DNA from: Hyphococcus sp.
Lineage (GTDB): Bacteria; Pseudomonadota; Alphaproteobacteria; Caulobacterales; Parvularculaceae
Reading direction: 5' to 3'
Length of the DNA: 64,000 nt
Assembly: GCA_028284345.1 (NCBI GenBank)
Contig: JANQRY010000008.1
Coordinates: 434,001 to 498,000, forward strand
The notes under the pieces are model-generated. The model did not search any database. It was not told where the DNA came from and was given only the letters and a program-made list of their open reading frames with translations. The translations under genes were made by a program, and so were the position numbers. Positions 1 to 64,000 of the stretch are shown one piece after another (position 1 is the stretch's first letter; every line of letters starts with the position of its first letter).

Positions 1-174
1 GTCCGGCGAGCGGAAAACAATCTCGCCATTGACGGCCGCGCCCTGTTCCTTGTCGACCCCTTGCCCGCCCCAGCCTTGCGCAACAACGCCGCCGCGCAGT
101 TCCGATATGAGGCCGTCGGCGTGGGCGGGCGCCGCAAAGGCGAGGAAAGCCAGTCCTATGATCAGTATGCGCAT
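1..174 (-). CDS. Acyloxyacyl hydrolase (PagL-like lipid A deacylase), N-terminal part only
   Basis: The first 58 codons of a minus-strand gene run off the left edge. ATG is at 174. The reading gives a hydrophobic signal peptide (about residues 1-19, ending AHA) followed by ADGLISELRGGVVAQGW and then INGEI-like residues (VNGEIVF). That layout (signal peptide, short strand with GV, then an acidic NGE strand) matches the start of the acyloxyacyl hydrolase family, outer-membrane barrels that remove the 3-O acyl chain of lipid A. The catalytic His-Ser pair lies near the C-terminus of that family and is outside the window, so the call rests on the N-terminus alone. No frameshift or stop is seen in the visible part. 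Confidence 0.5.
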   Translation of the reverse strand, partial: MRILIIGLAFLAFAAPAHADGLISELRGGVVAQGWGGQGVDKEQGAAVNGEIVFRSPD

Positions 175-226
175 GAAAGAGACTCTAATCCCGAACTAAT
201 CACCCTAAAAGCCTTTCTCCCGTCCT

Positions 227-301
227 CCCCGGCGAAAGCCGGGGTCCAGAAGCTGCAAGCATCAGCCCTCGTGGCTCTGGATCCCGGCTTTCGCCGGGAA
301 A
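227..301. repeat. Intergenic inverted repeat with CCCCGGC-GAAA-GCCGGGG core
   Basis: Between the two flanking minus-strand genes lie two facing arms. The left arm holds the 18-mer CCCCGGCGAAAGCCGGGG (227-244) followed by TCCAGAAGC. The right arm reads GGCTCTGGATCCCGGCTTTCGCCGGGAA up to 301, which is close to the reverse complement. The same 18-mer occurs in reverse orientation at 5508-5525, so this is a dispersed palindromic element. It may act as a transcript end for priA, but no T-run follows either arm. Confidence 0.7.
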
Positions 302-374
302 GCGGAGAGGTAGGACTCTTGAACTGGAGATACGCACCCACCCCGCGGGAATACTCAGACTACACCAACAGGAC

Positions 375-2594
375 CTAAAGAAACGAATAAGGATCGATAT
401 CCACGACCCGACGCACCGATGAAGGCATTTTCACCTTTGGCAGCCAGTCATCGAGATAGGCTTGAATATTCACGTCGCGGCGCGCCTTGACGAGGAAGCG
501 CATGCGCGCCTCGCCCCGCAGCCGGTAAATGGGCGCCCGGGCGGGACCGAGCACGGCGACGCCGTCGCCGGCGGGCGCGGCGGCCCGCAGGGCCTTCGCC
601 GCATCATGGAGGGCCGGCTCGTTGCGCCCGCGCAGGAGAATCGCCGCGAGCCGTCCGTATGGCGGGAAGCCGGCGCGCTTTCGCCCCTCCGCCTCCGCCG
701 CCAGAAAGGCGTTGCGATCGCCGGTTTTGAGGGCCTGAAACACCGCCGCCTCGGGCTGATAGGTTTGCAGAAGCGCGCGGCCCGGTTTTTCGCCGCGCCC
801 GGCGCGGCCCGTCACCTGCGCCAGCAATTGATAGGTCCGTTCCGCGGCGCGCAGATCGCCGCCGGCAAGACCAAGATCGGCGTCGACGACGCCGACCAGC
901 GTCAGCCCCGGAAAGTGGTGGCCTTTCGCCGCGACCTGCGTTGCGATCAGGATGTCGATGTCGCCGGCGGCCATATCGCTGAGGATCTCGCGGACGGCGC
1001 GGGCGCCCGGCGCCGTGTCCGACGACAAGACGCCGATCGCCGCGTCGGGCCAGCGCGCCGCGGCCTCTTCGGCGACCCGTTCAACGCCCGGACCGCAAGG
1101 GGCTAGCGATCCGACGGCGTTGCAGTTGGGACAGGCCGCGGGCTTTTCCATGGAAAAGCCCGTGTGATGGCAGACGAGCCGGTTCTCGAAGCGATGCTCG
1201 ACCAGCATGGTGTCGGAGTCGGGCGCGGTCATTTTGTGCCCGCATCGTCGACACAGGGTCAGCGGCGCATAGCCGCGCCGGTTTAAAAACAACAGTGATT
1301 GTTCGCCTGCGGAGAGATTGGCGTCGACCTCGCGGGCGAGCACCGGCGACAGCCAGGCGCCGGCGTCCGGCGGGTCCTCGCGCATGCCGATGAGGCCGAT
1401 ATCGGGCATCGCCGCGTCGGCAAAACGCGACGGCAACCCGACGGCGCCGTATCGGCCCTCGTCGATATTGACCACCGTTTCCAGCGACGGCGTCGCCGAA
1501 GCGAGAATAACCGGGAAACCGGCGCGGGCGCCGCGGGCGACGGCGAGATCGCGAGCATGATAGATGACGCCGTCTTCCTGCTTGTAGGCATTGTCGTGTT
1601 CTTCATCGACGACAATCAGCCTCAGATCGGGAAAGGGCAGAAACAGCGCCGACCGTGCGCCAACGACGAGCCGCGCCTGACCTTCCGCAACCCGTCGCCA
1701 GACGCGCCGGCGCGCCGCCGACGTCATGTCCGAATGCCACGGCGCGGGCGCAGCATTAAAGCGCTCTTCAACGCGCTTGAGGAACGGAACCGTCAGCGCG
1801 ATTTCCGGGATCAGGATGAGCGCTTGGGCGGTCTCATCGCGCCGCAGCGCCGCCGCGACCGCTTCGAGATAAACCTCCGTCTTGCCCGAGCCCGTGACGC
1901 CGTCGATCAGCAGGGTCTGATGACGCCCCGCATGGATCGGCTCGCTCAGGGCGTCCGCCGCATATTGCTGGTCTTCGGACAAATGCGGGCCCGGAGCGGC
2001 GAGGTCCGGCGCGTCAAAGGGCGGGTCGGGGTCGATCTCAACGGCGCGCAGGGCGCCGGATTTCGCCAGCCCCCGCACCACCCCGTCGCTGACGCCGGCG
2101 GCGGCGGCGAGGTCTGCGGCGGTCATGGGGGCGGTCGCGGCATCGGCGCCCGCCAGATCCAGCACCTTCTGGCGCTGCGGCGTCATCCGCGCCGGCGCGT
2201 CGCCCGTCGGCGCATAGCCGGTCTGCGCCTTCGGCGCCGACGCGGCGTCGCCAGCGCGCATGGTCATGCGCAGGACCGAGCCCAGGGGAAACATCGTGTA
2301 GCGGGCCGCCCAGGCCAGAAAGTCCAGAACGGCGGGCGCCAGGGGCGGGGCGTCGATGACTTCAGCGATCGCCTTCAGTTTTTCCGCCGGCACCGAAATA
2401 TCCGCAGGCTCCGGCCAGACGACGCCGACGACCTCGCGAGGGCCAAACGGGGCGCGGACAAAGGAACCGGGGGCCGGCGCCGCCTCAAACGGCGCCAGAT
2501 AATCATAGGCTTTGAAAAGCGGCAGCGGAAACAGCACCTTGACGCGCCGGGCCGCCGCCTTCTCCTGAAAGTCGAATTTCATTGGCGAATTCAT
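375..2594 (-). CDS. priA: Primosomal protein N' (PriA), replication restart helicase
   Basis: PriA is a 3'-to-5' superfamily 2 helicase that recognises stalled forks and starts reloading of the replicative helicase. Visible features in order: an N-terminal DNA-binding region, Walker A TGSGKTEVYLEA near residue 230, a DEEH box in VVDEEHDNAYKQEDG, a zinc-binding insertion, and the C-terminal helicase motifs (ATQVAAKGHHFPGL, QVTGRAGRG). The insertion keeps CRRCG, a single C in LVCHHTG, and CPNC; positions that are Cys pairs in Escherichia coli PriA read APDSD and HHTG. I place the start at ATG 2594 (MNSPMKFDF); an upstream ATG at 2642 is possible but adds a poorly conserved tail and leaves little room before the divergent gene at 2676. 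Confidence 0.95.
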   Translation of the reverse strand: MNSPMKFDFQEKAAARRVKVLFPLPLFKAYDYLAPFEAAPAPGSFVRAPFGPREVVGVVWPEPADISVPAEKLKAIAEVIDAPPLAPAVLDFLAWAARYTMFPLGSVLRMTMRAGDAASAPKAQTGYAPTGDAPARMTPQRQKVLDLAGADAATAPMTAADLAAAAGVSDGVVRGLAKSGALRAVEIDPDPPFDAPDLAAPGPHLSEDQQYAADALSEPIHAGRHQTLLIDGVTGSGKTEVYLEAVAAALRRDETAQALILIPEIALTVPFLKRVEERFNAAPAPWHSDMTSAARRRVWRRVAEGQARLVVGARSALFLPFPDLRLIVVDEEHDNAYKQEDGVIYHARDLAVARGARAGFPVILASATPSLETVVNIDEGRYGAVGLPSRFADAAMPDIGLIGMREDPPDAGAWLSPVLAREVDANLSAGEQSLLFLNRRGYAPLTLCRRCGHKMTAPDSDTMLVEHRFENRLVCHHTGFSMEKPAACPNCNAVGSLAPCGPGVERVAEEAAARWPDAAIGVLSSDTAPGARAVREILSDMAAGDIDILIATQVAAKGHHFPGLTLVGVVDADLGLAGGDLRAAERTYQLLAQVTGRAGRGEKPGRALLQTYQPEAAVFQALKTGDRNAFLAAEAEGRKRAGFPPYGRLAAILLRGRNEPALHDAAKALRAAAPAGDGVAVLGPARAPIYRLRGEARMRFLVKARRDVNIQAYLDDWLPKVKMPSSVRRVVDIDPYSFL

Positions 2595-2675
2595 GCGCCC
2601 GCGCTTGATCCCGTGACCCGTTTCGAGTGAATTACCGCGCATTCTTTCTTTTGATCAGCCGCGAGCGCCATCGCA

Positions 2676-3695
2676 ATGCGTTTCTTTCTGTTTTTCGCCA
2701 TTCTCGCTCTTTCGGGGATTGTCGGCGCCGGGCAAGCCGCGGCGAAATACAGCCTGTGCAACAAATCAAGCTACGCCCTTTCCGCCGCCATCGGCTATGT
2801 GGACGGGGACCGGCTGGCGACGCGGGGCTGGTGGCGGCTGCGCCCGGGCCAGTGCAAGGTCGTCCTGACCGAGCGGACCAATCCGGGCCGCTATTTCGTT
2901 TACGCCGAGGCCATATCCGGCCATCGCGGGCCAATGCGCACCTGGTCCGGCGAGACGCCGCTTTGCGTTGAGAATTACGGCTTCTTCAACCTGCGCAATC
3001 AGGAGGTTTGCCGCGGCGACCCGTTAAGCCAGCGCAAATTCTTCGACGTCGACGTCACCGAAGCGGCGGGCGGCAACTGGCAGACGGATTTTACCGAGGC
3101 CGGCAATTTCACGGTCTATTCGGCGGAAGTCGCCGGGGTGCAGCGATTGCTGCAGGACGTCGGCAAGGACGTGAGCCGCATCGACGGCGCCATGGGGCGA
3201 TCGACCCAGCGCGCCTTGACGGCCTATCGCCGGGAAAAGGGCCTTACCGACTCCAACAGCATCGACGATGAACTGATCGACGCGCTGATCGAGGACGCCA
3301 ATGCGCGCGAAGCCAAGCTCGGCTTTTTCTATTGCAACAAGACCAACGATTCCGTCTGGGCGGCCATCGCCGAACCGCAGGACGACGAGCGCTACGTCTC
3401 AAAAGGCTGGTGGAAGCTGGAGCCCGGCGGGTGCTCGAAAATTCTCAAGGGCGAACTCGAACGCGATCATTACTTCGTATACGGCGCCATTGAGGCCGGC
3501 GTTGCGGAAAAGCGCCTCACCGGCGGCGACACGTCGTTTTGCGTCAACGCCGTCATGTTCAGCGCCGAGAACGAATTAAGCTGCAACGAACAGGACCTCG
3601 ACGAAGCGCTGTTCCGCCGGGTCGATGTGGGCGGGGCGCCGTCGGCGACGTTTGAATTCACGCCCGACATGTTCGCGGACCCGCCGACCCAATAA
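2676..3695 (+). CDS. Secreted DUF1036 protein with two DUF1036 domains around a peptidoglycan-binding domain
   Basis: The 339-residue protein has a signal peptide (residues 1-23, cleavage after QAAA). The first DUF1036 domain is at about 24-128 (YSLCNKSSYALSAAIGY, RGWWRLRPGQC). A peptidoglycan_binding_1-like helical unit follows at about 150-190 (VQRLLQDVGKDVSRIDGAMG). The second DUF1036 domain is at about 215-320 (FFYCNKTNDSVWAAIAE, KGWWKLEPGGC). DUF1036 proteins are usually single-domain secreted proteins of unknown role; the cysteines are spaced alike in both copies, suggesting disulfides. The middle unit suggests periplasmic or cell-wall location. It is divergent from priA with a gap of about 80 bases. 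The function is not known. Confidence 0.85.
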   Translation: MRFFLFFAILALSGIVGAGQAAAKYSLCNKSSYALSAAIGYVDGDRLATRGWWRLRPGQCKVVLTERTNPGRYFVYAEAISGHRGPMRTWSGETPLCVENYGFFNLRNQEVCRGDPLSQRKFFDVDVTEAAGGNWQTDFTEAGNFTVYSAEVAGVQRLLQDVGKDVSRIDGAMGRSTQRALTAYRREKGLTDSNSIDDELIDALIEDANAREAKLGFFYCNKTNDSVWAAIAEPQDDERYVSKGWWKLEPGGCSKILKGELERDHYFVYGAIEAGVAEKRLTGGDTSFCVNAVMFSAENELSCNEQDLDEALFRRVDVGGAPSATFEFTPDMFADPPTQ

Positions 3696-3748
3696 CGCCG
3701 CCCCAGTAACGCCGCCGCAATTACGCCGCCTCCAGGAAACGCGCGCCC

Positions 3749-4465
3749 TTGACCGACCTCCGCCATATTGATTGCTGGGTCTTCGACCTCGACAACACGC
3801 TATACGCCGCCGAATGCCGCCTGTTCGACGAGATCGACGCGCGCATGACGGCCTATATTCGCGACCGCCTTTCCCTCGCCCATGACGACGCGCGCAAGCT
3901 TCAGAAAGACTATTACGTGCGCTACGGAACGACCATGGCCGGACTGATGCAAGAGCACGATGTGGAGCCCGATCATTTTCTCGACTTCGTGCACGACATC
4001 GATCTTGCGCCGATTTCGGAAAACCGGGCGCTCGCCGGCGCCATCGACGCCCTGCCGGGGAAAAAATATATCTACACCAACGGATCGGTCGCCCATGCGG
4101 AAAACGTCGCCGGGGCGCTCGGCGTATTCCATCTCTTTGACGGCGTCTTTGACATCAAGGCGGCGGACTATACGCCGAAGCCCCATCGCGAGCCCTATGA
4201 AACGTTCATTCGCCGTTTCGCCATTCGCCCGGAACGCGCGACCATGTTCGAGGACCTCGCGCACAATCTCGAAACGCCCCATGCGATGGGCATGACAACG
4301 GTGCTCGTCTGTTCCGACGCGCCGTGGCTTTCGGACGAACCGCAGGAAAAGCGCCCGGCGCGCGTGGGCGAAACCGCGGCGCATATCCATCACACCACGG
4401 ACGACCTCACCCGCTTCCTTGAAACCGCGCGCACGGCGGCCGCCAGCGCCGCATCACCCAATTGA
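3749..4465 (+). CDS. Pyrimidine 5'-nucleotidase, HAD superfamily (SDT1/PhoE-like)
   Basis: This is a HAD phosphatase of the pyrimidine 5'-nucleotidase subgroup, expected to dephosphorylate UMP/CMP-type nucleotides. HAD motif I is VFDLDNTLY at residues 11-19, with a helical cap ([11 protein letters not shown]). Motif II is YIYTNGS, a Lys lies in [13 protein letters not shown], and motif IV is [11 protein letters not shown]. Start: no ATG fits; TTG at 3749 is preceded by AGGAAA at a good distance and places motif I where the family has it. The gene ends 10 bases before dapD, which agrees with co-transcription with dapD-dapE. This neighbour is common next to dapD in alphaproteobacteria. Confidence 0.85.
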
Positions 4466-4475
4466 AAGTACAACA

Positions 4476-5321
4476 ATGACTGAATCCGCAGACCTCGCCC
4501 GCATCATCGACGATGCGTGGGAAAACCGAAACGACATCGGCGCAGCGACGCAAGGGGAAATCCGCGAGGCCGTCGCCGCCGCCCTCGACATGCTCGACAG
4601 CGGCGCGGCGCGCGTCGCCGAACCGGAAAAATCCGGCGGCAATCTCACCGAATGGACCGTCAATCAGTGGCTGAAGAAAGCCGTGCTCCTGTCATTCCGG
4701 CTCAACCCCAATGCGCTGATCGCCGGCGGGCCCGGCGCCGCGGCCTGGTGGGACAAGGTGCCCTCAAAATTCGACGGCTGGAAAGCAGAAGACTTTGAGC
4801 GCGCCGGCTTTCGCGCCGTCCCCGACGCCACCGTGCGCCGCGGCTCCTATGTTGCGCCCAACGCCGTCCTGATGCCGTCCTTCGTCAATATCGGCGCCTA
4901 TGTGGGCGAAGGCGCCATGATCGACACCTGGGCGACGGTGGGCTCCTGCGCCCAGATCGGCGCGAATTGTCATATTTCCGGCGGCGCCGGCATCGGCGGC
5001 GTGCTCGAACCGTTGCAGGCGAACCCCGTCGTCATCGAGGACAATTGCTTCATTGGCGCCCGCTCGGAAGTGGCCGAAGGGGTTATCGTCCGGGAAGGCT
5101 CAGTCCTGTCCATGGGCGTTTATCTCGGCGCCTCGACAAAAATCGTCAATCGGGAAACCGGCGCCGTGACGTACGGCGAAGTGCCGCCCTATTCCGTCGT
5201 CGTTTCCGGGACCATGCCGTCAGCCAAGGGCGGACCCAACCTCTACTGCGCCGTCATCGTCAAGCAGGTCGATGAGAAAACCCGGTCGAAAACCTCCGTA
5301 AACGAATTGTTGCGGGATTGA
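4476..5321 (+). CDS. dapD: 2,3,4,5-tetrahydropyridine-2,6-dicarboxylate N-succinyltransferase
   Basis: DapD transfers succinyl from succinyl-CoA to tetrahydrodipicolinate in the succinylase branch of lysine/meso-diaminopimelate synthesis, and so feeds peptidoglycan. The 281-residue protein has an N-terminal helical domain, then a left-handed beta-helix made of hexapeptide repeats (about residues 100-240: [53 protein letters not shown]), and a short C-terminal tail. Start ATG 4476 gives the conserved [16 protein letters not shown]; the longer frame upstream overlaps the previous gene and is not needed. dapE, the later step of the same pathway, lies 255 bases downstream behind a repeat. Confidence 0.97.
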
Positions 5322-5361
5322 CCGGGCGAATTGAGACTTGGCGTTTTGTTGCAATCGTGAC

Positions 5362-5486
5362 TGTCATTCCGGACGATCCGAAGGATCGATCCGGAATCCA
5401 TGGCGCAAAATAATCACCGTCACATCTGCTGACATGACGCGCCTTGGATTCCGGGTTCGCGACAGTCGTCGCGCCCCGGAATGACA
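5362..5486. repeat. Intergenic palindromic element (GTCATTCCGG...CCGGAATGAC)
   Basis: Between dapD and dapE, two arms face each other: TGTCATTCCGG with CCGGAATCCATGGCGC (5362-5406) and GCGCCTTGGATTCCGGG with CCCCGGAATGACA (5439-5486). This is the ITR-like pattern of short dispersed alphaproteobacterial intergenic repeats. The element separates two lysine-pathway genes and could form a long hairpin in the dapD-dapE transcript. Confidence 0.75.
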
Positions 5487-5507
5487 TTGATGTCAGGATC
5501 GAATTTT

Positions 5508-5525
5508 CCCCGGCTTTCGCCGGGG
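5508..5525. repeat. 18-bp hairpin, reverse copy of the core at 227-244
   Basis: CCCCGGC-TTTC-GCCGGGG is a perfect 7-bp stem with a 4-base loop, 50 bases before dapE. It is the exact reverse complement of the 18-mer at 227-244. No T-run follows, so it is more likely a dispersed element than a terminator. Confidence 0.75.
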
Positions 5526-5576
5526 GGAGCGGCGGTGGTATAGTCTCGAAGATTCAAAAAGTATCGAAACGAAAAT

Positions 5577-6728
5577 ATGACCGTCATCGACCCCGTCGAC
5601 CTCTCCCGCGCGCTCATTCGCCGTCCGTCCGTGACCCCGGCGGACGAAGGCGCGCTTGACGTGCTGGAAGGCGTTCTTTCCGGGCTCGGCTTTGCCTGCA
5701 CGCGGCTCAAATTCGAGGAGGTGGACAATCTGTTCGCCCGCTATGGCGAGGCCGCCCCCCATTTCTGTTTCGCCGGGCATACAGATGTGGTGCCGCCGGG
5801 GGACGAAGCGGGCTGGACGCGCCCGCCCTTCGATGCGGCCCTTGAAGACGGCCGGCTCTGGGGCCGCGGCGCGGCGGATATGAAATGCGCGATCGCCGCC
5901 TTCGCCGCCGCCGCGGCGCGGGCGATTGAGGCCGGCGCCGTCAAAGGATCGCTCTCCTTCCTGATCACCGGCGACGAAGAAGGCCCCGCCGTCAACGGCA
6001 CGCGCAAAGTCCTCGACTGGATGCGCGAGAACAATATCGAAATCGATCATTGCCTCGTCGGCGAGCCGTCGAACCCGGCCGAAATCGGCGACATGATCAA
6101 GGTCGGCCGCCGCGGCTCGGTCAATTGCTGGCTGACCGTCACCGGCAAACAGGGCCATGTGGCCTATCCGTCCCTTGCGAAAAACCCGATCCCGGCGCTG
6201 ATGCGCAAGCTGCTCGTCCTTTCCGAAACGCCCCTCGACGACGGCTATGAACGCTTCCAGCCGTCAAGTCTTCAGGTTACGGACATTCATATCGGCAATC
6301 CGGCCCATAATGTCATTCCCGAAAAAGCGACGGCGCGGTTCAATGTGCGGTTCAACCCGAACTGGACCGGCGAGACCGTGACGCAATGGGCGCGCGAAAA
6401 AGCCGAAGCCGTCGCGAAGGAAACCGGCGCCGACTACGCGCTTGAAACGATTGTCTCCGGCGAAGCGTTTCTGACCACCGATATGGATTTCATTCATCTG
6501 TTACAGGATGCGGCGGAAGAGAAATCGGGACGCCGGCCCGAGCTTTCCACCTCGGGCGGCACGTCAGACGCGCGCTTCATCAAGGACATGGCGCCGGTCG
6601 CCGAATTCGGCATGGTCGGCGCCACCATGCACCAGACCAACGAAAACGTCGCCGTCGCCGACATCACGCTCCTCACCGACATTTATGGGCTGATCATCGA
6701 ACGCTATTTCGACCGGTTCGCGCCATGA
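5577..6728 (+). CDS. dapE: Succinyl-diaminopimelate desuccinylase
   Basis: DapE hydrolyses N-succinyl-LL-diaminopimelate to LL-diaminopimelate and succinate with a two-zinc centre of the M20 peptidase family. Visible metal and catalytic residues: FAGHTDVVPPGD (His, Asp), GRGAADMKCAIAAF (bridging Asp), TGDEEGPAVNGT (Glu pair), VGEPSN (Glu), and the C-terminal MHQTNENV (His). The dimerisation domain (about residues 180-290) carries GRRGSVNCWLTVTGKQGHVA. The length of 383 residues is normal for the family. ATG 5577 gives MTVIDPVDLSRALIRRPSVT. The stop overlaps the next start by 4 bases (ATGA), so translation of the two is probably coupled. Confidence 0.96.
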   Translation: MTVIDPVDLSRALIRRPSVTPADEGALDVLEGVLSGLGFACTRLKFEEVDNLFARYGEAAPHFCFAGHTDVVPPGDEAGWTRPPFDAALEDGRLWGRGAADMKCAIAAFAAAAARAIEAGAVKGSLSFLITGDEEGPAVNGTRKVLDWMRENNIEIDHCLVGEPSNPAEIGDMIKVGRRGSVNCWLTVTGKQGHVAYPSLAKNPIPALMRKLLVLSETPLDDGYERFQPSSLQVTDIHIGNPAHNVIPEKATARFNVRFNPNWTGETVTQWAREKAEAVAKETGADYALETIVSGEAFLTTDMDFIHLLQDAAEEKSGRRPELSTSGGTSDARFIKDMAPVAEFGMVGATMHQTNENVAVADITLLTDIYGLIIERYFDRFAP

Positions 6729-7342
6729 TCAGTTTCGACTATGCGGCGCGGCACCTCCGCGGCGTATGGCGGCTCGCCGCCGGCGAGGAAAACTGGCGCG
6801 AGGACATGGATCTCTCAACCGACGGCGTCTTTGCGTCCTTCTGGGCGATCGCCCTCTCTGCGCCCTTCGCCATTGTCGGCGTTCTCGCGGAATACCGGAT
6901 CGCTGAAGCCTCGCCCGCCTTTCGCTCAAGCCTTTACGCCCGGGCGCCCATCGCCGTCATGGCGCCCATGGAGCTGCTTTCATCGCTCGCCGCCTGGCTC
7001 ATCACCATCGCTGTGCTGGGCCTTGTCGCAAGGCGGCTCGGCGCGACGCGCGAAACAGCGGCGCTGATCGTCTCGTTCAACTGGAGCCAGTTATTCGCCT
7101 TTCTCACGGTCATGGCGCCTGCCGTCGCCATTGCTGCAACCGGCAACGCCGAAATCAGCTCGCTCCTGTTTCTCGGCGTCCTTATTTTCAGCATTTATCT
7201 TTTCTGGATCGTCATCAGGCGGAATTTGCCAATCGATATCGGCGTCGCCGTCATGCTGATCGTCGGCCTTTCGGCGGTTTCCTTTGGCGTCTACGCCATT
7301 CTGACCAACGCCGCCGTGCGGCTCTATCAGCTCTTTTCGTAA
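6725..7342 (+). CDS. Integral membrane protein, Yip1-like, unknown function
   Basis: This 205-residue protein is not assigned to a function. After a short N-terminal cytoplasmic stretch ([20 protein letters not shown]) it has about five hydrophobic segments, near residues 35-55, 75-105, 120-140, 145-165 and 170-195. The N-terminal segment followed by a helical bundle recalls Yip1-domain proteins, but I cannot confirm that. The start ATG overlaps the dapE stop by 4 bases, so it is in the dapD-dapE unit. Its 3' end overlaps the convergent truA by 16 bases. Confidence 0.75.
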
Positions 7343-8073
7343 TCGGCGCGCAGAAAATAGAGCCCGTCCGGCGGCGCCACCGGTCCGCAGGCGTCGCGGG
7401 ATTTTGCTTCAAGCGCGCCCTCAAGATCACGCGCGCGCCATTTGCCGCGGCCGACTTCAGCAAGCGATCCGGCAATTGAGCGCACCTGATGATGGAGAAA
7501 CGAGCGCGCAGCGCAGCGCAGTACGACGTCTTCGCCCGCCCGCGAGACGCTTATCTCATCGAGGGTTTTGACAGGGCTTTTTGACTGGCAATGCACGGAC
7601 CGGAATGTCGAAAAGTCATGCAGGCCCACAAGACATTGCGCGGCGCCATGCATGGCCTCGGCGTCAATCTGCTGGCCGATGCGCCAAGCGCGGCCGCGCT
7701 CCAGCGCGAGCGGCGCGCGGCGATTGATGATACGGTATTCGTAAGCGCGGCGAATGCAGGAAAACCGCGCGTGAAAATCATCATCAACCTGTTCGGCGGC
7801 AAGCACCGCAATCGGCGCCGGCTTCAGATGAAAATTCACCGCGTCGCGCACGACGTCGCTGTCAAAATCTTTTTCAATATCCGCATGGGCGGTCATGGCG
7901 ACGGCGTGGACGCCGGCGTCGGTGCGGCCCGCCGCATAAACATGGGCCGGCGCGCCGGTCAGCGCCTTAACCGCATCCTCGACCGCGCCCTGCACGGACG
8001 GGCCGTTTTCCTGACGCTGCCAGCCGACAAAAGGGCCGCCGTCATATTCGAGGGTCAGCTTATAGCGCGGCAT
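7327..8073 (-). CDS. truA: tRNA pseudouridine(38-40) synthase
   Basis: TruA makes pseudouridine at positions 38-40 in the anticodon stem of many tRNAs. The family start [18 protein letters not shown] is present. The catalytic Asp lies in [11 protein letters not shown] (about residue 53), and [19 protein letters not shown] and [11 protein letters not shown] follow in the usual order. The length of 248 residues is typical. It is the last gene of the minus-strand run def-fmt-truA, starting 3 bases after fmt ends. Its C-terminal codons overlap the end of the convergent membrane gene. Confidence 0.96.
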
Positions 8074-8076
8074 GGA

Positions 8077-8997
8077 TCAAGAAAGCCTGTCGCCCGGCGC
8101 CAGCGCGAAACCGCGCAGAAACGTCTCGGCGTCCTGCGCCCGCTTGCCGGCCCGCTGCAATGCGCTGAGCGACACGGCCCCGTCGCCGCAGGCAACGGTC
8201 ACGCCGCCATCCGCACCAAGAATATCGCCCGGCTCGCCGGCGCCCTCCGCCACGGACGACATTAGCGCCTTGACCCGCTCGCCTTTCGCTTCGAACCAGG
8301 CGCCCGGAAAAGGCGAGAGGCCGCGAATATGGCAATCAATGGCGGCGGCGGGGCGCGTCCAGTCGATCTTCGCCTCATCGGGCGAGACCTTATCGGCGTA
8401 GGTAACGCCGTCTTCCGATTGCGGCGTTTCCACAAGGGCGCCGCGTTCCAGCGCCGCCAGGGCCCGCGGCGCGAGACCGGCGGCGACGGGCGCAAGCTTG
8501 TCATGGAGCGTGCCAGCGGTGTCGTTGTTGGCTATCTCGACGGATTCCGACAAGAGGACCGGCCCCGTATCGAGGCCCGCCTCCATGCGCATGACCTGCA
8601 CGCCGGTGATTTTGTCGCCGGCCATGATCGCGCGCTGGATCGGCGCGGCGCCGCGCCAGCGCGGCAACAGGGAAGCGTGGAGATTGAGACAGCCATGGCG
8701 CGGCGCATCGAGCGCGGCTTGCGGCAGGATCAGCCCGTAAGCGACGACAATTGCGACATCGAGATCGAGGGCCCGGAAGGCGTCGAGGGTTTCCGGCGCC
8801 TTGAAAGTTCTCGGCGTGCGCACGTCAAGCCGTAATTCTTCCGCTAACTGATGAACCGGCGACAGGTTCAGCTTATGGCCGCGCCCTGACGGTTTCGGCG
8901 CGCGGCTGTAGACGGCGGCGACTTCGTGGCCGGCGGCGACAAGTTCGGAAAGAACAGGCGCGGCGAAGGCCGGCGTGCCCATGAAGGCGAGACGCAT
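8077..8997 (-). CDS. fmt: Methionyl-tRNA formyltransferase
   Basis: Fmt formylates initiator Met-tRNA using 10-formyltetrahydrofolate. It starts [19 protein letters not shown]. The catalytic region is in [20 protein letters not shown] (Asn, His), and DTGPVLL follows. The C-terminal OB-like tRNA-binding domain begins near residue 205 (FSPFPGAW-like [13 protein letters not shown]). The length of 306 residues is normal. It sits between def and truA with short gaps; def and fmt work on the two ends of the same formyl-Met cycle. Confidence 0.96.
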
Positions 8998-9017
8998 GGC
9001 GAATTTCCCGCGCCCGC

Positions 9018-9536
9018 CTATTCCGCAGCGGCGAGGCGCTGTTCCTTTTTGAGTTTTTTCAAAACGCGGTCGCGTTTGAGACGCGACAAATGATCGATAA
9101 AGAGAACGCCTTCAAGGTGATCCATCTCGTGCTGAATGCAGGTCGCGAGCAACCCTTCCGCATCGAGAATTTGTTCCTTGCCGTCATAGTCGAGATATTT
9201 GACGCGGCATTGCGCCGGCCGCTCGACCTCGTCGAAAAATTCCGGAACGGAAAGGCATCCCTCTTCGTAAACGGCAAGCTCCTCGGACGGATCAAGAATT
9301 TCCGGATTGACGAAATAGCGCGGCGCGGGATCTTCGTCTTCTCCGGCGAGATCCATGACGATGACGCGCAACGGCACGCCGACCTGGATCGCCGCAAGGC
9401 CGATGCCCGGCGCGTCGTACATGGTCTCCAGCATGTCATCCATCAACGCGCGCAAGTCGTCATCGACCCGCTCTACGGGGTTCGATATTTCGCGCAGCCG
9501 CGGGTCCGGCGCGGTGAGGATTTTTCGGATCGCCAT
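9018..9536 (-). CDS. def: Peptide deformylase
   Basis: Def removes the formyl group from new polypeptides with a metal centre. All three family motifs are visible: [11 protein letters not shown] (motif 1, about residue 45), EGCLSVPEF (motif 2, metal Cys) and [12 protein letters not shown] (motif 3, the HExxH-type metal site). The length of 172 residues is typical. It is the first gene of def-fmt-truA, and its promoter must lie in the 146 bases separating it from the divergent rmuC-like gene at 9683. Confidence 0.96.
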
Positions 9537-9682
9537 GGCCCTGACGTATGAGCCGGGTCCGCGCCCGTCAAGATCGGCGAGGGAATTCCGAGCCGCCCAT
9601 GGTTAACGCTAACCTCTCGCATTTTAACGGTTTTTCCCGTATGCTGAGGGCCGTGGCGTAGAGTTTTGGCGGGAATGGAAAA

Positions 9683-11743
9683 ATGGGGACGCTGACGCCC
9701 TTCCGCATCACCGTGATGGCGCAGGATGGCGCGGCCGCCGGCGATAGTACCGCCGGCGTGGAACAGCCGACGCAGGAGCCGTTGCTCACCGGCGCCGATA
9801 CGGCGCTCTGGGTCGGCTTCGGCGCCTTCATGTCGATCTTCCTTATCGTTCTCATCGCCATCATTCGCGCGCGCGTGATCAAGCCCGCCGAACGGATGGC
9901 GCGCGCGACCGACTTTTTCGAACCCGCTGGCGCCCAAGCGGAGATCACCTTCGACGATCCGTCGGAGGCCTACGCTGAGATCAAGAAATCGCGCAAGAAA
10001 GGCGGCAAGAAAAAAGCGGACAAGAAAGCAAAGAAATCCGGTCTCGACACGGAAGCGCCGACGGACGTTGTTTCCGAAGACGTCCCGGAAGCCCAAGAGG
10101 ACGCCGCAACGTCGGAAGAGGCGGCCGATGAACCGGCGCCCGATTCGAAGATGGCGGAGATCGCCGCCGCCATCGACAACGCCGCGCCAGAGGAAAAGGA
10201 AGGAGATGAAAGCGCCGAAGAAAAGAAGGCGGCGCCCTTCGCCGGCCTTTTTTCCCGCGACGAGGCGGCGCAAGAGGAAACGCCTTTATACGAGCATACG
10301 GAAACGGCTGTCGCGGATGTGGAAACGCTCGATGTCGCCACGGCGCCGGACGATGTGCGCATCGACCATCTTCCCGAGATCGACCAGAATTATTGGGATG
10401 CGGAGCGTCAGCGCCGCGAGGCGGCAGACTATGCGCGGGCAGAGGAAGAACGCCGCATGGCGCTCGAAGCCGCGGCCCGGGCCCGGGCCGAAGCGGCGCT
10501 GCGGGAAGAAGCCGCGGCCGCGCAACGCAAGACCGACGCCGCCCTTGACCAGCGCATGCAGGCGATGGCGGAAATGCAGGGCAAGCTCGACGCCATGGCG
10601 GACCGGTTGTCCCGGAACGCCGACGGCGTTGAGGCCCGCATCGGCGCGTCGCTTGAGAAAAAGTTCGAAGGTCTGAGCGACGACCTGCATCACCGCCTCC
10701 ACGCCGCCGCCGCGGAGATTGATAAAATGCAAGCGGACGCCGCGGCGGGCGTCGCCGCCCGGGGGGACGACGGCGCCGCGCTGATGATTGCCGGCCATAT
10801 CGAGGCCCTGCAGAAAGCGACGGAGGCCGCGCTCGCCGGTCTTGCCGAGCGCGTCGACGCATTAAGCGCGGCGCAGGCGGCCGATCCGACGCGGCCGGAG
10901 GAACTGCGCCGGCTCAACGCGCTGCTCGCCGAACGGGCCGCGCCCGCCGTCGCCGGGACGCTGCAACTGGGCGACCTGGTGCGCTCGGCCCTGCCGGCGG
11001 ACCGCTATGCCTTCGACCGGGAACTGAGCAACGGCGCAAAAGCCGATTGCGTGATTACGCGCCCGGGCGCCGCGCCTTTCGCCATCGACGCGCGCTACCC
11101 CGCCGACGCGTTCGACCGCTATGCCCGGGCCGACGACAAGGCGCGGGACCATGCGGCGACCGCCTATCGCCGCGCCATCCTGCGCCACATGATTTTCGTC
11201 GCAGAGAAACTGATCTCACCGGAAGAAACCGCGGACTTCGCCATCCTGTTTGCGCCCAACGATACGATCTTCAACGATCTCCACCAGAACTTCGCCGACA
11301 TCGTCCAGGACGCCTATCGCGCGCGCATCTGGATCGCCTCGCCCACATCGTTGATGGCGACGCTGCATATGATGAACGCCGCCGCGCAAACAGACGAGAA
11401 CGGGCAAGGCGTCGCCGACATGGAGTTGAGAAACGCCGTCGCCGCTTTGACCGACCGGATCGGCGCGCTAGAGGAAAATCTGGCGCGCCTCGCTGCGACG
11501 CCGGCGACAGCGGCCGTGGTCGAAACCATCCACGCGGATCAACAGATCGTCGAAAGCGCGCCGCCTGAACAGGCGCCCCCCGACGACGACGCCTCCGCGG
11601 CGGCGAACGAACCGCCGGCGGCGCCCCTCGCGGAAACAGAAGAAGCCGCGGTCGAGATTATCGGCGCCGAGCCTGCGCCCGCAGACAATGACGCGGACGA
11701 AGACGCCGGCGGCGCAGCGCGCCGGCCGTTCCCCTTGCGCTAG
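9683..11743 (+). CDS. Membrane-anchored RmuC-domain protein
   Basis: The 686-residue protein has a single membrane segment (about residues 41-62). A lysine-rich stretch follows near 95-120 (KKSRKKGGKKKADKKAKKSG), then a long acidic and coiled-coil part (about 120-420, rich in Glu, Ala and Arg heptads). A C-terminal RmuC-like domain lies at about 425-570: LQLGDLVRSALPADRY, PFAIDARYPADAF, RRAILRHMIFVAEKLISPEE, FAILFAPNDTIFNDL. The tail is again Ala/Glu/Pro rich. RmuC proteins limit DNA inversion and are suspected nucleases (PD-(D/E)xK fold). This one is longer and more divergent than E. coli RmuC and lacks its strong RGxWGE motif, so nuclease activity is uncertain. It is divergent from def. Confidence 0.7.
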   Translation: MGTLTPFRITVMAQDGAAAGDSTAGVEQPTQEPLLTGADTALWVGFGAFMSIFLIVLIAIIRARVIKPAERMARATDFFEPAGAQAEITFDDPSEAYAEIKKSRKKGGKKKADKKAKKSGLDTEAPTDVVSEDVPEAQEDAATSEEAADEPAPDSKMAEIAAAIDNAAPEEKEGDESAEEKKAAPFAGLFSRDEAAQEETPLYEHTETAVADVETLDVATAPDDVRIDHLPEIDQNYWDAERQRREAADYARAEEERRMALEAAARARAEAALREEAAAAQRKTDAALDQRMQAMAEMQGKLDAMADRLSRNADGVEARIGASLEKKFEGLSDDLHHRLHAAAAEIDKMQADAAAGVAARGDDGAALMIAGHIEALQKATEAALAGLAERVDALSAAQAADPTRPEELRRLNALLAERAAPAVAGTLQLGDLVRSALPADRYAFDRELSNGAKADCVITRPGAAPFAIDARYPADAFDRYARADDKARDHAATAYRRAILRHMIFVAEKLISPEETADFAILFAPNDTIFNDLHQNFADIVQDAYRARIWIASPTSLMATLHMMNAAAQTDENGQGVADMELRNAVAALTDRIGALEENLARLAATPATAAVVETIHADQQIVESAPPEQAPPDDDASAAANEPPAAPLAETEEAAVEIIGAEPAPADNDADEDAGGAARRPFPLR

Positions 11744-11746
11744 GGA

Positions 11747-11938
11747 TTATTGCGCCGCGGCGGCGCCTTCCGGTCTGTAAATGAACTTGCGGCCGCAATA
11801 GCCGCATTCGGCCTCGCCGTCGTCGAGGGAATACCAGACGACCGGATGGCCGAGCGCCCCGCCGCCGCCGTCGCAGCATACGCGGCGCTTGTCGGTATAA
11901 ATGACCTCGGGGGGCTGTGTTTTCGGTTGCTCGTTCAT
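11747..11938 (-). CDS. zf-CHCC zinc-finger protein (NDUFS6/complex I-linked family)
   Basis: A 63-residue protein with the zf-CHCC pattern: VCCDGGGGALGHPVVW (Cys and His), then AECGYCGRKF (Cys pair). In alphaproteobacteria such small proteins are homologues of the mitochondrial complex I subunit NDUFS6 and bind zinc. The gene ends 4 bases past the stop of the convergent RmuC-like gene, so the two 3' ends nearly touch. Nothing else is known of its partners here. Confidence 0.85.
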   Translation of the reverse strand: MNEQPKTQPPEVIYTDKRRVCCDGGGGALGHPVVWYSLDDGEAECGYCGRKFIYRPEGAAAAQ

Positions 11939-12046
11939 CAGCGCGGATCCGTTTCCCTGCCAATGCCGCGGCGCGGGCGCGTCGTCAAGAGAGGAAACCG
12001 TCGCGCCGGCTTTCGCCAGGGGCGCCGCAAATGATAGGGTCGGCTC

Positions 12047-12253
12047 ATGCAGAAATTCCTGATCATCGCCGGCGTCCTCCTCCTCGCCGCCGGTCTTTTA
12101 TGGCCGGTCCTGTCGAAGCTCGGCCTCGGCCGGCTGCCCGGCGACATCATGATCCGGCGGGAGGGGCTGACGCTCTATTTTCCGCTGACGACGATGATCA
12201 TCGTCTCAATCGTCCTGACGCTGATCATGCGGTTCTGGGGCGGCGGGAAATAA
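12047..12253 (+). CDS. DUF2905 family small membrane protein
   Basis: A 68-residue protein with two membrane helices (about residues 3-22 and 45-62) and a conserved cytoplasmic or periplasmic loop LGLGRLPGDIMIRREGLTLY followed by FPLTTMIIVSIVLTL. That loop is the signature of DUF2905. The role is unknown. The stop codon directly abuts the last base of the convergent dut gene. Confidence 0.88.
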   Translation: MQKFLIIAGVLLLAAGLLWPVLSKLGLGRLPGDIMIRREGLTLYFPLTTMIIVSIVLTLIMRFWGGGK

Positions 12254-12757
12254 TCAAACGCCCGTCGACCCGAAGCCGCCGGCGCCGCGTTCGGTTTCGT
12301 CGAGTTCGCCCACTTCCTCAAACCGCGCCTGCCACACCGGCGCAATCACCATCTGGCCGATGCGGTCGCCGCGACGGATGGTGAAATCTTCGCTGCCGTG
12401 ATTGATCAGGATCACTTTCAACTCGCCGCGATAATCCGCGTCGATGGTGCCCGGCGCATTGACGCAGGCAATCCCGTGTTTCGCGGCGAGCCCCGAGCGC
12501 GGGCGCATCTGCGCCTCCCAGCCGGGCGGCAAAGCAATCGCGATCCCTGTCGGAACCATATAGCGCTCGCCGGGCTTCAGCGTCAGCGGTTCAGCGACAG
12601 CGGCGCGGACGTCCGCGCCGGCGGCGAGCGCCGTCTCGTAGCGGGGCAAATCGAGATCGGCCCCATGAGGAAGACGTTTGATGCGCACCGTCGGCGCGGC
12701 GAGGATGTCGACGCGCTGCTCCGCGTCGTCGTCCTGTTTGATGGCTGTCACTGACAT
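12254..12757 (-). CDS. dut: dUTP diphosphatase
   Basis: Dut splits dUTP to dUMP and pyrophosphate, keeping uracil out of DNA and supplying dTMP synthesis. Trimeric dUTPase motifs are in order: ADVRAAV (motif 1), [13 protein letters not shown] (motif 2), [11 protein letters not shown] (motif 3), [13 protein letters not shown] (motif 4) and GFGSTGV at the C-terminus (motif 5, the P-loop-like arm). The length is 167 residues. ATG 12757 gives [14 protein letters not shown]. It stands alone on the minus strand between a convergent DUF2905 gene and the DUF885 gene upstream. Confidence 0.96.
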
Positions 12758-12892
12758 GGGAAAATCCTGATGGTCGCTTGTCCTCTCAAAAACGAGGATC
12801 CAATCGAAGAATATGCGCAGATTCCCGCTGCGGCGGGGCGCTCAAAAGTCTTAAGTTTCCTCAATTTTTCCCTGTGAATTCCACGGGGGAAA

Positions 12893-14839
12893 TTATCCCT
12901 TCGTTGCAGCGATCCAGCGATCGATCTTCGCTTCCAGAACGCCAAGGGGCGCGGCGCCGGTGAGCAGCACTTCATCGTGGAACGCCTTGATGTCAAAGGC
13001 CTCGCCCAACTCCTCTTCCGCCTTGGCCCGCAAGCCCTCCATCTTGAGCATACCGAGCTTGTAGGCGCAGGCCTGTCCCGGGACGGCGGCGTAGCGTTCG
13101 ATCTCCCGCGTCACGGAGGCGCGGGATTCGCCGGTCGCCGAGACCATGTAGTCAATGGCCTGGCCGCGGGTCCAGCGTTTGGCGTGCAGCCCGGAATCAA
13201 CGACGAGGCGCGCCGCGCGAAAAATTTCCGCCTGCAACCGGCCGAGATCTTCTTCCGGCCGGCCCTCATAAACGCCCATCTCCTTGGCAAGCTTTTCCGC
13301 GTAAAGCGCCCAGCCTTCGGCGTATTCGGAATAGGAGAGCATGTTGCGAATGAGCGGCATGCCTTCTTTTTCCTGCGCCAGGGAAATCTGGAAGTGATGG
13401 CCCGGCACGGCTTCGTGATGGGTCAGCGTGCGCAGGGAGTGGATCGGATTGTCGGCCATGCTTTTCAGGTTGATCCAGTAAATCCCCGGACGCGACCCGT
13501 CGAGCGGCGCACTCGAATAATATCCGCCTGCGGATGAATCCTGCTCATAGACGGGAATGCGCCGCACTTCGAGCGCGGCCTTCGGCAGCGCCCCGAACCA
13601 GTCGGGCGCAAGGACATCGATCTCCGCGACCTGCTCGCGAAGCAGCGCCAGAAGGTCCGCACGGCCCTCATCGGTATCGGGATAAACATTATCCTCCCGC
13701 GCCGCGAGCTGCTGCATGCGCGCGGCGACGGAGCCTTTGCCGAGCCCGATGGATTTGAGGAGCCCGTCCATCTCCGCCGTGATACGCGCCACCTCGGCGA
13801 GGCCGAGGGCGTGAATTTCATCGCCGGTCATGCCGCCGCCGCCATAGGCGTCCAGCGTGAACTGGTAATAGGCCTCGCCCTCTTCGCCGAGCCGCCAGAG
13901 CCCGGCGTCGGAACCGGCCTGCTCCACAAGCCCTTCAAGCGCCGCCGCGAGGCGCGCATAGGCGGGATAGACGACCGCCTCAACGCGTTCGGCCGCCGTC
14001 GTCGCAAACTGCCCGCGCTCGTCCGCGGTCAGATCCTCAATCGCCTCCATCTTGGTCGCCAGCGTCGTCACCAGCGGATGGTCCGCCGGCGCCGGCGCCG
14101 TCAGTCCGCGAATGGCGTTCACGGCGCCGGTCAGGGAAAAACCCGGCGGCGTTACCCCAAGCGCCGCATCGGCGCCGATCGTTTCGATCACTTCGTCAAA
14201 AACGCGGCCCATGGCTTCAAGGCGCGCAAGATACGCTTCCACGTCGCCGCGCGTTTTAATCGGATGCTGCGTTTGCATCATGCGCGGCAGGTAAAGATGC
14301 GGACCGGTCAGCTGCGTCACCATAAAGGGCGTCGCCGCCCAGCCGGCGCCGGAGTTCGGCGACGCCGACCCAAACTCCGCCGCGCCGCCAAAACCGAACT
14401 GATTGCGCCGGGCGGCGGTGCGGTAGGCGTCGTAAAGAATCTCGTAGGTGACAAGGGCGTCGCCCGAGAGGCCGCTCTTGTCGATGGAGCGCAGCTCCTG
14501 CAGGAAGCGCTCGTTCATTTCGCGCGCGCGCTGCCCGGCGGCGAAGCCATAGTCGCCGAGCCGTGCGAGGTAGCCTTCGCCGGCGAGGTCCTCCGAAACG
14601 CCGAGCGACGTTGCAAGTTCCGGCGAGACCGCGAGGGTCTCCTGCGCATGGCGCGCGGCCATTTCTTGAAGCGCTTCGGCCGGGGACAAAACCGTTTCCT
14701 CAACCGGCGCCGCGACCGCCGTCGGCGTTTCCGGCGCGGGCGCTTCCTCGCCGCCGCCGCAGGCGGCGACCGCGACGGCGCCGGCAATCATGGCGCCGCA
14801 ATAGATGACGCGACGGAACAAGGGTTGCGATTGGCTCAT
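12893..14839 (-). CDS. DUF885 lipoprotein, predicted zinc metallopeptidase
   Basis: The 648-residue protein has a lipoprotein signal peptide with lipobox ending in Cys27 (VAVAAC), then a Pro/Ala/Glu linker. The remainder is a DUF885 domain. The metal site HHEAVPGHHFQ lies at about residue 474, with a downstream Glu in YAEGWALYAEKL, the gluzincin pattern seen in this family. Related proteins are large helical zincins thought to cleave peptides; the substrate is unknown. The mature protein should be tethered in the periplasm or to the outer membrane. It stands alone, well upstream of dut and downstream of the pnp terminators. Confidence 0.87.
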   Translation of the reverse strand: MSQSQPLFRRVIYCGAMIAGAVAVAACGGGEEAPAPETPTAVAAPVEETVLSPAEALQEMAARHAQETLAVSPELATSLGVSEDLAGEGYLARLGDYGFAAGQRAREMNERFLQELRSIDKSGLSGDALVTYEILYDAYRTAARRNQFGFGGAAEFGSASPNSGAGWAATPFMVTQLTGPHLYLPRMMQTQHPIKTRGDVEAYLARLEAMGRVFDEVIETIGADAALGVTPPGFSLTGAVNAIRGLTAPAPADHPLVTTLATKMEAIEDLTADERGQFATTAAERVEAVVYPAYARLAAALEGLVEQAGSDAGLWRLGEEGEAYYQFTLDAYGGGGMTGDEIHALGLAEVARITAEMDGLLKSIGLGKGSVAARMQQLAAREDNVYPDTDEGRADLLALLREQVAEIDVLAPDWFGALPKAALEVRRIPVYEQDSSAGGYYSSAPLDGSRPGIYWINLKSMADNPIHSLRTLTHHEAVPGHHFQISLAQEKEGMPLIRNMLSYSEYAEGWALYAEKLAKEMGVYEGRPEEDLGRLQAEIFRAARLVVDSGLHAKRWTRGQAIDYMVSATGESRASVTREIERYAAVPGQACAYKLGMLKMEGLRAKAEEELGEAFDIKAFHDEVLLTGAAPLGVLEAKIDRWIAATKG

Positions 14840-14921
14840 GGTTGTCCCCCTTCGGATCTCACCTGATTCGCGTGGGCGCAGCTTAAAGCAAGAAACGCCG
14901 CGGAAAAGGGGCCAATCCCGT

Positions 14922-14999
14922 GCAAAAAGAAAGGCCCGGTGCCCATGGCCCCCGTGGGCCCCACGCGCAAAAAGAAAGGCCCGGCATCGCCGGGCCTTC
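14922..14999 (-). terminator. Tandem rho-independent terminators after pnp
   Basis: On the minus strand, 30 bases after the pnp stop, AAGGCCCGGC-GAT-GCCGGGCCTT forms a 10-bp stem followed by TCTTTTTGC. A second, weaker GC hairpin follows and again ends in GGGCCTTTCTTTTTGC. The 18-base unit covering the 3' stem arm and T-run is repeated exactly (14922-14939 and 14967-14984), so the second site probably arose by local duplication. Confidence 0.85.
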
Positions 15000-15029
15000 C
15001 TGGTTCCTGTACCTCGAAAAAAGGCGGCG

Positions 15030-17150
15030 TCAGTCGTCGCCCTTCTTGATTTCCTCGCCGGTGTTCTGGTCGACCACTTTCATGGAGAGGCGCACCTTGC
15101 CGCGATCATCAAAGCCGAGAAGTTTCACAAAAACTTCGTCGCCTTCCCTGACCACGTCGGTGGTTTTTTCCGGGCGGCCGTCATTCAGTTGCGAAATGTG
15201 GACGAGGCCGTCCCGGGCGCCGAAGAAATTGACGAAGGCGCCAAAGTCCATGGTTTTGACGACCTTGCCTTTGTAGATTTCGCCGACTTCCGGTTCGGCG
15301 ACAATGGAGTGAATCCATTTCTGCGCCGCCTCGATTTCATCTTTGGAACTCGACGCAATCTTGATGAGACCCTCATCGTCGATGTTGATCTTGGCGCCGG
15401 TCTCCTCAACGATTTGGCGAATGATCTTGCCGCCGGACCCGATGACGTCGCGAATTTTGTCTTTCGCGATCTGCATGGTCTCAATGCGCGGCGCGTGTTC
15501 GCCGAGATCGGCGCGGGCCTCGTCAAGCGCCTTGCCCATTTCGCCGAGAATATGCATGCGCCCGTCCTTGGCCTGAGCCAGGGCGGTTTTCATGATCTCT
15601 TCGGTGATGCCGGCGATCTTAATGTCCATCTGCAGGGAGGTGATGCCCTCGTCGGTGCCGGCGACTTTAAAGTCCATGTCGCCAAGATGGTCTTCATCGC
15701 CAAGAATATCGGAGAGAACGGCGAATTTCTCGCCTTCTAAGATCAGCCCCATAGCGATGCCCGCCACCGGGCGTTTGACCGGCACGCCAGCGTCCATCAT
15801 CGCCAGCGACGAGCCGCAGACCGTCGCCATGGAGGACGAGCCGTTCGATTCGGTGATCTCCGAAACGAGGCGGATGACGTAGGGAAATTCCTCCTGGGTC
15901 GGAAGAACCGCTTTCAGGGCGCGCCAGGCGAGCTTGCCATGGCCGATTTCACGCCGGCCGGTAAAGCCCATGCGGCCTACTTCGCCGACCGAATAGGGCG
16001 GGAAGTTATAGTGGAGGAGGAAGCTTTCCTTTCGCGTGCCTTCGAGGGCATCGATGAACTGTTCGTCTTCGCCCGTGCCGAGCGTTGCAACCACAAGCGC
16101 CTGGGTTTCGCCGCGGGTGAAGAGCGCGCTCCCGTGAGTGCGGGGCAGAACGCCGGCTTCCGATACGATGGGACGGACCGTCTTGGTGTCGCGCCCGTCA
16201 ATGCGCTCGCCGGTGTCGATAATGCCGCCGCGCACAATATCGGATTCGATGGTCTTGAAGGCGCCGCCGACAACGGACCCTGACGGGGCGTCTTCGTTTT
16301 CCTCATCGCACAGCGCTTCGACAGCCTTGTCCTTTGCTGCGGCGAGGGCATCCTGCCGGTCCTGCTTCACCTGGATTGTGTAAGCGGCCCGCACGTCGCC
16401 TTCGACCAGTTCGCGCACCTGGCGCTCCACATCGGAATTGTCCGGCGGGGTGAACTCCCAGGGCTCTTTCGCACATTCTTCCGCGAAGGAAATAATCAGG
16501 TCGATGGCCTCTTTCGCCGCCTTGTGGCCTTCCATCACGGCGCCGAGCATGACGTCCTCGGAAAGCTCGCTCGCCTGGCTTTCGACCATCATCACCGCGT
16601 CCGACGTGCCAGCCATGACGAGATCAAGTTTCGTTTCCGGCGTCTCGTCGATGCTCGGATTGACCACATACTGGCCGTCAATATAGCCGACGCGCGCCGC
16701 CGCGATCGGACCCATGAACGGCACGCCGGAAATGGTCAGCGCCGCCGAAGCGGCGACCATGGCGACGACGTCCGGGTCGTTCTCAAGATCGTGAGAGAGG
16801 ACCTGCGTCACGACGAGCACTTCGTTTTTAAAACCTTTGGCGAAGAGCGGGCGGATCGGCCGGTCGATCAATCGCGACGTGAGCGTTTCTTTTTCCGTCG
16901 GGCGCGCCTCGCGTTTGAAGTACCCGCCCGGGACGCGGCCCGCAGCGTAGTATTTTTCCTGGTAATGCACGGTCAGCGGAAAGAAATCGAAATTGGGGTT
17001 CGGCGCCTTCGCCGCAGTCACGGCGGCGAGCACGGTCGTCTCGCCATAGGTCGCGAGCACCGCGCCGTCGGCCTGCCGCGCCACGCGGCCCGTTTCGAGC
17101 GTCAGCGTCTTGCCGGCCCATTCAATCGATTTTTTCGTGATGTTAAACAT
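15030..17150 (-). CDS. pnp: Polyribonucleotide nucleotidyltransferase (PNPase)
   Basis: PNPase degrades RNA 3'-to-5' using phosphate and is a core part of the degradosome. Order of domains: RNase PH-like 1 (about 1-210, starts [21 protein letters not shown]), a helical linker, RNase PH-like 2 (about 305-540) with the acidic catalytic residues in [22 protein letters not shown] (about 550-610, [13 protein letters not shown]), and S1 (about 620-690, [20 protein letters not shown]). The length of 706 residues is normal. An SDR gene lies between it and rpsO, which usually neighbours pnp directly. Two terminators follow it. Confidence 0.97.
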
Positions 17151-17207
17151 GGTCGTTTCTTCTTTCTTCGTTCGAGGCGCCGCCGGATTGCGAACGCCGT
17201 AGGCAAT

Positions 17208-17252
17208 GGTCTGTGGTTAGTGGTCAGCTTACTGATTACTGACAACCGACCA
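17208..17252. repeat. Imperfect inverted repeat between the SDR gene and pnp
   Basis: GTGGTTAGTGGTCAG and CTGACAACCGACCAC face each other around an 11-15 base loop (12 of 15 positions pair). It directly follows the SDR stop in the minus-strand direction and precedes pnp by about 60 bases. There is no T-run. It could be a processing hairpin in the pnp leader, which in other bacteria is cleaved by RNase III, or an intergenic repeat. Confidence 0.45.
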
Positions 17253-17253
17253 C

Positions 17254-18015
17254 TTATCTCGGTTGCATTCTGATGGCGCCGTCGAGCCGGACCGTCTCTC
17301 CATTCATGTAAGAGTTGCGGCAGATTTCAAGCGCCATGGAGGCGTATTCTTCGGGCGCGCCGAGCCGCTTCGGAAACGGCACCATGGCGGCGAGCGCGTC
17401 CTGAACCTTCTGGTCCATGCCCGCCATCATCGGCGTCCAGAAAATGCCCGGGGCGATGGTGTTGACGCGCACGCCAATGGACATGAGGTCGCGCGCAATG
17501 GGGAGCGTCATGCCGGCGACGCCCGCTTTCGACGCGGAATAGGCCGCCTGACCGATCTGGCCGTCAAAAGCGGCGACGGAGGCCGTGTTGACGATAACGC
17601 CGCGCTCGCCGTCGGCCTGAGGATCGTTCTTTTCCATTTCTGCAGCGACGAGCCGGATGCAGTTGAACGTGCCGATCAGGTTGACGGTGATGGTGCGCGT
17701 GAAATTGTCGAGATTGTGGGCGCCGTTCTTGCCGAAAGTTTTTTCGCCCGTCGCGATGCCGGCGCAGTTGACGAGGATCGACGGCGCGCCATGAGCGGCG
17801 ACGCTTTCGGAAAGCGCCGCAGCGACGCTCTCTTCCGAGGCGACATCGACCTTGAAAAAGGCGCCGCCGATCTTTTCCGCATGCGCCTTACCCTTGTCTT
17901 CCTGCAGATCCCAGATCGCAACCTTGACCCCTTCTTTCGCAAGCGCTTCGGCCGTCGCGCCGCCGAGGCCCGAGGCGCCGCCGGTGACAATGGCGGATGT
18001 GCCGTTGAGGTTCAT
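17254..18015 (-). CDS. SDR family 3-hydroxyacyl-CoA dehydrogenase (HSD17B10-like)
   Basis: A 253-residue short-chain dehydrogenase that starts MNLNGTSAIVTGGASGLGGA, which holds the NAD-binding TGGxxGLG. NCAGIATG follows, then catalytic YSASKAGV (Tyr, Lys) and PGIFWTPM. Sequence and length resemble the type II 3-hydroxyacyl-CoA dehydrogenases, which oxidise 3-hydroxyacyl-CoA in fatty acid breakdown; other SDR substrates are possible. ATG 18015 is chosen over 18069 because the Rossmann motif then starts at the usual distance, and the longer form would run into the repeat. It interrupts the usual rpsO-pnp neighbourhood. Confidence 0.85.
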   Translation of the reverse strand: MNLNGTSAIVTGGASGLGGATAEALAKEGVKVAIWDLQEDKGKAHAEKIGGAFFKVDVASEESVAAALSESVAAHGAPSILVNCAGIATGEKTFGKNGAHNLDNFTRTITVNLIGTFNCIRLVAAEMEKNDPQADGERGVIVNTASVAAFDGQIGQAAYSASKAGVAGMTLPIARDLMSIGVRVNTIAPGIFWTPMMAGMDQKVQDALAAMVPFPKRLGAPEEYASMALEICRNSYMNGETVRLDGAIRMQPR

Positions 18016-18033
18016 ATATTTGCTCCGAACTTC

Positions 18034-18156
18034 ATCTCTCCCCCACGGGGAGAGGTCGAAATCGCGCAAGCGATTTCGGGTGAGGGGGTAGGGTTTTTGA
18101 GAGAGCCGAGGCTTTGCTCCCCCTCACCCTAACCCTCTCCCCGCTGGGGAGAGGGA
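18034..18156. repeat. Multi-hairpin intergenic repeat (CCCTCTCCCC...GGGGAGAGGG)
   Basis: Directly after the rpsO stop come CCCTCTCCCCgctGGGGAGAGGG (18133-18155), a pair of facing arms built on CCCTCACCC and GGGTGAGGG, an inner GAAATCGC/GCGATTTC hairpin (18058-18077), and CTCTCCCcCACGGGGAGAG (18036-18054). This nested pattern is a widespread alphaproteobacterial intergenic element. Lying between rpsO and the SDR gene, it may attenuate or stabilise the rpsO transcript. Confidence 0.75.
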
Positions 18157-18157
18157 A

Positions 18158-18427
18158 CTAGCGACGCAGGCCGAGCTCTTCGATCAGCTTTTTGTAGCGC
18201 GCTTCGTCAGTGCGCTTGACATAGTCGAGCAGGCGACGGCGCTGGGACACCATCTTCAACAGCCCGCGACGGGAATGGTTGTCTTTCTTGTGGCCCTTGA
18301 AGTGCTCGGTGAGGTTGGAAATGCGCTCCGACAGGATCGCGACCTGCACCTCCGGCGAGCCGGTGTCGCCGTCTTTTTGCGCAAATTTTTTGATGAGTTC
18401 GGCCTTGCGGGCCGCTTCGATAGACAT
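18158..18427 (-). CDS. rpsO: 30S ribosomal protein S15
   Basis: An 89-residue S15, a primary 16S rRNA-binding protein of the platform. It starts [20 protein letters not shown] and continues with [16 protein letters not shown] and [21 protein letters not shown], all family-conserved. ATG 18427 is selected: the frame stays open 35 codons further, but that part is Pro/Arg-rich and not S15-like. The 108-base gap from truB leaves room for the leader that S15 uses for autoregulation in other bacteria; I do not see a defined pseudoknot. Confidence 0.97.
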
Positions 18428-18535
18428 GGGTGTTCTCCGCGGCGTCGGGTCAATGTGCGGCCGCGCCGGGACGCCGTCCAGCGCGGTCGGGAATTCGCGG
18501 CGGCTTATGGGGGAAAGGGCCGCCGAAGGCAAGGG

Positions 18536-19468
18536 TCAGTGGTTGAACACCCGGCCCGGCTGGAGTTTCAGCCCGTCGAGGGTGCAGATGGCGACGGCGT
18601 CTTCGTGGAGGACGGCGAGGACGTTCTCGATCACGCCGGCCCGTTCACCGCGCAGGCCCTTGGCCACCGGCGGGGCGATGACCGCCGCCTGGCCGCGCCG
18701 GAGCCGGTCGGCCTGGGGCCCGTCAATCGCCGCCTGGGGCAGTCCGGAAAGGGCAAAGGCGATGGGCAGCAGGGCCTCGTCGCGCGCCTCCGGCGTTTCG
18801 ATTGCTTCAAGGTCGTCGACCGTCACCGCGTCCTCCGCGCGGAACGGGCCCACCGCCGTCCGCCGCAGCGCGGAGACGTGGCCCTCCGTTCCCAGCGCCT
18901 TCGCCATGTCGCGCACCAGGGCGCGCACATAGGCGCCTTTTCCGGTCACCGCCTCGAAGACGGTTTCGTCAGCAGACGGCGCGTCGACGACGTGCAAGTC
19001 GTGGATCGAAATCGTCCGCGCCTCGATAGCGACGCGCTCGCCCTCCCGCGCAATGTCGTAGGCGCGCTCACCGCCGACCTTGACGGCGGAAAACTGCGGC
19101 GGGACCTGTTCGATCTCGCCAATGAACCGATCAAGGACGGCTTCGATCTCATCGCGCGACGGGCGATGATCGGACTGCGCGATGACGTCGCCCTCGCCAT
19201 CGTCGGTCGTCGTCGACGCGCCCCAGCGGGCCGTGAAGCGATAGGTCTTTTCCGCATCCATGATGAACGGCACGGTCTTGGTCGCCTCGCCGAGCGCAAT
19301 CGGCAACACGCCCGTCGCCAGCGGATCGAGCGTGCCGGCGTGGCCGGCCTTTTGCGCCTGAAACAGCCACTTCACCTTGCCGACCCCTTGCGTCGAGCCC
19401 ATGCCCAACGGCTTGTCGAGGATGAGCCAGCCCGATACGGGCCGCCCCTTCTTGCGCCTTCTGCCCAT
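18536..19468 (-). CDS. truB: tRNA pseudouridine(55) synthase
   Basis: TruB makes pseudouridine 55 in the T loop of tRNAs. It starts MGRRRKKGRPVSGWLILDKP. The catalytic Asp is in GHAGTLDPLATGVLPIALGEATK (about residue 45), and KTYRFTARWGASTTTDD and GKGAYVRALVRD follow. The C-terminal part (about 240-310) carries the short PUA-like region. The length is 310 residues. It lies downstream of rbfA in the rimP-pnp operon, as is usual. Confidence 0.96.
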   Translation of the reverse strand: MGRRRKKGRPVSGWLILDKPLGMGSTQGVGKVKWLFQAQKAGHAGTLDPLATGVLPIALGEATKTVPFIMDAEKTYRFTARWGASTTTDDGEGDVIAQSDHRPSRDEIEAVLDRFIGEIEQVPPQFSAVKVGGERAYDIAREGERVAIEARTISIHDLHVVDAPSADETVFEAVTGKGAYVRALVRDMAKALGTEGHVSALRRTAVGPFRAEDAVTVDDLEAIETPEARDEALLPIAFALSGLPQAAIDGPQADRLRRGQAAVIAPPVAKGLRGERAGVIENVLAVLHEDAVAICTLDGLKLQPGRVFNH

Positions 19469-19610
19469 GCGTCGGGCTCCTGATTTTTTGACCTTAGCGT
19501 ACGCGCCGCGGCGCCGGGTTGGACGGGCCGCAGCGAGAGGCGTTCAATCAGGGGCGGCGGCCCGCGTCAAGCGTTGCACTACGCGGGCGGCGCCCGTTGC
19601 TTGAGAAGCT

Positions 19611-20006
19611 TTATTTGTCGCCCAAATCGCGGGCGACGTCCGGCCGCGCAAGCAGGGCGTCGATCCTCTGCGCCTCGGCGAACGTATCGTCGGACAGGAA
19701 TTTGAGGGCCGGCGTGAATTTCATGTCGATCTTCTTGCCGAGGAGCCCGCGAATATGCGGCGCGGCGTGGTTGAGCGCGTCGATAACTTCCTCCTGATGC
19801 GCGCCGCCCAACGGCGCGGCGAAAACGGAGGCGTTTTTCAAGTCCGGCGACACCCGCACTTCCGAGACCGTGACCGAAACGCCGCTCAACGCCGGTTCGC
19901 GAAACCCTTCGCGCTGGAGGATTTCCACAAGAGCGTGACGGATCAGCTCGCCGGCGCGAAGCTGGCGCTGGGTGGGGCCTTTTGAGGAGGTGAAGCGTTT
20001 TGACAT
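19611..20006 (-). CDS. rbfA: 30S ribosome-binding factor A
   Basis: RbfA assists late 16S maturation and cold adaptation. The 131-residue protein has the KH-like fold pattern: QRQLRAGELIRHALVEILQR, VSVTVSEVRVSPDLKNASVF, then IRGLLGKKIDMKFTPALKFL with the conserved TPxLxF. It ends in a short charged tail. It sits directly after infB in the operon, with truB 140 bases downstream. Confidence 0.95.
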   Translation of the reverse strand: MSKRFTSSKGPTQRQLRAGELIRHALVEILQREGFREPALSGVSVTVSEVRVSPDLKNASVFAAPLGGAHQEEVIDALNHAAPHIRGLLGKKIDMKFTPALKFLSDDTFAEAQRIDALLARPDVARDLGDK

Positions 20007-20064
20007 GGACGAAAATGTAAGGAGCCGCGGGCCTTTCGAAAACCCCCGGCCCTTTTCAGCCGCG

Positions 20065-22659
20065 CTATAGCGTCCGCGTCACCTTCTCGACGCGGAAGCA
20101 TTCGATGACGTCGCCGACTTTCATGTCTTCGTAGTTGGCGAAGCTCATGCCGCATTCCTGGCCCGCGGGCACCTCATTGACATCGTCCTTGAAGCGCTTG
20201 AGCTGCGAGAGTTCGCCCTCGTGAATGACGACCTCGTCGCGGATAAGGCGGACCTTGGCGCCGCGTTCGACTTTGCCTTCCGTAACGCGGCAGCCGGCGA
20301 CCTTGCCGTGTTTCGAAATCGAGAAGACTTCGAGGATTTCCGCATTCCCGAGGAAGGTTTCGCGCAGCTCCGGATCGAGCATGCCGGAGAGCGTGCCCTT
20401 GAGATCGTCGAGGAGGTCGTAGATCACCGAATAATAGCGGATTTCAACGCCCGAGCGCTCGGCTTCGTCGCGCGCCTGCTTGTTGGCGCGGACATTGAAG
20501 CCGATGACCGGCGCGTTCGACGCCTGCGCCAGAATGACGTCGCTTTCCGAAACGCCGCCGACGCCCGTATGGAGGACGCGCACGCGCACTTCGTCCGTAG
20601 ACATCTTTTCGAGCGCGCCGACAATCGCTTCGACGGAGCCTTGCACGTCGCCCTTGATGACGATCGGCAGTTCCTTGATTTCCGAATCCTGAAGCTGCGC
20701 CATCATCTGCTCCAGCGAGGTGCCGGAGGTTTTCGCCGCTTCTTTCTCGCGGCGCTGGCGGGCGCGGAACTCGGCGACTTCGCGGGCGCGGGCTTCCGTC
20801 TCCACAACGTAGAACTGATCGCCCGGCTCCGGCACGCCGTTGAGGCCGAGAACCTCGACCGGGTAGGCGGGGCCGGCTTCCTTGACCTGAGCGCCCTTAT
20901 CGTCGGCCATGGCGCGAACCTTGCCCCATTCCGAACCCACAACAACGATGTCGGAGCGTTTCAGCGTGCCGCGCTCGACGAGGAACGTCGCAACGGCGCC
21001 GCGGCCCTTGTCGAGACGGGCTTCGACGACGGCGCCTTCCGCGGCGCGGGAAGGATTGGCTTGGAGCTCCAAGAGCTCCGCCTGCAACAAAATCGCGTCC
21101 TGCAATCCGTCAAGATTGGTTTTCTTGAGGGCGGACACCTCAATGTCCTGCACGTCCCCGCCCATGCTTTCGACCTGAATCTCATGCTGCAGGAGGTCGG
21201 TGCGCACCTTGTTCGGGTCGGCGTCGGGCTTATCGACCTTGTTGATGGCGACAATGATCGGAACGCCCGCCGCCTTGGCGTGGCTGATCGCTTCTTCCGT
21301 CTGCGGCATAATCGAATCGTCCGCCGCCACCACCAGGATGATGATGTCGGTGACGTCCGCGCCGCGAGCGCGCATCTGCGTGAAAGCGGCGTGGCCCGGC
21401 GTATCGAGGAAGGTGATCTTGCCCTTCTTGCCGAGATCGATCTGATAGGCGCCGATATGCTGGGTGATGCCGCCCGCTTCGCCGGCGACCACGTCGGTCT
21501 GGCGCATGGCGTCGAGGAGCGATGTCTTGCCGTGGTCGACGTGGCCCATGATCGTCACGACCGGCGGGCGCGGCTTCATGTCTTTTTCCGCATCCGCGTC
21601 GCCGCCGAGGCCCTCTTCGACATCGGATTCGGAAACGCGCTTGACCGTGTGGCCGAGATCTTCGGCGACAAGCTGGGCCGTGTCGGCGTCAAGGACGGCG
21701 TTGGCCGTGACCATCTGGCCCTGTTTCATCAGTTCCTTGACGAGTTCAACCGCCCGCATGGACATGCGCGCGGCAAGGTCCTGCACCGTGATTGTTTCCG
21801 GGATCGTCACGTCGCGGACGATCCGATCGGAGCCGCCGCGTTTCTGGCGCGCCAGCTTTTCGCGCTCGCGCGCGCGCTTGACCGAAGCGAGCGAACGCTG
21901 ACGTTCCTCATCGTCCAGTGCATTGGCGATGGTCAGCTTGCCGGTGCGCCGGCGCGCCGGTTCTTTTGATTTCGAACTGCGGTCGTCGACGGCGGATTTG
22001 CGCCGCGTCTTGATACGGCCGCCAAGCTGCGCCAGCGGATTGTCCGGATCGTCCTCGGTGCGTTTTTCCGTTTCGGCGTCTTTCGTTTTCGCGCGGGCGT
22101 CGGACTTCGCCGCGTTTCGTTTCTTGCGTTCGGCCTCTTCTTCTTCGAGGGCGGCGCGCGCGGCGTCTTCCGCCTTGCGACGCTCTTCGGCCTCCTTGGC
22201 GCGTTTGGCGTCCTCTTCCGCAACACGCTTGCGCTCAACGTCGAGCTTCGCGCGTTCTTCCGCTTCGCGCGCCTCGCGCTCAGCCCGTTCAGCCGCTTCG
22301 CGTTTGTCGCGCTCGGCCTTGTCCCGGCGCGACTTGGCGAGCGCTTCCGCGCGCGCAACCTTTTCGTCTTCGGAAAGCGTTTTGAGGACGGCGCCTTTTT
22401 TCTTGGCCGCTTCCTCAGCCGGCGCCGGCGCCGCTTTTTTCTCTTTTACCGGCGCAGCCGCCTTTTCGGGCGCAGCCTTTTCCGCCGCCTCGCCGCCTTT
22501 TTTTGGCGTCAGGACGCGCCGGCGCTTGGTCTCGACCACGACCGTCTTCGAACGACCGTGAGAGAAGCTCTGCTTCACGGCGCCCGTTTCCGTCCGGCGC
22601 AAGGTCAGCGGCTTGCGGCGCGGGCGGGTCTTTTCTTCAGTTTCGACGTCGTCGCTCAT
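20065..22659 (-). CDS. infB: Translation initiation factor IF-2
   Basis: IF-2 is the GTPase that brings formyl-Met-tRNA to the 30S subunit. The 864-residue protein has a long N-terminal part (about 1-330) rich in Lys, Glu, Ala and Arg, predicted coiled coil ([20 protein letters not shown] and similar), and an IF2_N domain (about 275-330, [20 protein letters not shown]). The G domain starts near 365: G1 [15 protein letters not shown]3 [11 protein letters not shown]4 NKVDKP. Domains II to IV follow, ending with [20 protein letters not shown]. Alphaproteobacterial IF-2 is often this long. It is in the middle of the rimP-pnp operon. Confidence 0.97.
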
Positions 22660-22805
22660 TCAAACTCCAGATTGCGCCTGACCCTTGCTCGGTTGAGCCG
22701 CGCCAGACGCGCTTTCAATATTGCCGCGGCAATTCCGCCGCTCTTTCCATCGAAAGCCGGTCATGGACATACAGTCCAAACCGGCCGGGGTCCACTTCGA
22801 AACCC

Positions 22806-23426
22806 CTATTCCGCCTCCTTCGCCGCCCCGGCCGTCCGATAGGCGGCGAGGCGCTGAGCGGCCCTTTCAAACCGCGCCGCCGACGGTCCCGCCATGATCG
22901 CCGCGTGGACGGCGTCCTGACCGAGCGCGGCGGATAGTTCGGACCGCGTAAAAAGCGCATAACGCGCGACGCCTTTGGCGAGCGCGGCGAGTTTGTCGCA
23001 TCCGTCATCGGCGCCGTCGGACGCCGCAATCAGAACAGACGCCTTCTTCGCCTTCAGCGCGGCGCGCGTCTTTTCGAAACCCACCACCGCATCGCCGCAG
23101 CGACGCGCCAGCCCCAGCGCCGACAAGGCTGCTTTCGCAAACCCGGCGTCGACCTGCGCGCCGAGATCAGCGGGCGTTTCCGCCGGCGCCTTGAACGCTC
23201 TTGCAAAGAGGCGCCGATGCACAGCGGTGTCCACCATGTCCCGGCGCGCCGTCACCCAGGCGCCGCGACCGGGAAGCTTGCTCGAAAAATCGGGCGCAAC
23301 GACGCCTTCCGGCGACAGGACGAACCGGATCAGCCCGTCAGGCGCACCGCTCTCCCCGGCGACAATGCATCGCCGTTCACGGCCGTCATCGGGAGGCGGT
23401 CGTTTCTGTTCAAGCGCTTGCGCCAG
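22806..23426 (-). CDS. ylxR: YlxR/DUF448 RNA-binding protein with C-terminal L7Ae-like domain; start uncertain
   Basis: The frame reads RERRCIVAGESGAPDGLIRF, then FSSKLPGRGAWVTARRD: the DUF448 (YlxR) signature. An Ala-rich C-terminal half with GFEKTRAALKAKKASVLIAA resembles the L7Ae/L30e fold usual in alphaproteobacterial YlxR. The frame is open from 23519 to 22806, but between 23519 and the GTG at 23255 there is no ATG, GTG or TTG. GTG 23255 would cut off the whole conserved N-terminus. A CTG pair at 23424-23429, just after GGAGG inside the nusA 3' end, is the best non-standard candidate and is used here. A sequencing frameshift is the other explanation. It lies between nusA and infB, its normal place. 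Confidence 0.72.
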   Translation of the reverse strand: MAQALEQKRPPPDDGRERRCIVAGESGAPDGLIRFVLSPEGVVAPDFSSKLPGRGAWVTARRDMVDTAVHRRLFARAFKAPAETPADLGAQVDAGFAKAALSALGLARRCGDAVVGFEKTRAALKAKKASVLIAASDGADDGCDKLAALAKGVARYALFTRSELSAALGQDAVHAAIMAGPSAARFERAAQRLAAYRTAGAAKEAE

Positions 23427-25047
23427 CAGCGGCCTCCGCTTCTTCTTCAGCAGCCGCGGCGGCGGCCTCTTCTTCCGCGCGCATGGCGACCAGTTCTTCT
23501 TCCGTGACCCAACCGGCCGTCACCCGCGCGCGCATGATCATGGCTTCCGCGTCTTCGGCGGAAAGCCCATAGGGCTCAAGAATGCCGTCATAATGTTTGC
23601 GCTCGCCATCGACCCGCTCGGTCCAGCCGACGAGATCGTCAGTGACGCAACCGGCGAAGTCTTCCAGCGATTTGACATCGTTCTCGCCGAGCGAAACGAT
23701 CATCTTAAGATCGAGCCCCTCGACATTCAGAATATCGTCGGCGACGCCAAGCTCTTTGCGTTTTTCGTCGAGCTTTTTGTTTTCTTCCTCGATGAATTCG
23801 CGCGCCCGCGTTTGCAGTTCCTGCGCCGTCTCTTCATCGAGACCGTCGATTTCAGCGAGTTCTTCGAGGTCGACAAAGGCGATTTCCTCAATGCGCGTGA
23901 AGCCTTCGGACACCAGAAGACCGGCCATCATGTCGTCCACATCGAGGCCTTCCATGAAGCGTTCCGAACGCCGCTTGAATTCTTCCTGACGTTTGGCGCT
24001 TTCTTCCTCCTCGGTCATGATGTCGATCTCGTAGCCGGAAAGCTGCGAGGCGAGACGCACATTCTGACCGCGCCGGCCGATGGCGAGGGACAATTGCTCG
24101 TCGGGCACCACGACCTCGATGCGCTCCAGCTCTTCATCGAGCACGACTTTGGTGACTTCCGCCGGGGCGAGCGCATTGACGACAAAGGTCGCGTCGTCCG
24201 GCGAGAAGGGCACAATGTCGATTTTCTCGCCGCCCAGTTCGTTGACGACCGCCTGCACGCGGGACCCGCGCATGCCGACGCAGGCGCCGACCGGGTCAAT
24301 CCCCGGATCGTTCGACATGACGCCGATCTTGGCGCGGCTGCCTGGGTCGCGAGCGACCGCCTTGATCTCGATGACGCCGTCATAGACTTCCGGCACTTCC
24401 TGCTCGAAGAGCTTGGCCATGAATTGCGGATGGGCGCGGGAGAGAAAGATTTGCGGCCCCCGCGTTTCCCGCCGCACGTCAAGGATATAGGCGCGCACGC
24501 GCTCGCCATTGCGATAGTTTTCCCGCGGCAATTGCTGGTCGCGGCGGATAATCGCTTCGGCCTTGCCGAGATCGACAATCACATGGCCATATTCGACGCG
24601 TTTGATAATGCCGTTGATGATCTCGCCGACGCGGTCCTTGAAATCTTCATACTGACGTTCGCGCTCAGCGTCGCGGACCTTTTGCGTAATGACCTGTTTC
24701 GCCGCCATGGCCGCCACGCGGCCAAAGTCGATCGGCGGCAGGGGCTCCGACATAAAGTCGCCAAGTTCGGCTTCCGGATTGCGCTGGCGCGCGTCCTCAA
24801 TCGCGATTTCGGCGGAGTCGTTTTCGATCTCTTCCACCACTTCCAGCAGGCGCCAGAGTTTCGTTTCGCCGGTCTGCGGATTGATCTCGGCGCGGACATT
24901 CGTTTCATGGCCGTAGCGCGAGCGCGCCGCGCGGGCGAGCGCGTCTTCCATGGCGTCGATGACAAGGCTCTTGTCGATCGACTTTTCGCGCGCAACCGCG
25001 TCGGCAATCTGAATCAGCTCCAGCTTGTTGGCGCTAATCGCGTTCAT
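23410..25047 (-). CDS. nusA: Transcription termination/antitermination factor NusA
   Basis: NusA binds RNA polymerase and controls pausing, termination and antitermination. Domains of the 545-residue protein: NusA N-terminal domain (about 1-130, MNAISANKLELIQIADAVAR), S1 (about 135-205, GEIINGIIKRVEYGHVIVDL), KH1 and KH2 (about 205-350, RGSRVQAVVNELGGEKIDIV and AIGRRGQNVRLASQLSG), and two C-terminal helix-hairpin-helix repeats (about 370-500, the first with DDMMAGLLVSEGFTRIEEIA). The Glu/Ala-rich tail overlaps the probable ylxR start. The nusA start overlaps the rimP end by 14 bases. Confidence 0.97.
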   Translation of the reverse strand: MNAISANKLELIQIADAVAREKSIDKSLVIDAMEDALARAARSRYGHETNVRAEINPQTGETKLWRLLEVVEEIENDSAEIAIEDARQRNPEAELGDFMSEPLPPIDFGRVAAMAAKQVITQKVRDAERERQYEDFKDRVGEIINGIIKRVEYGHVIVDLGKAEAIIRRDQQLPRENYRNGERVRAYILDVRRETRGPQIFLSRAHPQFMAKLFEQEVPEVYDGVIEIKAVARDPGSRAKIGVMSNDPGIDPVGACVGMRGSRVQAVVNELGGEKIDIVPFSPDDATFVVNALAPAEVTKVVLDEELERIEVVVPDEQLSLAIGRRGQNVRLASQLSGYEIDIMTEEEESAKRQEEFKRRSERFMEGLDVDDMMAGLLVSEGFTRIEEIAFVDLEELAEIDGLDEETAQELQTRAREFIEEENKKLDEKRKELGVADDILNVEGLDLKMIVSLGENDVKSLEDFAGCVTDDLVGWTERVDGERKHYDGILEPYGLSAEDAEAMIMRARVTAGWVTEEELVAMRAEEEAAAAAAEEEAEAAAGASA

Positions 25048-25600
25048 GGATGGTCTCCATCATCTCTTCGTCTCCTTCGCCGACGGATGCGGCGTCTTTG
25101 GGTTGGGTCGAGCCCGCTTTGAGGCTCTCCCGGATCAAGTCTTCGGTCAGCACGAGTTTGGCGCTGGCGATCCAGTCGAGAGGGAACAGCGCCGTCTCCG
25201 TTTCCTCATCAATGTCAAACGCCACCTTGCCGTCATCGACGCCGGCGACAACGCCGGAAAAGCGCTTGCGGCCCTCAACAAGGCGGTTGAGTTCAAGCTT
25301 TGCAGGCCAGCCCCGCCAGTCCTCGAAGTCCTTAAGGCGCACTAGCGGCCGGTCGATCCCCGGCGAGGAAACCTCCAGATTGTAGTTCCCCTCGATGGGG
25401 TCGGCCTCGTCGAGCACAGGCGAGAGAGCGCGGGAAAGCCGCGCGCAGTCTTCCGCGCTCATCGTATGATCGGCGCGCTCGGCCATGACCTGCAGCGTTT
25501 TCGTCTTGCCGCCGGTGACGCGCACGCGCACCAGCTCGAACCCGGCGCTCTTTACAACCGGCTCGATCAGGGCGTTCAGGCGTTCCTCTTGCAGCGTCAA
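25034..25600 (-). CDS. rimP: Ribosome maturation factor RimP
   Basis: RimP assists 30S assembly. The 188-residue protein starts MTLQEERLNALIEPVVKSAG and carries ELVRVRVTGGKTKTLQVMAE and the family motif YNLEVSSPGIDRPL in the centre, then a C-terminal SH3-like domain (RFSGVVAGVDDGKVAFDID). It is the first gene of the rimP-nusA-ylxR-infB operon. A strong GC hairpin lies just upstream of it (25623-25655), so its mRNA leader or an upstream transcript passes through that structure. Confidence 0.95.
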   Translation of the reverse strand: MTLQEERLNALIEPVVKSAGFELVRVRVTGGKTKTLQVMAERADHTMSAEDCARLSRALSPVLDEADPIEGNYNLEVSSPGIDRPLVRLKDFEDWRGWPAKLELNRLVEGRKRFSGVVAGVDDGKVAFDIDEETETALFPLDWIASAKLVLTEDLIRESLKAGSTQPKDAASVGEGDEEMMETIHERD

Positions 25601-25622
25601 AGGGCCTCTTTATCAACGAAAA

Positions 25623-25655
25623 AGCGGGCCCCGCGGGGCCCGCTTTCGATTTTTC
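25623..25655. terminator. GC hairpin with T-runs on both sides, upstream of rimP
   Basis: AGCGGGCCCCGCGGGGCCCGCT is a perfect 11-bp palindrome (25623-25644). On the plus strand it is followed by TTCGATTTTTCG. On the minus strand it is followed by TTTTTCG. It can therefore terminate in either direction. No gene ends here: rimP (minus) starts 22 bases to the left and the DUF2937 gene (plus) starts 150 bases to the right. It may insulate the divergent units or act as an attenuator in the rimP leader. Confidence 0.7.
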
Positions 25656-25797
25656 GAATAGCGTTTGGGCGACATATAGGGCGCCGGAGGGGCTTTGTCA
25701 GCCCCGCCGGCGCGGTTTTCAGGTGGATTTCCAGCCCGCTTTCCGTCAGACTTCGGCCCATTGGGGGCTGTTGACGGGTTATGAGGGGTCAAACGTC

Positions 25798-26289
25798 ATG
25801 GGGCGGTTTTTAGCATTTGTTCTGGGCGTCGCCGGCGCGCTGATTGCGAGCCAGGGACCGAGCTTTACGCTGCAATATATGCAGAACGTTCAAGGCCGGG
25901 TCGACGAATTGACGGCCATCGTCGAGACGCAGGAAGCGGAAATCCGCGATCATGGCTACACCCGCGAAAAAGCGATGAACGAGTGCAAGACGGCGACGAA
26001 CCTGCTCGACGCGTTCTGCACCAATTACCGCATGGCGGTCGAACGCCTCGAATATCTGACCGTTCATCTGGCCGAACTCGAAGCGGCGACGGACTATGTG
26101 CGCCCGCTCGTTCTCGCGCGCGCCTATGATCGCGGCATTGCGATGTCCGTGCGCGAACAATTCGAGCCCGCCGTACCGACGACGCTCCATGGCGCGGTTT
26201 ACGCCGGCGGCGGTTTCGCCGTCGCCTGGGGCCTGCCGCTGGTGATTTTTTCCATCCTCGGCGGCATGTTCGGCGGCGGTCGGCGCTAG
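25798..26289 (+). CDS. DUF2937 family membrane protein
   Basis: A 163-residue protein. An N-terminal membrane segment ([20 protein letters not shown]) leads to the family-typical [20 protein letters not shown], then a helical domain with two Cys (about 62 and 75) and a second membrane segment near 138-158 ending GGMFGGGRR. The function is unknown. ATG 25798 is preceded by GAGGGG at a fitting distance; the longer frame from 25723 lacks a good site. The end overlaps the convergent ttcA by 4 bases. It is not part of the usual synteny around rimP. Confidence 0.8.
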
Positions 26290-27143
26290 GACTTTTCAAG
26301 CCCGAGGAAATCCCAGATGCGGCCGTCCGCGAGATGGCTCGGCCGCACATTCTGCAAAGCGCGGAACATCACCTCCCGCCGGCCCGGCGAACGCGCCTCC
26401 CATTCGTCGAGCAGGCGCTTCATGGCGACGCGCTGCAGCCCGTCCTGCGAACCGCAGAGATTGCAGGGGATGATGGGGAATTCCATGGCTGCGGCGAATC
26501 TCTCTATGCCCTTCTCCGCACACTGAAGAAGCGGGCGCAAGACGAAGAGATCGCCCTCGTCATTGACGAGCTTCGGCGGCATGGCGGCCAGCCGGCCGCC
26601 ATGGAACAGGTTCATCATGAAGGTCTCTAACGCGTCGTCGCGATGATGCCCCAGCACAATGGCGTCGCAGGCTTCCTCGCGCGCGACCCGGTAGAGAATG
26701 CCGCGCCGGAGCCGTGAACACAGCGAACAATAGGTCCGTCCTTCGGGGACCTTATCGGTGACAATCGAATAGGTGTCCTCAGTGATGATGCGGTGATCGA
26801 CGCCGAGGTTTTCAAGGTAATCCGGCAAGATATGTTTCGGAAAGCCAGGCTGGCCCTGATCGAGATTGCAAGCGACAAGCTCCGCCTTAAGCGCGCCCTG
26901 CCATTTCAGATCCATCAGCGCGGCGAGCAGCGTGTAGCTGTCCTTGCCGCCGGAAAGGCAGACGAGCCAGCGTTGCGGGCGCCCGTCCTGTTGCGGGGCG
27001 TCGAGGCCGAAGCGCGCAATCGTGTCCTGGGTCTGGCGCAGGATGCGTTTGCGCAGCTTGCGGAAAGTGACGCTGTCCGGCGCGCGCCCATAAACTCGCG
27101 GTCGGTTTGCGATTGCCGCGCTATCTTCTGTGGTGATCGCCAT
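26286..27143 (-). CDS. ttcA: tRNA 2-thiocytidine(32) synthetase
   Basis: TtcA thiolates C32 of some tRNAs with ATP and a [4Fe-4S] cluster. It shows the PP-loop [15 protein letters not shown] (about residue 60), the cluster motif [15 protein letters not shown] (CxxC), a third Cys in [14 protein letters not shown], and [21 protein letters not shown] use ATG 27143 ([15 protein letters not shown]); a TTG at 27176 would add 11 residues without a ribosome-binding site. The C-terminal end overlaps the DUF2937 gene by 4 bases. It follows the CE15-type esterase gene by about 45 bases. Confidence 0.93.
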
Positions 27144-27188
27144 CGCCGAAACGCCTTTGCTAACGCGTTCGGTCAACCACGAACGAGG

Positions 27189-28499
27189 TCAATTGTCACG
27201 GGGCCCGAAATGGGCGTCGAGAAATTCAAGAAAGGCGGGCCAGTCCTCCTCAACGACGCCGTGGGTGCCGGGACGGATCCAGAAGGCGATGTCCGCGTCG
27301 GGCGCCCATTCGTCGAGCCGGTCCTGATCAAGTCCTGTCGCGCCGAATAGCTCCCAAACGGGATCGGCCCCTTGCGCGGCGCGAAACGCCCCATTGGGAT
27401 CGGACCAGACATCCCGGCGCGCATTGCCGAGCAGCACCGGGCGCGGCGCAATGAGCGCGAGCAAATGATGCTGATCGACCGGCATCTCCGCTTCGTGGCC
27501 CGCCGCATTGGCGTAGCTTTGCGCAAACCAGTGCGGATAGTTCTCCGTCATGGAGGCGACGCTTTCCCCGGGCTTGTTCCGGTTGAGCGATGCGCCGCCC
27601 GTGCCCGACTGATGGGCGATGACCCCGTCGATGCGGTCGTCATAGGCCGCCGCATAAAGCGCCGCCTTGCCGTAGCGGGAATGCCCCCAGGCGATGAAGG
27701 CGTCCTTATCAAAGCGGTCGTCCGCTTCGAATGCGTCGGTCATGCGCCCATAAAGCCAGGCCCAGGCGGCGACGGCGCCCCACCGGCTTTCGTCGTCGTC
27801 ATGACCCGCCGAAAGCCGGCGCAATTCCGCAAGACCCTCCTCCGCATCGTCCGGCGCAACGGAACTCGGGAAAAAGGACGCGACCGCAAAGCCGCGATCA
27901 AGAATCTCCTCATAAGGCGGCGTGCAGATAAACCGCCCGAACACATAGGTCGCAACCGCGCCGAACACCCCGCCGCTCATGGACCCGGCGTCATCGGGGC
28001 GCGAAACGCCGTCATGGGGCATGGCGTCCCAGGACGGGCAAAAGGTCTGCATCATGACGATCGGCGCCGGGCCCGCCGCATCGTTGGGGATCGCCACCTG
28101 AACGAGAAAGCCGCCGCGGTCCATCACCTCCCTCGTTTCCACCGCGACGCCGTTGAACGTCGCCGCCGCGGCAAGGGTCCATTCCTCAAGGCGTCCGCGC
28201 CCGCCAAAGGCGGCCTCGTCGATCACGCGTTTTTCGATGACTTCCGTCGAGGACGCGTCGGGCATCGCGCCGATGACATGGCGTTCAAAGGCGGCGCGCA
28301 ATTGCGGCGCGTGTTTCTCGCGCCAGAGGGCGGCGCTTTCATTGGCGCTCAGCACCGGCGGCGTCGCTTCGGCGCCGTTAGGCTCAAGATCCGTCCATGC
28401 GAGGGTCGCCCGCACGCAGGAGGAGAGGACCGCCGCGCCGGCGAGCAGGCCGAAAATCTTCGTGACACGCACAAAGGATGTGAACAGAGAACGGGTCAT
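27189..28499 (-). CDS. CE15-type (glucuronoyl esterase-like) alpha/beta-hydrolase lipoprotein
   Basis: The 436-residue protein has a lipoprotein signal with lipobox LSSC (Cys28). The catalytic part resembles bacterial carbohydrate esterase family 15: the nucleophile is in WGHSRYGKAALYAAAYDDRI (Ser274), then HQSGTGGASLNRNKPGES, PHWFAQSY, MPVDQHHLLALIAPRPVLLG, DVWSDPNGAF, and a late His in PGTHGVVEEDW (His413). CE15 enzymes cleave esters of 4-O-methyl-glucuronate that link xylan to lignin; some bacterial members act on other uronates. No polysaccharide-use genes surround it, so the substrate is open. It sits between trmB and ttcA, inside an otherwise housekeeping block. Confidence 0.8.
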   Translation of the reverse strand: MTRSLFTSFVRVTKIFGLLAGAAVLSSCVRATLAWTDLEPNGAEATPPVLSANESAALWREKHAPQLRAAFERHVIGAMPDASSTEVIEKRVIDEAAFGGRGRLEEWTLAAAATFNGVAVETREVMDRGGFLVQVAIPNDAAGPAPIVMMQTFCPSWDAMPHDGVSRPDDAGSMSGGVFGAVATYVFGRFICTPPYEEILDRGFAVASFFPSSVAPDDAEEGLAELRRLSAGHDDDESRWGAVAAWAWLYGRMTDAFEADDRFDKDAFIAWGHSRYGKAALYAAAYDDRIDGVIAHQSGTGGASLNRNKPGESVASMTENYPHWFAQSYANAAGHEAEMPVDQHHLLALIAPRPVLLGNARRDVWSDPNGAFRAAQGADPVWELFGATGLDQDRLDEWAPDADIAFWIRPGTHGVVEEDWPAFLEFLDAHFGPRDN

Positions 28500-28532
28500 A
28501 AGGGCCCACGAAACCGGGATGCGCCGCCGGTT

Positions 28533-29246
28533 TCAAGTCACATTGCGGTCAGCGGCGTCTGCGCGTCGGCGAAAAATGAGATACGCCGCAGCGCGCCCTT
28601 CCCGCGTCGCCTTGGCCTCGTATCGGGTTTCCGGCCAGTCGGCAGGCCGCGTTTTCCAGTCGGCGGCGCGTTCTGCGGTCCAGTCGAAGGCCGGCGCATT
28701 GCGGGCGTGCATCAGCGTCCACCGAATGTAATCGGGAATATCCGACGCCACGCGCAATTCGCCGCCGGGCGCCAGGAGCCGTCCCGCCTCGGCGAAGAAC
28801 CAGGGTGAGATCATGCGTCGTTTGTGATGACGCTTTTTCGGCCACGGGTCCGGATGCAGGACGAACAGCTTTGTCAGCGACCCGTCGGGCAGCGCCTCTA
28901 GCAGCGGGCGCGCATCGCCGAAATGGATGCGAATGTTCTGAAGTCCGGTTTCGTCGATCTTCGACAGGAGTTTTGCAACGCCGTTGACGAAGGGTTCGGC
29001 GCCGATAAAGCCCACCGACGGGTTTTCCTGCGCCTGCCAGGCGAGATGTTCGCCGCCGCCAAAGCCGACCTCGAACCAGATTTCGTTCGCATCGGGAAAG
29101 AGCGCCGCGGGATCGACAGGCCCGGTCTCCGGGTCCGGCGCCGCGACCCTGGGCAACAAATCCGACATCAGCCGCGCCGGCCGCGCGCGCAAGGGTTTGT
29201 CGAGCCGGCGACCGTAAAGGTTGGGAATGTAACCGCGTTCCGTCAT
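28533..29246 (-). CDS. trmB: tRNA (guanine(46)-N7)-methyltransferase
   Basis: TrmB methylates G46 in the variable loop of tRNAs using S-adenosylmethionine. The 237-residue protein has the SAM motif EVGFGGGEHLAWQAQ, NIRIHFGDARPLL, the family motif VLHPDPWPKKRHHKRRMISP and, near the C-terminus, a Thr/Arg-rich end (ETRYEAKATREGRAAAYLIF). It starts MTERGYIPNLYGRRLDKPLR. In related genomes it lies next to metK; here the TTL-fusion gene and a lipoprotein gene sit between. Confidence 0.95.
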   Translation of the reverse strand: MTERGYIPNLYGRRLDKPLRARPARLMSDLLPRVAAPDPETGPVDPAALFPDANEIWFEVGFGGGEHLAWQAQENPSVGFIGAEPFVNGVAKLLSKIDETGLQNIRIHFGDARPLLEALPDGSLTKLFVLHPDPWPKKRHHKRRMISPWFFAEAGRLLAPGGELRVASDIPDYIRWTLMHARNAPAFDWTAERAADWKTRPADWPETRYEAKATREGRAAAYLIFRRRADAADRNVT

Positions 29247-29348
29247 CTTGCCCGATCTATAGCGCCCGCGTTCACGATTGTCTCATCGCGCTTGCGTTTG
29301 CCGCCGCCGCGGCGCCAAGCTGGCGGGCCGGCAGCGAACGCGAAAGAC

Positions 29349-31691
29349 ATGACAAGACGACGATACTGGACAGGAACAAAGCGCGCGCCGGCGCAGGACC
29401 GGTTTTTTATCGACGCTCTCGATCCGAATTTATGGACGCGGGGCGACGAGACCGACTGGGACGCCTGCTGGCAGACGGGCATGCCGGCGCGCGGCGTTTT
29501 CAGGACGATGAAGCCCGGCCAGTGGATCAACCACATTCCGGGCAGCCACGCGCTGACGGTAAAATCGCGCCTTTACCAGACCCTCGACGGGGCGCGGCGT
29601 CGCGCGCCGGCGGCGCTTCAGGAGCGATATCGGTTCTTTCCCGAAAACTATCTGATGCCGGGCGACTACCACGCGCTGCAGCGCGAGGCGTTTGAGCGCC
29701 CGGAAAAGCGCTGGATCGTCAAGCCGAAAAGCCTGTCGCGCGGGCGCGGCATCGAAGTCATCGCCGACGCTGGCGCGGCGCCGGTCGATGAGAAAATGCT
29801 GGTGCAGGAATATCTCGCCGCGCCGCATCTCTTTAACGGGCGGAAATATGTCCTGCGCTGCTATCTCGTCATCACATCCGTCGAACCGCTGCGCGTTTAT
29901 CTGTATAAAGAAGGGTTTGTAAAACTTGCATCGGAAGCCTATCGCGACGGCGACTTCGATAATCTTTATGCGCATCTTACGAACCCCGACGTCAATGCGC
30001 TGAACGACGCCGTTGACGCGGCGGTCGAGTTTCACAGTTTCGCCGACTACCGGCGATGGCTTGCGGAAAACGGCGCCGACCCGGAACCGGTTTTCGCCGC
30101 GCTGCGCGAGATGGCCGTCATCACCGCCATCGCCGCGCGAGAGACCATGCGCGCGCGTCTCGCCAAAAGCGGCGCCTGGGCGCCGGGCTGCTGCGAACTG
30201 ATCGGCATGGACTGCATGGTCGACGCAGACCTCAAACCCTGGCTGCTTGAATGCAATCTCAGCCCGTCCCTTGACGTTTGCGCGGCGCCGGATGCCGGCG
30301 GCGCCATGGAAGAGGCGGTCAAGCGCGCGGTGGTCGCCGATCTTGTCGCCATGGCCGGCCTTAACGACGCCGAGCGGGACATCGCCGATCCGGAGGACGT
30401 CGCCGCCGCCATCGCCGCGAGCGAACGGGAGGGCGACCGCGCCGGCGGTTATGAGCGCATCTATCCGGCCGAAGACGCGCGCGCGTTTTTTCCGTTTTTT
30501 CCGGCGCCGCGATATGCGGACATCGCGCTTGGCGATGCGATCAAGCCGGGCGCCGCTGACGACTATCGCTTCTCCGCCAACGCAGCCGGCGAATACGCCT
30601 TTGACGACGACATCGTCCTGCAGGGCGCCGGCGCCGACAGCCTGATGACGCCGCCGACGGCGGGGGCGTATATCTGGCTGCGCGCCGGGGCCGGCGACCC
30701 GCCGCAAGAGATCGCTCACGATCTCGCCGCATTGTCCGGCGCATCGGGCGACGCCGCGCCATCAACGCAGAAGACCGTCTGGGACACGCTGGCCGACTGG
30801 GGCGCGGCAGGGCTGTTGCTGCCCGCCGGTGAACGGCCCGCGACAGAAAAAGACGACCGGCACCCGCCGCCGGCGCAACCCGTCTGGGCGGGGGAGCAAG
30901 CGGTTCGGTTTGCGGACCGCGGCTATCGCATCCGCTTTGCGGCGCCGGAGATTGCGCCCCGGATCGATCCAATCGTCGCGCCGCTCCGCGCCGCCACAGA
31001 TGCGAAAGACGCGACGGAAATTTCAGTGCTGCGCGGGCGGGCGGGCTACGCCATCACGGTCGGGTCGCGCCTTGCGCGCGCCGGTCTCCGGCTGGCGGAA
31101 GTCGCCCCGGCGCTTTGCGACATCCTTAAGCGCGAGCCGTCGGAAACGGGCGATGACGCGCCGTTGCTGGCCGCAAGCCTGTGGCGCATGGGTGCGCGAA
31201 CGGCCCTCGTCGCGTCATCGGCGCGCACGGGCTGGGACAGTCTCGGGGCCGCGCTCTGCGCCGCCGGCGAGGGAGCGCTGATCGCCGGCGCCTGCCGGCT
31301 CGGCGACGCGCCCGGGGGCGCGATCCCCCTTCCGCTGCCGGCAAGGCTCAGGATCGACGACGCGGACCGTGCGCCGGCCTTCATCAGCCAGTGGCGAAAC
31401 GAAACGCGCGGCGCCCTACTGCCGCTGACGGCGGCGCCGGACGGGGAATGCTCCGTAGACGTTGCAATTCTGCCGACATTCCAGGCTTCTCTGGATGAGA
31501 CGACGACGAGCCGCCTGTCGGGACGGCGCGCCTTTCTCGCACTGGCGCAAATGGTCGATGACGCGGAGCTTTCCGCAACGGCGGCGGCGCGCCTCGCGCA
31601 ATGGGCGGACGCCGTTCCCTGCTTCGCGATTCAATTCGGCGACCGACAATCCGGCGCGCGGGCGCTCGCCGCAGCAACGGCGCCGCAATAG
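29349..31691 (+). CDS. TTL-type ATP-grasp ligase fused to PqqD-like and degenerate HprK-like domains
   Basis: A 780-residue protein from ATG 29349. Residues 95-340 are a complete tubulin-tyrosine-ligase domain: WIVKPKSLSRGRGIEVI (122-138), VQEYLAAPHLFNGRKYVLRC (152-171), YAHLTN (207-212), and CCELIGMDCMVDADLKPWLL ending LECNLSPSL (281-308). These include the ATP and metal ligands of ATP-grasp ligases, so it should ligate an amino acid or acid to a carboxylate. Residues 405-495 look like PqqD (GAYIWLRAG, EIAHDLAALSG, VWDTLADWGAAGLL), the fold of RiPP recognition elements. Residues 515-780 resemble HprK-related kinases, but the P-loop reads ASSARTGWDSLGAAL instead of GxxGxGKST, so kinase activity is unlikely. 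The substrate is unknown. It diverges from trmB and converges on the acidic lipoprotein. Confidence 0.78.
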   Translation: MTRRRYWTGTKRAPAQDRFFIDALDPNLWTRGDETDWDACWQTGMPARGVFRTMKPGQWINHIPGSHALTVKSRLYQTLDGARRRAPAALQERYRFFPENYLMPGDYHALQREAFERPEKRWIVKPKSLSRGRGIEVIADAGAAPVDEKMLVQEYLAAPHLFNGRKYVLRCYLVITSVEPLRVYLYKEGFVKLASEAYRDGDFDNLYAHLTNPDVNALNDAVDAAVEFHSFADYRRWLAENGADPEPVFAALREMAVITAIAARETMRARLAKSGAWAPGCCELIGMDCMVDADLKPWLLECNLSPSLDVCAAPDAGGAMEEAVKRAVVADLVAMAGLNDAERDIADPEDVAAAIAASEREGDRAGGYERIYPAEDARAFFPFFPAPRYADIALGDAIKPGAADDYRFSANAAGEYAFDDDIVLQGAGADSLMTPPTAGAYIWLRAGAGDPPQEIAHDLAALSGASGDAAPSTQKTVWDTLADWGAAGLLLPAGERPATEKDDRHPPPAQPVWAGEQAVRFADRGYRIRFAAPEIAPRIDPIVAPLRAATDAKDATEISVLRGRAGYAITVGSRLARAGLRLAEVAPALCDILKREPSETGDDAPLLAASLWRMGARTALVASSARTGWDSLGAALCAAGEGALIAGACRLGDAPGGAIPLPLPARLRIDDADRAPAFISQWRNETRGALLPLTAAPDGECSVDVAILPTFQASLDETTTSRLSGRRAFLALAQMVDDAELSATAAARLAQWADAVPCFAIQFGDRQSGARALAAATAPQ

Positions 31692-31695
31692 ACAA

Positions 31696-31728
31696 AGAAA
31701 AACGGCGCTCCCGCAGAAGCGCCGTTTG
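31696..31728. terminator. Bidirectional terminator between TTL fusion and acidic lipoprotein
   Basis: AAACGGCGCT and AGCGCCGTTT pair around a short loop, just after the TTL-fusion stop. On the minus strand the stem is followed by TTTCTTTGTC, a good terminator for the lipoprotein gene; on the plus strand only TTTGAT follows. It serves the two convergent genes. Confidence 0.8.
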
Positions 31729-31755
31729 ATAATCGATAATGGTCGACGCCGACGA

Positions 31756-32121
31756 TCAGGTTTCGTCTTCTACCGCTTCTTCGGCGTCCTCGACGGCTTC
31801 TTCCACCGCCTCTTCAACGTCGTCGTAAGCCCCTTCCGCGGCCTCCGCAGCGTCTCCCACCGCTTCTGACGCCTCGTCGTAAGCGCCTTCTGCAGCTTCG
31901 GCGGCGTCGTCAGCGGCTTCGGCGGCCTCTTCAGCCGCTTCGGCGACGCCGTCAGCGGCCTCTTCAGCTGCTTCCTCAACTTCTTCGGCGACGGTTTCGG
32001 CCTCGCCTTCATTGTCAGCCTGCGAGCAACCGGCCAGCAACAGCGCCGCCGGCGCGCCGGCGATCAGCGCACGGCTTAACCGCGCAAGCATTTTTTCACG
32101 GTCGTTTTTCAAATTCGTCAT
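31756..32121 (-). CDS. Small Glu/Asp/Ala-rich lipoprotein with 18-residue repeats
   Basis: A 121-residue protein. The signal peptide has lipobox LLAGC (Cys32). Nearly every residue after about 40 is Glu, Asp, Ala or Val, predicting one long, very acidic helix. An 18-residue unit is repeated in tandem: DDAAEAAEGAYDEASEAVG (from about 71) and DAAEAAEGAYDDVEEAV (from 90). The family is not recognised; acidic Ala-rich lipoproteins of this sort occur in alphaproteobacteria. Low complexity makes homology searches unreliable. It converges on the TTL-fusion gene, and its Glu-rich chain resembles the kind of acidic tail that TTL-like glutamylases modify, but that link is only a guess. Confidence 0.7.
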   Translation of the reverse strand: MTNLKNDREKMLARLSRALIAGAPAALLLAGCSQADNEGEAETVAEEVEEAAEEAADGVAEAAEEAAEAADDAAEAAEGAYDEASEAVGDAAEAAEGAYDDVEEAVEEAVEDAEEAVEDET

Positions 32122-32230
32122 AAAGTCTGCCCCGTTTTGATTAGCGGACGCCCTGATCTAAGGGACGCCTTGGCGCATCCGGAATACCCCGCCGCACGGA
32201 CTGCAGCGGGCGCCGGCCACGTCGCGTCCT

Positions 32231-32260
32231 ATCATATTGTAAACGGGAAGATAACGGCAA
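32231..32260 (-). promoter_or_regulatory. Probable sigma-70-type promoter of the acidic lipoprotein gene
   Basis: On the minus strand TTGCCG (32255-32260) and TATGAT (32231-32236) are 18 bases apart, in a locally AT-richer stretch about 105 bases upstream of the lipoprotein ATG. A GTGA-TCAC dyad (around 32273-32288) lies upstream of the -35. Confidence 0.45.
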
Positions 32261-32353
32261 TTTCCGCCTTGTGACGTTTTTTTCACGTCTGTCGCCTGCG
32301 ATCGCCACCCCTACCGCCCTGAAATTCGTGACATTTTGCCGCAATCGGGCCGT

Positions 32354-33571
32354 TCAGACGGCTGATTTCAAGGCTTCCACGAGATCGGTGCGCTCCCAGG
32401 AGAAGCCGCCCTCATTGTCCGGCTCGCGGCCGAAATGGCCGTAAGCGGCGGTGCGGGCATAAACCGGACGATTGAGATCGAGGGCCCGGCGAATGCCTGA
32501 GGGCGAAAGATCCATGGCCTCGCGGACCGCGCGTTCCAGCGCCGTCTCGTCGACCGCGCCGGTGCCGTGGGCGTCCACATAGACGGAGAGGGGCTGGGCG
32601 ACGCCGATGGCGTAGGAAAGCTGGATCGTGCAGCGCTCGGCGAGTTCGGCCGCAACAACATTCTTGGCGAGATAGCGCGCCGCATAGGCGGCCGAGCGGT
32701 CGACCTTGGTCGTGTCCTTGCCGGAAAAGGCGCCGCCGCCGTGAGGCGCGGCGCCGCCATAAGTGTCGACAATGATCTTGCGGCCGGTGAGGCCGGCGTC
32801 GCCGTCGGGCCCGCCGATCACGAACTTGCCGGTCGGATTAACGTGCCAGGCGCAGTCTCTGGCGATCTCGATTTCTTTGAGGGCGCCGCGAATATAAGGC
32901 TCGACCACCTCGCGGACTTTCGCCGAATCCCAAGTCTCGTCGAGATGCTGGGTCGACAGGACGATCGACGTCACCTCCGCCGGGCGGCCGTCCGAATATT
33001 GCACCGTGACCTGGCTCTTTGCGTCCGGCCCGAGCCGGCCGGCCTCGCCGTCCCCGGCGTGACGGGCCGCGGCGAGGTCCTTCAAAATGCGGTGGCTGTA
33101 ATAGATCGGCGCCGGCATCAGCGCTTCGGTTTCGCGGCAGGCGTAACCGAACATAATGCCCTGGTCGCCGGCGCCTTCGGCGTTGGCGTCGGCGGCGTTG
33201 TCGACCCCTTGGGCAATGTCCGCAGACTGACCATGCAACAGGACGTCGACCTCGGCCGTTTCCCAGTGAAAGCCGTCCTGCTCGTAGCCGATGTCGCGAA
33301 TGGCGTCCCGGGCGGCTTTTTCAAACGGCCCGGGCTCAACGCCGCCATTGGCCATCAGGGCCTCGGGCGCGCGAACCTCGCCGGCGATGACGACCCGGTT
33401 GGTCGTCGTCAGGGTTTCGCAGGCGACGCGCACGTCCCACGGGCTCATGCCCGCCGTCTCCGCCTCGCGATAAATAAGGTCGACGATTTCGTCGGAAATC
33501 CGGTCGCAGACCTTGTCCGGGTGTCCCTCGGACACGCTTTCGCTGGTGAATTGATAGGACTGACGCGCCAT
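32354..33571 (-). CDS. metK: S-adenosylmethionine synthetase
   Basis: MetK makes S-adenosylmethionine from methionine and ATP. It starts [20 protein letters not shown] with the ATP-binding His, and contains [12 protein letters not shown] and [19 protein letters not shown], the family signatures. The length is 405 residues. ATG 33571 is chosen; the ATG at 33589 lies inside the palindrome upstream and has no ribosome-binding site. It is preceded by a promoter and a perfect 8-bp-arm inverted repeat, so it is likely regulated. Position after phrR and lnt is the class-typical order. SAM-using TrmB, MiaB and the methyltransferase at 61.7 kb depend on its product. Confidence 0.97.
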
Positions 33572-33586
33572 GGAGATCCGGCCTTT

Positions 33587-33608
33587 CATATAAAGATAAG
33601 TTTATATG
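33587..33608. promoter_or_regulatory. Palindromic operator at the metK transcription start
   Basis: CATATAAA-GATAAG-TTTATATG: 8-bp perfect arms around 6 bases, 15 bases upstream of the metK ATG. It begins about where the promoter at 33614-33642 would start transcription, so a bound dimer would block initiation. AT-rich palindromes of this type upstream of metK are known as sites of ArsR-family SahR/SamR regulators in proteobacteria; that assignment is from memory and not proven here. Confidence 0.65.
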
Positions 33609-33613
33609 ATGCG

Positions 33614-33642
33614 CCTATAGCGAATGGCTGCAGCGCTGTCCA
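33614..33642 (-). promoter_or_regulatory. Probable metK promoter
   Basis: Minus strand: TGGACA (33637-33642; five of six bases of TTGACA) and TATAGG (33614-33619) separated by exactly 17 bases, in the 114-base gap between phrR and metK. The predicted start falls at the edge of the palindrome at 33587-33608. Confidence 0.55.
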
Positions 33643-33685
33643 ATGCCAGCCTATCCGGGAATAGGGCCTTTGCGCACGTGAAATA

Positions 33686-34177
33686 TCATCTCGCCTTGGC
33701 GGTTTCGGTTTCCGAAATCGACCGGACGAGTTCGAGGACGCGCTTCCTGACCTTCGGATCCTCGATTTCAGAGTAATAGCGGCAAAGCTGCACGCCTTCC
33801 TGGGAGTGGAGCAGCTCCATGAACGGATCTTCGGGGCCGTCTTCGGCAAAGCCGCGCGCGCCGCCGATAGAGTCGTAATCGTCGTAGAAGAACTGCACCG
33901 GCACCTCGAGCAGCTCGGAAAGCTGCATCAGGCGGCCCGCGCCAATGCGATTTGCGCCTTTTTCATATTTCTGGACCTGCTGAAAGGTAAGGCCCAGCGC
34001 CTTGCCGAGGGCGTCCTGGCTCATGCCGAGGACCATGCGCCGAAGCCGGACCCGTCCGCCCACATGGACGTCGATCGGGTCGGGACCGCCCTTCTTTTTT
34101 TGCGGCGGCGTCTTGCGCGCTGCTTTTTTCGGCCGGGCGGTTTTCACCGCCTTCGCCGCCTTCGCCCTTCTGGCCAT
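33686..34177 (-). CDS. XRE-family regulator, PhrR/PraR type
   Basis: A 163-residue DNA-binding protein. A Lys/Ala/Arg-rich N-terminus (1-30) precedes a helix-turn-helix of the XRE type (about 35-95: VGGRVRLRRMVLGMSQDALG, LGLTFQQVQKYEKGANRIGA). The C-terminal part (LLHSQEGVQLCRYYSEIEDP) is shared with PhrR of Sinorhizobium and PraR of Azorhizobium. Those regulators respond to acid stress or affect symbiosis and biofilm genes; both are encoded between lnt and metK, as here. The targets in this organism are unknown. Confidence 0.85.
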   Translation of the reverse strand: MARRAKAAKAVKTARPKKAARKTPPQKKKGGPDPIDVHVGGRVRLRRMVLGMSQDALGKALGLTFQQVQKYEKGANRIGAGRLMQLSELLEVPVQFFYDDYDSIGGARGFAEDGPEDPFMELLHSQEGVQLCRYYSEIEDPKVRKRVLELVRSISETETAKAR

Positions 34178-34264
34178 ACCGTCACCTTCTGTGACCCGAT
34201 TCGTACGAACCGGATCGCTACCCGCGACTATATCCTCCCCCGGCCGTTCTCGCCGGACCGCGCA

Positions 34265-35920
34265 TTATGGCTTCTTTGGCGTATCGCGTAAAGGTTGCAG
34301 TCCGCGGCGAGCCGCCCGCGACAATATATGGCCCCATGCGCCTGCAGCGACGGCGCCGGCGACCATCAGGAAATAGAGAAGATCGCCGAGGCGGTCATAG
34401 AGCGGCGGCGCGATCGCCGGCGGCAGCGCGGCGTCGATATGGCCTGTCTGATAGAGGGGGATCCGTTCGAGGATTCGGCCATGGGCGTCGATCAGCGCCG
34501 AAACGCCGGTATTCGCCGAGCGCGCCATGGGCAGGCCGGTTTCAATCGACCGCAGCCGCGCCTGATCGAGATGCTGACGCGGACCGGACGTGTCGCCGAA
34601 CCAGGCGTCGTTGGTGACGGTGACGATGAGGTCCGGGCGCTCCTCCCTCGGATAAACGGCGCCCGGAAAAATCGCCTCGTAACAGATCAACGGCGAAAAC
34701 CGCACGCCGTTTGACGACAAGGTGGCGGGTCCCACGCCGGCGGCGAAGCCGGCGTCGCCGTAAGGCGCCAGTTGCGCGAGGCCGACGGCGTTCAACAGGT
34801 CATAGAACGGAAGATATTCCCCGAAGGGCACGAGATGATGCTTGTCGTAATGATCGACGACGCGGCGCGCGCCGTCTACTTCCTCCACAAGGGCGACGGC
34901 GTTGTAGTACCGATAGGCGCCGCTCTCGCCCGCATCGCGTCGGACCGCGCCGGCGATGAGACTGGAGCCCGCCGGCAATTCGTTGGCGAGAACCTCAAGA
35001 GCCCCCACCGCTTCATCAAGAAGCGGCGCCGCGTTTTCGGGCCAGACGATGAGCAAGGGCGCGTCGCCGGGCGCGGCGCCCGCCGAGCGTTCGAGGTTGC
35101 GATAGAAATTGTCGCCCCATTTGTCGGGATTGATCTTATCCCGCTGGTTTATGTTGGGCTGAACGATGCGCAGATAGGCGCTCGGTTGATCGGGCGGCGC
35201 GGGCGCAAGGGACAATCGCGCAAATCCGATCACAAACAACACAAGCGCACCGATAACGGGCGCAGCCAGCCAGATGGCGGCGCGGCGCGGGGCGACGCCG
35301 CGCGAAAGACCCGCCGCGCCGGCGCCGGCGAACGCAATCGTCACGAGACTTAATCCGTACGCCCCATACCAGGCCGCGGTCTGTGCGCCGACAGCCGACC
35401 CGGCGAGCGCCTGTCCGGCGAGGTTCCATGGCAGGCCGGTGAGGATGTGGCCACGCAGATATTCAAAGATCGAGAAGACAGCCGCGAAGAGAACAACCCG
35501 CGGCCAGCCGGGCCGCCAAAAGGCGATGGAGACGAGGCCCGCCGCGCCGGAAAAAAGCGCAAGCCCCGCCGGCATCGCGGTCACTGCAAAGGGCGCCATC
35601 CAGGCGAACTGGTCGGCCTGAACGAAGAAGGAAAACGCCATCCAATAAACGCCGGCGAGGAAATAGCCAAAGCCGAACCACCAGCCGGCGGCGAAGGCGC
35701 GCAGGCGCGGGCGGGCGCTATCCGCCGCCCCGTCGAGCAGGATGATGATCCCGGTGAAGGCGACGGCGAGCAGGGGCAGCGCATAGAACGGCGCCATGGC
35801 GAGCGCGCCGCAAAGCCCGAAACCAAACGCGGCAGCAGCGCGGCGCCATCCGGTCAGCGCACGGATTTTTCCTGCAAATTCCTGAAGCTGGACGCCGATG
35901 CGCGCCAGGGCCTGGTCCAT
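34265..35920 (-). CDS. lnt: Apolipoprotein N-acyltransferase
   Basis: Lnt adds the third acyl chain to the N-terminal Cys of lipoproteins in the inner membrane. The 551-residue protein has several N-terminal membrane helices (about 30-240), a periplasmic carbon-nitrogen hydrolase domain (about 250-500) and a C-terminal membrane helix. The catalytic triad is visible: Glu in LIVWPENAAPLL, Lys in HYDKHHLVPFGEYLPF, Cys in PLICYEAIFPG. It serves the lipoproteins of this window (DUF885, CE15-type, acidic). It is 17 bases after corC, in the miaB-to-metK run. Confidence 0.96.
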   Translation of the reverse strand: MDQALARIGVQLQEFAGKIRALTGWRRAAAAFGFGLCGALAMAPFYALPLLAVAFTGIIILLDGAADSARPRLRAFAAGWWFGFGYFLAGVYWMAFSFFVQADQFAWMAPFAVTAMPAGLALFSGAAGLVSIAFWRPGWPRVVLFAAVFSIFEYLRGHILTGLPWNLAGQALAGSAVGAQTAAWYGAYGLSLVTIAFAGAGAAGLSRGVAPRRAAIWLAAPVIGALVLFVIGFARLSLAPAPPDQPSAYLRIVQPNINQRDKINPDKWGDNFYRNLERSAGAAPGDAPLLIVWPENAAPLLDEAVGALEVLANELPAGSSLIAGAVRRDAGESGAYRYYNAVALVEEVDGARRVVDHYDKHHLVPFGEYLPFYDLLNAVGLAQLAPYGDAGFAAGVGPATLSSNGVRFSPLICYEAIFPGAVYPREERPDLIVTVTNDAWFGDTSGPRQHLDQARLRSIETGLPMARSANTGVSALIDAHGRILERIPLYQTGHIDAALPPAIAPPLYDRLGDLLYFLMVAGAVAAGAWGHILSRAARRGLQPLRDTPKKP

Positions 35921-35937
35921 CTCGCGGCGGCCCTCGC

Positions 35938-36840
35938 CTATTCCGCGGCGTCGGTTTGCGCGCGCCGCGACGGGCGAATGCGCAGACGCCGGACCTTGCG
36001 GGCGTCCGCTTCGGCGATTTCGATGTCAAAGCCGGAGGGCGCGGAAATGATTTCGCCCCGCTGCGGCACGCGGCCCGCGATGGAAACCACGTAGCCGCCC
36101 ACCGTGTCGATTTCGTCGTCTTCCAGGTTCAGCCGCGCGCCGGTCTCCGTTTCAAAGGCGCCCAGTTCTGCCCGGGCGTCGGCGATCCAGCCGCCGTCGG
36201 CGGCCGGCGTTATGGACGGCTCGTCATCATCGTCATGTTCGTCATTGATGTCGCCGACGATTTCTTCAACAAGGTCTTCGATGGTGACGAGACCGTCCGT
36301 ACCCCCATATTCGTCGATGACCAGCGCCATATGGATGCGCGAGGCCTGCATGCGCAACAGCATGTCGGTGACGCGCATGGACGGCGGCGCATAGAGAAGA
36401 TCCCGCCGGAGCGATTTCAACACCGGGCCGTCGCCGTCGGGCTTTACAGCGCCGTTGGAAAGAAGGCCGACGACGTCCTTGATGTGCACCATGCCCACCG
36501 GGTCGTCGAGATCGCCGCGATAGATCGGCAGGCGGGAATGGCCGGCGTCGGCGAAGGTTTTGACCAGCTCGTCAAGGGGCGTTTCGATATCGACGGCGTA
36601 GATGTCCGCCCGCGGCGCCATCACGTCGAACACCTTCTTTTCGTCAAAGGCGACGACGCGCTCGATCATGGCGCGGCGCGCGCTCGTAAAGGCGTCGTCG
36701 CTTTCGCCATCCGGGTCTTCGGCGACAACGCCCGACTCAACAATAGCGTCGGCGGCGTCGCTGTCGCCGAACAACGAACGGATGCGCCCAAGGATGCCGT
36801 TCTGGCGCGAACTGTCTGGATCTGAATTATCGTTCGTCAT
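35938..36840 (-). CDS. corC: HlyC/CorC-type CBS-domain protein
   Basis: A 300-residue soluble protein with two CBS domains (about 70-205, starting KVFDVMAPRADIYAVDIETP, then LRMQASRIHMALVIDEYGGT) and a C-terminal CorC_HlyC transporter-associated domain (about 215-290, DARAELGAFETETGARLNLE). No membrane segment is present, which matches the short CorC/YbeX form linked to ribosome function and magnesium export. It lies 2 bases after ybeY, as in many proteobacteria, so the two are surely co-transcribed. Confidence 0.93.
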   Translation of the reverse strand: MTNDNSDPDSSRQNGILGRIRSLFGDSDAADAIVESGVVAEDPDGESDDAFTSARRAMIERVVAFDEKKVFDVMAPRADIYAVDIETPLDELVKTFADAGHSRLPIYRGDLDDPVGMVHIKDVVGLLSNGAVKPDGDGPVLKSLRRDLLYAPPSMRVTDMLLRMQASRIHMALVIDEYGGTDGLVTIEDLVEEIVGDINDEHDDDDEPSITPAADGGWIADARAELGAFETETGARLNLEDDEIDTVGGYVVSIAGRVPQRGEIISAPSGFDIEIAEADARKVRRLRIRPSRRAQTDAAE

Positions 36841-36842
36841 CT

Positions 36843-37322
36843 TTATTCGTCGCCGGCATAGGGGTCAGGAACGCCAAGGCGCTTGAGAATCGCTGATTCC
36901 CCGGCTTCCATCGCCGCCGCGTCGGCTTCTGTTTCATGATCATAGCCGATTAGATGCAACATGCCATGGACGAGAAGATGCGCCGCGTGATCGCGTAAGG
37001 AGACGCCGCGCCCCGCCGCCTCGTCCCGGCTGATTTCCAGCCCGAGGGCAATGTCGCCGAGATAAGCCTCGCCCGGGCCCGGCGCGTCGTCGCCGGGAAA
37101 GGACAGGACATTGGTCGGGCCGTCTTTGCCGCGAAACCCGGCATTGAGCGAGGCCATGGCGGCATTGTCCGTGAACAGAATGGAGACCGGGCGCCGGGCG
37201 CCCGCAAACCGTTCGCGCACGGCGCGACAACAGTATTCGGCGAGGGCTTCCGGTTCGATCCCGGCCCAGCCGTCGCAATCGACGCGCACCTCGCAGATTG
37301 TTTCTTCGGCGATCACGGTCAC
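36843..37322 (-). CDS. ybeY: Endoribonuclease YbeY (16S rRNA maturation)
   Basis: YbeY is a zinc-dependent single-strand endoribonuclease needed for 16S rRNA 3' maturation and ribosome quality control. The metal motif is intact: HLLVHGMLHLIGYDHETEAD, with GPTNVLSFP and YLGDIALG upstream. The length of 159 residues is normal. Its start overlaps the phoH stop by 4 bases and its end is 2 bases from corC, so phoH-ybeY-corC is one tightly packed unit. Confidence 0.96.
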   Translation of the reverse strand: MTVIAEETICEVRVDCDGWAGIEPEALAEYCCRAVRERFAGARRPVSILFTDNAAMASLNAGFRGKDGPTNVLSFPGDDAPGPGEAYLGDIALGLEISRDEAAGRGVSLRDHAAHLLVHGMLHLIGYDHETEADAAAMEAGESAILKRLGVPDPYAGDE

Positions 37323-38293
37323 GGTTTCCGCCGTTTCCGGTCCCGCGCATCGTAGGCGTTGACGATGCGGGCGACGAGGGGGTGGCGCACCACATCGGCC
37401 GCGGTAAACCGCGCCTCGGCGACGCCCTCGACGCCGGCGACGACGGAAAGCGCATCGGCAAGACCGGAGCGTTCCCCGTCCGGCAGATCGGTCTGGGACG
37501 GATCGCCCGTCACAGCCATATGGGCGCCTTCGCCAAGCCGGGTCAGAAACATCTTCATCTGCTCCGGCGTCGCGTTTTGCGCTTCGTCGAGAATGACCGC
37601 GGCGCGCGCAAGCGTGCGCCCGCGCATGAAGGCGATGGGCGCGATCTCGATGTCGCCGGCGGCGATGCGACGCTCCACATAATCCGTATGCATCATATCG
37701 TGGAGCGCGTCGTATAAGGGCCTCAAGAACGGATCGACCTTTTCCTTCATGTCCCCGGGCAGGAAGCCGATGCGCTCGCCCGCCTCAAGGGCCGGCCGCG
37801 ACAGGATGATCCGCTCGACCTTGCCGCTCAGCATCATGCCGACCGCATGGGCGACCGCGAGATAGGTCTTGCCGGTGCCGGCGGGCCCGACGCCGAAGGT
37901 CAGGTCATTGGCGTTGAGCTTGTCGATATAGGCGGCCTGGTTGGCCGAACGCGGCACGATCAGGCGCTTGGGCGTCTTGATGGCGCGGGCGTCGACGGCT
38001 TCGGCCGCCTTCGGGCCGTCCGTGTTGCGCGCCGCCGCGCGCACGTCTTCCGCCGCTACGGCGTCGCCCCGTTTCAATCGCGCATAGAGCCGTTCAAGGG
38101 CCGCGATGGCGCGGGCGCGGGCGCCGTCGCTGCCCGTCACGGCGAAGCGATTGCCGCGCGGGTCGATGCGCACGCCGAGGGCGTCTTCCAGGATGGCGAG
38201 ATGGGCGTCATGGCTGCCGGACAGCTCGGCGGCGAGCCCGTTGTCGTCAAAGTCGATATGCGCAACTTCGCCGGCGGTCGGTTGTTCGCTCAA
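37319..38293 (-). CDS. phoH: PhoH-family ATPase (YbeZ)
   Basis: A 324-residue P-loop ATPase of the PhoH/YbeZ group, a partner of YbeY in RNA handling. An N-terminal KH-like region (about 25-95) precedes the ATPase domain: Walker [16 protein letters not shown] (about 139), [17 protein letters not shown], Walker [11 protein letters not shown], and [10 protein letters not shown]. It overlaps miaB and ybeY by 4 bases on either side, indicating translational coupling through the unit miaB-phoH-ybeY. Confidence 0.94.
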
Positions 38294-39669
38294 GCGGCGT
38301 CCTCACCCTCGTCATTCAGCGCGCCGGCAAGCGCATTCGGCGTCACGCCCTCAATGCGCACCGGCGCAATCTGTCCTAGCATGGAATCTGGCGCGTTTGC
38401 GTGAACGCTTTGCAAATATGGCGACCGGCCGACAAGCTGGCCCGGATGGCGGCCCGGTTTTTCGAACAGGACCGGCAGGGCGCGGCCGATCTGGGCGGCG
38501 TTGAAATCCGTCCGATGGCGCTCCAGGAGCGCCTGAAGACGGGCGAGACGGTCATCCTTTTCCGCTTCGGCCACCTGTTTGCGCATGGCCGCCCCCGGCG
38601 TGCCCGGCCGGCGCGAATATTTGAAGGAATAGGCCGAGGCGTAGTTGACGGTCTCAACGAGGGCCAATGTCTCTTCGAAATCCTCATTCGTTTCGCCGGG
38701 GAAACCAACGATGAAGTCGCCGGAAATGGCGATATCGGGCCGGGCGGCGCGGATTTTCTCGATCAGCCGGACGTAGTGCTCGGCGGTATGGCCGCGGTTC
38801 ATGGCCTTGAGGACGCCGTCGGACCCCGCCTGCACGGGGAGGTGCAGATACGGCATTAACTTTTCCTCTTCGCCAAGGGCGGCGATGAGGCCGTCATCCA
38901 TGTCGCGCGGGTGGGAAGTGGTGAAGCGGATGCGCTCGATCCCGTCGATTTTCGCCAGATGACGGCACAACTCGCCGAGACGCCAATCGCCGCTATTGTC
39001 GCCCGCCGGCGCAGCGCCGGACCACGCATTGACGTTCTGACCGAGGAGCGTCACCTCCCTCACCCCTTGCGCGGCGAGCGCGCGCGCCTCGCCGACAATG
39101 GCGTCGACGGGTCGTGAGACTTCGGCGCCGCGCGTATAGGGCACAACGCAGAACGTACAGAACTTGTCGCAGCCTTCCTGCACGGTGATGAACGCCGCCG
39201 GGCCGTCAGCCTCGCGCGCCGCCAGCCGGTCGAATTTTTCCTCAACGGCGAAATCGGTTTCGAGCACCGCGCCGCGGCTGCGAGCGGCGCGCGCCAGAAG
39301 TTCCGGCAGGCGATGATACGCCTGCGGACCAATCACCATGTCAACCACCGGCGCGCGGGCGGAGATTTCCGCGCCTTCGGCCTGCGCCACGCAGCCGGCG
39401 ACGGCGATGGTCATGTCCGCGCCCGCGTCGGCGCGGCGCGCCTTGGCTTTTTTCAGTCGTCCGAGTTCGGAGTAAACCTTCTCCGCCGCCTTTTCGCGGA
39501 TGTGGCAGGTATTCAGGATGACGAGGTCGGCGTCATCGGGCGCGGACGCCGGCGCGTAGCCCATCGGCTTCAACAAATCGGCCATGCGCTCGGAATCATA
39601 GACATTCATCTGGCACCCATAGGTGCGGATGAATACCGACTTCCCCTGTTTTGGCCGTGTTTCCGTCAT
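38290..39669 (-). CDS. miaB: tRNA-2-methylthio-N6-dimethylallyladenosine synthase
   Basis: MiaB is a radical-SAM methylthiotransferase that modifies i6A37 in tRNAs. An N-terminal UPF0004 domain binds the second Fe-S cluster ([35 protein letters not shown]). The radical-SAM motif [15 protein letters not shown] (CxxxCxxC) follows near residue 155, and a TRAM domain ends the protein. The length is 459 residues. The product depends on Fe-S supply, for which nfu lies 4 kb upstream, and on iron control by fur, which lies next but one. Confidence 0.97.
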
Positions 39670-39810
39670 TGAACGCAGTCAGTTACCCTCGAGCGCCGCT
39701 ATGTAGGCGGCGGGCGCGCGCGATGCAATCCGGCCCCAGGCCGCCGTCACAGAAATGAGCGGGTCTTTGACCTTGCGCGGAACGCGGCCAATCGATCGAG
39801 GCTTCAGGCG

Positions 39811-40917
39811 CTACCCCGCCGCGGCGCCGGCGGCGCCCGCCGCCGCCACGCCTTTGACATAGTCCTCGCGCGCCTGACGGTTGATCTCGTCAAACTCCTC
39901 AGCGCGCTGATCGTCAATCGCCGACAGGGCGTCGTAGTCGACATCGGCGAACCCGATCACGCCCATGTCCGTATAGGCGTTTTTGATCTTGTCCGACCAC
40001 AGGCCGATATCGCGCACGATCGGCACGATGCGCTGGAACAAGGTTTGTTGGAATTGCTGCTGGAAGCCCGATTCTTTCTGCGCCGCGATAAAGTCGTCGG
40101 CGGGCAGGCCGAGATGTTCGTATAGCTCGCGCGCCTCGAACCGGTCGCGCATCAGGTAACAGGCCTCGACCAGAAATTCCTCGCGCTCATTGCGTTCGGC
40201 CTGGGTCAGTTGCGGGTAATAATCCCGCAGCGTGATGCGCCCGAACGAAACATGACGGGACTCATCCTGCATAACATAGGCGTTGACCTGTTGCGCCAGC
40301 GGGTTTTTGGCGATCTCGCGAATGTTGTTGAACGCCGCGAGCGCCAGCCCTTCAATCACGACCTGCATGGCGAGATACGTCATGTCCCAGCGGGAATCGC
40401 GCAGCGCCTGGTCGACCAGCGTCTGCAAGGGCTTGGTCATCGGATAGGCGACGTCGAACCCTTCGAGAAACTTCTTGTAGGCCTCCACATGACGGGCTTC
40501 GTCCATCACTTGCGTCGAGGCGTAAAACTTGGCGTCGAGGTCCGGCACCTGCTGCACGATCTTCGCCGCGCAGATGAGGGCCGCCTGTTCCCCTTGCATG
40601 AATTGCGAGATGATCCACGACTGCGTGTGCCGGCGCAGCTCGGCCTTTTCCTTGTCGTTCATCTTTGCCCAGTAGGGCGTGTGGAACGGGCCCGACATTT
40701 CGTCGGGGATCTGCATCGGGTTTTCCGTGTCGAGTTGAAGGGACCAGTCGATGCGGTCGAGCGCATCCCACTGCATGTCCTTGCCCTTCTGATACAGATG
40801 CATCATCTGCTTGCGGCCGTCGTCGTAATCCCAGTCAAACGAGGCCTCGAACCCTTGCGGCACAGTCCAGACTGGATCGATGTCGGGGATCGGATAAAGC
40901 TCGCTCAGGGACGCCAT
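39811..40917 (-). CDS. Ferritin-like diiron protein (R2-like oxidase/oxygenase), function unknown
   Basis: A 368-residue helical protein with a complete diiron site of the ferritin-like class: Glu110 (QGEQAAL), Glu140 and His143 (MDEARHVEAYKKFL), Glu189 (VIEGLAL), Glu219 and His222 (QDESRHVSFGRI). Such proteins include ribonucleotide reductase R2, AurF-type N-oxygenases and acyl desaturase relatives; I cannot choose a substrate. The length and the aromatic-rich N-terminus (WTVPQGFEASFDWDYDDGRK) suggest an oxygenase rather than an iron store. It lies between miaB and fur, and a palindromic operator-like sequence overlaps its promoter. Confidence 0.75.
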   Translation of the reverse strand: MASLSELYPIPDIDPVWTVPQGFEASFDWDYDDGRKQMMHLYQKGKDMQWDALDRIDWSLQLDTENPMQIPDEMSGPFHTPYWAKMNDKEKAELRRHTQSWIISQFMQGEQAALICAAKIVQQVPDLDAKFYASTQVMDEARHVEAYKKFLEGFDVAYPMTKPLQTLVDQALRDSRWDMTYLAMQVVIEGLALAAFNNIREIAKNPLAQQVNAYVMQDESRHVSFGRITLRDYYPQLTQAERNEREEFLVEACYLMRDRFEARELYEHLGLPADDFIAAQKESGFQQQFQQTLFQRIVPIVRDIGLWSDKIKNAYTDMGVIGFADVDYDALSAIDDQRAEEFDEINRQAREDYVKGVAAAGAAGAAAG

Positions 40918-40946
40918 GGCCTCCTCCTCGGCGAAGGGTCGCGCAG

Positions 40947-40981
40947 GTAAACTGCTGAGTGTATTACACTGGTTAGTTTAC
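40947..40981. promoter_or_regulatory. Nested palindrome in the promoter of the ferritin-like gene
   Basis: GTAAAC-6-GTGTATTACAC-6-GTTTAC: the outer arms (40947-40952, 40976-40981) are perfect complements and the centre AGTGTATTACACT is a 13-base palindrome around one T. It lies 30 bases upstream of the ATG at 40917, and a minus-strand TTGACA (40989-40994) is directly behind it. The design fits a TetR-type repressor site that controls a lipid or redox enzyme; the regulator is not identified. Confidence 0.6.
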
Positions 40982-41054
40982 CCGTCCTTGTCAATCGCCG
41001 TTCGCAGAGTCTTCGGCGAATGGCGTTAACAAAGGGCTCTATTAGGCGCGCGTT

Positions 41055-41471
41055 TCAATCGTCGGATTTATCGAGCGGCACGCCGTAAAGCTCAAGGCGG
41101 TGGTCGACCAGCTTGTAGCCGTGCTCCTCGGCGATGCGCTTTTGCAGCTTTTCGATTTCTTCGCTGACGAATTCGATGACGTCGCCGCTGCGCAGATCAA
41201 TCAGGTGGTCGTGATGCTGCTCGCTCGCCTCTTCATAGCGGGCGCGCCCGTCCTGAAAGTCATGGCGTTCGACAACGCCCGACTCCTCGAACAGGCGCAT
41301 GGTCCGGTAAACGGTGGCGATGGAAATATTCGCATCGATGTCGGCGGCGCGGCGGTGAATCTCTTCCACATCCGGGTGGTCGTCGGCGATCGAAAGCACC
41401 CGCGCGATAACCTTGCGCTGTTCGGTCATGCGCATGCCTTTTGCGATGCAGAGTTTTTCAAGACGATCCAC
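41055..41471 (-). CDS. fur: Fur-family ferric uptake regulator
   Basis: A 138-residue regulator with an N-terminal winged helix (MRMTEQRKVIARVLSIADDH, ISIATVYRTMRLFEESGVVE) and a C-terminal dimerisation and metal domain with EQHHDHLIDLRSGDVIEFVS. The structural CxxC pairs of E. coli Fur are absent, as in many alphaproteobacterial Fur/Mur proteins; these may sense iron or manganese. It lies in the conserved tsaB-rimI-fur-miaB order. Confidence 0.9.
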   Translation of the reverse strand: MDRLEKLCIAKGMRMTEQRKVIARVLSIADDHPDVEEIHRRAADIDANISIATVYRTMRLFEESGVVERHDFQDGRARYEEASEQHHDHLIDLRSGDVIEFVSEEIEKLQKRIAEEHGYKLVDHRLELYGVPLDKSDD

Positions 41472-41540
41472 AATCAGACTCCTTTCCGCACAACCCTTAT
41501 CCCTTTGCGGGACGTCGGTTTCAACTGAAAAGCGCGTTTT

Positions 41541-41999
41541 TTACAAACGCTTGATCATCAACACCGCATCCGCGCCGGAGCGGTAATAGGCCTTGCGCCG
41601 GGCCGTTTCGGCAAATCCTGCGCGGGCGTAAAGCGCAAGGGCCGCCGCATTGGCCGGGTCGACGTCAAGATAGACCGCGCCCGCGCCCGCGCGCGCCGCT
41701 GCGGCGATCACCGCGTCAAGGAGGGCACCCCCGGCGCCGCGGCGGCGCTCGTCCGGAGCGACGCCGATGGAGAGAAGCTCCGCCTCGTCCGCGGCGGCGC
41801 GCCAGATGGCGAAGCCCGCCGGCGACGCACCCGGCGGCGCGCCCGGCCGCGCACAAAGCAGAATGTTGACGCCCGGCGCATCGAAGCCGCCATAGACCCC
41901 CGCCGCGCCCCAGCTCTGCTCGCCAAACGCGTCCCGTTCGAGCGCCACGAGGAGGGCCGCGTCAGACCGATCGGCGGCGCGAATTTCATAGTCGCTCAT
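41541..41999 (-). CDS. rimI: Ribosomal protein S18-alanine N-acetyltransferase (GNAT)
   Basis: A 152-residue GNAT enzyme. The acetyl-CoA site is in LLSIGVAPDERRRGAGGALL, followed by VYLDVDPANAAALALYARAG and ETARRKAYYRSGADAVLMIK. The RimI/S18 assignment follows from its overlap with tsaB by 4 bases, the usual pairing; the start is MSDYEIRAADRSDAALLVAL. The protein substrate cannot be confirmed from sequence. Confidence 0.85.
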   Translation of the reverse strand: MSDYEIRAADRSDAALLVALERDAFGEQSWGAAGVYGGFDAPGVNILLCARPGAPPGASPAGFAIWRAAADEAELLSIGVAPDERRRGAGGALLDAVIAAAARAGAGAVYLDVDPANAAALALYARAGFAETARRKAYYRSGADAVLMIKRL

Positions 42000-42670
42000 G
42001 GCGCCGGCGGTTTCATTGCCGGTCGTCCCGCGCCGGATGGTCGGGCGTCCGGCGGGCGCAGATAGAGCGGCGCCGGCGGGCCCGCCGGCGCCGGCGCGGC
42101 GGCCGCCAGTTCAGCGACGACCACGGGGTTGATCTGCGGATCCGCGTCCGCCGCCGCCCAGCCGGCGCGCGGCGGCAGCAGCGGGCCGCCCGTCCCAACA
42201 GTGAGAACATTTCCCGATGCGGCGGCGGCGAGGCACCCGACGGCCTCCGCCGGGGCGGCGACAAACGGCGCGATGACGCAGGCGCCGGCGCGGTAGAGGC
42301 CGGCGTAAACCTGGCCGCGGCGAGCGTCGATAACGGCGGCGATATCGCTGTCCGTTTCGCTGACATTGCCCGCCAGCGCTTCAAGGCTGGCGACGCCGAC
42401 AACGCCGGCGCCGGTGGCCAGACCCATGGCGCGGGTGAAAGCAAGGGCGACGCGCACGCCGGTGAAGCCCCCCGGCCCGACAACGACGCCGATGCGGTCG
42501 AGGTCGGTCGGCGCGACGCCGGCCTTGCGAAACGCTGCAGCGGCCATGGGCGCAAGGCGCTCAGCATGGCCCTTTTCGCGGTCTTCAATCTCGACGGCCA
42601 GCGGCGCGCCGTTCTTCACGATGGCGACGGAACACCGTTGCAGCGCCGTATCGACGGCGAGGATCAACAT
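41996..42670 (-). CDS. tsaB: tRNA N6-threonylcarbamoyladenosine biosynthesis protein TsaB
   Basis: TsaB is the partner of TsaD in adding threonylcarbamoyl to A37 of ANN-reading tRNAs. The 224-residue ASKHA-fold protein starts MLILAVDTALQRCSVAIVKN and has IGVVVGPGGFTGVRVALAFT and the Ala-rich C-terminal half seen in alphaproteobacteria. It overlaps rimI by 4 bases. Confidence 0.93.
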   Translation of the reverse strand: MLILAVDTALQRCSVAIVKNGAPLAVEIEDREKGHAERLAPMAAAAFRKAGVAPTDLDRIGVVVGPGGFTGVRVALAFTRAMGLATGAGVVGVASLEALAGNVSETDSDIAAVIDARRGQVYAGLYRAGACVIAPFVAAPAEAVGCLAAAASGNVLTVGTGGPLLPPRAGWAAADADPQINPVVVAELAAAAPAPAGPPAPLYLRPPDARPSGAGRPAMKPPAP

Positions 42671-42691
42671 AAGGCCCCCCGCCGATGCGGG

Positions 42692-43285
42692 TCAGGCAAT
42701 TTTGCAGATTTCCTCAAAGTCGAACCGCGGGCTGCGCGGAAATGGATTTTCGTCCGTACCGTAACCGATATTGCACAGGAAGTTGGACCGCCAGCTTGTA
42801 TCGGCGAAGAACTCCTTATCGACGCCGTCCTTGTCGAAGCCCGACATCGGGCCGCAATCAAGGCCGAGAGCGCGGGCCGCAATCATGAAATAGGCGCCTT
42901 GCAGCGAGCCGTTGCGAAACGCGGTTTCCGCAATCATCGCGTCATTGCCGTCAAACCAGCTCTTGGCGTCCGCATGGGGGAAAAGCGTCGGCAGATGCTC
43001 GTGAAACGCCATGTCGTGGGCAATAATCACGCAACAGGGCGCCCCCATGGTCTTGGCGCGGTTGCCCTCCGAAAGATGCGGGCTCAAGCGCTCCTTGCCT
43101 TCGTCCGACGCAACGAAAACGAACCGCGCCGGACTGCAATTGGCCGAGGTCGGACCCCATTTCATGAGATCATAGACCGCCTGCATCAGCGGCCGCGAAA
43201 CCTCCCGCGCCGCCCAGCTGTTGCGGGTGCGCGCTTCGCGAAAGAGGACGTCGAGCGCTTCGTCGTTGATGATCTTGTCGGACAT
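42692..43285 (-). CDS. RutE-like nitroreductase (malonic semialdehyde reductase family)
   Basis: A 197-residue FMN flavoprotein. The family start is present in [17 protein letters not shown], followed by [20 protein letters not shown]-like residues ([20 protein letters not shown]) and [10 protein letters not shown]. RutE acts in pyrimidine breakdown on malonic semialdehyde; the other rut genes are not here, so it may reduce other enals or nitro compounds. It follows dodecin, a flavin-binding protein, by 9 bases, so the two may share a transcript. Confidence 0.85.
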
Positions 43286-43294
43286 GCCTTGCGC

Positions 43295-43504
43295 CTATTT
43301 TTCGTAGCGGAAACCGATTTCGAGGGTCACCTGATAATACCGGACCTTGCCCCCGTCGATATAGCCGCGGGTCGAGACAACCTCGAACCAGTCAAGGTTC
43401 TTCACCGTTTTGGACGTCGTCTCGATGGCGTTTTCGATCGCCGCTTCGATTGATTTCTTCGACGTGCCGACAACCTTGCTGACCGAGTAGACATTATCCG
43501 ACAT
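43295..43504 (-). CDS. Dodecin family flavin-binding protein
   Basis: A 69-residue dodecin. SVSKVVGTSKKSIEAAIENA and NLDWFEVVSTRGYIDGGKVR contain the conserved Trp that stacks on flavin, and YYQVTLEIGFRYEK ends it. Dodecins form dodecamers that store FMN, riboflavin or CoA. It lies directly upstream of the flavin-dependent nitroreductase, a sensible pairing. Confidence 0.93.
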   Translation of the reverse strand: MSDNVYSVSKVVGTSKKSIEAAIENAIETTSKTVKNLDWFEVVSTRGYIDGGKVRYYQVTLEIGFRYEK

Positions 43505-43587
43505 CGCGCATCTCCTTTTGCATTGGACCGGGCGGACCTAACAGGAGCGCCGCCGTTGCGCAAATCCGGATCGATGGAAAGGGCGCG

Positions 43588-44172
43588 TCAGACCGCGGCC
43601 TCCACCTTCACGACCTCCGGCACATAGTGCTTCAGCATGTTCTCGATGCCGGCTTTGAGGGTCATGGTCGAGGACGGGCAGCCCGCGCAGGCGCCCTGCA
43701 TGGAAAGAAAGACGACGCCGGTGCGCGGTTCGAAATGTTTGAAGACGATATCGCCGCCGTCGGCGGCCACCGCCGGGCGCACTCGCGTTTCGATCAGCTC
43801 GATAATCTGCTCGACGGTCTCGCGGTCCTCGCCCTCGTAATCGTCGAGGGCCGTCGCCGGCGAGGACGGCACCGCGCCTTCATGGAGCACCGGCAGTCCG
43901 GCGGTGAAAAAATCGGCGATGGCGCCGAGGATCGCCGGCTTGACGTGACGCCATTCGACCGCTTCGGCCTTGGTCACGGTGATGAAGTCGGCCCCGAGAT
44001 AGACGCCCATGACGCCATCGGTTTCAAACAGAAGCCCGGCCAGGGGCGAGCCGGCCTGCGCCGTTTCAAGCGTCGGGAAATCGATCCCCAATTCGCCCGC
44101 GCCCAGAACGGCCCGTCCGGGCAGAAACTTCATCGACTGCGGGTTCGGGGTGTCTTCGGTCTGAATGAACAT
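43588..44172 (-). CDS. NifU-like Fe-S cluster carrier (Nfu)
   Basis: A 194-residue Nfu protein: an N-terminal Nfu_N domain (about 1-90, MFIQTEDTPNPQSMKFLPGR) and a C-terminal NifU-like domain (about 115-190) with the cluster ligands in GACAGCPSSTMTLKAGIENM (CxxC). Nfu delivers [4Fe-4S] clusters to targets such as MiaB and lipoyl synthase. It is first in the conserved nfu-to-miaB stretch, here separated from tsaB by dodecin and nitroreductase. Confidence 0.94.
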   Translation of the reverse strand: MFIQTEDTPNPQSMKFLPGRAVLGAGELGIDFPTLETAQAGSPLAGLLFETDGVMGVYLGADFITVTKAEAVEWRHVKPAILGAIADFFTAGLPVLHEGAVPSSPATALDDYEGEDRETVEQIIELIETRVRPAVAADGGDIVFKHFEPRTGVVFLSMQGACAGCPSSTMTLKAGIENMLKHYVPEVVKVEAAV

Positions 44173-44317
44173 GGTTGCTGTCGCCTTGAAACTCCTACTT
44201 CACATATGTCCCCCGCGGGCCCGCGACAAGACCGCAGCCCTCAAGGCAGCCGCGCGTCATTGTACCGGATGAGCGACTTGGCTAAGTCGTGTTGTCAAAT
44301 AAGAACGGGATGCGGCC

Positions 44318-46618
44318 ATGGACGACGACACGATCAAGGTTTCTGACGAGGAGGCCCTCAACTTTCACAAACGCGGCAAGCCCGGCAAGCTTGAGATCAC
44401 GCCCACCAAGCCCATGGTCACCCAGCGGCATCTGTCGCTCGCCTACAGCCCCGGCGTCGCCGTGCCGGTCAAGGCCATCGCCGACGATCCGGACACCGCC
44501 TACGACTACACCTCGAAGGGCAATATGGTCGCCGTCGTCTCAAACGGCACGGCGATTTTGGGGCTCGGCGATCTCGGCGCCCTCGCCTCAAAGCCCGTCA
44601 TGGAAGGAAAATCAGTCCTCTTCAAGCGGTTCGCCGATATCGATTCCGTCGACATCGAGGTCGACACCAAAGACCCGGAAGAATTCATCAACGCCGTCAA
44701 GCATCTCGGGCCGGCGTTCGGCGGCATCAATCTGGAAGACATCGCCGCGCCGGAGAGCTTCGAGATCGAGCAGCGCCTCAAGGAGCTGATGGACATTCCC
44801 GTCTTCCATGACGATCAGCACGGCACGGCGATTATCGCCGCCGCGGGCCTTCTCAACGCCCTCGACATCACCGGCAAGTCGATCAAGGACATCAAGGTCG
44901 CCGTCTCCGGCGCCGGCTCGTCGGCGCTTTCCGTGATCGGGCTGATCAAGGCCATGGGCCTGCCCCATGACAACGCGCTGGTCTGCGATTCAAAGGGCGT
45001 TCTTTACAAGGGCCGGACCGAGCGCATGGATCAGTGGCGCTCGGCCCACGCCGTTGAAACCGACAAACGCACCCTCGCCGAGGCCCTTGACGGCGCCGAT
45101 GTCTGCATCGGTCTTTCCGTCGCCGGCGCGGTGACGAAAGACATGATCAAGTCCATGGCCAAGAACCCGATTGTCTTCGTCATGGCCAACCCGACGCCGG
45201 AAATCCTGCCCGAAGACATCGAGGCGGTGCGCAGCGACGCCATCATCGCCACCGGGCGGTCGGACTATCCGAACCAGGTCAACAACGTTCTCGGCTTCCC
45301 TTACATTTTCCGCGGCGCCCTAGACGCCCGCGCGCGCACCATCAATGAGGAAATGAAAATCGCCTGCGCCGAGGCGCTGGCCGGACTCGCCCGCGAGGAA
45401 GTGCCCGACGAAGTCGCCGCCGCCTATGGCAAGCGCCTGAAATACGGGCCCGGCTATATTATCCCGACGCCTTTTGACCCGCGCCTCATCTCGGAGATCC
45501 CGCCGGCCGTCGCCAAGGCCGCGGCCGATACGGGCGTCGCGCGCAAGCCGATCGAAGATCTGTCCGCCTACAAGCACACGCTGGCGGCGAGGCTCGATCC
45601 GTCTGCGTCGTTCCTGCAGACGATCTTCGCCTCCTTGCGCGCGCTCGACACGCCGAAGCGCGTTGTCTTCACCGAGGGCGAGGAAGAGGCGGTCGTGCGC
45701 GCGGCCTACACGTTCCAGCAGGAAGGGCTTGGCACGCCGGTGCTGATCGGCCGCGAGGAAATGATCAAGAACGCCCTCGCCGACGCCGGCTTGCCGGTCA
45801 ACACGGAGTTCGAAACCTATCACTCGCGCACCGCGCCGCATAATGCAATGTATACGGATTATATTTACAAACGCCTGCAACGCAAAGGGCGGCTGCGCCG
45901 CGACGCCCAGCGTCTCGTCAACCAGGACCGGAACGTCTACGCCGCCTGCATGCTCGCCCACGGTCACGCCGACGGCATGGTGACCGGCGTCACGCGCCAC
46001 TATGACGTTGCGCTCGGCAATGTGCGCCTCGCCCTCGACGCGCGCCCGGGCGAGCGCATGATCGGCATGTCGATCATCCTGACCAAGAACCGGACACTGT
46101 TTGTCGCCGACACCAATGTGACCGAGCTGCCAAGTTCTGAAGATCTCGCCGACATCGCCGTGCAGGTCGCCCATGCGACGCGCCATCTCGGTTTCCATCC
46201 GAAAGTCGCCTTTGTCTCCTATTCCAATTTCGGCAATCCGGACACGGAACACTCCCGCCGCGTCGCCGGCGCGGTTGGGATTCTCGACCAGCGCACCGAT
46301 GTCGACTTCGAATATGAAGGCGAAATGACGCCGCGCATGGCGCTCAACGAAAAACTGCGCCGGCTCTATCCGTTCTCACGCCTCAAGGGCGAAGCCAATG
46401 TTCTGATCACGCCGGGCGTTCACTCGGCGGCGATCTCCACCAAGCTGCTTGGCGAGATCGGCGGCGCCATGGTGCTGGGGCCGGTCCTGATCGGCATGGA
46501 AAAACCCGTGCAGATCGCCCAGGTCGGCGCCGGGGTCGGCGATATCGTCACCCTCGCCGCGATGGCCGCCTACGAACTCGACAAGGAACATCGAAGCTGG
46601 GCGGAAAAAACCGCCTGA
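44318..46618 (+). CDS. maeB: NADP-dependent malic enzyme with C-terminal phosphotransacetylase-like domain
   Basis: A 766-residue MaeB that converts malate to pyruvate, CO2 and NADPH. The N-terminal malic domain (about 1-165: SLAYSPGVAVPVKAIADDPD, PVFHDDQHGTAI) precedes the NADP domain (about 170-405: AVSGAGSSALSVIGLIKAMG). A PTA-like domain (about 430-760: RVVFTEGEEEAVVRAAY, LITPGVHSAAISTKLLGEIG) follows; it is usually catalytically inactive and senses acetyl-CoA. Divergent from nfu; it stands alone. Confidence 0.95.
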   Translation: MDDDTIKVSDEEALNFHKRGKPGKLEITPTKPMVTQRHLSLAYSPGVAVPVKAIADDPDTAYDYTSKGNMVAVVSNGTAILGLGDLGALASKPVMEGKSVLFKRFADIDSVDIEVDTKDPEEFINAVKHLGPAFGGINLEDIAAPESFEIEQRLKELMDIPVFHDDQHGTAIIAAAGLLNALDITGKSIKDIKVAVSGAGSSALSVIGLIKAMGLPHDNALVCDSKGVLYKGRTERMDQWRSAHAVETDKRTLAEALDGADVCIGLSVAGAVTKDMIKSMAKNPIVFVMANPTPEILPEDIEAVRSDAIIATGRSDYPNQVNNVLGFPYIFRGALDARARTINEEMKIACAEALAGLAREEVPDEVAAAYGKRLKYGPGYIIPTPFDPRLISEIPPAVAKAAADTGVARKPIEDLSAYKHTLAARLDPSASFLQTIFASLRALDTPKRVVFTEGEEEAVVRAAYTFQQEGLGTPVLIGREEMIKNALADAGLPVNTEFETYHSRTAPHNAMYTDYIYKRLQRKGRLRRDAQRLVNQDRNVYAACMLAHGHADGMVTGVTRHYDVALGNVRLALDARPGERMIGMSIILTKNRTLFVADTNVTELPSSEDLADIAVQVAHATRHLGFHPKVAFVSYSNFGNPDTEHSRRVAGAVGILDQRTDVDFEYEGEMTPRMALNEKLRRLYPFSRLKGEANVLITPGVHSAAISTKLLGEIGGAMVLGPVLIGMEKPVQIAQVGAGVGDIVTLAAMAAYELDKEHRSWAEKTA

Positions 46619-46826
46619 CGTTAAGCGGGCCTCCGCGTTCGCGCGGGTCTTCACGGAAAACGCAACCGGAATCGGCGGGACGCGCTTCACCCGCGATGAG
46701 GCGCGTTGCGCCGCATGTTTTGTGAATGCATTATTTTCAGGCAAAGGCGACGCAACGTTCATTGCGTATCAATGACAGCGTCGACGCGCACGGGGCGCGA
46801 CCAACGATAACCAATGGAGAAGCCCC

Positions 46827-47150
46827 ATGCTTGCAAAAGCCACCCTTATTGCTCTTTCAACGTCATTCATCGCGCTGTCCGCCAACGCCGGACAGCATGA
46901 TCGCGTCGCATTCCGCTATCAGGCGCAGGAACTCGACACCGCCAAGGGCGCCGTCAAACTCTACGACCGACTGGCCAAGCACGCCGAACGCGCCTGCACG
47001 TCGCCGGGCGTCCGGTCGCTGGAAACACGGCGGTTTGAGGCGGCGTGCACTGAGCAACTGACGGATGAGCTCGTGTCCCGGATCGATCATCCGCGGATCA
47101 GCAGCCTGCATAACGAAACGGAAGAGACGATACGGCTCGCGCTCGACTAA
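46827..47150 (+). CDS. UrcA family secreted protein
   Basis: A 107-residue protein with a signal peptide (residues 1-21, ending SANA) and the UrcA pattern: VAFRYQAQELDTAKGAVKLY, KHAERACTSPGVRSLE and CTEQLTDELV, with two Cys likely to form a disulfide. UrcA proteins are common in Caulobacterales and sphingomonads; the function is unknown. ATG 46827 is preceded by GGAGAAG. It follows maeB by 208 bases of non-coding DNA. Confidence 0.88.
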   Translation: MLAKATLIALSTSFIALSANAGQHDRVAFRYQAQELDTAKGAVKLYDRLAKHAERACTSPGVRSLETRRFEAACTEQLTDELVSRIDHPRISSLHNETEETIRLALD

Positions 47151-47318
47151 CGCGCAAATCGACCATGACAGCCGGCGTCGGCGCCCTTGCGCGCCGGCGC
47201 TGGGCGCTTGAAAAACACCTGCGTCCGGCGGCCGTTGGTTAACGGCGCGTTTCGGCGCGCCAATTGCATTTTCGGCAATGTTAGTCATTTCGCCTTGTTC
47301 CGCTGAAAGGTGCGGCCC

Positions 47319-47678
47319 GTGGAGAATCTGGAGTTTCTGGGCGTTCTCGCCGTCGGGATCTTGATCGCCGGCTGGTACCTTGTGAACGCGGAAAAAGGCG
47401 CGAACGGCGAGATCGGCCTCCTGGCGCTGAAGCCCGACGCCGCCGAGCCGCCGCAAAAGAGCCGCGGACGCTATCGGATCAAGGCGCGCCGCGCCGTGCG
47501 GTCGCGGGACGCCCGCACCGTCGATGACGCCAAAGCGGTCGAAACCGGCAAGCTCGCCTATCGCGCCCTCGACGACGCCGCCCGCGCCCGGCGGCGTTTT
47601 CGCCGACAGGACGAGGCGCGCTATCGCGTCAAGGACAAGATGACCGGCGACTTCGAGCTGCGCGACGGGGTAGACTGA
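47319..47678 (+). CDS. Small membrane-anchored basic protein, unknown
   Basis: A 119-residue protein that I do not recognise. The N-terminus has one membrane helix (about 5-22: EFLGVLAVGILIAGWYLVNA), followed by a cytoplasmic, Arg/Lys-rich part (SRGRYRIKARRAVRSRDART, ARARRRFRRQDEARYRVKDK). GTG 47319 is chosen as it has GAAAGG 8 bases upstream; GTG 47310 is possible. It lies between the UrcA gene and hemH on the same strand. Confidence 0.6.
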   Translation: MENLEFLGVLAVGILIAGWYLVNAEKGANGEIGLLALKPDAAEPPQKSRGRYRIKARRAVRSRDARTVDDAKAVETGKLAYRALDDAARARRRFRRQDEARYRVKDKMTGDFELRDGVD

Positions 47679-47773
47679 AGCGAACGGCGACGCGGCGCGC
47701 CCCTGGCGGGATTTCGCCGCACAAGCCGCATAAGGGGCTTTCCCGAACCGGGCCCGCAGCTTATGGGTCGGCC

Positions 47774-48823
47774 ATGGACAGCGGCGACATTCCGATTGCG
47801 TCAGCAAATTACCGGCCCGACGATCATCCGCCGATCCCGGACGAGACATGCGCCGTCCTTATCGTCAATCTCGGCACGCCGGACGCGGCGACGCCGAAGG
47901 CCGTGCGGCGATATTTGCGGGAGTTTCTTTCCGACACGCGCGTCGTCGACCTGCCCCGCGCCGTGTGGCTGCCGATCCTTCACGGCGTGATCTTGAACGT
48001 GCGGCCGGCGGCGACGGCGCGCAACTACGCAAAGATCTGGCGCGCGGAAAGCGACGAGTCGCCGCTGCGGTATTACACCCGCGCGCAAGCACAGGCGCTT
48101 CAAGCGGTTTTCGGCGACGGCGTGATCGTTGACTGGGCCATGCGCTACGGCAATCCGTCGATCGCCGAGCGCATGAGCGCGCTGACGGAAGCCGGCGCAA
48201 CGCGTATCCTGATCCTGCCGTTATATCCGCAATATTCGGCGACTACGACCGCGAGCGTTGTTGACGCCCTCGGCGCGGCGCTCAGACGCATGCGCTGGCA
48301 GCCGGCGGTCCGGACCGCGCCGCCCTTTCATGACGAGCCGGCCTATATATCGGCGCTCGCAGCGACCACGCGCCAACGGCTCGCCGCCCTTGAGTGGGCG
48401 CCGGAGCGGGTGCTGATTTCCTTTCACGGCCTGCCCGAGCGCTATTTTCTCGCCGGCGATCCCTATCATTGCCATTGCGCCAAGACGGCGCGGCTCTTGC
48501 GCGCGGAAATGGGGTGGACGGAGGATTTCGCGCCAATGACGTTCCAGTCGATTTTCGGCCGCGAAAAATGGCTGGAGCCGGCGACGGAAAATGTTTTGAC
48601 GGCCCTCGCCGATGACGGCGTCAAGAAAGTCGCCGTCATCACGCCGGGTTTTGTCGCGGACTGTATCGAAACCCTCGAAGAGATCGCCATCGCCGGGCGC
48701 GAGACATTTCTCGATCACGGCGGCGATGCGTTCGACGCTATCCCGTGCCTTAATGACTCTGCGGAAATGACCGGGCTTCTTGAAACGATCGTGCGGCGGG
48801 AATTGGCGGGATGGCTTCCGTAA
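47774..48823 (+). CDS. hemH: Ferrochelatase
   Basis: HemH inserts Fe2+ into protoporphyrin IX, the last step of protoheme synthesis. It contains AVLIVNLGTPDAATPKAVRR, YPQYSATTTASVVDA, the catalytic His in LISFHGLPERYFLAGDPYHC, then CHCAKTARLL, and a late Glu-rich helix in VADCIETLEEIAI. The length of 349 residues fits. The gene ends one base before the convergent threonine aldolase gene. With fur and nfu nearby, it is part of iron use in this region. Confidence 0.95.
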   Translation: MDSGDIPIASANYRPDDHPPIPDETCAVLIVNLGTPDAATPKAVRRYLREFLSDTRVVDLPRAVWLPILHGVILNVRPAATARNYAKIWRAESDESPLRYYTRAQAQALQAVFGDGVIVDWAMRYGNPSIAERMSALTEAGATRILILPLYPQYSATTTASVVDALGAALRRMRWQPAVRTAPPFHDEPAYISALAATTRQRLAALEWAPERVLISFHGLPERYFLAGDPYHCHCAKTARLLRAEMGWTEDFAPMTFQSIFGREKWLEPATENVLTALADDGVKKVAVITPGFVADCIETLEEIAIAGRETFLDHGGDAFDAIPCLNDSAEMTGLLETIVRRELAGWLP

Positions 48824-49873
48824 TCAGACAGCCCTGACCACGTCGAGGAAGGACGCGATCTCGTCTTCCGTCGTCTGGAAGGAGCAGACAAGGCGCTGCA
48901 TCGCCCCGCCGGCGGGATCGCCGGGCGTGATCCACGGATAGTGGAAGTATCCCTGATCCAACAGCGCCTTGGCGACGCGCTCCGGAAACACCGCAAAGAC
49001 CTCGTTGATCTCGGTCGGATAGGAAATCTCGACCCCGTCGACGGCGGCGAGGCCCGCCGACAGTTTTTGCGCCATGGCGTTGGCGCGGGCCGCGAGTGTG
49101 AGCCAGAGCCCGTCGCGGAAATAGCCGTCAAACTGCGCCGCAATGAACCGCGTCTTTGACCAGAGATGGCCGGCGCGCTTGCGGCGGAATTCAAAGTCGG
49201 CGGCCTTTTCGGGATCAAAGAAAATCACCGCTTCCGCCGCGATGCAGCCATTCTTGGTGCCGCCGAAGCAAAGCGTGTCGACGCCGGCGCGCCAGCTTAA
49301 GTCCGCCGGCTTGGCGCCGGTCGCCGCGACTGCGTTGGCGAAACGCGCGCCGTCAAGGTGCACCGGCAAGCCGGCCTCATGGGCCGTATCGCAGAGCGCT
49401 TTTAATTCGCTTACGGAATAAACTGCGCCGCATTCCGTTCCTTGCGTCAGCGACAGGCAGGAGGCCGGGCTCCCATGCGGCGGACGGTCGGGAAACCCTG
49501 CGAGCGCCGCCGAGACGACGCCGGGGGTCAGCTTGCCGGCGAAGCCGGCGAGGGGCAGAAGTTTCGCCCCGCCGGTGAAGAATTCCGGCCCTGCGCATTC
49601 GTCCATCTGAATGTGGGAGGCTTCGTGACAAAGGATCATGCCGTAGGGCGGCGTCAGGACCGACAGGGCGAGGCCATTGGCGGCCCCGCCGGTGGCCACG
49701 AAAAACACCCGGCAGTCTTTTTCGAAGATCTCGCAAAACCGCGCTTCAACTTTTTTCGTGAGGTCGTCGGCGCCATAGGCGCGCGCCGGTCCCTCATTGG
49801 CGCGCGCAATGGCGTCGAGAATTTGCGGCGCGGCGCCGGCCCAGTTGTCCGAAGCAAAGGTCACTGGGAGCAT
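48824..49873 (-). CDS. ltaE: Low-specificity L-threonine aldolase
   Basis: A 349-residue PLP enzyme that cleaves threonine or allo-threonine to glycine and acetaldehyde. The Asp that contacts PLP lies in GLPVHLDGARFANAVAATG, and the PLP-Lys in DTLCFGGTKNGCIAAEAVIF. TGGAANGLALSVLTPPYGMI and SLTQGTECGAVYS are also family-like. The stop abuts the hemH stop. A terminator for the upstream gene (49880-49915) lies just before its start, so it needs its own promoter or read-through. Confidence 0.9.
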   Translation of the reverse strand: MLPVTFASDNWAGAAPQILDAIARANEGPARAYGADDLTKKVEARFCEIFEKDCRVFFVATGGAANGLALSVLTPPYGMILCHEASHIQMDECAGPEFFTGGAKLLPLAGFAGKLTPGVVSAALAGFPDRPPHGSPASCLSLTQGTECGAVYSVSELKALCDTAHEAGLPVHLDGARFANAVAATGAKPADLSWRAGVDTLCFGGTKNGCIAAEAVIFFDPEKAADFEFRRKRAGHLWSKTRFIAAQFDGYFRDGLWLTLAARANAMAQKLSAGLAAVDGVEISYPTEINEVFAVFPERVAKALLDQGYFHYPWITPGDPAGGAMQRLVCSFQTTEDEIASFLDVVRAV

Positions 49874-49879
49874 GCATAC

Positions 49880-49915
49880 AAAAAAGCCCCGCGCGCGTCA
49901 CGCCGCGGGGCTTTG
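49880..49915 (-). terminator. Rho-independent terminator after the small periplasmic protein gene
   Basis: Minus strand: AAAGCCCCGCG and CGCGGGGCTTT pair around a short GC loop, followed by TTTGTATGC. It lies 20 bases after the stop at 49936 and ends only 6 bases before the ATG of ltaE. Confidence 0.85.
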
Positions 49916-49935
49916 CCTTCAAACGCCGGGCCGGC

Positions 49936-50265
49936 TTATTCCTCGATTACGGTGACCGTCGCCGTGCCCTCAGCGCCGTCGGCGGCGGTGTAGCGAACGG
50001 CGTCGCCGACTTGCGGTTCCGGGAGATGTTCGGCGAAGACCACGCAATGGTCGCCTTCCGGCGCTGCGAAACACAGTTTCGCCGCCTCCGCATCGTAGGT
50101 GTAGGCCGCTTGCGCGCCGTCTCCGCGCGTGGCGCCGCCCTCGCCGTCAAGCGTTACGACCACGACCTCGCCGCTGTCGCGCTTGAATTCGATCGTCGTT
50201 GTCGCCGCCATGGCCGACGTCGCCGTCAAAGCGCATGCGGCCGCTCCAATAATCAGTGTCCTCAT
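49936..50265 (-). CDS. Small secreted protein, unknown
   Basis: A 109-residue protein with a signal peptide (1-20, ending AMA), then a short beta-rich domain: TTIEFKRDSGEVVVVTLDGE, AAKLCFAAPEGDHCVVF (two Cys, probably a disulfide) and VGDAVRYTAADGAEGTATVT. I do not recognise a family. It has its own terminator downstream, so it is probably a monocistronic gene. It lies divergently from nothing: the neighbour upstream is the HAD gene on the same strand. Confidence 0.7.
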   Translation of the reverse strand: MRTLIIGAAACALTATSAMAATTTIEFKRDSGEVVVVTLDGEGGATRGDGAQAAYTYDAEAAKLCFAAPEGDHCVVFAEHLPEPQVGDAVRYTAADGAEGTATVTVIEE

Positions 50266-50357
50266 TATGATGTTTCCTCCACAACCAGTTTTGAACGGCG
50301 GGACGCTAACCCGGAGGCCGCGCGCCGTCCCGTTACTTTTTGCGCAACTGGGGAAAA

Positions 50358-51026
50358 CTACGCTCGGATGATCGCAGCGAAATCCGCATGGGTGTCGACC
50401 AGCCGCGCCGCGCCCGCCGCTTCAAGCCGCGCGCCATGATCGCCGGAGACATGCCCGCCGCCGAGAAAACCCCAGACCGTCATGCCCGCGGCGACGCCGG
50501 ACCGGACGCCGTTTTCGCTGTCTTCCAGGACCACGCAACTTTCCGGCGCGACGCCGATCTGGGCCGCCGCATAAAGGAAGATATCGGGCGCCGGTTTTGC
50601 GCGGGGGACGAGATCGGCGGAATAAACATGCGGCGCGGCGTCATCCCACAAAGCCGTCCGTTTCATTTTGTCTTCAAGAAAATGCGCGCGGGAGGACGAC
50701 GCAACGGCCGTCCCGTAGCCGGCCGCGCGGGCCGCGCGCAACGCGTCGGCGGCGCCGTCGATCGCGGTCAGCGATTTCATTTCTTCCCGGCGCGCCGCCA
50801 TCAGACGCTCTTCGAGATCCGCCGGCGCGGCGCCCAATTGCGCGCGAAAGTCGTTTCTCACTTCAGCGATAAACGCGCCGTCATGCATGCCGATAAAGCG
50901 ACGCATATAGTCCTCGCGCGAATAGGAAAGCCCGAGATCGGCCAGCGCGCGACGCTCGCCGCGCATGGCCAGGACTTCGGAATCGACGAGCACGCCGTCG
51001 CAGTCGAAGATGATCGCCTTGAACAA
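50358..51026 (-). CDS. HAD-IA phosphatase (beta-phosphoglucomutase/phosphoglycolate phosphatase-like)
   Basis: A 222-residue HAD hydrolase. Motif I is FKAIIFDCDGVLVDSE, a cap domain lies at about 20-85 (YMRRFIGMHDGAFIAEVRND), motif II is in VASSSR, the Lys in PRAKPAPDIFLYAAAQ, and motif IV is VVLEDSENGVRSG. The substrate is unknown. The start is TTG 51026: no ATG or GTG fits and MFKAIIFD is the conserved beginning. That TTG lies in the T-run of the hppA terminator, so the two signals overlap. The gene is downstream of hppA, which makes or removes pyrophosphate in phosphate economy. Confidence 0.85.
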   Translation of the reverse strand: MFKAIIFDCDGVLVDSEVLAMRGERRALADLGLSYSREDYMRRFIGMHDGAFIAEVRNDFRAQLGAAPADLEERLMAARREEMKSLTAIDGAADALRAARAAGYGTAVASSSRAHFLEDKMKRTALWDDAAPHVYSADLVPRAKPAPDIFLYAAAQIGVAPESCVVLEDSENGVRSGVAAGMTVWGFLGGGHVSGDHGARLEAAGAARLVDTHADFAAIIRA

Positions 51027-51055
51027 AAAAAGCCCCGGACAACGCCGGGGCTTTT
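51024..51055 (-). terminator. Rho-independent terminator after hppA, overlapping the HAD start
   Basis: Minus strand: AAAAGCCCCGG-CGTTGT-CCGGGGCTTTT, an 11-bp stem, then TTTTGTTC. It follows the hppA stop (51097) by 41 bases. The last T of the run is the first base region of the TTG start of the HAD gene, and the GGGG of the 3' stem is the only possible ribosome-binding site for it. Confidence 0.9.
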
Positions 51056-51096
51056 CCTACTGTGTTTTGACGCCAGCGCAATCAGAGGGGGCGCAA

Positions 51097-53229
51097 TCAG
51101 CCGCCGGCGAGCACCGCCAGCAGGAGGAGCGCGACAATGTTGGTGATCTTGATCATCGGGTTCACCGCCGGGCCGGCCGTGTCCTTGTAAGGATCGCCCA
51201 CCGTGTCGCCCGTGACCGCGGCCTTGTGGGCTTCCGAGCCCTTGCCGCCGTGATTGCCGTCCTCGATGTATTTCTTGGCGTTGTCCCAGGCGCCGCCGCC
51301 GGCGGTCATGGAAATCGCCACGAAGAGGCCGGTGAGGATGACGCCGATCAACATCGCGCCAACCGCCGACAGGGCCGCTGACTTGTCGCCGAGACCGACC
51401 GCGATGATGGCGTAAAGCGCCAGCGGCGAAACGATCGGCAGCATTGACGGCACCACCATTTCCTTGATGGCGGCCCGCGTCAGCATATCGACGGCGCGCC
51501 CGTAATTGGGCTTCGACGTGCCGGCCATGATGCCGGAATCGTCGCGGAACTGCTTGCGCACTTCCTCGACAACGGCGCCCGCGGCGCGTCCAACCGCCTG
51601 CATGGCGATGCCGCCGAAGAGGAACGGCAACAGGCCGCCGATGAAGAGGCCGGCGATGACGTAAGGGTTCGACAAGGAGAAGTTGACCGTGACGTCGGCG
51701 AAGAACGGATAGTCCGCCGAATGGGCGACGAAGTGATTGATGTCCTCCGTATACGCCGCAAAGAGCACCAGCGCGCCGAGGCCCGCCGAACCGATGGCGT
51801 AGCCCTTGGTGACGGCTTTGGTCGTGTTGCCGACCGCATCGAGCGCGTCGGTCGTATCGCGGACCGAGCCTTCAAGGCCCGACATTTCCGCAATGCCGCC
51901 CGCGTTGTCGGTCACCGGACCGAAAGCGTCCAGCGCCACGATCATGCCGGCGAGCGCCAGCATCGTCGTCACCGCCGTCGCGATGCCGTAAAGACCGGCG
52001 AGGTTGAACGTCACGACAATGCCGACAACGATAACGAGCGCCGGCAGCGCCGTCGCTTCCATCGACACGGCAAGACCCTGAATGACGTTGGTCGCGTGGC
52101 CGGTCTCTGACGACTTCGCCACCGATTTCACCGGACGGAAGGCCGTGCCGGTGTAGTATTCGGTGATCCAGACAATCAGCCCGGTAATGACGAGGCCCAC
52201 GACGCCGCAGGTAAAGAGGCTGAGCCCAGTGAACGCCGTGCCCGACGCGGTCGTCCCGATCGTCTCGCTGAAGCCGAAGACCTGGAACGTGACAAAGGCG
52301 ATGGCGATGAGCGACAGAACGCCCGTGACGATCAGCCCCTGATAGAGCGCGCCCATGATGTTGGTCGAGCCCTTGCGCAAGGACACGCCGAAGGTGCCGA
52401 GGATCGAGGTGATGATGCAGACGCCGCCGATGGCGAGGGGGTAGAACATGAATTGCCCCGCCGCTTCGGTGAAGAGGATGGAGCCGAGCACCATGGTCGC
52501 CGCGACCGTCACCACATAGGTTTCGAAAAGGTCCGCGGCCATGCCGGCGCAATCGCCGACATTGTCGCCCACATTGTCGGCGATGGTCGCCGGGTTGCGC
52601 GGATCGTCTTCGGGAATGCCCGCTTCGATCTTGCCGACCATGTCGCCGCCAACGTCGGCGCCCTTGGTGAAGATGCCGCCGCCGAGACGGGCGAACACCG
52701 AGATCAGCGACGCGCCGAGCGACAGCGCGACGAGACCGTTCACCACTTCGCGGCTCTCCGGCGCATTGCCCATAAAGCCGGTGAGAACGGCGTAGTAGCC
52801 CGCAAGGCCGAGAAGCGCGAGACCGGCGACGAGCATGCCCGTGACGGCGCCGGCGCGGAACGCGACCGACAGGCCTTTGGCGAGGCTCTCGCTCGCGGCC
52901 TGCGTCGTGCGCACATTAGCGCGCACCGAGACGATCATGCCGATAAAGCCCGCCGCGCCCGACAGGATCGCGCCGATGGCGAAGCCGACGGCGGGAATGA
53001 AATTCAGCTTAAAGGCAAAGAGCAAGACGAGGAACACGATCGCGCCGGCGATGGCGATGGTCGTGTACTGACGATTGAGGTAGGCGGTGGCGCCTTCCTG
53101 AATCGCCGATGCGATTTCTCTCATTCTGTCCGTGCCGGTGGGCATGGAAAGGACCGCATTCACGGTAAAGACGCCATACGCAATGGCCGCCAAGCCGGCC
53201 GCAATGACCAACCAAAGCTCAACGCTCAT
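51097..53229 (-). CDS. hppA: Membrane-bound proton-translocating pyrophosphatase, K+-independent type
   Basis: HppA pumps protons across the inner membrane using pyrophosphate. The 710-residue protein has about 16 membrane helices and the catalytic loops [20 protein letters not shown] with [20 protein letters not shown], and [18 protein letters not shown]. The signature [16 protein letters not shown] has Lys where K+-dependent enzymes have Ala, which marks the potassium-independent class. It starts [19 protein letters not shown] after GGAGAG. A 7-bp hairpin lies in its leader. Confidence 0.96.
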
Positions 53230-53295
53230 GATGTTTCTCTCCTGAAAAGTCGCTTAAAGATCGTGAGGTGATTGCTGACATGGCCGCAGCGACCC

Positions 53296-53313
53296 GACGG
53301 CGTCAGCGCCGTC
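53296..53313. other. Short perfect hairpin upstream of hppA
   Basis: GACGGCG-TCAG-CGCCGTC, a perfect 7-bp stem with 4-base loop, 67 bases before the hppA ATG. No T-run follows on either strand. It may be part of the hppA leader or an operator. The rest of the 53230-53475 gap shows nothing else I can name. Confidence 0.5.
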
Positions 53314-53475
53314 ACACGCGCGCTTCAATCAGCCCCCGATGAAAGACGGCCGGGAAACTGACAAAGGCGCTATTGAAAATCAACCGAAAAGAGGCCGCGA
53401 CAATTCGACAAACCGGCGCGGCAGGCGCATGGCTTGCCTCACAGCCAACAACGCCGGTCTTCCCGGCGAAAGCCC

Positions 53476-54240
53476 TTACGCCGCGCGACGCATGGCCTGT
53501 TTTTCCGCCGCTTCCGCGTCGGTGAGGTCTTTAACCCAAGGGTATTTCTCGGCCGTTTCGTCTGTGTAACCAAGATTGCGGGCGTGGGCGCTGCGCGGGC
53601 GATCAGTGGTTTCGGCGTAAAACGTGCCGAAGACGCGGTCCCAGAAAAACTCGGCAATGCCGAAATTGCCTGTCTCGTCATGGAAATGATGGGCGAGATG
53701 GCGTTTTTTGATGTCTTTCCAGAATTTCGATTTCGGTTCGAAAGCGAGATGTTCCCCGGCGTGCATGAATTCGGTGAACATGGTCATGGCGACCATGCCG
53801 GCGATGGCGACCGCCGCGCCCGGAACCCCGCCAATGAACCATCCGATGGGCCCGGCGATCAGCATGATCGGCGGCACCGTCGTATGCAGACCGCCAAAAA
53901 GCACTGATAAGTCATTGGGAAAGCGGTGATGATCGTAATGCACGCGCTTCCAGAAACCGGCCAGAAACGGCGTTTTGTACATCCAGCTTCCATGCAGAAT
54001 GAAGCGGTGGGTGACGTACCAGGAGAGCGGAAACACAAGCGCGCCGGCGACAAAGGCGAGAACCGTCGGGAGAGCGGCGTTAAAAGTAAGCGCCGCAACG
54101 ACCAGGCAGACGACGATCATCGCTGCATAGACCTGAATGCCCGGATAGGTGACGTAGGCCCTGAAGAGGTCCTTGAACGTCATGCGGTTGAGGAGATATT
54201 CCTCGGCCTTCCAGGCCTTGTAGCCGACAAACAGTTTCAT
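53476..54240 (-). CDS. Sterol desaturase/fatty acid hydroxylase family protein
   Basis: A 254-residue membrane protein with three or four helices and the His clusters of the membrane diiron hydroxylases: HRFILH (about residue 82), HYDHH, HAGEH and HLAHHFH. Members hydroxylate fatty acyl chains, sterols or carotenoids. It is divergent from the ceramide cluster (aasR start at 54611), which suggests, but does not prove, that it hydroxylates a sphingolipid or a fatty acid used for one. ATG 54240 (MKLFVGYKAWKAEEYLLNRM) is preferred to 54300, whose extension is Arg/Pro-rich and unlike the family. Confidence 0.83.
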   Translation of the reverse strand: MKLFVGYKAWKAEEYLLNRMTFKDLFRAYVTYPGIQVYAAMIVVCLVVAALTFNAALPTVLAFVAGALVFPLSWYVTHRFILHGSWMYKTPFLAGFWKRVHYDHHRFPNDLSVLFGGLHTTVPPIMLIAGPIGWFIGGVPGAAVAIAGMVAMTMFTEFMHAGEHLAFEPKSKFWKDIKKRHLAHHFHDETGNFGIAEFFWDRVFGTFYAETTDRPRSAHARNLGYTDETAEKYPWVKDLTDAEAAEKQAMRRAA

Positions 54241-54610
54241 CGCGCGGGAGTCCGTTCTATTTCGCGGTGCAGAATTAGGCCGGCCGGGTCTTTGTTTCAA
54301 GCGCGACGCGGATTAGGAAAATCCGGTAAACCGTTTGGTTTTCAAGGCTGTAATATCGCAGCGCAATAATTGATGGCGCTTTCGGACGCCTTTGTGCTTG
54401 CCGGTTGACCCTCAGGCCGGTATTCGCCCAAACTTGGATATCGCGCAGGGATCAGCGGAAGGTTGTGGAAATTGTCAGCGGCTTGCGCGACCAACGCCGT
54501 TTATCCGGCGCCCGAAATTTGGGAAACCAGACTTTGGGGAACCGTCCCGGGGGAACTGACGGGCGCAGTTTCAAACGCCGGCGCAAGGCCGGCCCAGCGC
54601 GGGGGCGTTG
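54241..54610. other. Intergenic region between the hydroxylase gene and the ceramide cluster
   Basis: This 370-base gap separates divergent genes and must hold both promoters. It is AT-richer near 54310-54375 (with TAATAT at 54351-54356). TTGACC occurs at 54404-54409 on the plus strand but has no good -10 at normal spacing. The end (54560-54610) is GC-rich. I see no open reading frame of coding quality, no RNA gene and no clear palindrome. Confidence 0.5.
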
Positions 54611-56419
54611 ATGCCAGCAGTTAACCCGGAAAAAATTGGCGAGCCTGAAATCCTTGGGCCGACGCCGAGCCGCAACGCCAATCTTCCGTTCCGGAACGGC
54701 GGCTTCGCCTCCGTCCCCGACGCGCTCGAATACGCCGCACAAGGGGAAACCGGGTATAACTTTTTCAATCTGCGCGGCGAGGTGACGGCGCGCCTGACCT
54801 ATGCTGAGCTGCGCCTCAACGCCAAAGCGCTCGCCGACCGCCTCGCCGGCCGGTATGACCGCGGCGCCCGCGTCGCCATCGTCGCGGAAACAAGCCCGGA
54901 CTTCATTACGGCGTTTTACGCCTGCCAGTATGCGGGCCTCGCGCCGGCGCCGATGCCGATGCCGGTCAATCTCGGCGGCAAGGACGGCTATATCCAGCAG
55001 GTGCGGTTGATGATCGCCGGCGCCAAGGCATCCGCCGTGATCGGGCCGGCGGCCTTGCGCGAATTCATGGAAGACGCCGCGCGCGATGTCGCCGGCGTTG
55101 AAATCCTCGACTTTGAAACCCTCAACGACTTGCCGGCTGAGCCGGGCGCCGCAAAGCCGTTTGGTCCCGACGAGTGGTGCTACATTCAGTATTCGTCCGG
55201 TTCGACCAGCGCGCCGAAAGGCGTGATCGGCACGCAAAGCTCCGTATGCGCCAATTTATCCGCCATTACGCAGCACGGCCTTTACGCCCGCGAAGGCGAC
55301 CGATGCGCAAGCTGGCTGCCGCTCTATCATGATATGGGCCTCATCGGCTTCATGTTGGCGCCGGTATTTGCCCAGATGTCCGTCGATTTTCTCGCCACAT
55401 CGGACTTTGTGCGCCGTCCGCTGATGTGGCTGCGGCTGATCACCGAACATAAGGCGACGCTCACCTACAGCCCGTCCTTCGGCTACGATCTCGCCGCCAA
55501 GCGCGCCGCCCGCGCCGAAGAGGGCGCGATCGACCTTTCAAACCTGCGCGTCGCCGGCATTGGCGGCGACATGGTGCGCCCGGAAGCGCTCAACGCCTTC
55601 GCCGAAGCCTTTGGCCCCATGGGCTTTGATAAAAACGCCTTCGCACCGAGCTACGGCATGGCTGAAGCCACCCTCGCCATCTCGTTTCCTGAGCTCGGCA
55701 GCCCGATCACCATCGACGACGTGGATATGCGCCACTATACGCGCTCCGGCGTCGCCCAGCCGGCCTCCGCCGTCACCTCGCCGGAAAACCGCCGCGGCTT
55801 TGTCCTGTGCGGACGCCCGCTTCCCGATCATGGGATCGAGGTCAGAAACGACAATGGCGAACCGGCCGGCGAACGCGAAGTCGGCCGCATCTTCATCAAA
55901 GGCCCAAGTCTCACGCCCGGATATTTTTCCGACCCCGACGCATCAGCCGCCATGTATGACGGCGCATGGCTCGACACCGGCGACATGGGCTATTTCCTGG
56001 GCGGCCAGATCGTCATCACCGGCCGGGCGAAAGACCTCATCATCATCAATGGCCGCAATATCTGGCCCCAGGACATTGAGTGGGCCGTTGAAAATGTCGA
56101 CGGCGTGCGCGGCGGCGGCGTCGCGGCCTTTTCCGTCGACGACGGGCGCGGCGAACGCATTGTCGTCGTCGCCGAACGACGCGGCATGAACGACGAAGCG
56201 CTCGCAGCGCTCAAGCGCGAGATCGCCGGCGTCATTCAGAACGCCGCCGGCGCGCCGGCGGAGGTCGTCCTCGCGCGACCCCATTCCATGGTCATGACAT
56301 CGTCCGGCAAACTGTCCCGCGCCAAGGTCAAACAGAAATATCTCGACGGCGCTTTCGAGGAAGAAAAATCAGCCGGCGAGGCGGCCCCGCGCCCGGCGCT
56401 GGCCGAGGCCCGGGTCTGA
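54611..56419 (+). CDS. aasR: Fatty acyl-AMP ligase/acyl-ACP synthetase of the sphingolipid cluster (AasR-like)
   Basis: A 602-residue ANL-superfamily enzyme. The AMP-binding motif is YIQYSSGSTSAPKGVIGT (about residue 195), then FAPSYGMAEATLAI and WLDTGDMGYFLGGQIVITGR with Lys in GRAKDLIIINGRNIWPQDIE. The sequence resembles fatty acyl-AMP ligases and the Caulobacter AasR, which loads fatty acid onto the dedicated carrier AcpR. AcpR follows two genes later. ATG 54611 directly follows a TTG at 54608. First gene of the cluster. Confidence 0.88.
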   Translation: MPAVNPEKIGEPEILGPTPSRNANLPFRNGGFASVPDALEYAAQGETGYNFFNLRGEVTARLTYAELRLNAKALADRLAGRYDRGARVAIVAETSPDFITAFYACQYAGLAPAPMPMPVNLGGKDGYIQQVRLMIAGAKASAVIGPAALREFMEDAARDVAGVEILDFETLNDLPAEPGAAKPFGPDEWCYIQYSSGSTSAPKGVIGTQSSVCANLSAITQHGLYAREGDRCASWLPLYHDMGLIGFMLAPVFAQMSVDFLATSDFVRRPLMWLRLITEHKATLTYSPSFGYDLAAKRAARAEEGAIDLSNLRVAGIGGDMVRPEALNAFAEAFGPMGFDKNAFAPSYGMAEATLAISFPELGSPITIDDVDMRHYTRSGVAQPASAVTSPENRRGFVLCGRPLPDHGIEVRNDNGEPAGEREVGRIFIKGPSLTPGYFSDPDASAAMYDGAWLDTGDMGYFLGGQIVITGRAKDLIIINGRNIWPQDIEWAVENVDGVRGGGVAAFSVDDGRGERIVVVAERRGMNDEALAALKREIAGVIQNAAGAPAEVVLARPHSMVMTSSGKLSRAKVKQKYLDGAFEEEKSAGEAAPRPALAEARV

Positions 56420-56423
56420 CCCG

Positions 56424-57353
56424 TTGCGGGCGGGCGTAACGGGCGGCGCCGGTTTTGTCGGCGGCGCGCTTGTCGACTATCTCCTTGAAGAGGGGTTCGA
56501 CGTCGCGGCGCTGATCCGCGATCCGGGGCGCGTTTCTTTCGACAAGCGCGTAAGGGTCATCAAGGGCGATCTCAATAACGAAGCCGCACTGGCCGCGGTC
56601 GCCGAAGGCGCCGACATTTTCATTCATCTCGCCGGCGTCACCTTTCCTCGTACCGACGACCTTTATGACCGCGTCAACGTGCAGGGCGCGGCGCATGCGG
56701 CGGCGGCGGCGGCAAAAGCCGGCGCCAAATTCGTACACGCATCATCAATGTCGGCGCGCGAACCGGGCGTTTCACCCTACGCATCGAGCAAGCGGGAAAG
56801 CGAAGCGGCGGTGGCGACGGCCTCCGGCGACAACCCGTGGATCGCCCTGCGCCTGCCCGCCATCTACGGCCCCGGCGACCGCGCGACGCTGCCCTATTTC
56901 AAACTAACGAAAGCCGGCTTCGCCCTGGCGCCGGCGACGACCCCGCCCGCGCGGGCCTCGCTCCTTTACGTGCGCGACGCGGCGCGGGCGCTTGTCGCGG
57001 CGGGCCGCGAACCCGTCGTGGGCGCCGTCTTCGAGGTCGGCGACGAAACGCCCGAAGGCCGTGAATGGCGGGAGATCGGCGACTGCCTCGGCAACATCAT
57101 GAACAAAAAAGTGAAGCATGTGGCCGTTCCCCGACCCGTGGTCGCAATGTTTCACAATATTTCGCGGGTCGCCGCTTCCATACGCGGCAAAACCCCCGAT
57201 ATACGCTCGGGTCAGGTCAATGAATTCTTCCATCCGGACTGGGCGGCGCGGGAAAATCTGTTCGCCAATGCAGCGAACTGGCGCCCCGAAACGCCTCTTG
57301 CCGAGGGATTTCGAAAGACCGTGCGTTGGTATCGCGACAACGCCCTGTTATAA
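56424..57353 (+). CDS. cerR: NAD-dependent epimerase/dehydratase family, ceramide reductase (CerR-like)
   Basis: A 309-residue extended-SDR enzyme: Rossmann motif GVTGGAGFVGGALVDYLL at the start, IHLAGVTFPR, then YASSKRESEAAV (Tyr and Lys of the active site). In Caulobacter the matching gene product reduces 3-ketoceramide, after acylation, to dihydroceramide. The start is TTG 56424, 4 bases after the aasR stop; there is no ATG near, and the Rossmann motif begins at once. It lies directly upstream of the carrier protein gene. Confidence 0.85.
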   Translation: MRAGVTGGAGFVGGALVDYLLEEGFDVAALIRDPGRVSFDKRVRVIKGDLNNEAALAAVAEGADIFIHLAGVTFPRTDDLYDRVNVQGAAHAAAAAAKAGAKFVHASSMSAREPGVSPYASSKRESEAAVATASGDNPWIALRLPAIYGPGDRATLPYFKLTKAGFALAPATTPPARASLLYVRDAARALVAAGREPVVGAVFEVGDETPEGREWREIGDCLGNIMNKKVKHVAVPRPVVAMFHNISRVAASIRGKTPDIRSGQVNEFFHPDWAARENLFANAANWRPETPLAEGFRKTVRWYRDNALL

Positions 57354-57407
57354 ACCGGCCGCGCGCTGCGGCCCCGACGTCTGCAAAACGCGTGAAGGAG
57401 AGTATTC

Positions 57408-57671
57408 ATGTCCGGCATACGACAAGACGACGATCTTGTTTTCCGGAAAATCTGTTCGCTGATCGAACCCCTCAACGAAAAGGGCGTCGACCTCAGCCGG
57501 GAGACCGATCTGATCGCGGATCTCGAAGTCGATTCCGTCGCCGTCCTCGACATGGTGATGGATATCGAGGATTTTTACGACATCTCGATCCCGGTCAATA
57601 CGATTTCGGAGACCAAGACGATCGGCGAGCTCGTCGACGCCATCCACGAAATCAAGAAGGAACAATCGTGA
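57408..57671 (+). CDS. acpR: Specialised acyl carrier protein (AcpR-like)
   Basis: An 87-residue ACP. The phosphopantetheine Ser lies in DLEVDSVAVLDMVMDIEDFY (residue about 42); a longer acidic N-terminus is typical of the sphingolipid ACPs. It has AAGGAGAG-type ribosome-binding sequence in front of ATG 57408. It carries the acyl group from AasR to serine palmitoyltransferase, whose gene begins 4 bases after its stop. Confidence 0.92.
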   Translation: MSGIRQDDDLVFRKICSLIEPLNEKGVDLSRETDLIADLEVDSVAVLDMVMDIEDFYDISIPVNTISETKTIGELVDAIHEIKKEQS

Positions 57672-57674
57672 GCC

Positions 57675-58877
57675 ATGGGGCTTTTTGAGAAATTCCAAGG
57701 CACGGCCGAAGTCTACGGCGCCCTTAAGGAAAGCACGGGCCGCGATCCCTTCGGCGTCTCCATGGACGAAATGAAGGGGCCGACCCGCGCGATGGTGGAA
57801 GGCCGGGAAATCGTCCTTGCAGGAACCAACAACTACCTCGGCCTGACCTACGATCACGACGCGGTCGAAGCCGCGCAAGAAGCGGTCGCGGCGTCGGGCA
57901 CCGGCACGACCGGATCGCGCTTCGCCAACGGCACCTATGCGGGGCACCGCGAACTGGAACGCGATCTTGCCGATTTCCTCGGCTACAAACACTGCATCGT
58001 CTTTTCGACCGGATACCAGGCCAATCTCGGCGCCATCTCCGCCCTGGTCCAGCCGCCGGACGACGTCATCCTGATCGACGCCGACTGTCACGCCTGTATC
58101 TATGACGGCTGCCAGTTGTCCGGCGCGGAAACGATCCGCTTTCGCCACAACGATCCGGAAAGTCTCGACAAACGCCTTTCAAGGCTGGGCCCGGAGGTCA
58201 AGGGCAAGCTGGTCTGCTTCGAAGGCATGTATTCCATGTTTGGCGACGTCGCGCCGGTCAAGGAGCTGGTCGAGGTCGCCCACAATCACGGCGCCTATGC
58301 GCTGCTCGACGAGGCCCATTCCTTCGGCGTCTTCGGCGATAATGGCCGCGGCGTCTGCGAACGGGACGGCGTTCTCGACGCGGTCGATTTTTACACCGGC
58401 ACGTTCTCGAAAAGCCTCGCCTCTATCGGCGGCTTTGTCGCCTCCAATCACGCCGAGCTTGAATTCTTAAGATTTTCGAGCCGGCCCTATATGTTCACGG
58501 CCTCGCCCTCCCCCGCCAATATTGCGGCGGCGAGCGCCGCGCTCGCCCGCCTTAAGGCCGACGGTTCCATGCGGCACCGGCTCTGGGAAAACGCGCGCCG
58601 CGTCCATTCGGCCTTTGAACAGCTCGGTTTTGATCTGTGTGCGCCGGAAAGCCCGGTGATCGCCGTCAAGCTCGCCAGCCGTGAGCAGGCCTTCCTGGCA
58701 TGGAACTTCCTGATGGAAAACGGCGTTTACGTTAATCTGGCGATCCCGCCCGGCACGCCAAATGCAACGTCGATCCTTCGGCTGTCGGTTTCGGCCGCCC
58801 ATACGGCGGACGATCTCGACATTGTGGTGGGCGCCTATACGGCGCTCTCCGAGCAACTTAACGCCTCGGCGGCCTAG
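57675..58877 (+). CDS. spt: Serine palmitoyltransferase
   Basis: A 400-residue alpha-oxoamine synthase (PLP). It condenses serine with an acyl thioester to make 3-ketosphinganine, the first committed sphingolipid step. Family motifs: NNYLGLTYDHDAVEAAQ, GTTGSRFANGTYAGHRELE, LIDADCHACIYDGCQLSG (the His that stacks on PLP), LLDEAHSFGVFGDNGRGVCE, and the PLP-Lys in YTGTFSKSLASIGGF (about residue 242). Together with the upstream ACP this matches the bacterial rather than eukaryotic type. No second subunit is needed. Confidence 0.92.
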   Translation: MGLFEKFQGTAEVYGALKESTGRDPFGVSMDEMKGPTRAMVEGREIVLAGTNNYLGLTYDHDAVEAAQEAVAASGTGTTGSRFANGTYAGHRELERDLADFLGYKHCIVFSTGYQANLGAISALVQPPDDVILIDADCHACIYDGCQLSGAETIRFRHNDPESLDKRLSRLGPEVKGKLVCFEGMYSMFGDVAPVKELVEVAHNHGAYALLDEAHSFGVFGDNGRGVCERDGVLDAVDFYTGTFSKSLASIGGFVASNHAELEFLRFSSRPYMFTASPSPANIAAASAALARLKADGSMRHRLWENARRVHSAFEQLGFDLCAPESPVIAVKLASREQAFLAWNFLMENGVYVNLAIPPGTPNATSILRLSVSAAHTADDLDIVVGAYTALSEQLNASAA

Positions 58878-59024
58878 TTCGTCGCCGAGCGCCGTCAGAC
58901 GAGGGACGCCATGGGCAATCAGGCTCACAATCACGTCAGCCGCAGAATGACCGCATTTTGGTCCGTTAAGGGACGCGCGGGCGCGCTAGGGCGAGGGGTC
59001 CGTTTTTCAGTTGAGAGTTTGACG

Positions 59025-59522
59025 ATGACTTTGGCAAAATCCTTATCGATCGCGGTTGCGGGGCTCGCGCTTTTCGGCGCCGCCGCGGCCAGCGACAGGC
59101 CGGAGCTCGACCTGACGCAGTTCGATTTCGACCATGTAAGCTGCACCGGCGCGCCGAATGAAATCCGGCTCGTTATCGAAGGGTTCGACAACGCCGTCGG
59201 CCTCGTCACCGTCGACCTTTACGTCAACGACAACGCCGGCTTTTTGAAACGCGCCGGGCGCGTCGCCCAGCGGCGGGCCGCAGCCAAGTCGCCGTTTACG
59301 AAACTGTGCATTCGCGCGCCCGAACCCGGCCAATACGCCATCGCCGTCTATCACGACAAAAACGCCAACAAGACGTTCGATAAAAACGCCTTCGGCCTGC
59401 CGGCCGAGCCCTGGGGCATATCCAACAATCCGAAAATCCGCTTCGGCCCGCCCCATGTGGACGAGGCGCTGTTTCCGGTCGACGCCGACGCCGGCGCCGA
59501 GGTGGCCATCAAGCTGAACTAG
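59025..59522 (+). CDS. Secreted DUF2141 protein in the ceramide cluster
   Basis: A 165-residue protein with a signal peptide (1-24, ending AAAS) and a DUF2141 domain: IRLVIEGFDNAVGLVTVDLY, FTKLCIRAPEPGQYAIAVYH, DKNANKTFDKNAFGLPAEPW and GISNNPKIRFGPP. The DUF2141 domain is a beta-sandwich of unknown role. Its position between spt and the ceramide synthase gene suggests an extracytoplasmic role linked to sphingolipids, such as transport or surface display. ATG 59025 gives a proper signal peptide; an upstream ATG at 58911 would add 38 residues. Confidence 0.82.
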   Translation: MTLAKSLSIAVAGLALFGAAAASDRPELDLTQFDFDHVSCTGAPNEIRLVIEGFDNAVGLVTVDLYVNDNAGFLKRAGRVAQRRAAAKSPFTKLCIRAPEPGQYAIAVYHDKNANKTFDKNAFGLPAEPWGISNNPKIRFGPPHVDEALFPVDADAGAEVAIKLN

Positions 59523-59592
59523 GGGTAGAGGCGTTCACGCAACGCCGTCGCCGCCCGCGACGGACGCAGAAAGAAAGCATTGCCGAACGCCG

Positions 59593-60747
59593 ATGGCTGT
59601 CGCCACCCAACACCCCGTTGACATCAGGCCGGTTGAGTCCGTTTCCGACCGCAAGGCGTTCATGCGCCTGCCCGGCCCGCTCTATGCGGACGATCCGAAC
59701 TATGTGGCGCCGCTGGAGTTTGAGCTCGCCGCGCGCATCGACCCGGCGCGCAATCCGTCGCTCAAAGCCTCGCCGCATCGGTTATGGATCGCCTGGGTGG
59801 ACGGGCGGCCGGTCGGGCGCATATCGGCGGTTCTCAATCGCGCCTATCTCGATCGTTATCAGGACGGCGCGGGACATTTTGGGTTTCTGGAAGGCCCGGA
59901 CGACCCGGCGATCATGGACGCCCTGATCAAAACGGCATCGGACTGGCTGCGCGAGCAAGGCGCGTTGAACATCGCCGGTCCGTTTAATTTCTCCGTAAAC
60001 GAAGAATGCGGGCTCCTGATCGACGGTTTCGATACGCCGCCCTACATCATGATGCCGCATGGGCGGCCGTACTATAAGGACCATCTGGAGCGCCTGGGAT
60101 TTCACAAGGCCGCCGACATGCACGCGCTCGAATGGCTGCCTGTTCGCGCCTTCATCCCCGAAAAGCGCCTCGCCTTTGTCGACAAGGCGCTGAACAAGCC
60201 GACCGTATCGATCCGCAATCTGAAGGCGGGCGATCTTCTCGGCGACATCCGCACGATCATCGACATTTATAACGACGCCTGGTCGGACAATTGGGGCTTT
60301 GTCCCTTTCGGCGAGGATCACGCCCGCCACATGGCCAAGGAACTGAAGCCGATCATTCAGGAACACAATGTTGTCCTGTGCTATTATAAAGGCGAACCGG
60401 CGGCCTTCGGCCTTGTCCTGCCCAACGTCAATCGCGCCATCCGCGATTTCAACGGCAAGCTCCTGCCGTTCAACTGGGCGAAGCTTTTGTATCGACTTAA
60501 GGTCAAGGGGATCGATCAATCGCGCATGCCGCTGATGGGCGTGCGCAAACATTTGCAGAAAAAACCGGTGGGCGCGGCCTTCGCCTATAAGATCATCGAC
60601 ATGGTGAATTCATCCAACATCGATCATGGCGTGACGCATTCGGAACTGTCATGGATCCTAGAACAGAACGAGTCGATGCTGACCATGCTCCTCGACATGG
60701 GCGCGCGCATCTACAAGACCTACCGGATTTACGAGAAACCGCTTTGA
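59593..60747 (+). CDS. bcerS: Bacterial ceramide synthase (GNAT-like N-acyltransferase, bCerS)
   Basis: A 384-residue GNAT-fold acyltransferase that matches the Caulobacter bacterial ceramide synthase family, which N-acylates the 3-ketosphinganine made by Spt. It contains RKAFMRLPGPLYADDPNYVA, WIAWVDGRPVGRISAVLNRA, FNFSVNEECGLLIDGFDTPP, YYKGEPAAFGLVLPNVN and SELSWILEQNESMLTMLLDM. It is not related to eukaryotic ceramide synthases. Its stop overlaps the TTG start of the next gene by 2 bases. Confidence 0.86.
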   Translation: MAVATQHPVDIRPVESVSDRKAFMRLPGPLYADDPNYVAPLEFELAARIDPARNPSLKASPHRLWIAWVDGRPVGRISAVLNRAYLDRYQDGAGHFGFLEGPDDPAIMDALIKTASDWLREQGALNIAGPFNFSVNEECGLLIDGFDTPPYIMMPHGRPYYKDHLERLGFHKAADMHALEWLPVRAFIPEKRLAFVDKALNKPTVSIRNLKAGDLLGDIRTIIDIYNDAWSDNWGFVPFGEDHARHMAKELKPIIQEHNVVLCYYKGEPAAFGLVLPNVNRAIRDFNGKLLPFNWAKLLYRLKVKGIDQSRMPLMGVRKHLQKKPVGAAFAYKIIDMVNSSNIDHGVTHSELSWILEQNESMLTMLLDMGARIYKTYRIYEKPL

Positions 60748-61526
60748 TCCGCGCGGCGCTGATACTCCAACTGCTCGCCTGCGCATGGATCGCGCCGGCG
60801 GCGGCGAGCGGCGCCGACAAAGAGCCGCGATTTTATCAATACCGCATCGTCAACACATACCCGCATGACAAAACCGCGTTTACGCAGGGGCTCTTTTTCG
60901 AGGACGGCGCGCTTTACGAGTCAACCGGACAATATGGAACGTCGGGCCTGCGCAAGACGGACCTCGAAACCGGAAAAACTCTCAAATCAATTCCGCTGGC
61001 CGACCGTTTTTTCGGCGAAGGCTCCGTCGCCTGGAATGGCGACGTCATCATGCTCACGTGGCGCAGCGGCAAGGGGTTCGTCTTCGATCAGGAAACATTC
61101 GTAGAGGAGCGAACCTTTTCCTATGCCGGGGAGGGGTGGGGCCTTACCCATGACGGCGCGCGCCTGATCATGAGCGACGGCACGTCGGAGCTGCGCTTCC
61201 TTGATCCGGAAACCCTCGAAGAAACGGGACGTCTGCCGGTGACCTTCCGCGGCAAGCCGCTTGTCAAGCTCAACGAACTGGAATGGGTCGACGGCGAGAT
61301 CTTCGCCAATGTCTGGGGGGCGAACGCCATTGTGCGCATCGACCCGGAAACCGGCGTTGTCGTCGGCGTCATCGACCTGCGCGGGCTCCTGACGGAAGAA
61401 GAACGGGCCGCCGGCGCGGACGTCCTCAACGGCGTCGCCTATGATGCGGAAACAGAACGGCTGTTCGTCACCGGAAAATACTGGCCGAAACTGTTCGAGA
61501 TCGAACTGGTTGAAAAGCAGCCGTAG
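60744..61526 (+). CDS. Glutaminyl-peptide cyclotransferase (beta-propeller type)
   Basis: A 260-residue secreted protein. A signal peptide (1-25) is read from TTG 60744, overlapping the bcerS stop. The glutamine cyclotransferase family pattern follows: YRIVNTYPHDKTAFTQGLFF, LYESTGQYGTSGLRKTDLET, MSDGTSELRFLDPETLEETG, LNELEWVDGEIFANVWGANA and VLNGVAYDAETERLFVTGKY. It forms the pyroglutamate N-terminus of secreted proteins in other bacteria and plants. Translation is coupled to bcerS, though a sphingolipid role is not obvious. Confidence 0.88.
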   Translation: MIRAALILQLLACAWIAPAAASGADKEPRFYQYRIVNTYPHDKTAFTQGLFFEDGALYESTGQYGTSGLRKTDLETGKTLKSIPLADRFFGEGSVAWNGDVIMLTWRSGKGFVFDQETFVEERTFSYAGEGWGLTHDGARLIMSDGTSELRFLDPETLEETGRLPVTFRGKPLVKLNELEWVDGEIFANVWGANAIVRIDPETGVVVGVIDLRGLLTEEERAAGADVLNGVAYDAETERLFVTGKYWPKLFEIELVEKQP

Positions 61527-61719
61527 GCGGCGCCGGAACGTTTGATATTGGCCCAAAGGCGACATTGAGCATATCGAGATGAATGTCGGAAAACTCGCAG
61601 AGATTTGCCTTAGCGAGCGACTTAAAACGCCCAAAAAACGGTCGTTGAGACAATTGGGATGTGGCGAAAAATATCGAAACAACTGAGCGACGTGGCGCCA
61701 ACTAGGTAAGGGATCAAGG
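61527..61719. other. AT-richer non-coding flank left of the methyltransferase gene
   Basis: This stretch drops in GC compared with the window and carries mosaic fragments (TTGGCCCAAAGGCGACATTG, and CGGTCGTTGAGACAATTGGG) of a kind often seen at ends of transferred DNA in alphaproteobacteria. No coding frame, hairpin or promoter that I can support is visible in it. Confidence 0.5.
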
Positions 61720-62367
61720 ATGGATAAATCGGAAGCGTTCTGGGATAGCTCTGCAGACAACTATGATAAAACTGAGGAACGCTTTGAATATATCCACAGA
61801 AAAAGCAGGAAAAACGCCAGAAAACATCTCGCGAACCGCGAAACCGTATTGGACTATGGATGCGGAACCGGAACGACGGCCTGTGAACTTTCCAACGAGG
61901 TGAAGCAGATTCACGCGATTGATATATCATCAAAGATGATTGAACTCGCGAAAGAGAAAGCAGCTGCCGCCAACATCGGAAATGTAAGTTTCGCGCAAGG
62001 GGACATTTTCGATGAAGAATACAAATTCGAATCTTTCGATGCCATCCTGGCTTTCAATATGCTGCACACAGTCCCTGATCCTCAAGCTGTTATGCAAAGA
62101 ATATACGAACTCCTCAAGCCCGAGGGATTAGTTATTACTGTCACGCCGTGCTTGCGGGACAAGTTGTCATTTCTGATCAGCCTACAGATTAAGCTTGTGC
62201 AGGTATTGTGTAGTATTGGGGTAATTCCTGTCCCGATCAGAAGACTCAAAAGCAATGATTTAGATGATTTGATGGGAAACGGGAATTTTCAGATCACTGA
62301 TTCGGAAAAATTATTTGCAGGAGCATCGAGTTATTTTGTGGTCGGAAAAAAGATGCGCGAATCATAA
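61720..62367 (+). CDS. Class I SAM-dependent methyltransferase, AT-rich, probably acquired
   Basis: A 215-residue methyltransferase of the Methyltransf_11 type. Motif I is VLDYGCGTGTTACELSNEVK (about residue 47), motif II AIDISSKMIELAKEKA, and motif IV FDAILAFNMLHTVPDPQAVM. The substrate is unknown; a hydrophobic stretch near residue 150-170 (LSFLISLQIKLVQVLCSIGV) recalls enzymes on lipids or quinones. Codon use differs from all neighbours: many AGA, AGG, ATA and AAA codons and A/T third bases. This and the AT-rich flanks suggest recent transfer. Whether it is tied to the sphingolipid genes upstream is unclear. Confidence 0.8.
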   Translation: MDKSEAFWDSSADNYDKTEERFEYIHRKSRKNARKHLANRETVLDYGCGTGTTACELSNEVKQIHAIDISSKMIELAKEKAAAANIGNVSFAQGDIFDEEYKFESFDAILAFNMLHTVPDPQAVMQRIYELLKPEGLVITVTPCLRDKLSFLISLQIKLVQVLCSIGVIPVPIRRLKSNDLDDLMGNGNFQITDSEKLFAGASSYFVVGKKMRES

Positions 62368-62564
62368 TGAAGAAATTTCCGTTTAACCGCTTTAAACGGA
62401 GTGACGAAAAAGGCCGCTGCCAGATGCGATTGATCGGCTTAAGATCACCACAAGTAATCCGCTGAAGGCCAACGTGGAAACATGCCGCAAATCGGTCATT
62501 CGGAATTACACTGGGAACGTCCGCGTTTGGCGAAAGCCGGACGTTCGCCACCCTCCCGAAGACG
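62368..62564. other. Non-coding flank right of the methyltransferase gene
   Basis: Between the methyltransferase stop and the AMP nucleosidase stop. GC rises from AT-rich to normal around 62500. It contains AAATCGGTCATTCGG and GAACGTCCGCGTTTGG with GCCGGACGTTCGCC, echoing the mosaic intergenic repeats of this class (ACGTCCG and CGGACGTTC face each other). No gene is seen. Confidence 0.5.
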
Positions 62565-64000
62565 CTACCGCAAAAAAGGCTCGTCGAAGCTTCTGAGTTT
62601 GCGCGAATGGAGCGTGCCGGCTTTGGCTTCGGCGCGTAAGAGTTCAATGGCGTTGACGCCGATTTCGAGGTGCTGGCTTACCCGCGCCTGATAGAAGGCG
62701 TCGGCCATGCCCGGCAGTTTGATCTCCCCATGGAGCGGCCGGTCCGAAACGCAAAGAAGCGTTCCATAGGGCACGCGATAGCGATAGCCGTTCGCCGCAA
62801 TGGTCGCCGATTCCATATCGATGGCGATGGCCCGGGCCTGATTGAGCCGCACCGCATTGCGCTCAAAGCGAAGCTCCCAATTGCGGTCGTCAGTCGTCAC
62901 CACCGTGCCGGTGCGCAGGTGCTCTTTCAGCCTTGCCTGCTCAATGCCGCTCACCGTCTGAACCGCTTCTGTCAGCGCAAGCTGCACTTCCGCCAGGGTC
63001 GGCAGAGGCACGGACGGCGGCAGGACGTCGTCGAGCACATTGTCCTCGCGCAAGTACGCGTGGGCCAGCACATAGTCGCCGAGCCGTTGCGAGCGACGGA
63101 GGCCCCCGCAATGGCCGATCATCAGCCACACCTGTGGCCGCAGGACAGCGAGGTGGTCGGTAATCGTTTTTGCGTTTGATGGGCCGATGCCGATATTCAC
63201 CAGCGTCAGGCCCCAGTGATCGGGCTGGACGAGATGATAGGCCGGCATTTGCGGGGATTTGACCCCGTCCGCCGGCGCCGGCGCGCCCTTGCGCGTCACC
63301 CGGTCGCCCGGCTCGATCAGCGCCTCGGCGCGGCCCGCCTCGACTTCTTTCTTTGCATAGGCGACGAATTCATCGACATACCGTTGATAGTTCGTAAACA
63401 GAATAAAGTCCTGAAAATAATCAGGACGCGTCGCCGTATAATGCTGAATGCGGTGCAGGGAATAGTCGACCCGTTCGGCCGTAAACATCGACAGCGGCAG
63501 CGGGCCCGACCGCTTCAGGATAATCTGGCCGTCCACAATATCGTCATTGGTGGCGACAAGGTTCGGCGTATGAAAATGGTGTTGCAGCTCGTTGCGCCGT
63601 TCCTGCGTGAGCTGCACGGTGGCGCTTTCAAGGCCGAAGGAAAGCGGTATCGGCGTAAACGAGCGGCCGACGAAAATTTCCGCCTTATAGCGGTCGATGA
63701 TCCGCGACAGCTGACCTTTGAGATAGCCTTTAAAGAGAGCGGGCTGTGTAATCGTTGCGCCGTGCAGGCTGGTCGAGGCGACGCGGCCCAGGGCGAGCGC
63801 CGAGGTCTGCGGCGCGGCCTCCGCGGGAATGCGGGCGCAAAGATAGGGATAGACCGGGGCGTCGGCCGGGTCCGGCGCCGCCTCGCCAGCCATGTACCGC
63901 GCAAACTGCTGCTGCAACGCGACGATGGCGTCGTCGTAAAGCGCGGTCAGGCGATCGACGGCGGCCTGCGCCGTTTTGCAGGCGACGAGATCGCTTGCCG
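62565..64000 (-). CDS. amn: AMP nucleosidase (5' end beyond the window)
   Basis: Amn cleaves AMP to adenine and ribose 5-phosphate. About 477 residues are visible with no start codon needed before the edge; the frame continues open to base 64000, so only a few N-terminal residues are missing (E. coli Amn has about 484). N-terminal AMP_N domain (ADAPVYPYLCARIPAE, FVGRSFTPIPLSFGLES), then a nucleoside phosphorylase-like catalytic domain from about 240 (LVNIGIGPSNAKTITDHLAV, WLMIGHCGGLRRSQRLGDYV, AIDMESATIAANGYRYRVPY, CVSDRPLHGEIKLPG). It looks intact. Confidence 0.93.
   Translation of the reverse strand, partial: ASDLVACKTAQAAVDRLTALYDDAIVALQQQFARYMAGEAAPDPADAPVYPYLCARIPAEAAPQTSALALGRVASTSLHGATITQPALFKGYLKGQLSRIIDRYKAEIFVGRSFTPIPLSFGLESATVQLTQERRNELQHHFHTPNLVATNDDIVDGQIILKRSGPLPLSMFTAERVDYSLHRIQHYTATRPDYFQDFILFTNYQRYVDEFVAYAKKEVEAGRAEALIEPGDRVTRKGAPAPADGVKSPQMPAYHLVQPDHWGLTLVNIGIGPSNAKTITDHLAVLRPQVWLMIGHCGGLRRSQRLGDYVLAHAYLREDNVLDDVLPPSVPLPTLAEVQLALTEAVQTVSGIEQARLKEHLRTGTVVTTDDRNWELRFERNAVRLNQARAIAIDMESATIAANGYRYRVPYGTLLCVSDRPLHGEIKLPGMADAFYQARVSQHLEIGVNAIELLRAEAKAGTLHSRKLRSFDEPFLR

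Follow-up and report, generated by a model that had tools for sequence, protein, structure and literature searches.

The window analysed here, a 64,000-nt stretch of the genome of a Hyphococcus sp., carries on its forward strand a gene whose product joins three domains that are distinguishable by sequence. The features of this gene are the following:

29349..31691, + strand: three-domain ligase (TTL, PqqD-RRE, HprK-like), a 780-aa open reading frame
29349..30383, + strand: TTL-family ATP-grasp ligase domain, residues 1-345 (PF03133; nearest solved chains TTLL6, TTLL7 and TTLL11)
29739..29741, + strand: Arg131, at the position of TTLL6 Q180 (alignment to TTLL6 chains)
30258..30260, + strand: Leu304, at the position of TTLL6 H362 (alignment to TTLL6 chains)
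30561..30839, + strand: PqqD-type RiPP recognition element (RRE) by profile, about residues 405-497 (PF05402; TbiB1 and TfuB1 matches; hhalign)
30891..31688, + strand: HprK_rel_A-like C-terminal domain, residues 515-780 (hhalign 97.9%, E 5.3e-13)
31215..31241, + strand: degenerate P-loop SSARTGWDS, opposite GNPGAGKTT in the alignment to a homologue with an intact motif

Relatives of the ligase were found at 80 named loci, most of them as open frames of ~770-870 aa, and the same genome holds a second copy with 39% identity across residues 4-724. The carriers are bacteria of which many live in salty habitats. In the open-licence literature, no paper describing the fusion, its relatives or the partner protein described below was found among the matches listed, as judged by titles and the starts of abstracts.

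The Pfam TTL model (PF03133) matches the window protein at 2.2e-53 over residues 56-313 and is found in 50/50 family members. Residues D288, E301 and N303, taken as the three catalytic residues of the ATP-grasp site, are invariant in the family alignment, and by sequence this is a full TTL domain of the TTL/TTLL family. Its closest sequence relatives are the tubulin polyglutamylases: glutamylases (TTLL6, TTLL7 and TTLL11) take all six top places among the solved sequences, and the family profile scores 229 bits against TTLL6, 71 against 5vlq_A, presumably the glycylase TTLL3, and 64 against TTL. At the Q180 position, 35 of the 50 members have R and the other 15 have K, and at the H362 position all 50 have L. 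According to PMC7970040, Q180 of TTLL6 is a determinant of chain initiation, and Arg or Lys there together with Leu at H362 is the initiation type; by that reading, every member of the family is of the initiation type. Sequence proximity and these residues suggest that the TTL domain is probably a glutamate ligase.

Searched by itself, the window protein has no Pfam PqqD match, and NCBIfam yields no family for the PqqD stretch at E<=10. Among the family members, Pfam PqqD (PF05402) matches 44/50 at E<=0.1, with a best value of 7.5e-10. With the family profile, matches are also obtained to two solved proteins that bind lasso leaders, TbiB1 (1.8e-4, profile positions 417-497) and TfuB1 (3.3e-3, positions 408-476), and such lasso B1 proteins are the nearest solved RREs. 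Alignment with the PqqD part of PqqD-HprK proteins gives an hhalign probability of 97.6%. Residues ~405-497 can be assigned by profile to the PqqD/RRE family.

For the HprK-like stretch, neither Pfam nor NCBIfam detects HprK at E<=0.1 in any of the 50 members. Profile-profile comparison of residues 515-780 with six stand-alone PqqD-HprK proteins gave a probability of 97.9% (E 5.3e-13, 242 columns), where eight column-shuffles did not exceed 0.1% and the TTL domain, serving as negative control, gave 0.5%. These six proteins had themselves been picked via their weak resemblance to the family profile; what links them to HprK independently is a match to TIGR04352 (HprK_rel_A). The six submitted of the seven stand-alone proteins match it with values from 1.1e-12 to 2.6e-24, none of them reaching the curated cut-off. 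Both the PqqD and the HprK parts are missed with the single window protein and are revealed by the family alignment; at the sequence level, residues 515-780 are homologous to HprK_rel_A.

At the P-loop site, however, the 48/50 members covering it have no Walker A motif, and the stand-alone relatives keep GK[ST] in 7/7 cases. The sole [GA]xxxxGK[ST] among the members lies outside the HprK domain (L027), and one other member, L019, has a GKT just ahead of the site. Because the P-loop is missing, the HprK part is not expected to phosphorylate, and it is probably a pseudo-kinase; a functional HprK kinase was rejected on this ground.

The initial annotation had described this protein as a fusion of a TTL-type ligase with a PqqD-like stretch (405-495) and an HprK-related stretch (515-780). 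The fusion is borne out by sequence evidence for each domain: the TTL motifs were placed correctly, in agreement with the Pfam match, and the two other stretches coincide with the PF05402, TbiB1 and TfuB1 matches and with the alignment to stand-alone PqqD-HprK proteins. The Pfam/TIGRFAM search that it proposed recovers TTL from the window protein; the PqqD and HprK parts are invisible there, PqqD emerging via the family members. Its parallel with HprK-related kinases needs one correction, the loss of the P-loop.

A second gene lies 64 bases downstream of the ligase, on the opposite strand:

31756..32121, - strand: candidate substrate, a 121-aa acidic lipoprotein-like protein (open reading frame; leader profile match)
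32029..32121, - strand: signal-peptide-like leader MTNLKNDREKMLARLSRALIAGAPAALLLAG (alignment of 23 leaders)
32026..32037, - strand: lipobox-like LAGC, read from the sequence
31759..32025, - strand: Glu-rich tail, presumed acceptor region (from the sequence; compare the tails of 91 leader proteins)

The leader profile matches this protein (G000:C7:466011-466121, E 1.5e-14), its own leader being among the profile's 23 rows, and Pro24 is invariant across the 23 aligned leaders. In the window partner, as in its nearest relatives (L017-L019), the tail is rich in Glu and Ala, contains Asp and has no Glu-Gly repeats, and Tyr is missing from the YxxP position.

In 74 of the 80 related loci there is a partner of this kind, in which a conserved leader resembling a signal peptide (LLxxLSRxLxYxxP...) precedes a Glu-Ala-Gly tail. 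The nearest partner lies at most 560 bases from the enzyme frame in 73/73 measurable loci, with a median of 127. L051, which has no leader-profile match, has a similar protein nearby as judged by eye; in the genomes of L032, L064 and L087, leader matches fall outside the locus stretch examined, and the leader profile detected no partner at L071 and L045. The related loci contain 91 leader proteins: 67 are small, and the other 24 carry CxxCH, the cytochrome c motif, such that one leader type fronts different C-termini. The Glu-rich stretch precedes CxxCH in 24/24 of the latter and is therefore internal in those partners. The leader Pro is present in 90/91 and YxxP in 63/91, with 28/91 lacking the Tyr of this motif; YxxP is reported as the lasso RRE recognition motif and LxxP as a variant (PMC12710340).

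The densest 40-residue stretches of the 91 tails consist of 39% Glu and 1% Asp, the Glu largely alternating with Ala or Gly, and the pooled tails use both Glu codons and all four codons each for Ala and Gly. Names returned for the tails by Pfam and NCBIfam (TolA, PARP, serine-rich protein etc.) were under cut-offs and were taken as low-complexity matches. The gene arrangement is of the RiPP type: an encoded, presumed precursor, comprising a conserved leader and a candidate core, is linked to an RRE-bearing enzyme. The leader proteins are probably the targets of the three-domain ligase. Among the eight annotated representatives of recurrent neighbour families, to which this comparison was confined, there is no lasso cyclase or protease, and no MNIO.

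The co-occurrence of enzyme and leader is almost perfect. Of 60 relatives, 13 carry both in their genome and 47 carry neither, and all 15 leader matches lie within 0.6 kb of an enzyme match. In a second family, 24 have both, 1 has an enzyme fragment only, 1 has the leader only and 125 have neither; ten of its genomes have a further leader match ~7-26 kb from the enzyme, so that the leader match is not explained by adjacency alone. Genome G561 has a leader protein and no detected enzyme. Full-length fusions number 3/398 in the phylum sample and 3/350 in the class sample, all with leaders. Two weak leader matches in the phylum sample (G112 and G356, E about 1e-4) were set aside by a pattern filter, having no leader-type Glu-rich frame. 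The leader profile was partly trained on sequences of the same groups, which favours sensitivity. All first-look candidates were scored in the 60 relatives. In the two broader samples (phylum and class), as well as for the second-family enzyme, only part of them per genome were scored, so absences there are less firm.

A single-gene system acting on an unknown target, as proposed in the initial annotation, is no longer required, in view of both the candidate substrate gene beside the ligase and the recurrence of the same leader type. Leader-guided ligation onto a peptide or protein carboxylate, also proposed there, gains support from the shared leader, the co-occurrence and the initiation-type residues.

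We consider it likely, though well short of certain, that the protein is a leader-guided TTLL-type ligase. The PqqD domain, as an RRE, would bind the YxxP-containing, signal-peptide-like leader of the partner in the cytoplasm, with the pseudo-HprK domain possibly serving as a scaffold or extra docking surface. Free amino acids, of which glutamate is the most likely, would then be ligated by the ATP-using TTL domain to carboxylates on side chains in the Glu-Ala/Gly tail of the partner. Ligation would precede export, after which a signal peptidase, in the window's lineage the lipoprotein signal peptidase, would remove the leader. The predicted product is a strongly anionic protein, either periplasmic or anchored in the membrane, or else a cytochrome c of which one segment is anionic.

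Donor, site and chemistry could each differ from this scheme. The donor in the TTL family may be Tyr, Glu or Gly, and an amino acid other than glutamate, such as glycine, might be added to the tail glutamates; this is unlikely when all six top solved matches are glutamylases (TTLL6, 7 and 11) and 5vlq_A and TTL score far lower. TTL works on the C-terminus, and the partner could likewise be extended at the end of its main chain instead of branched at side chains, with the tail as scaffold. TTLL11 and TTLL6 are indeed reported to lengthen the tubulin main chain (PMC12366701), but 50/50 members have Arg or Lys at Q180, the position reported to determine initiation, and the Glu-rich stretch is internal in all 24 CxxCH partners, so that such extension is very doubtful here. 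Graspetide-like cross-links, in which the carboxylates of tail glutamates would be joined to Lys, Ser or Thr within the partner itself, have a precedent in the ATP-grasp enzymes of graspetides (PMC8939145), and at least one Lys, Ser or Thr occurs in the densest 40 residues of 40/67 small partners; the cytochrome-type L025 and L037 are also examples with such residues. Yet 27/67 small partners have none in that stretch (residues outside it are uncounted), the ligase is a TTL-family enzyme, and these add amino acids in free form, and the words 'tubulin' and 'TTL' are missing from the text of the graspetide survey (PMC8939145), so that we hold cross-linking to be quite improbable.

Homology to HprK_rel_A could suggest an active kinase, in a protein that both ligates and phosphorylates, but the loss of the P-loop in the family and its retention in the stand-alone relatives make this extremely unlikely. 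The acidic proteins might also be unrelated neighbours whose low-complexity tails are chance repeats, which minisatellite expansion can yield. Against this stand the conservation of the leader itself, the varied codons of the tails (median 11 distinct per 40 residues), the leader proteins found away from the enzyme and the Fisher p of about 2e-13 for the 60 relatives and 1e-25 for the second family, uncorrected for relatedness; the probability left to chance is close to negligible.

Leader-guided amino-acid ligation onto tail glutamates remains the best reading, and by analogy it would be a bacterial parallel of TTLL5 acting on RPGR. TTLL5 is reported to glutamylate RPGR on its Glu-Gly repeats, a reaction that requires a separate docking domain to bind (PMC13052805). 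The TTLL glutamylases (TTLL6, TTLL7, TTLL11, and TTLL5 with RPGR) share with the present family the TTL catalytic domain with its conserved ATP-grasp residues, acidic Glu-rich tails (here the presumed acceptor) and a separate partner-docking module. Unlike them, the present enzymes are bacterial, docking is presumably by PqqD/RRE and pseudo-HprK rather than by microtubule-binding or CID modules, and the partner looks exported, not cytoskeletal. The lasso proteins TbiB1 and TfuB1 belong to the same PqqD/RRE family and share the YxxP leader motif, whereas the ligase has no lasso cyclase or protease domain and its partner's leader is signal-peptide-like.

SidJ is a bacterial enzyme that attaches glutamate to proteins and is a pseudokinase effector; we know of no report of SidJ or RimK as RRE-guided. 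RimK, likewise bacterial, is reported to attach glutamate to protein (PMC4431377), but it belongs to a different ATP-grasp family and acts on S6. Bufferins, MNIO-modified RiPPs, have Sec signal peptides in place of typical leaders; ~16% of Buf2 are predicted lipoproteins, a few bufferins are fused to cytochrome c, and there is an RRE-type partner protein (PMC12452194). They thus resemble the present system in Sec-type precursors, lipoprotein and cytochrome c cases and an RRE-type partner, but differ in enzyme and chemistry, with Cys-derived heterocycles there and presumed Glu ligation here.

A physiological role that we infer goes further, and we regard it as evenly balanced between true and false: a bacterial tail code like that of tubulin and RPGR, in which an initiating glutamylase of the TTLL type, guided to a signal peptide by a lasso-type RRE, would (poly)glutamylate genetically encoded Glu-Ala/Gly tails. 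In marine and halophilic proteobacteria, small (lipo)proteins and c-type cytochromes would thus be exported bearing anionic brushes, and the enzyme would have arisen when a TTL ligase was fused to a PqqD-HprK unit that later lost its kinase function. A bacterial TTL-family enzyme gains a concrete, testable candidate substrate family, and the three-domain ligase system joins the tubulin code with RiPP biosynthesis. It suggests that leader-guided chemistry can place repeated side-chain modifications on exported proteins and cytochromes, and it opens the question of whether glutamylation of Glu-rich repeats has several independent origins. It also opens a route to asking what PqqD-HprK units recognise. 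The stand-alone proteins of the HPr-rel-A type (TIGR04352, TIGR04353) have the same order, PqqD then HprK, over 337 aligned columns; they differ from the present family, which has an added TTL ligase at its N-terminal end and no longer has the P-loop, and even they do not reach the NCBIfam cut-offs. Two of the nine stand-alone loci scanned (L138 and L139) have an upstream signal-like YTPP peptide.

The enzyme gene and its candidate partner adjoin each other in the window:

29349-31691, + strand, ORF of 780 residues, three-domain enzyme
31756-32121, - strand, ORF of 121 aa, candidate partner, 64 bases downstream of the enzyme

The single long frame with a TTL-type ligase, as described in the initial annotation, was borne out, the window protein matching Pfam TTL with an E of 2.2e-53; among solved proteins, the enzyme is closest to tubulin polyglutamylases (TTLL6, TTLL7 and TTLL11). 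The PqqD and HprK parts are invisible when the window protein is searched singly and emerge with a family alignment. A search of named genomes gave 110 enzyme relatives, of which the best 80 were retained, and the alignment (A3, 50 members) comprises the window protein and members from 49 of these 80 loci. Pfam PqqD was found at E<=0.1 in 44 of the 50 members, and the A3 profile matched two solved lasso leader-binding proteins, TbiB1 (E 1.8e-4, profile positions 417-497) and TfuB1 (E 3.3e-3, profile positions 408-476), so that the PqqD-like stretch of the initial annotation is recovered at the level of the family. In one lineage (loci L014/L015 and L041), the enzyme spans two overlapping frames of ~144 and ~691 aa, and the gene may therefore be broken there, or the assembly wrong.

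Since no HprK family matches directly (0 of 50 A3 members at E<=0.1), the C-terminal third was approached by profile-profile alignment. Stand-alone proteins 372-417 aa long were reached through weak A3 matches in other genomes, and seven were aligned (A5); each of them retains the GK[ST] of the P-loop. Six were submitted to family searches and matched HprK_rel_A (NCBIfam) at 1.1e-12 to 2.6e-24, under the family cut-off, with a weak PqqD-family match as well in four. For the profile-profile comparison, the protein of locus L122, in which the order of the two domains is reversed, was dropped. Against the remaining six, family residues 515-780, the stretch for which HprK likeness had been proposed, aligned with 97.9% probability over 242 columns, and residues 400-780 with 99.5% over 337 columns; eight column shuffles never exceeded 0.1%, and the TTL domain scored 0.5%. 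SSARTGWDS occupies the P-loop site of the window protein, in place of the GNPGAGKTT of a homologue, and in the 48 members (of 50) that cover this site no Walker A motif occurs at it. The sole [GA]xxxxGK[ST] among the 50 members, in L027, lies outside the HprK-like domain, and L019 has GKT immediately ahead of the site. Because homology to the stand-alone PqqD-HprK proteins is thus combined with loss of Walker A at the aligned site, the C-terminal part is most likely an HprK-derived pseudo-kinase.

Read from its sequence, the window partner begins with a signal-like stretch, has LAGC as a lipobox-like motif and ends in a Glu-rich tail, and a second copy of the enzyme in the same genome likewise has a partner. 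A leader profile was made from the first 40 residues of proteins from 51 of the 80 loci, and it identified 91 leader proteins at 74 of the 80. At each of the 73 measurable loci (L084 was not measurable), no more than 560 bases separate the enzyme frame from the nearest leader protein, the median being 127 bases. Among the loci missed by the profile, L051 has a similar protein close by, recognized by eye, and L032, L064 and L087 have leader matches elsewhere in the genome, beyond the fetched stretch. No leader protein was found at L071 or at L045, where the contig ends within the enzyme gene. Relative to the enzyme, the partner takes different positions in different lineages (same strand and downstream, convergent, divergent, or upstream), and the pair has therefore been retained through changes in arrangement. 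At L016, a leader protein stands beside a 50-residue enzyme fragment; elsewhere in the same genome, a full enzyme is paired with a partner of the cytochrome type. The stretch between the convergent genes in the window (31692-31755) contains, as noted by eye, what looks like a shared terminator: a GC-rich inverted repeat with T runs after it.

Enzyme and leader also co-occur across genomes. Among 60 relatives, both were found in the same 13 and neither in 47, and comparison of the listings placed all 15 leader matches within 0.6 kb of an enzyme match, one of the enzyme matches being a fragment. The family of G441 (151 genomes) had both in 24, neither in 125, an enzyme fragment only in one (G465, a 285-aa frame) and a leader protein only in one (G561); ten genomes had a further leader match ~7-26 kb from the enzyme. 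Three full-length fusions, all with leaders, were found in a phylum sample of 398 genomes (the window's genome, G194 and G441), where neither of two other weak leader matches showed a leader-type Glu-rich frame when read. A class sample of 350 genomes also gave three, all with leaders (G441, G738 and G845), and no match beyond these. The samples overlap, G441 belonging to three. Only part of the first-look candidates was scored in the phylum sample, the class sample and, for the enzyme, the G441 family, which makes absences there less firm. Fisher tests gave ~2e-13 (60 relatives) and ~1e-25 (G441 family); as relatedness is not corrected for and the leader profile drew part of its training sequences from these groups, the firm part of the result is that a leader without the enzyme was hardly ever detected.

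In the proposed mechanism, the PqqD domain would bind the partner's leader. The leader proline is present in 90 of 91 proteins, preceded three residues ahead by Tyr in 63 and by Val in 15. Lasso RREs are listed with YxxP as their characterized recognition motif and with LxxP as a variant (PMC12710340). Among solved proteins, the PqqD part is closest to lasso B1 proteins. When nine stand-alone PqqD-HprK loci were scanned, an upstream signal-like peptide with YTPP was found in two (L138 and L139), and by the filter used none was found at the other seven. In both, a small protein encoded upstream of the PqqD-HprK gene includes KKAGKFAVYTPP as its signal-like stretch, a hint that YxxP leaders of signal-like type may be general to the PqqD-HprK unit. 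The leader motif, the lasso B1 kinship and these YTPP peptides together support the proposed binding of the leader by the PqqD domain.

Two kinds of protein follow the leader: 67 are small and mostly tail, and 24 contain CxxCH, preceded by a Glu-rich stretch in every case; the three of the latter that were tested matched Pfam SoxA-TsdA_cyt-c (4.5e-8 to 8.1e-7, over the cut-off score). The densest 40 residues of the 91 partners are 39% Glu, 27% Ala, 21% Gly, 3% Lys and 1% Asp, with Glu mostly alternating with Ala or Gly. Pooled over proteins, the tails use both Glu, all four Ala and all four Gly codons, with a median of 11 distinct codons per 40 residues, a variety that rules out fresh nucleotide repeats. 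For part of the family, cross-links inside the partner are less likely, as 27 of the 67 small partners have no Lys, Ser or Thr in the densest 40 residues; the other 40 have at least one.

The enzyme looks like one that would start branches on internal glutamates. By alignment, TTLL6 Q180 corresponds to position 131, where 35 of the 50 members have Arg and 15 Lys, and H362 to position 304, where all 50 have Leu. In one solved TTLL6 sequence (three entries), presumably an engineered initiating variant, the residues at these sites are Ala-Arg and Ile; the other TTLL6 sequences have Cys-Gln and His. According to a review, Q180 and H362 set elongation rather than initiation, with Arg in place of Q180 promoting gamma-linked glutamylation (PMC7970040); a TTLL11 paper states that Q180 was identified as the primary determinant of TTLL6 selectivity (PMC12366701). 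It is the Arg/Lys and Leu at these two sites that suggest branch initiation; we infer the donor amino acid from family proximity alone. The nearest functional parallel is TTLL5, reported to glutamylate the Glu-Gly repeats of RPGR, whose C-terminus a separate docking domain must bind (PMC13052805). This analogy is weakest for the window partner and its close relatives (L017-L019), because their Glu/Ala-rich tails contain some Asp and the YxxP Tyr is absent.

The named loci include Halomonas, Marinobacter, Aquisalimonas, Marinicaulis and Robiginitomaculum, which are marine or halophilic genera, and such habitats would fit a product that forms an anionic surface layer, buffers metals or guides cytochromes electrostatically. 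No description of the fusion or the partner was found in the open-licence literature (titles and abstract starts, among the matches listed). Each component is of a known kind. What appears new is their combination, and that a bacterial TTL-family ligase has a leader-linked candidate substrate. We regard the system as a putative RRE-guided protein modification with a TTLL-type catalyst.

Several neighbouring genes recur. A DinB-family gene (tested representative; L083:7874-8494 and counterparts) is found in 37 of 82 clustered loci, in 35 of them downstream of the enzyme on the same strand, and may be a further operon member. A rhodanese-domain gene (L066:2460-3419 and counterparts) is present in 25 of the 82, divergent upstream of the enzyme in 21. 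In genome G775 (L137, L139), a TTL-like protein of ~370 aa and a PqqD-HprK protein are encoded separately, on different contigs, and nothing matches the leader profile; this could be a split or an ancestral arrangement. Within 28533-33589 of the window, genes that we take from their sequences to be metK-like and trmB-like lie near the enzyme, and recur in nine and seven related loci, respectively. The neighbours at L129:5749-6758 are a presumably DoxX-like gene, recurrent in seven of the 82 loci, and a DUF302-like one (under the Pfam cut-off), recurrent in 12. DoxX genes are described in bufferin clusters (PMC12452194).
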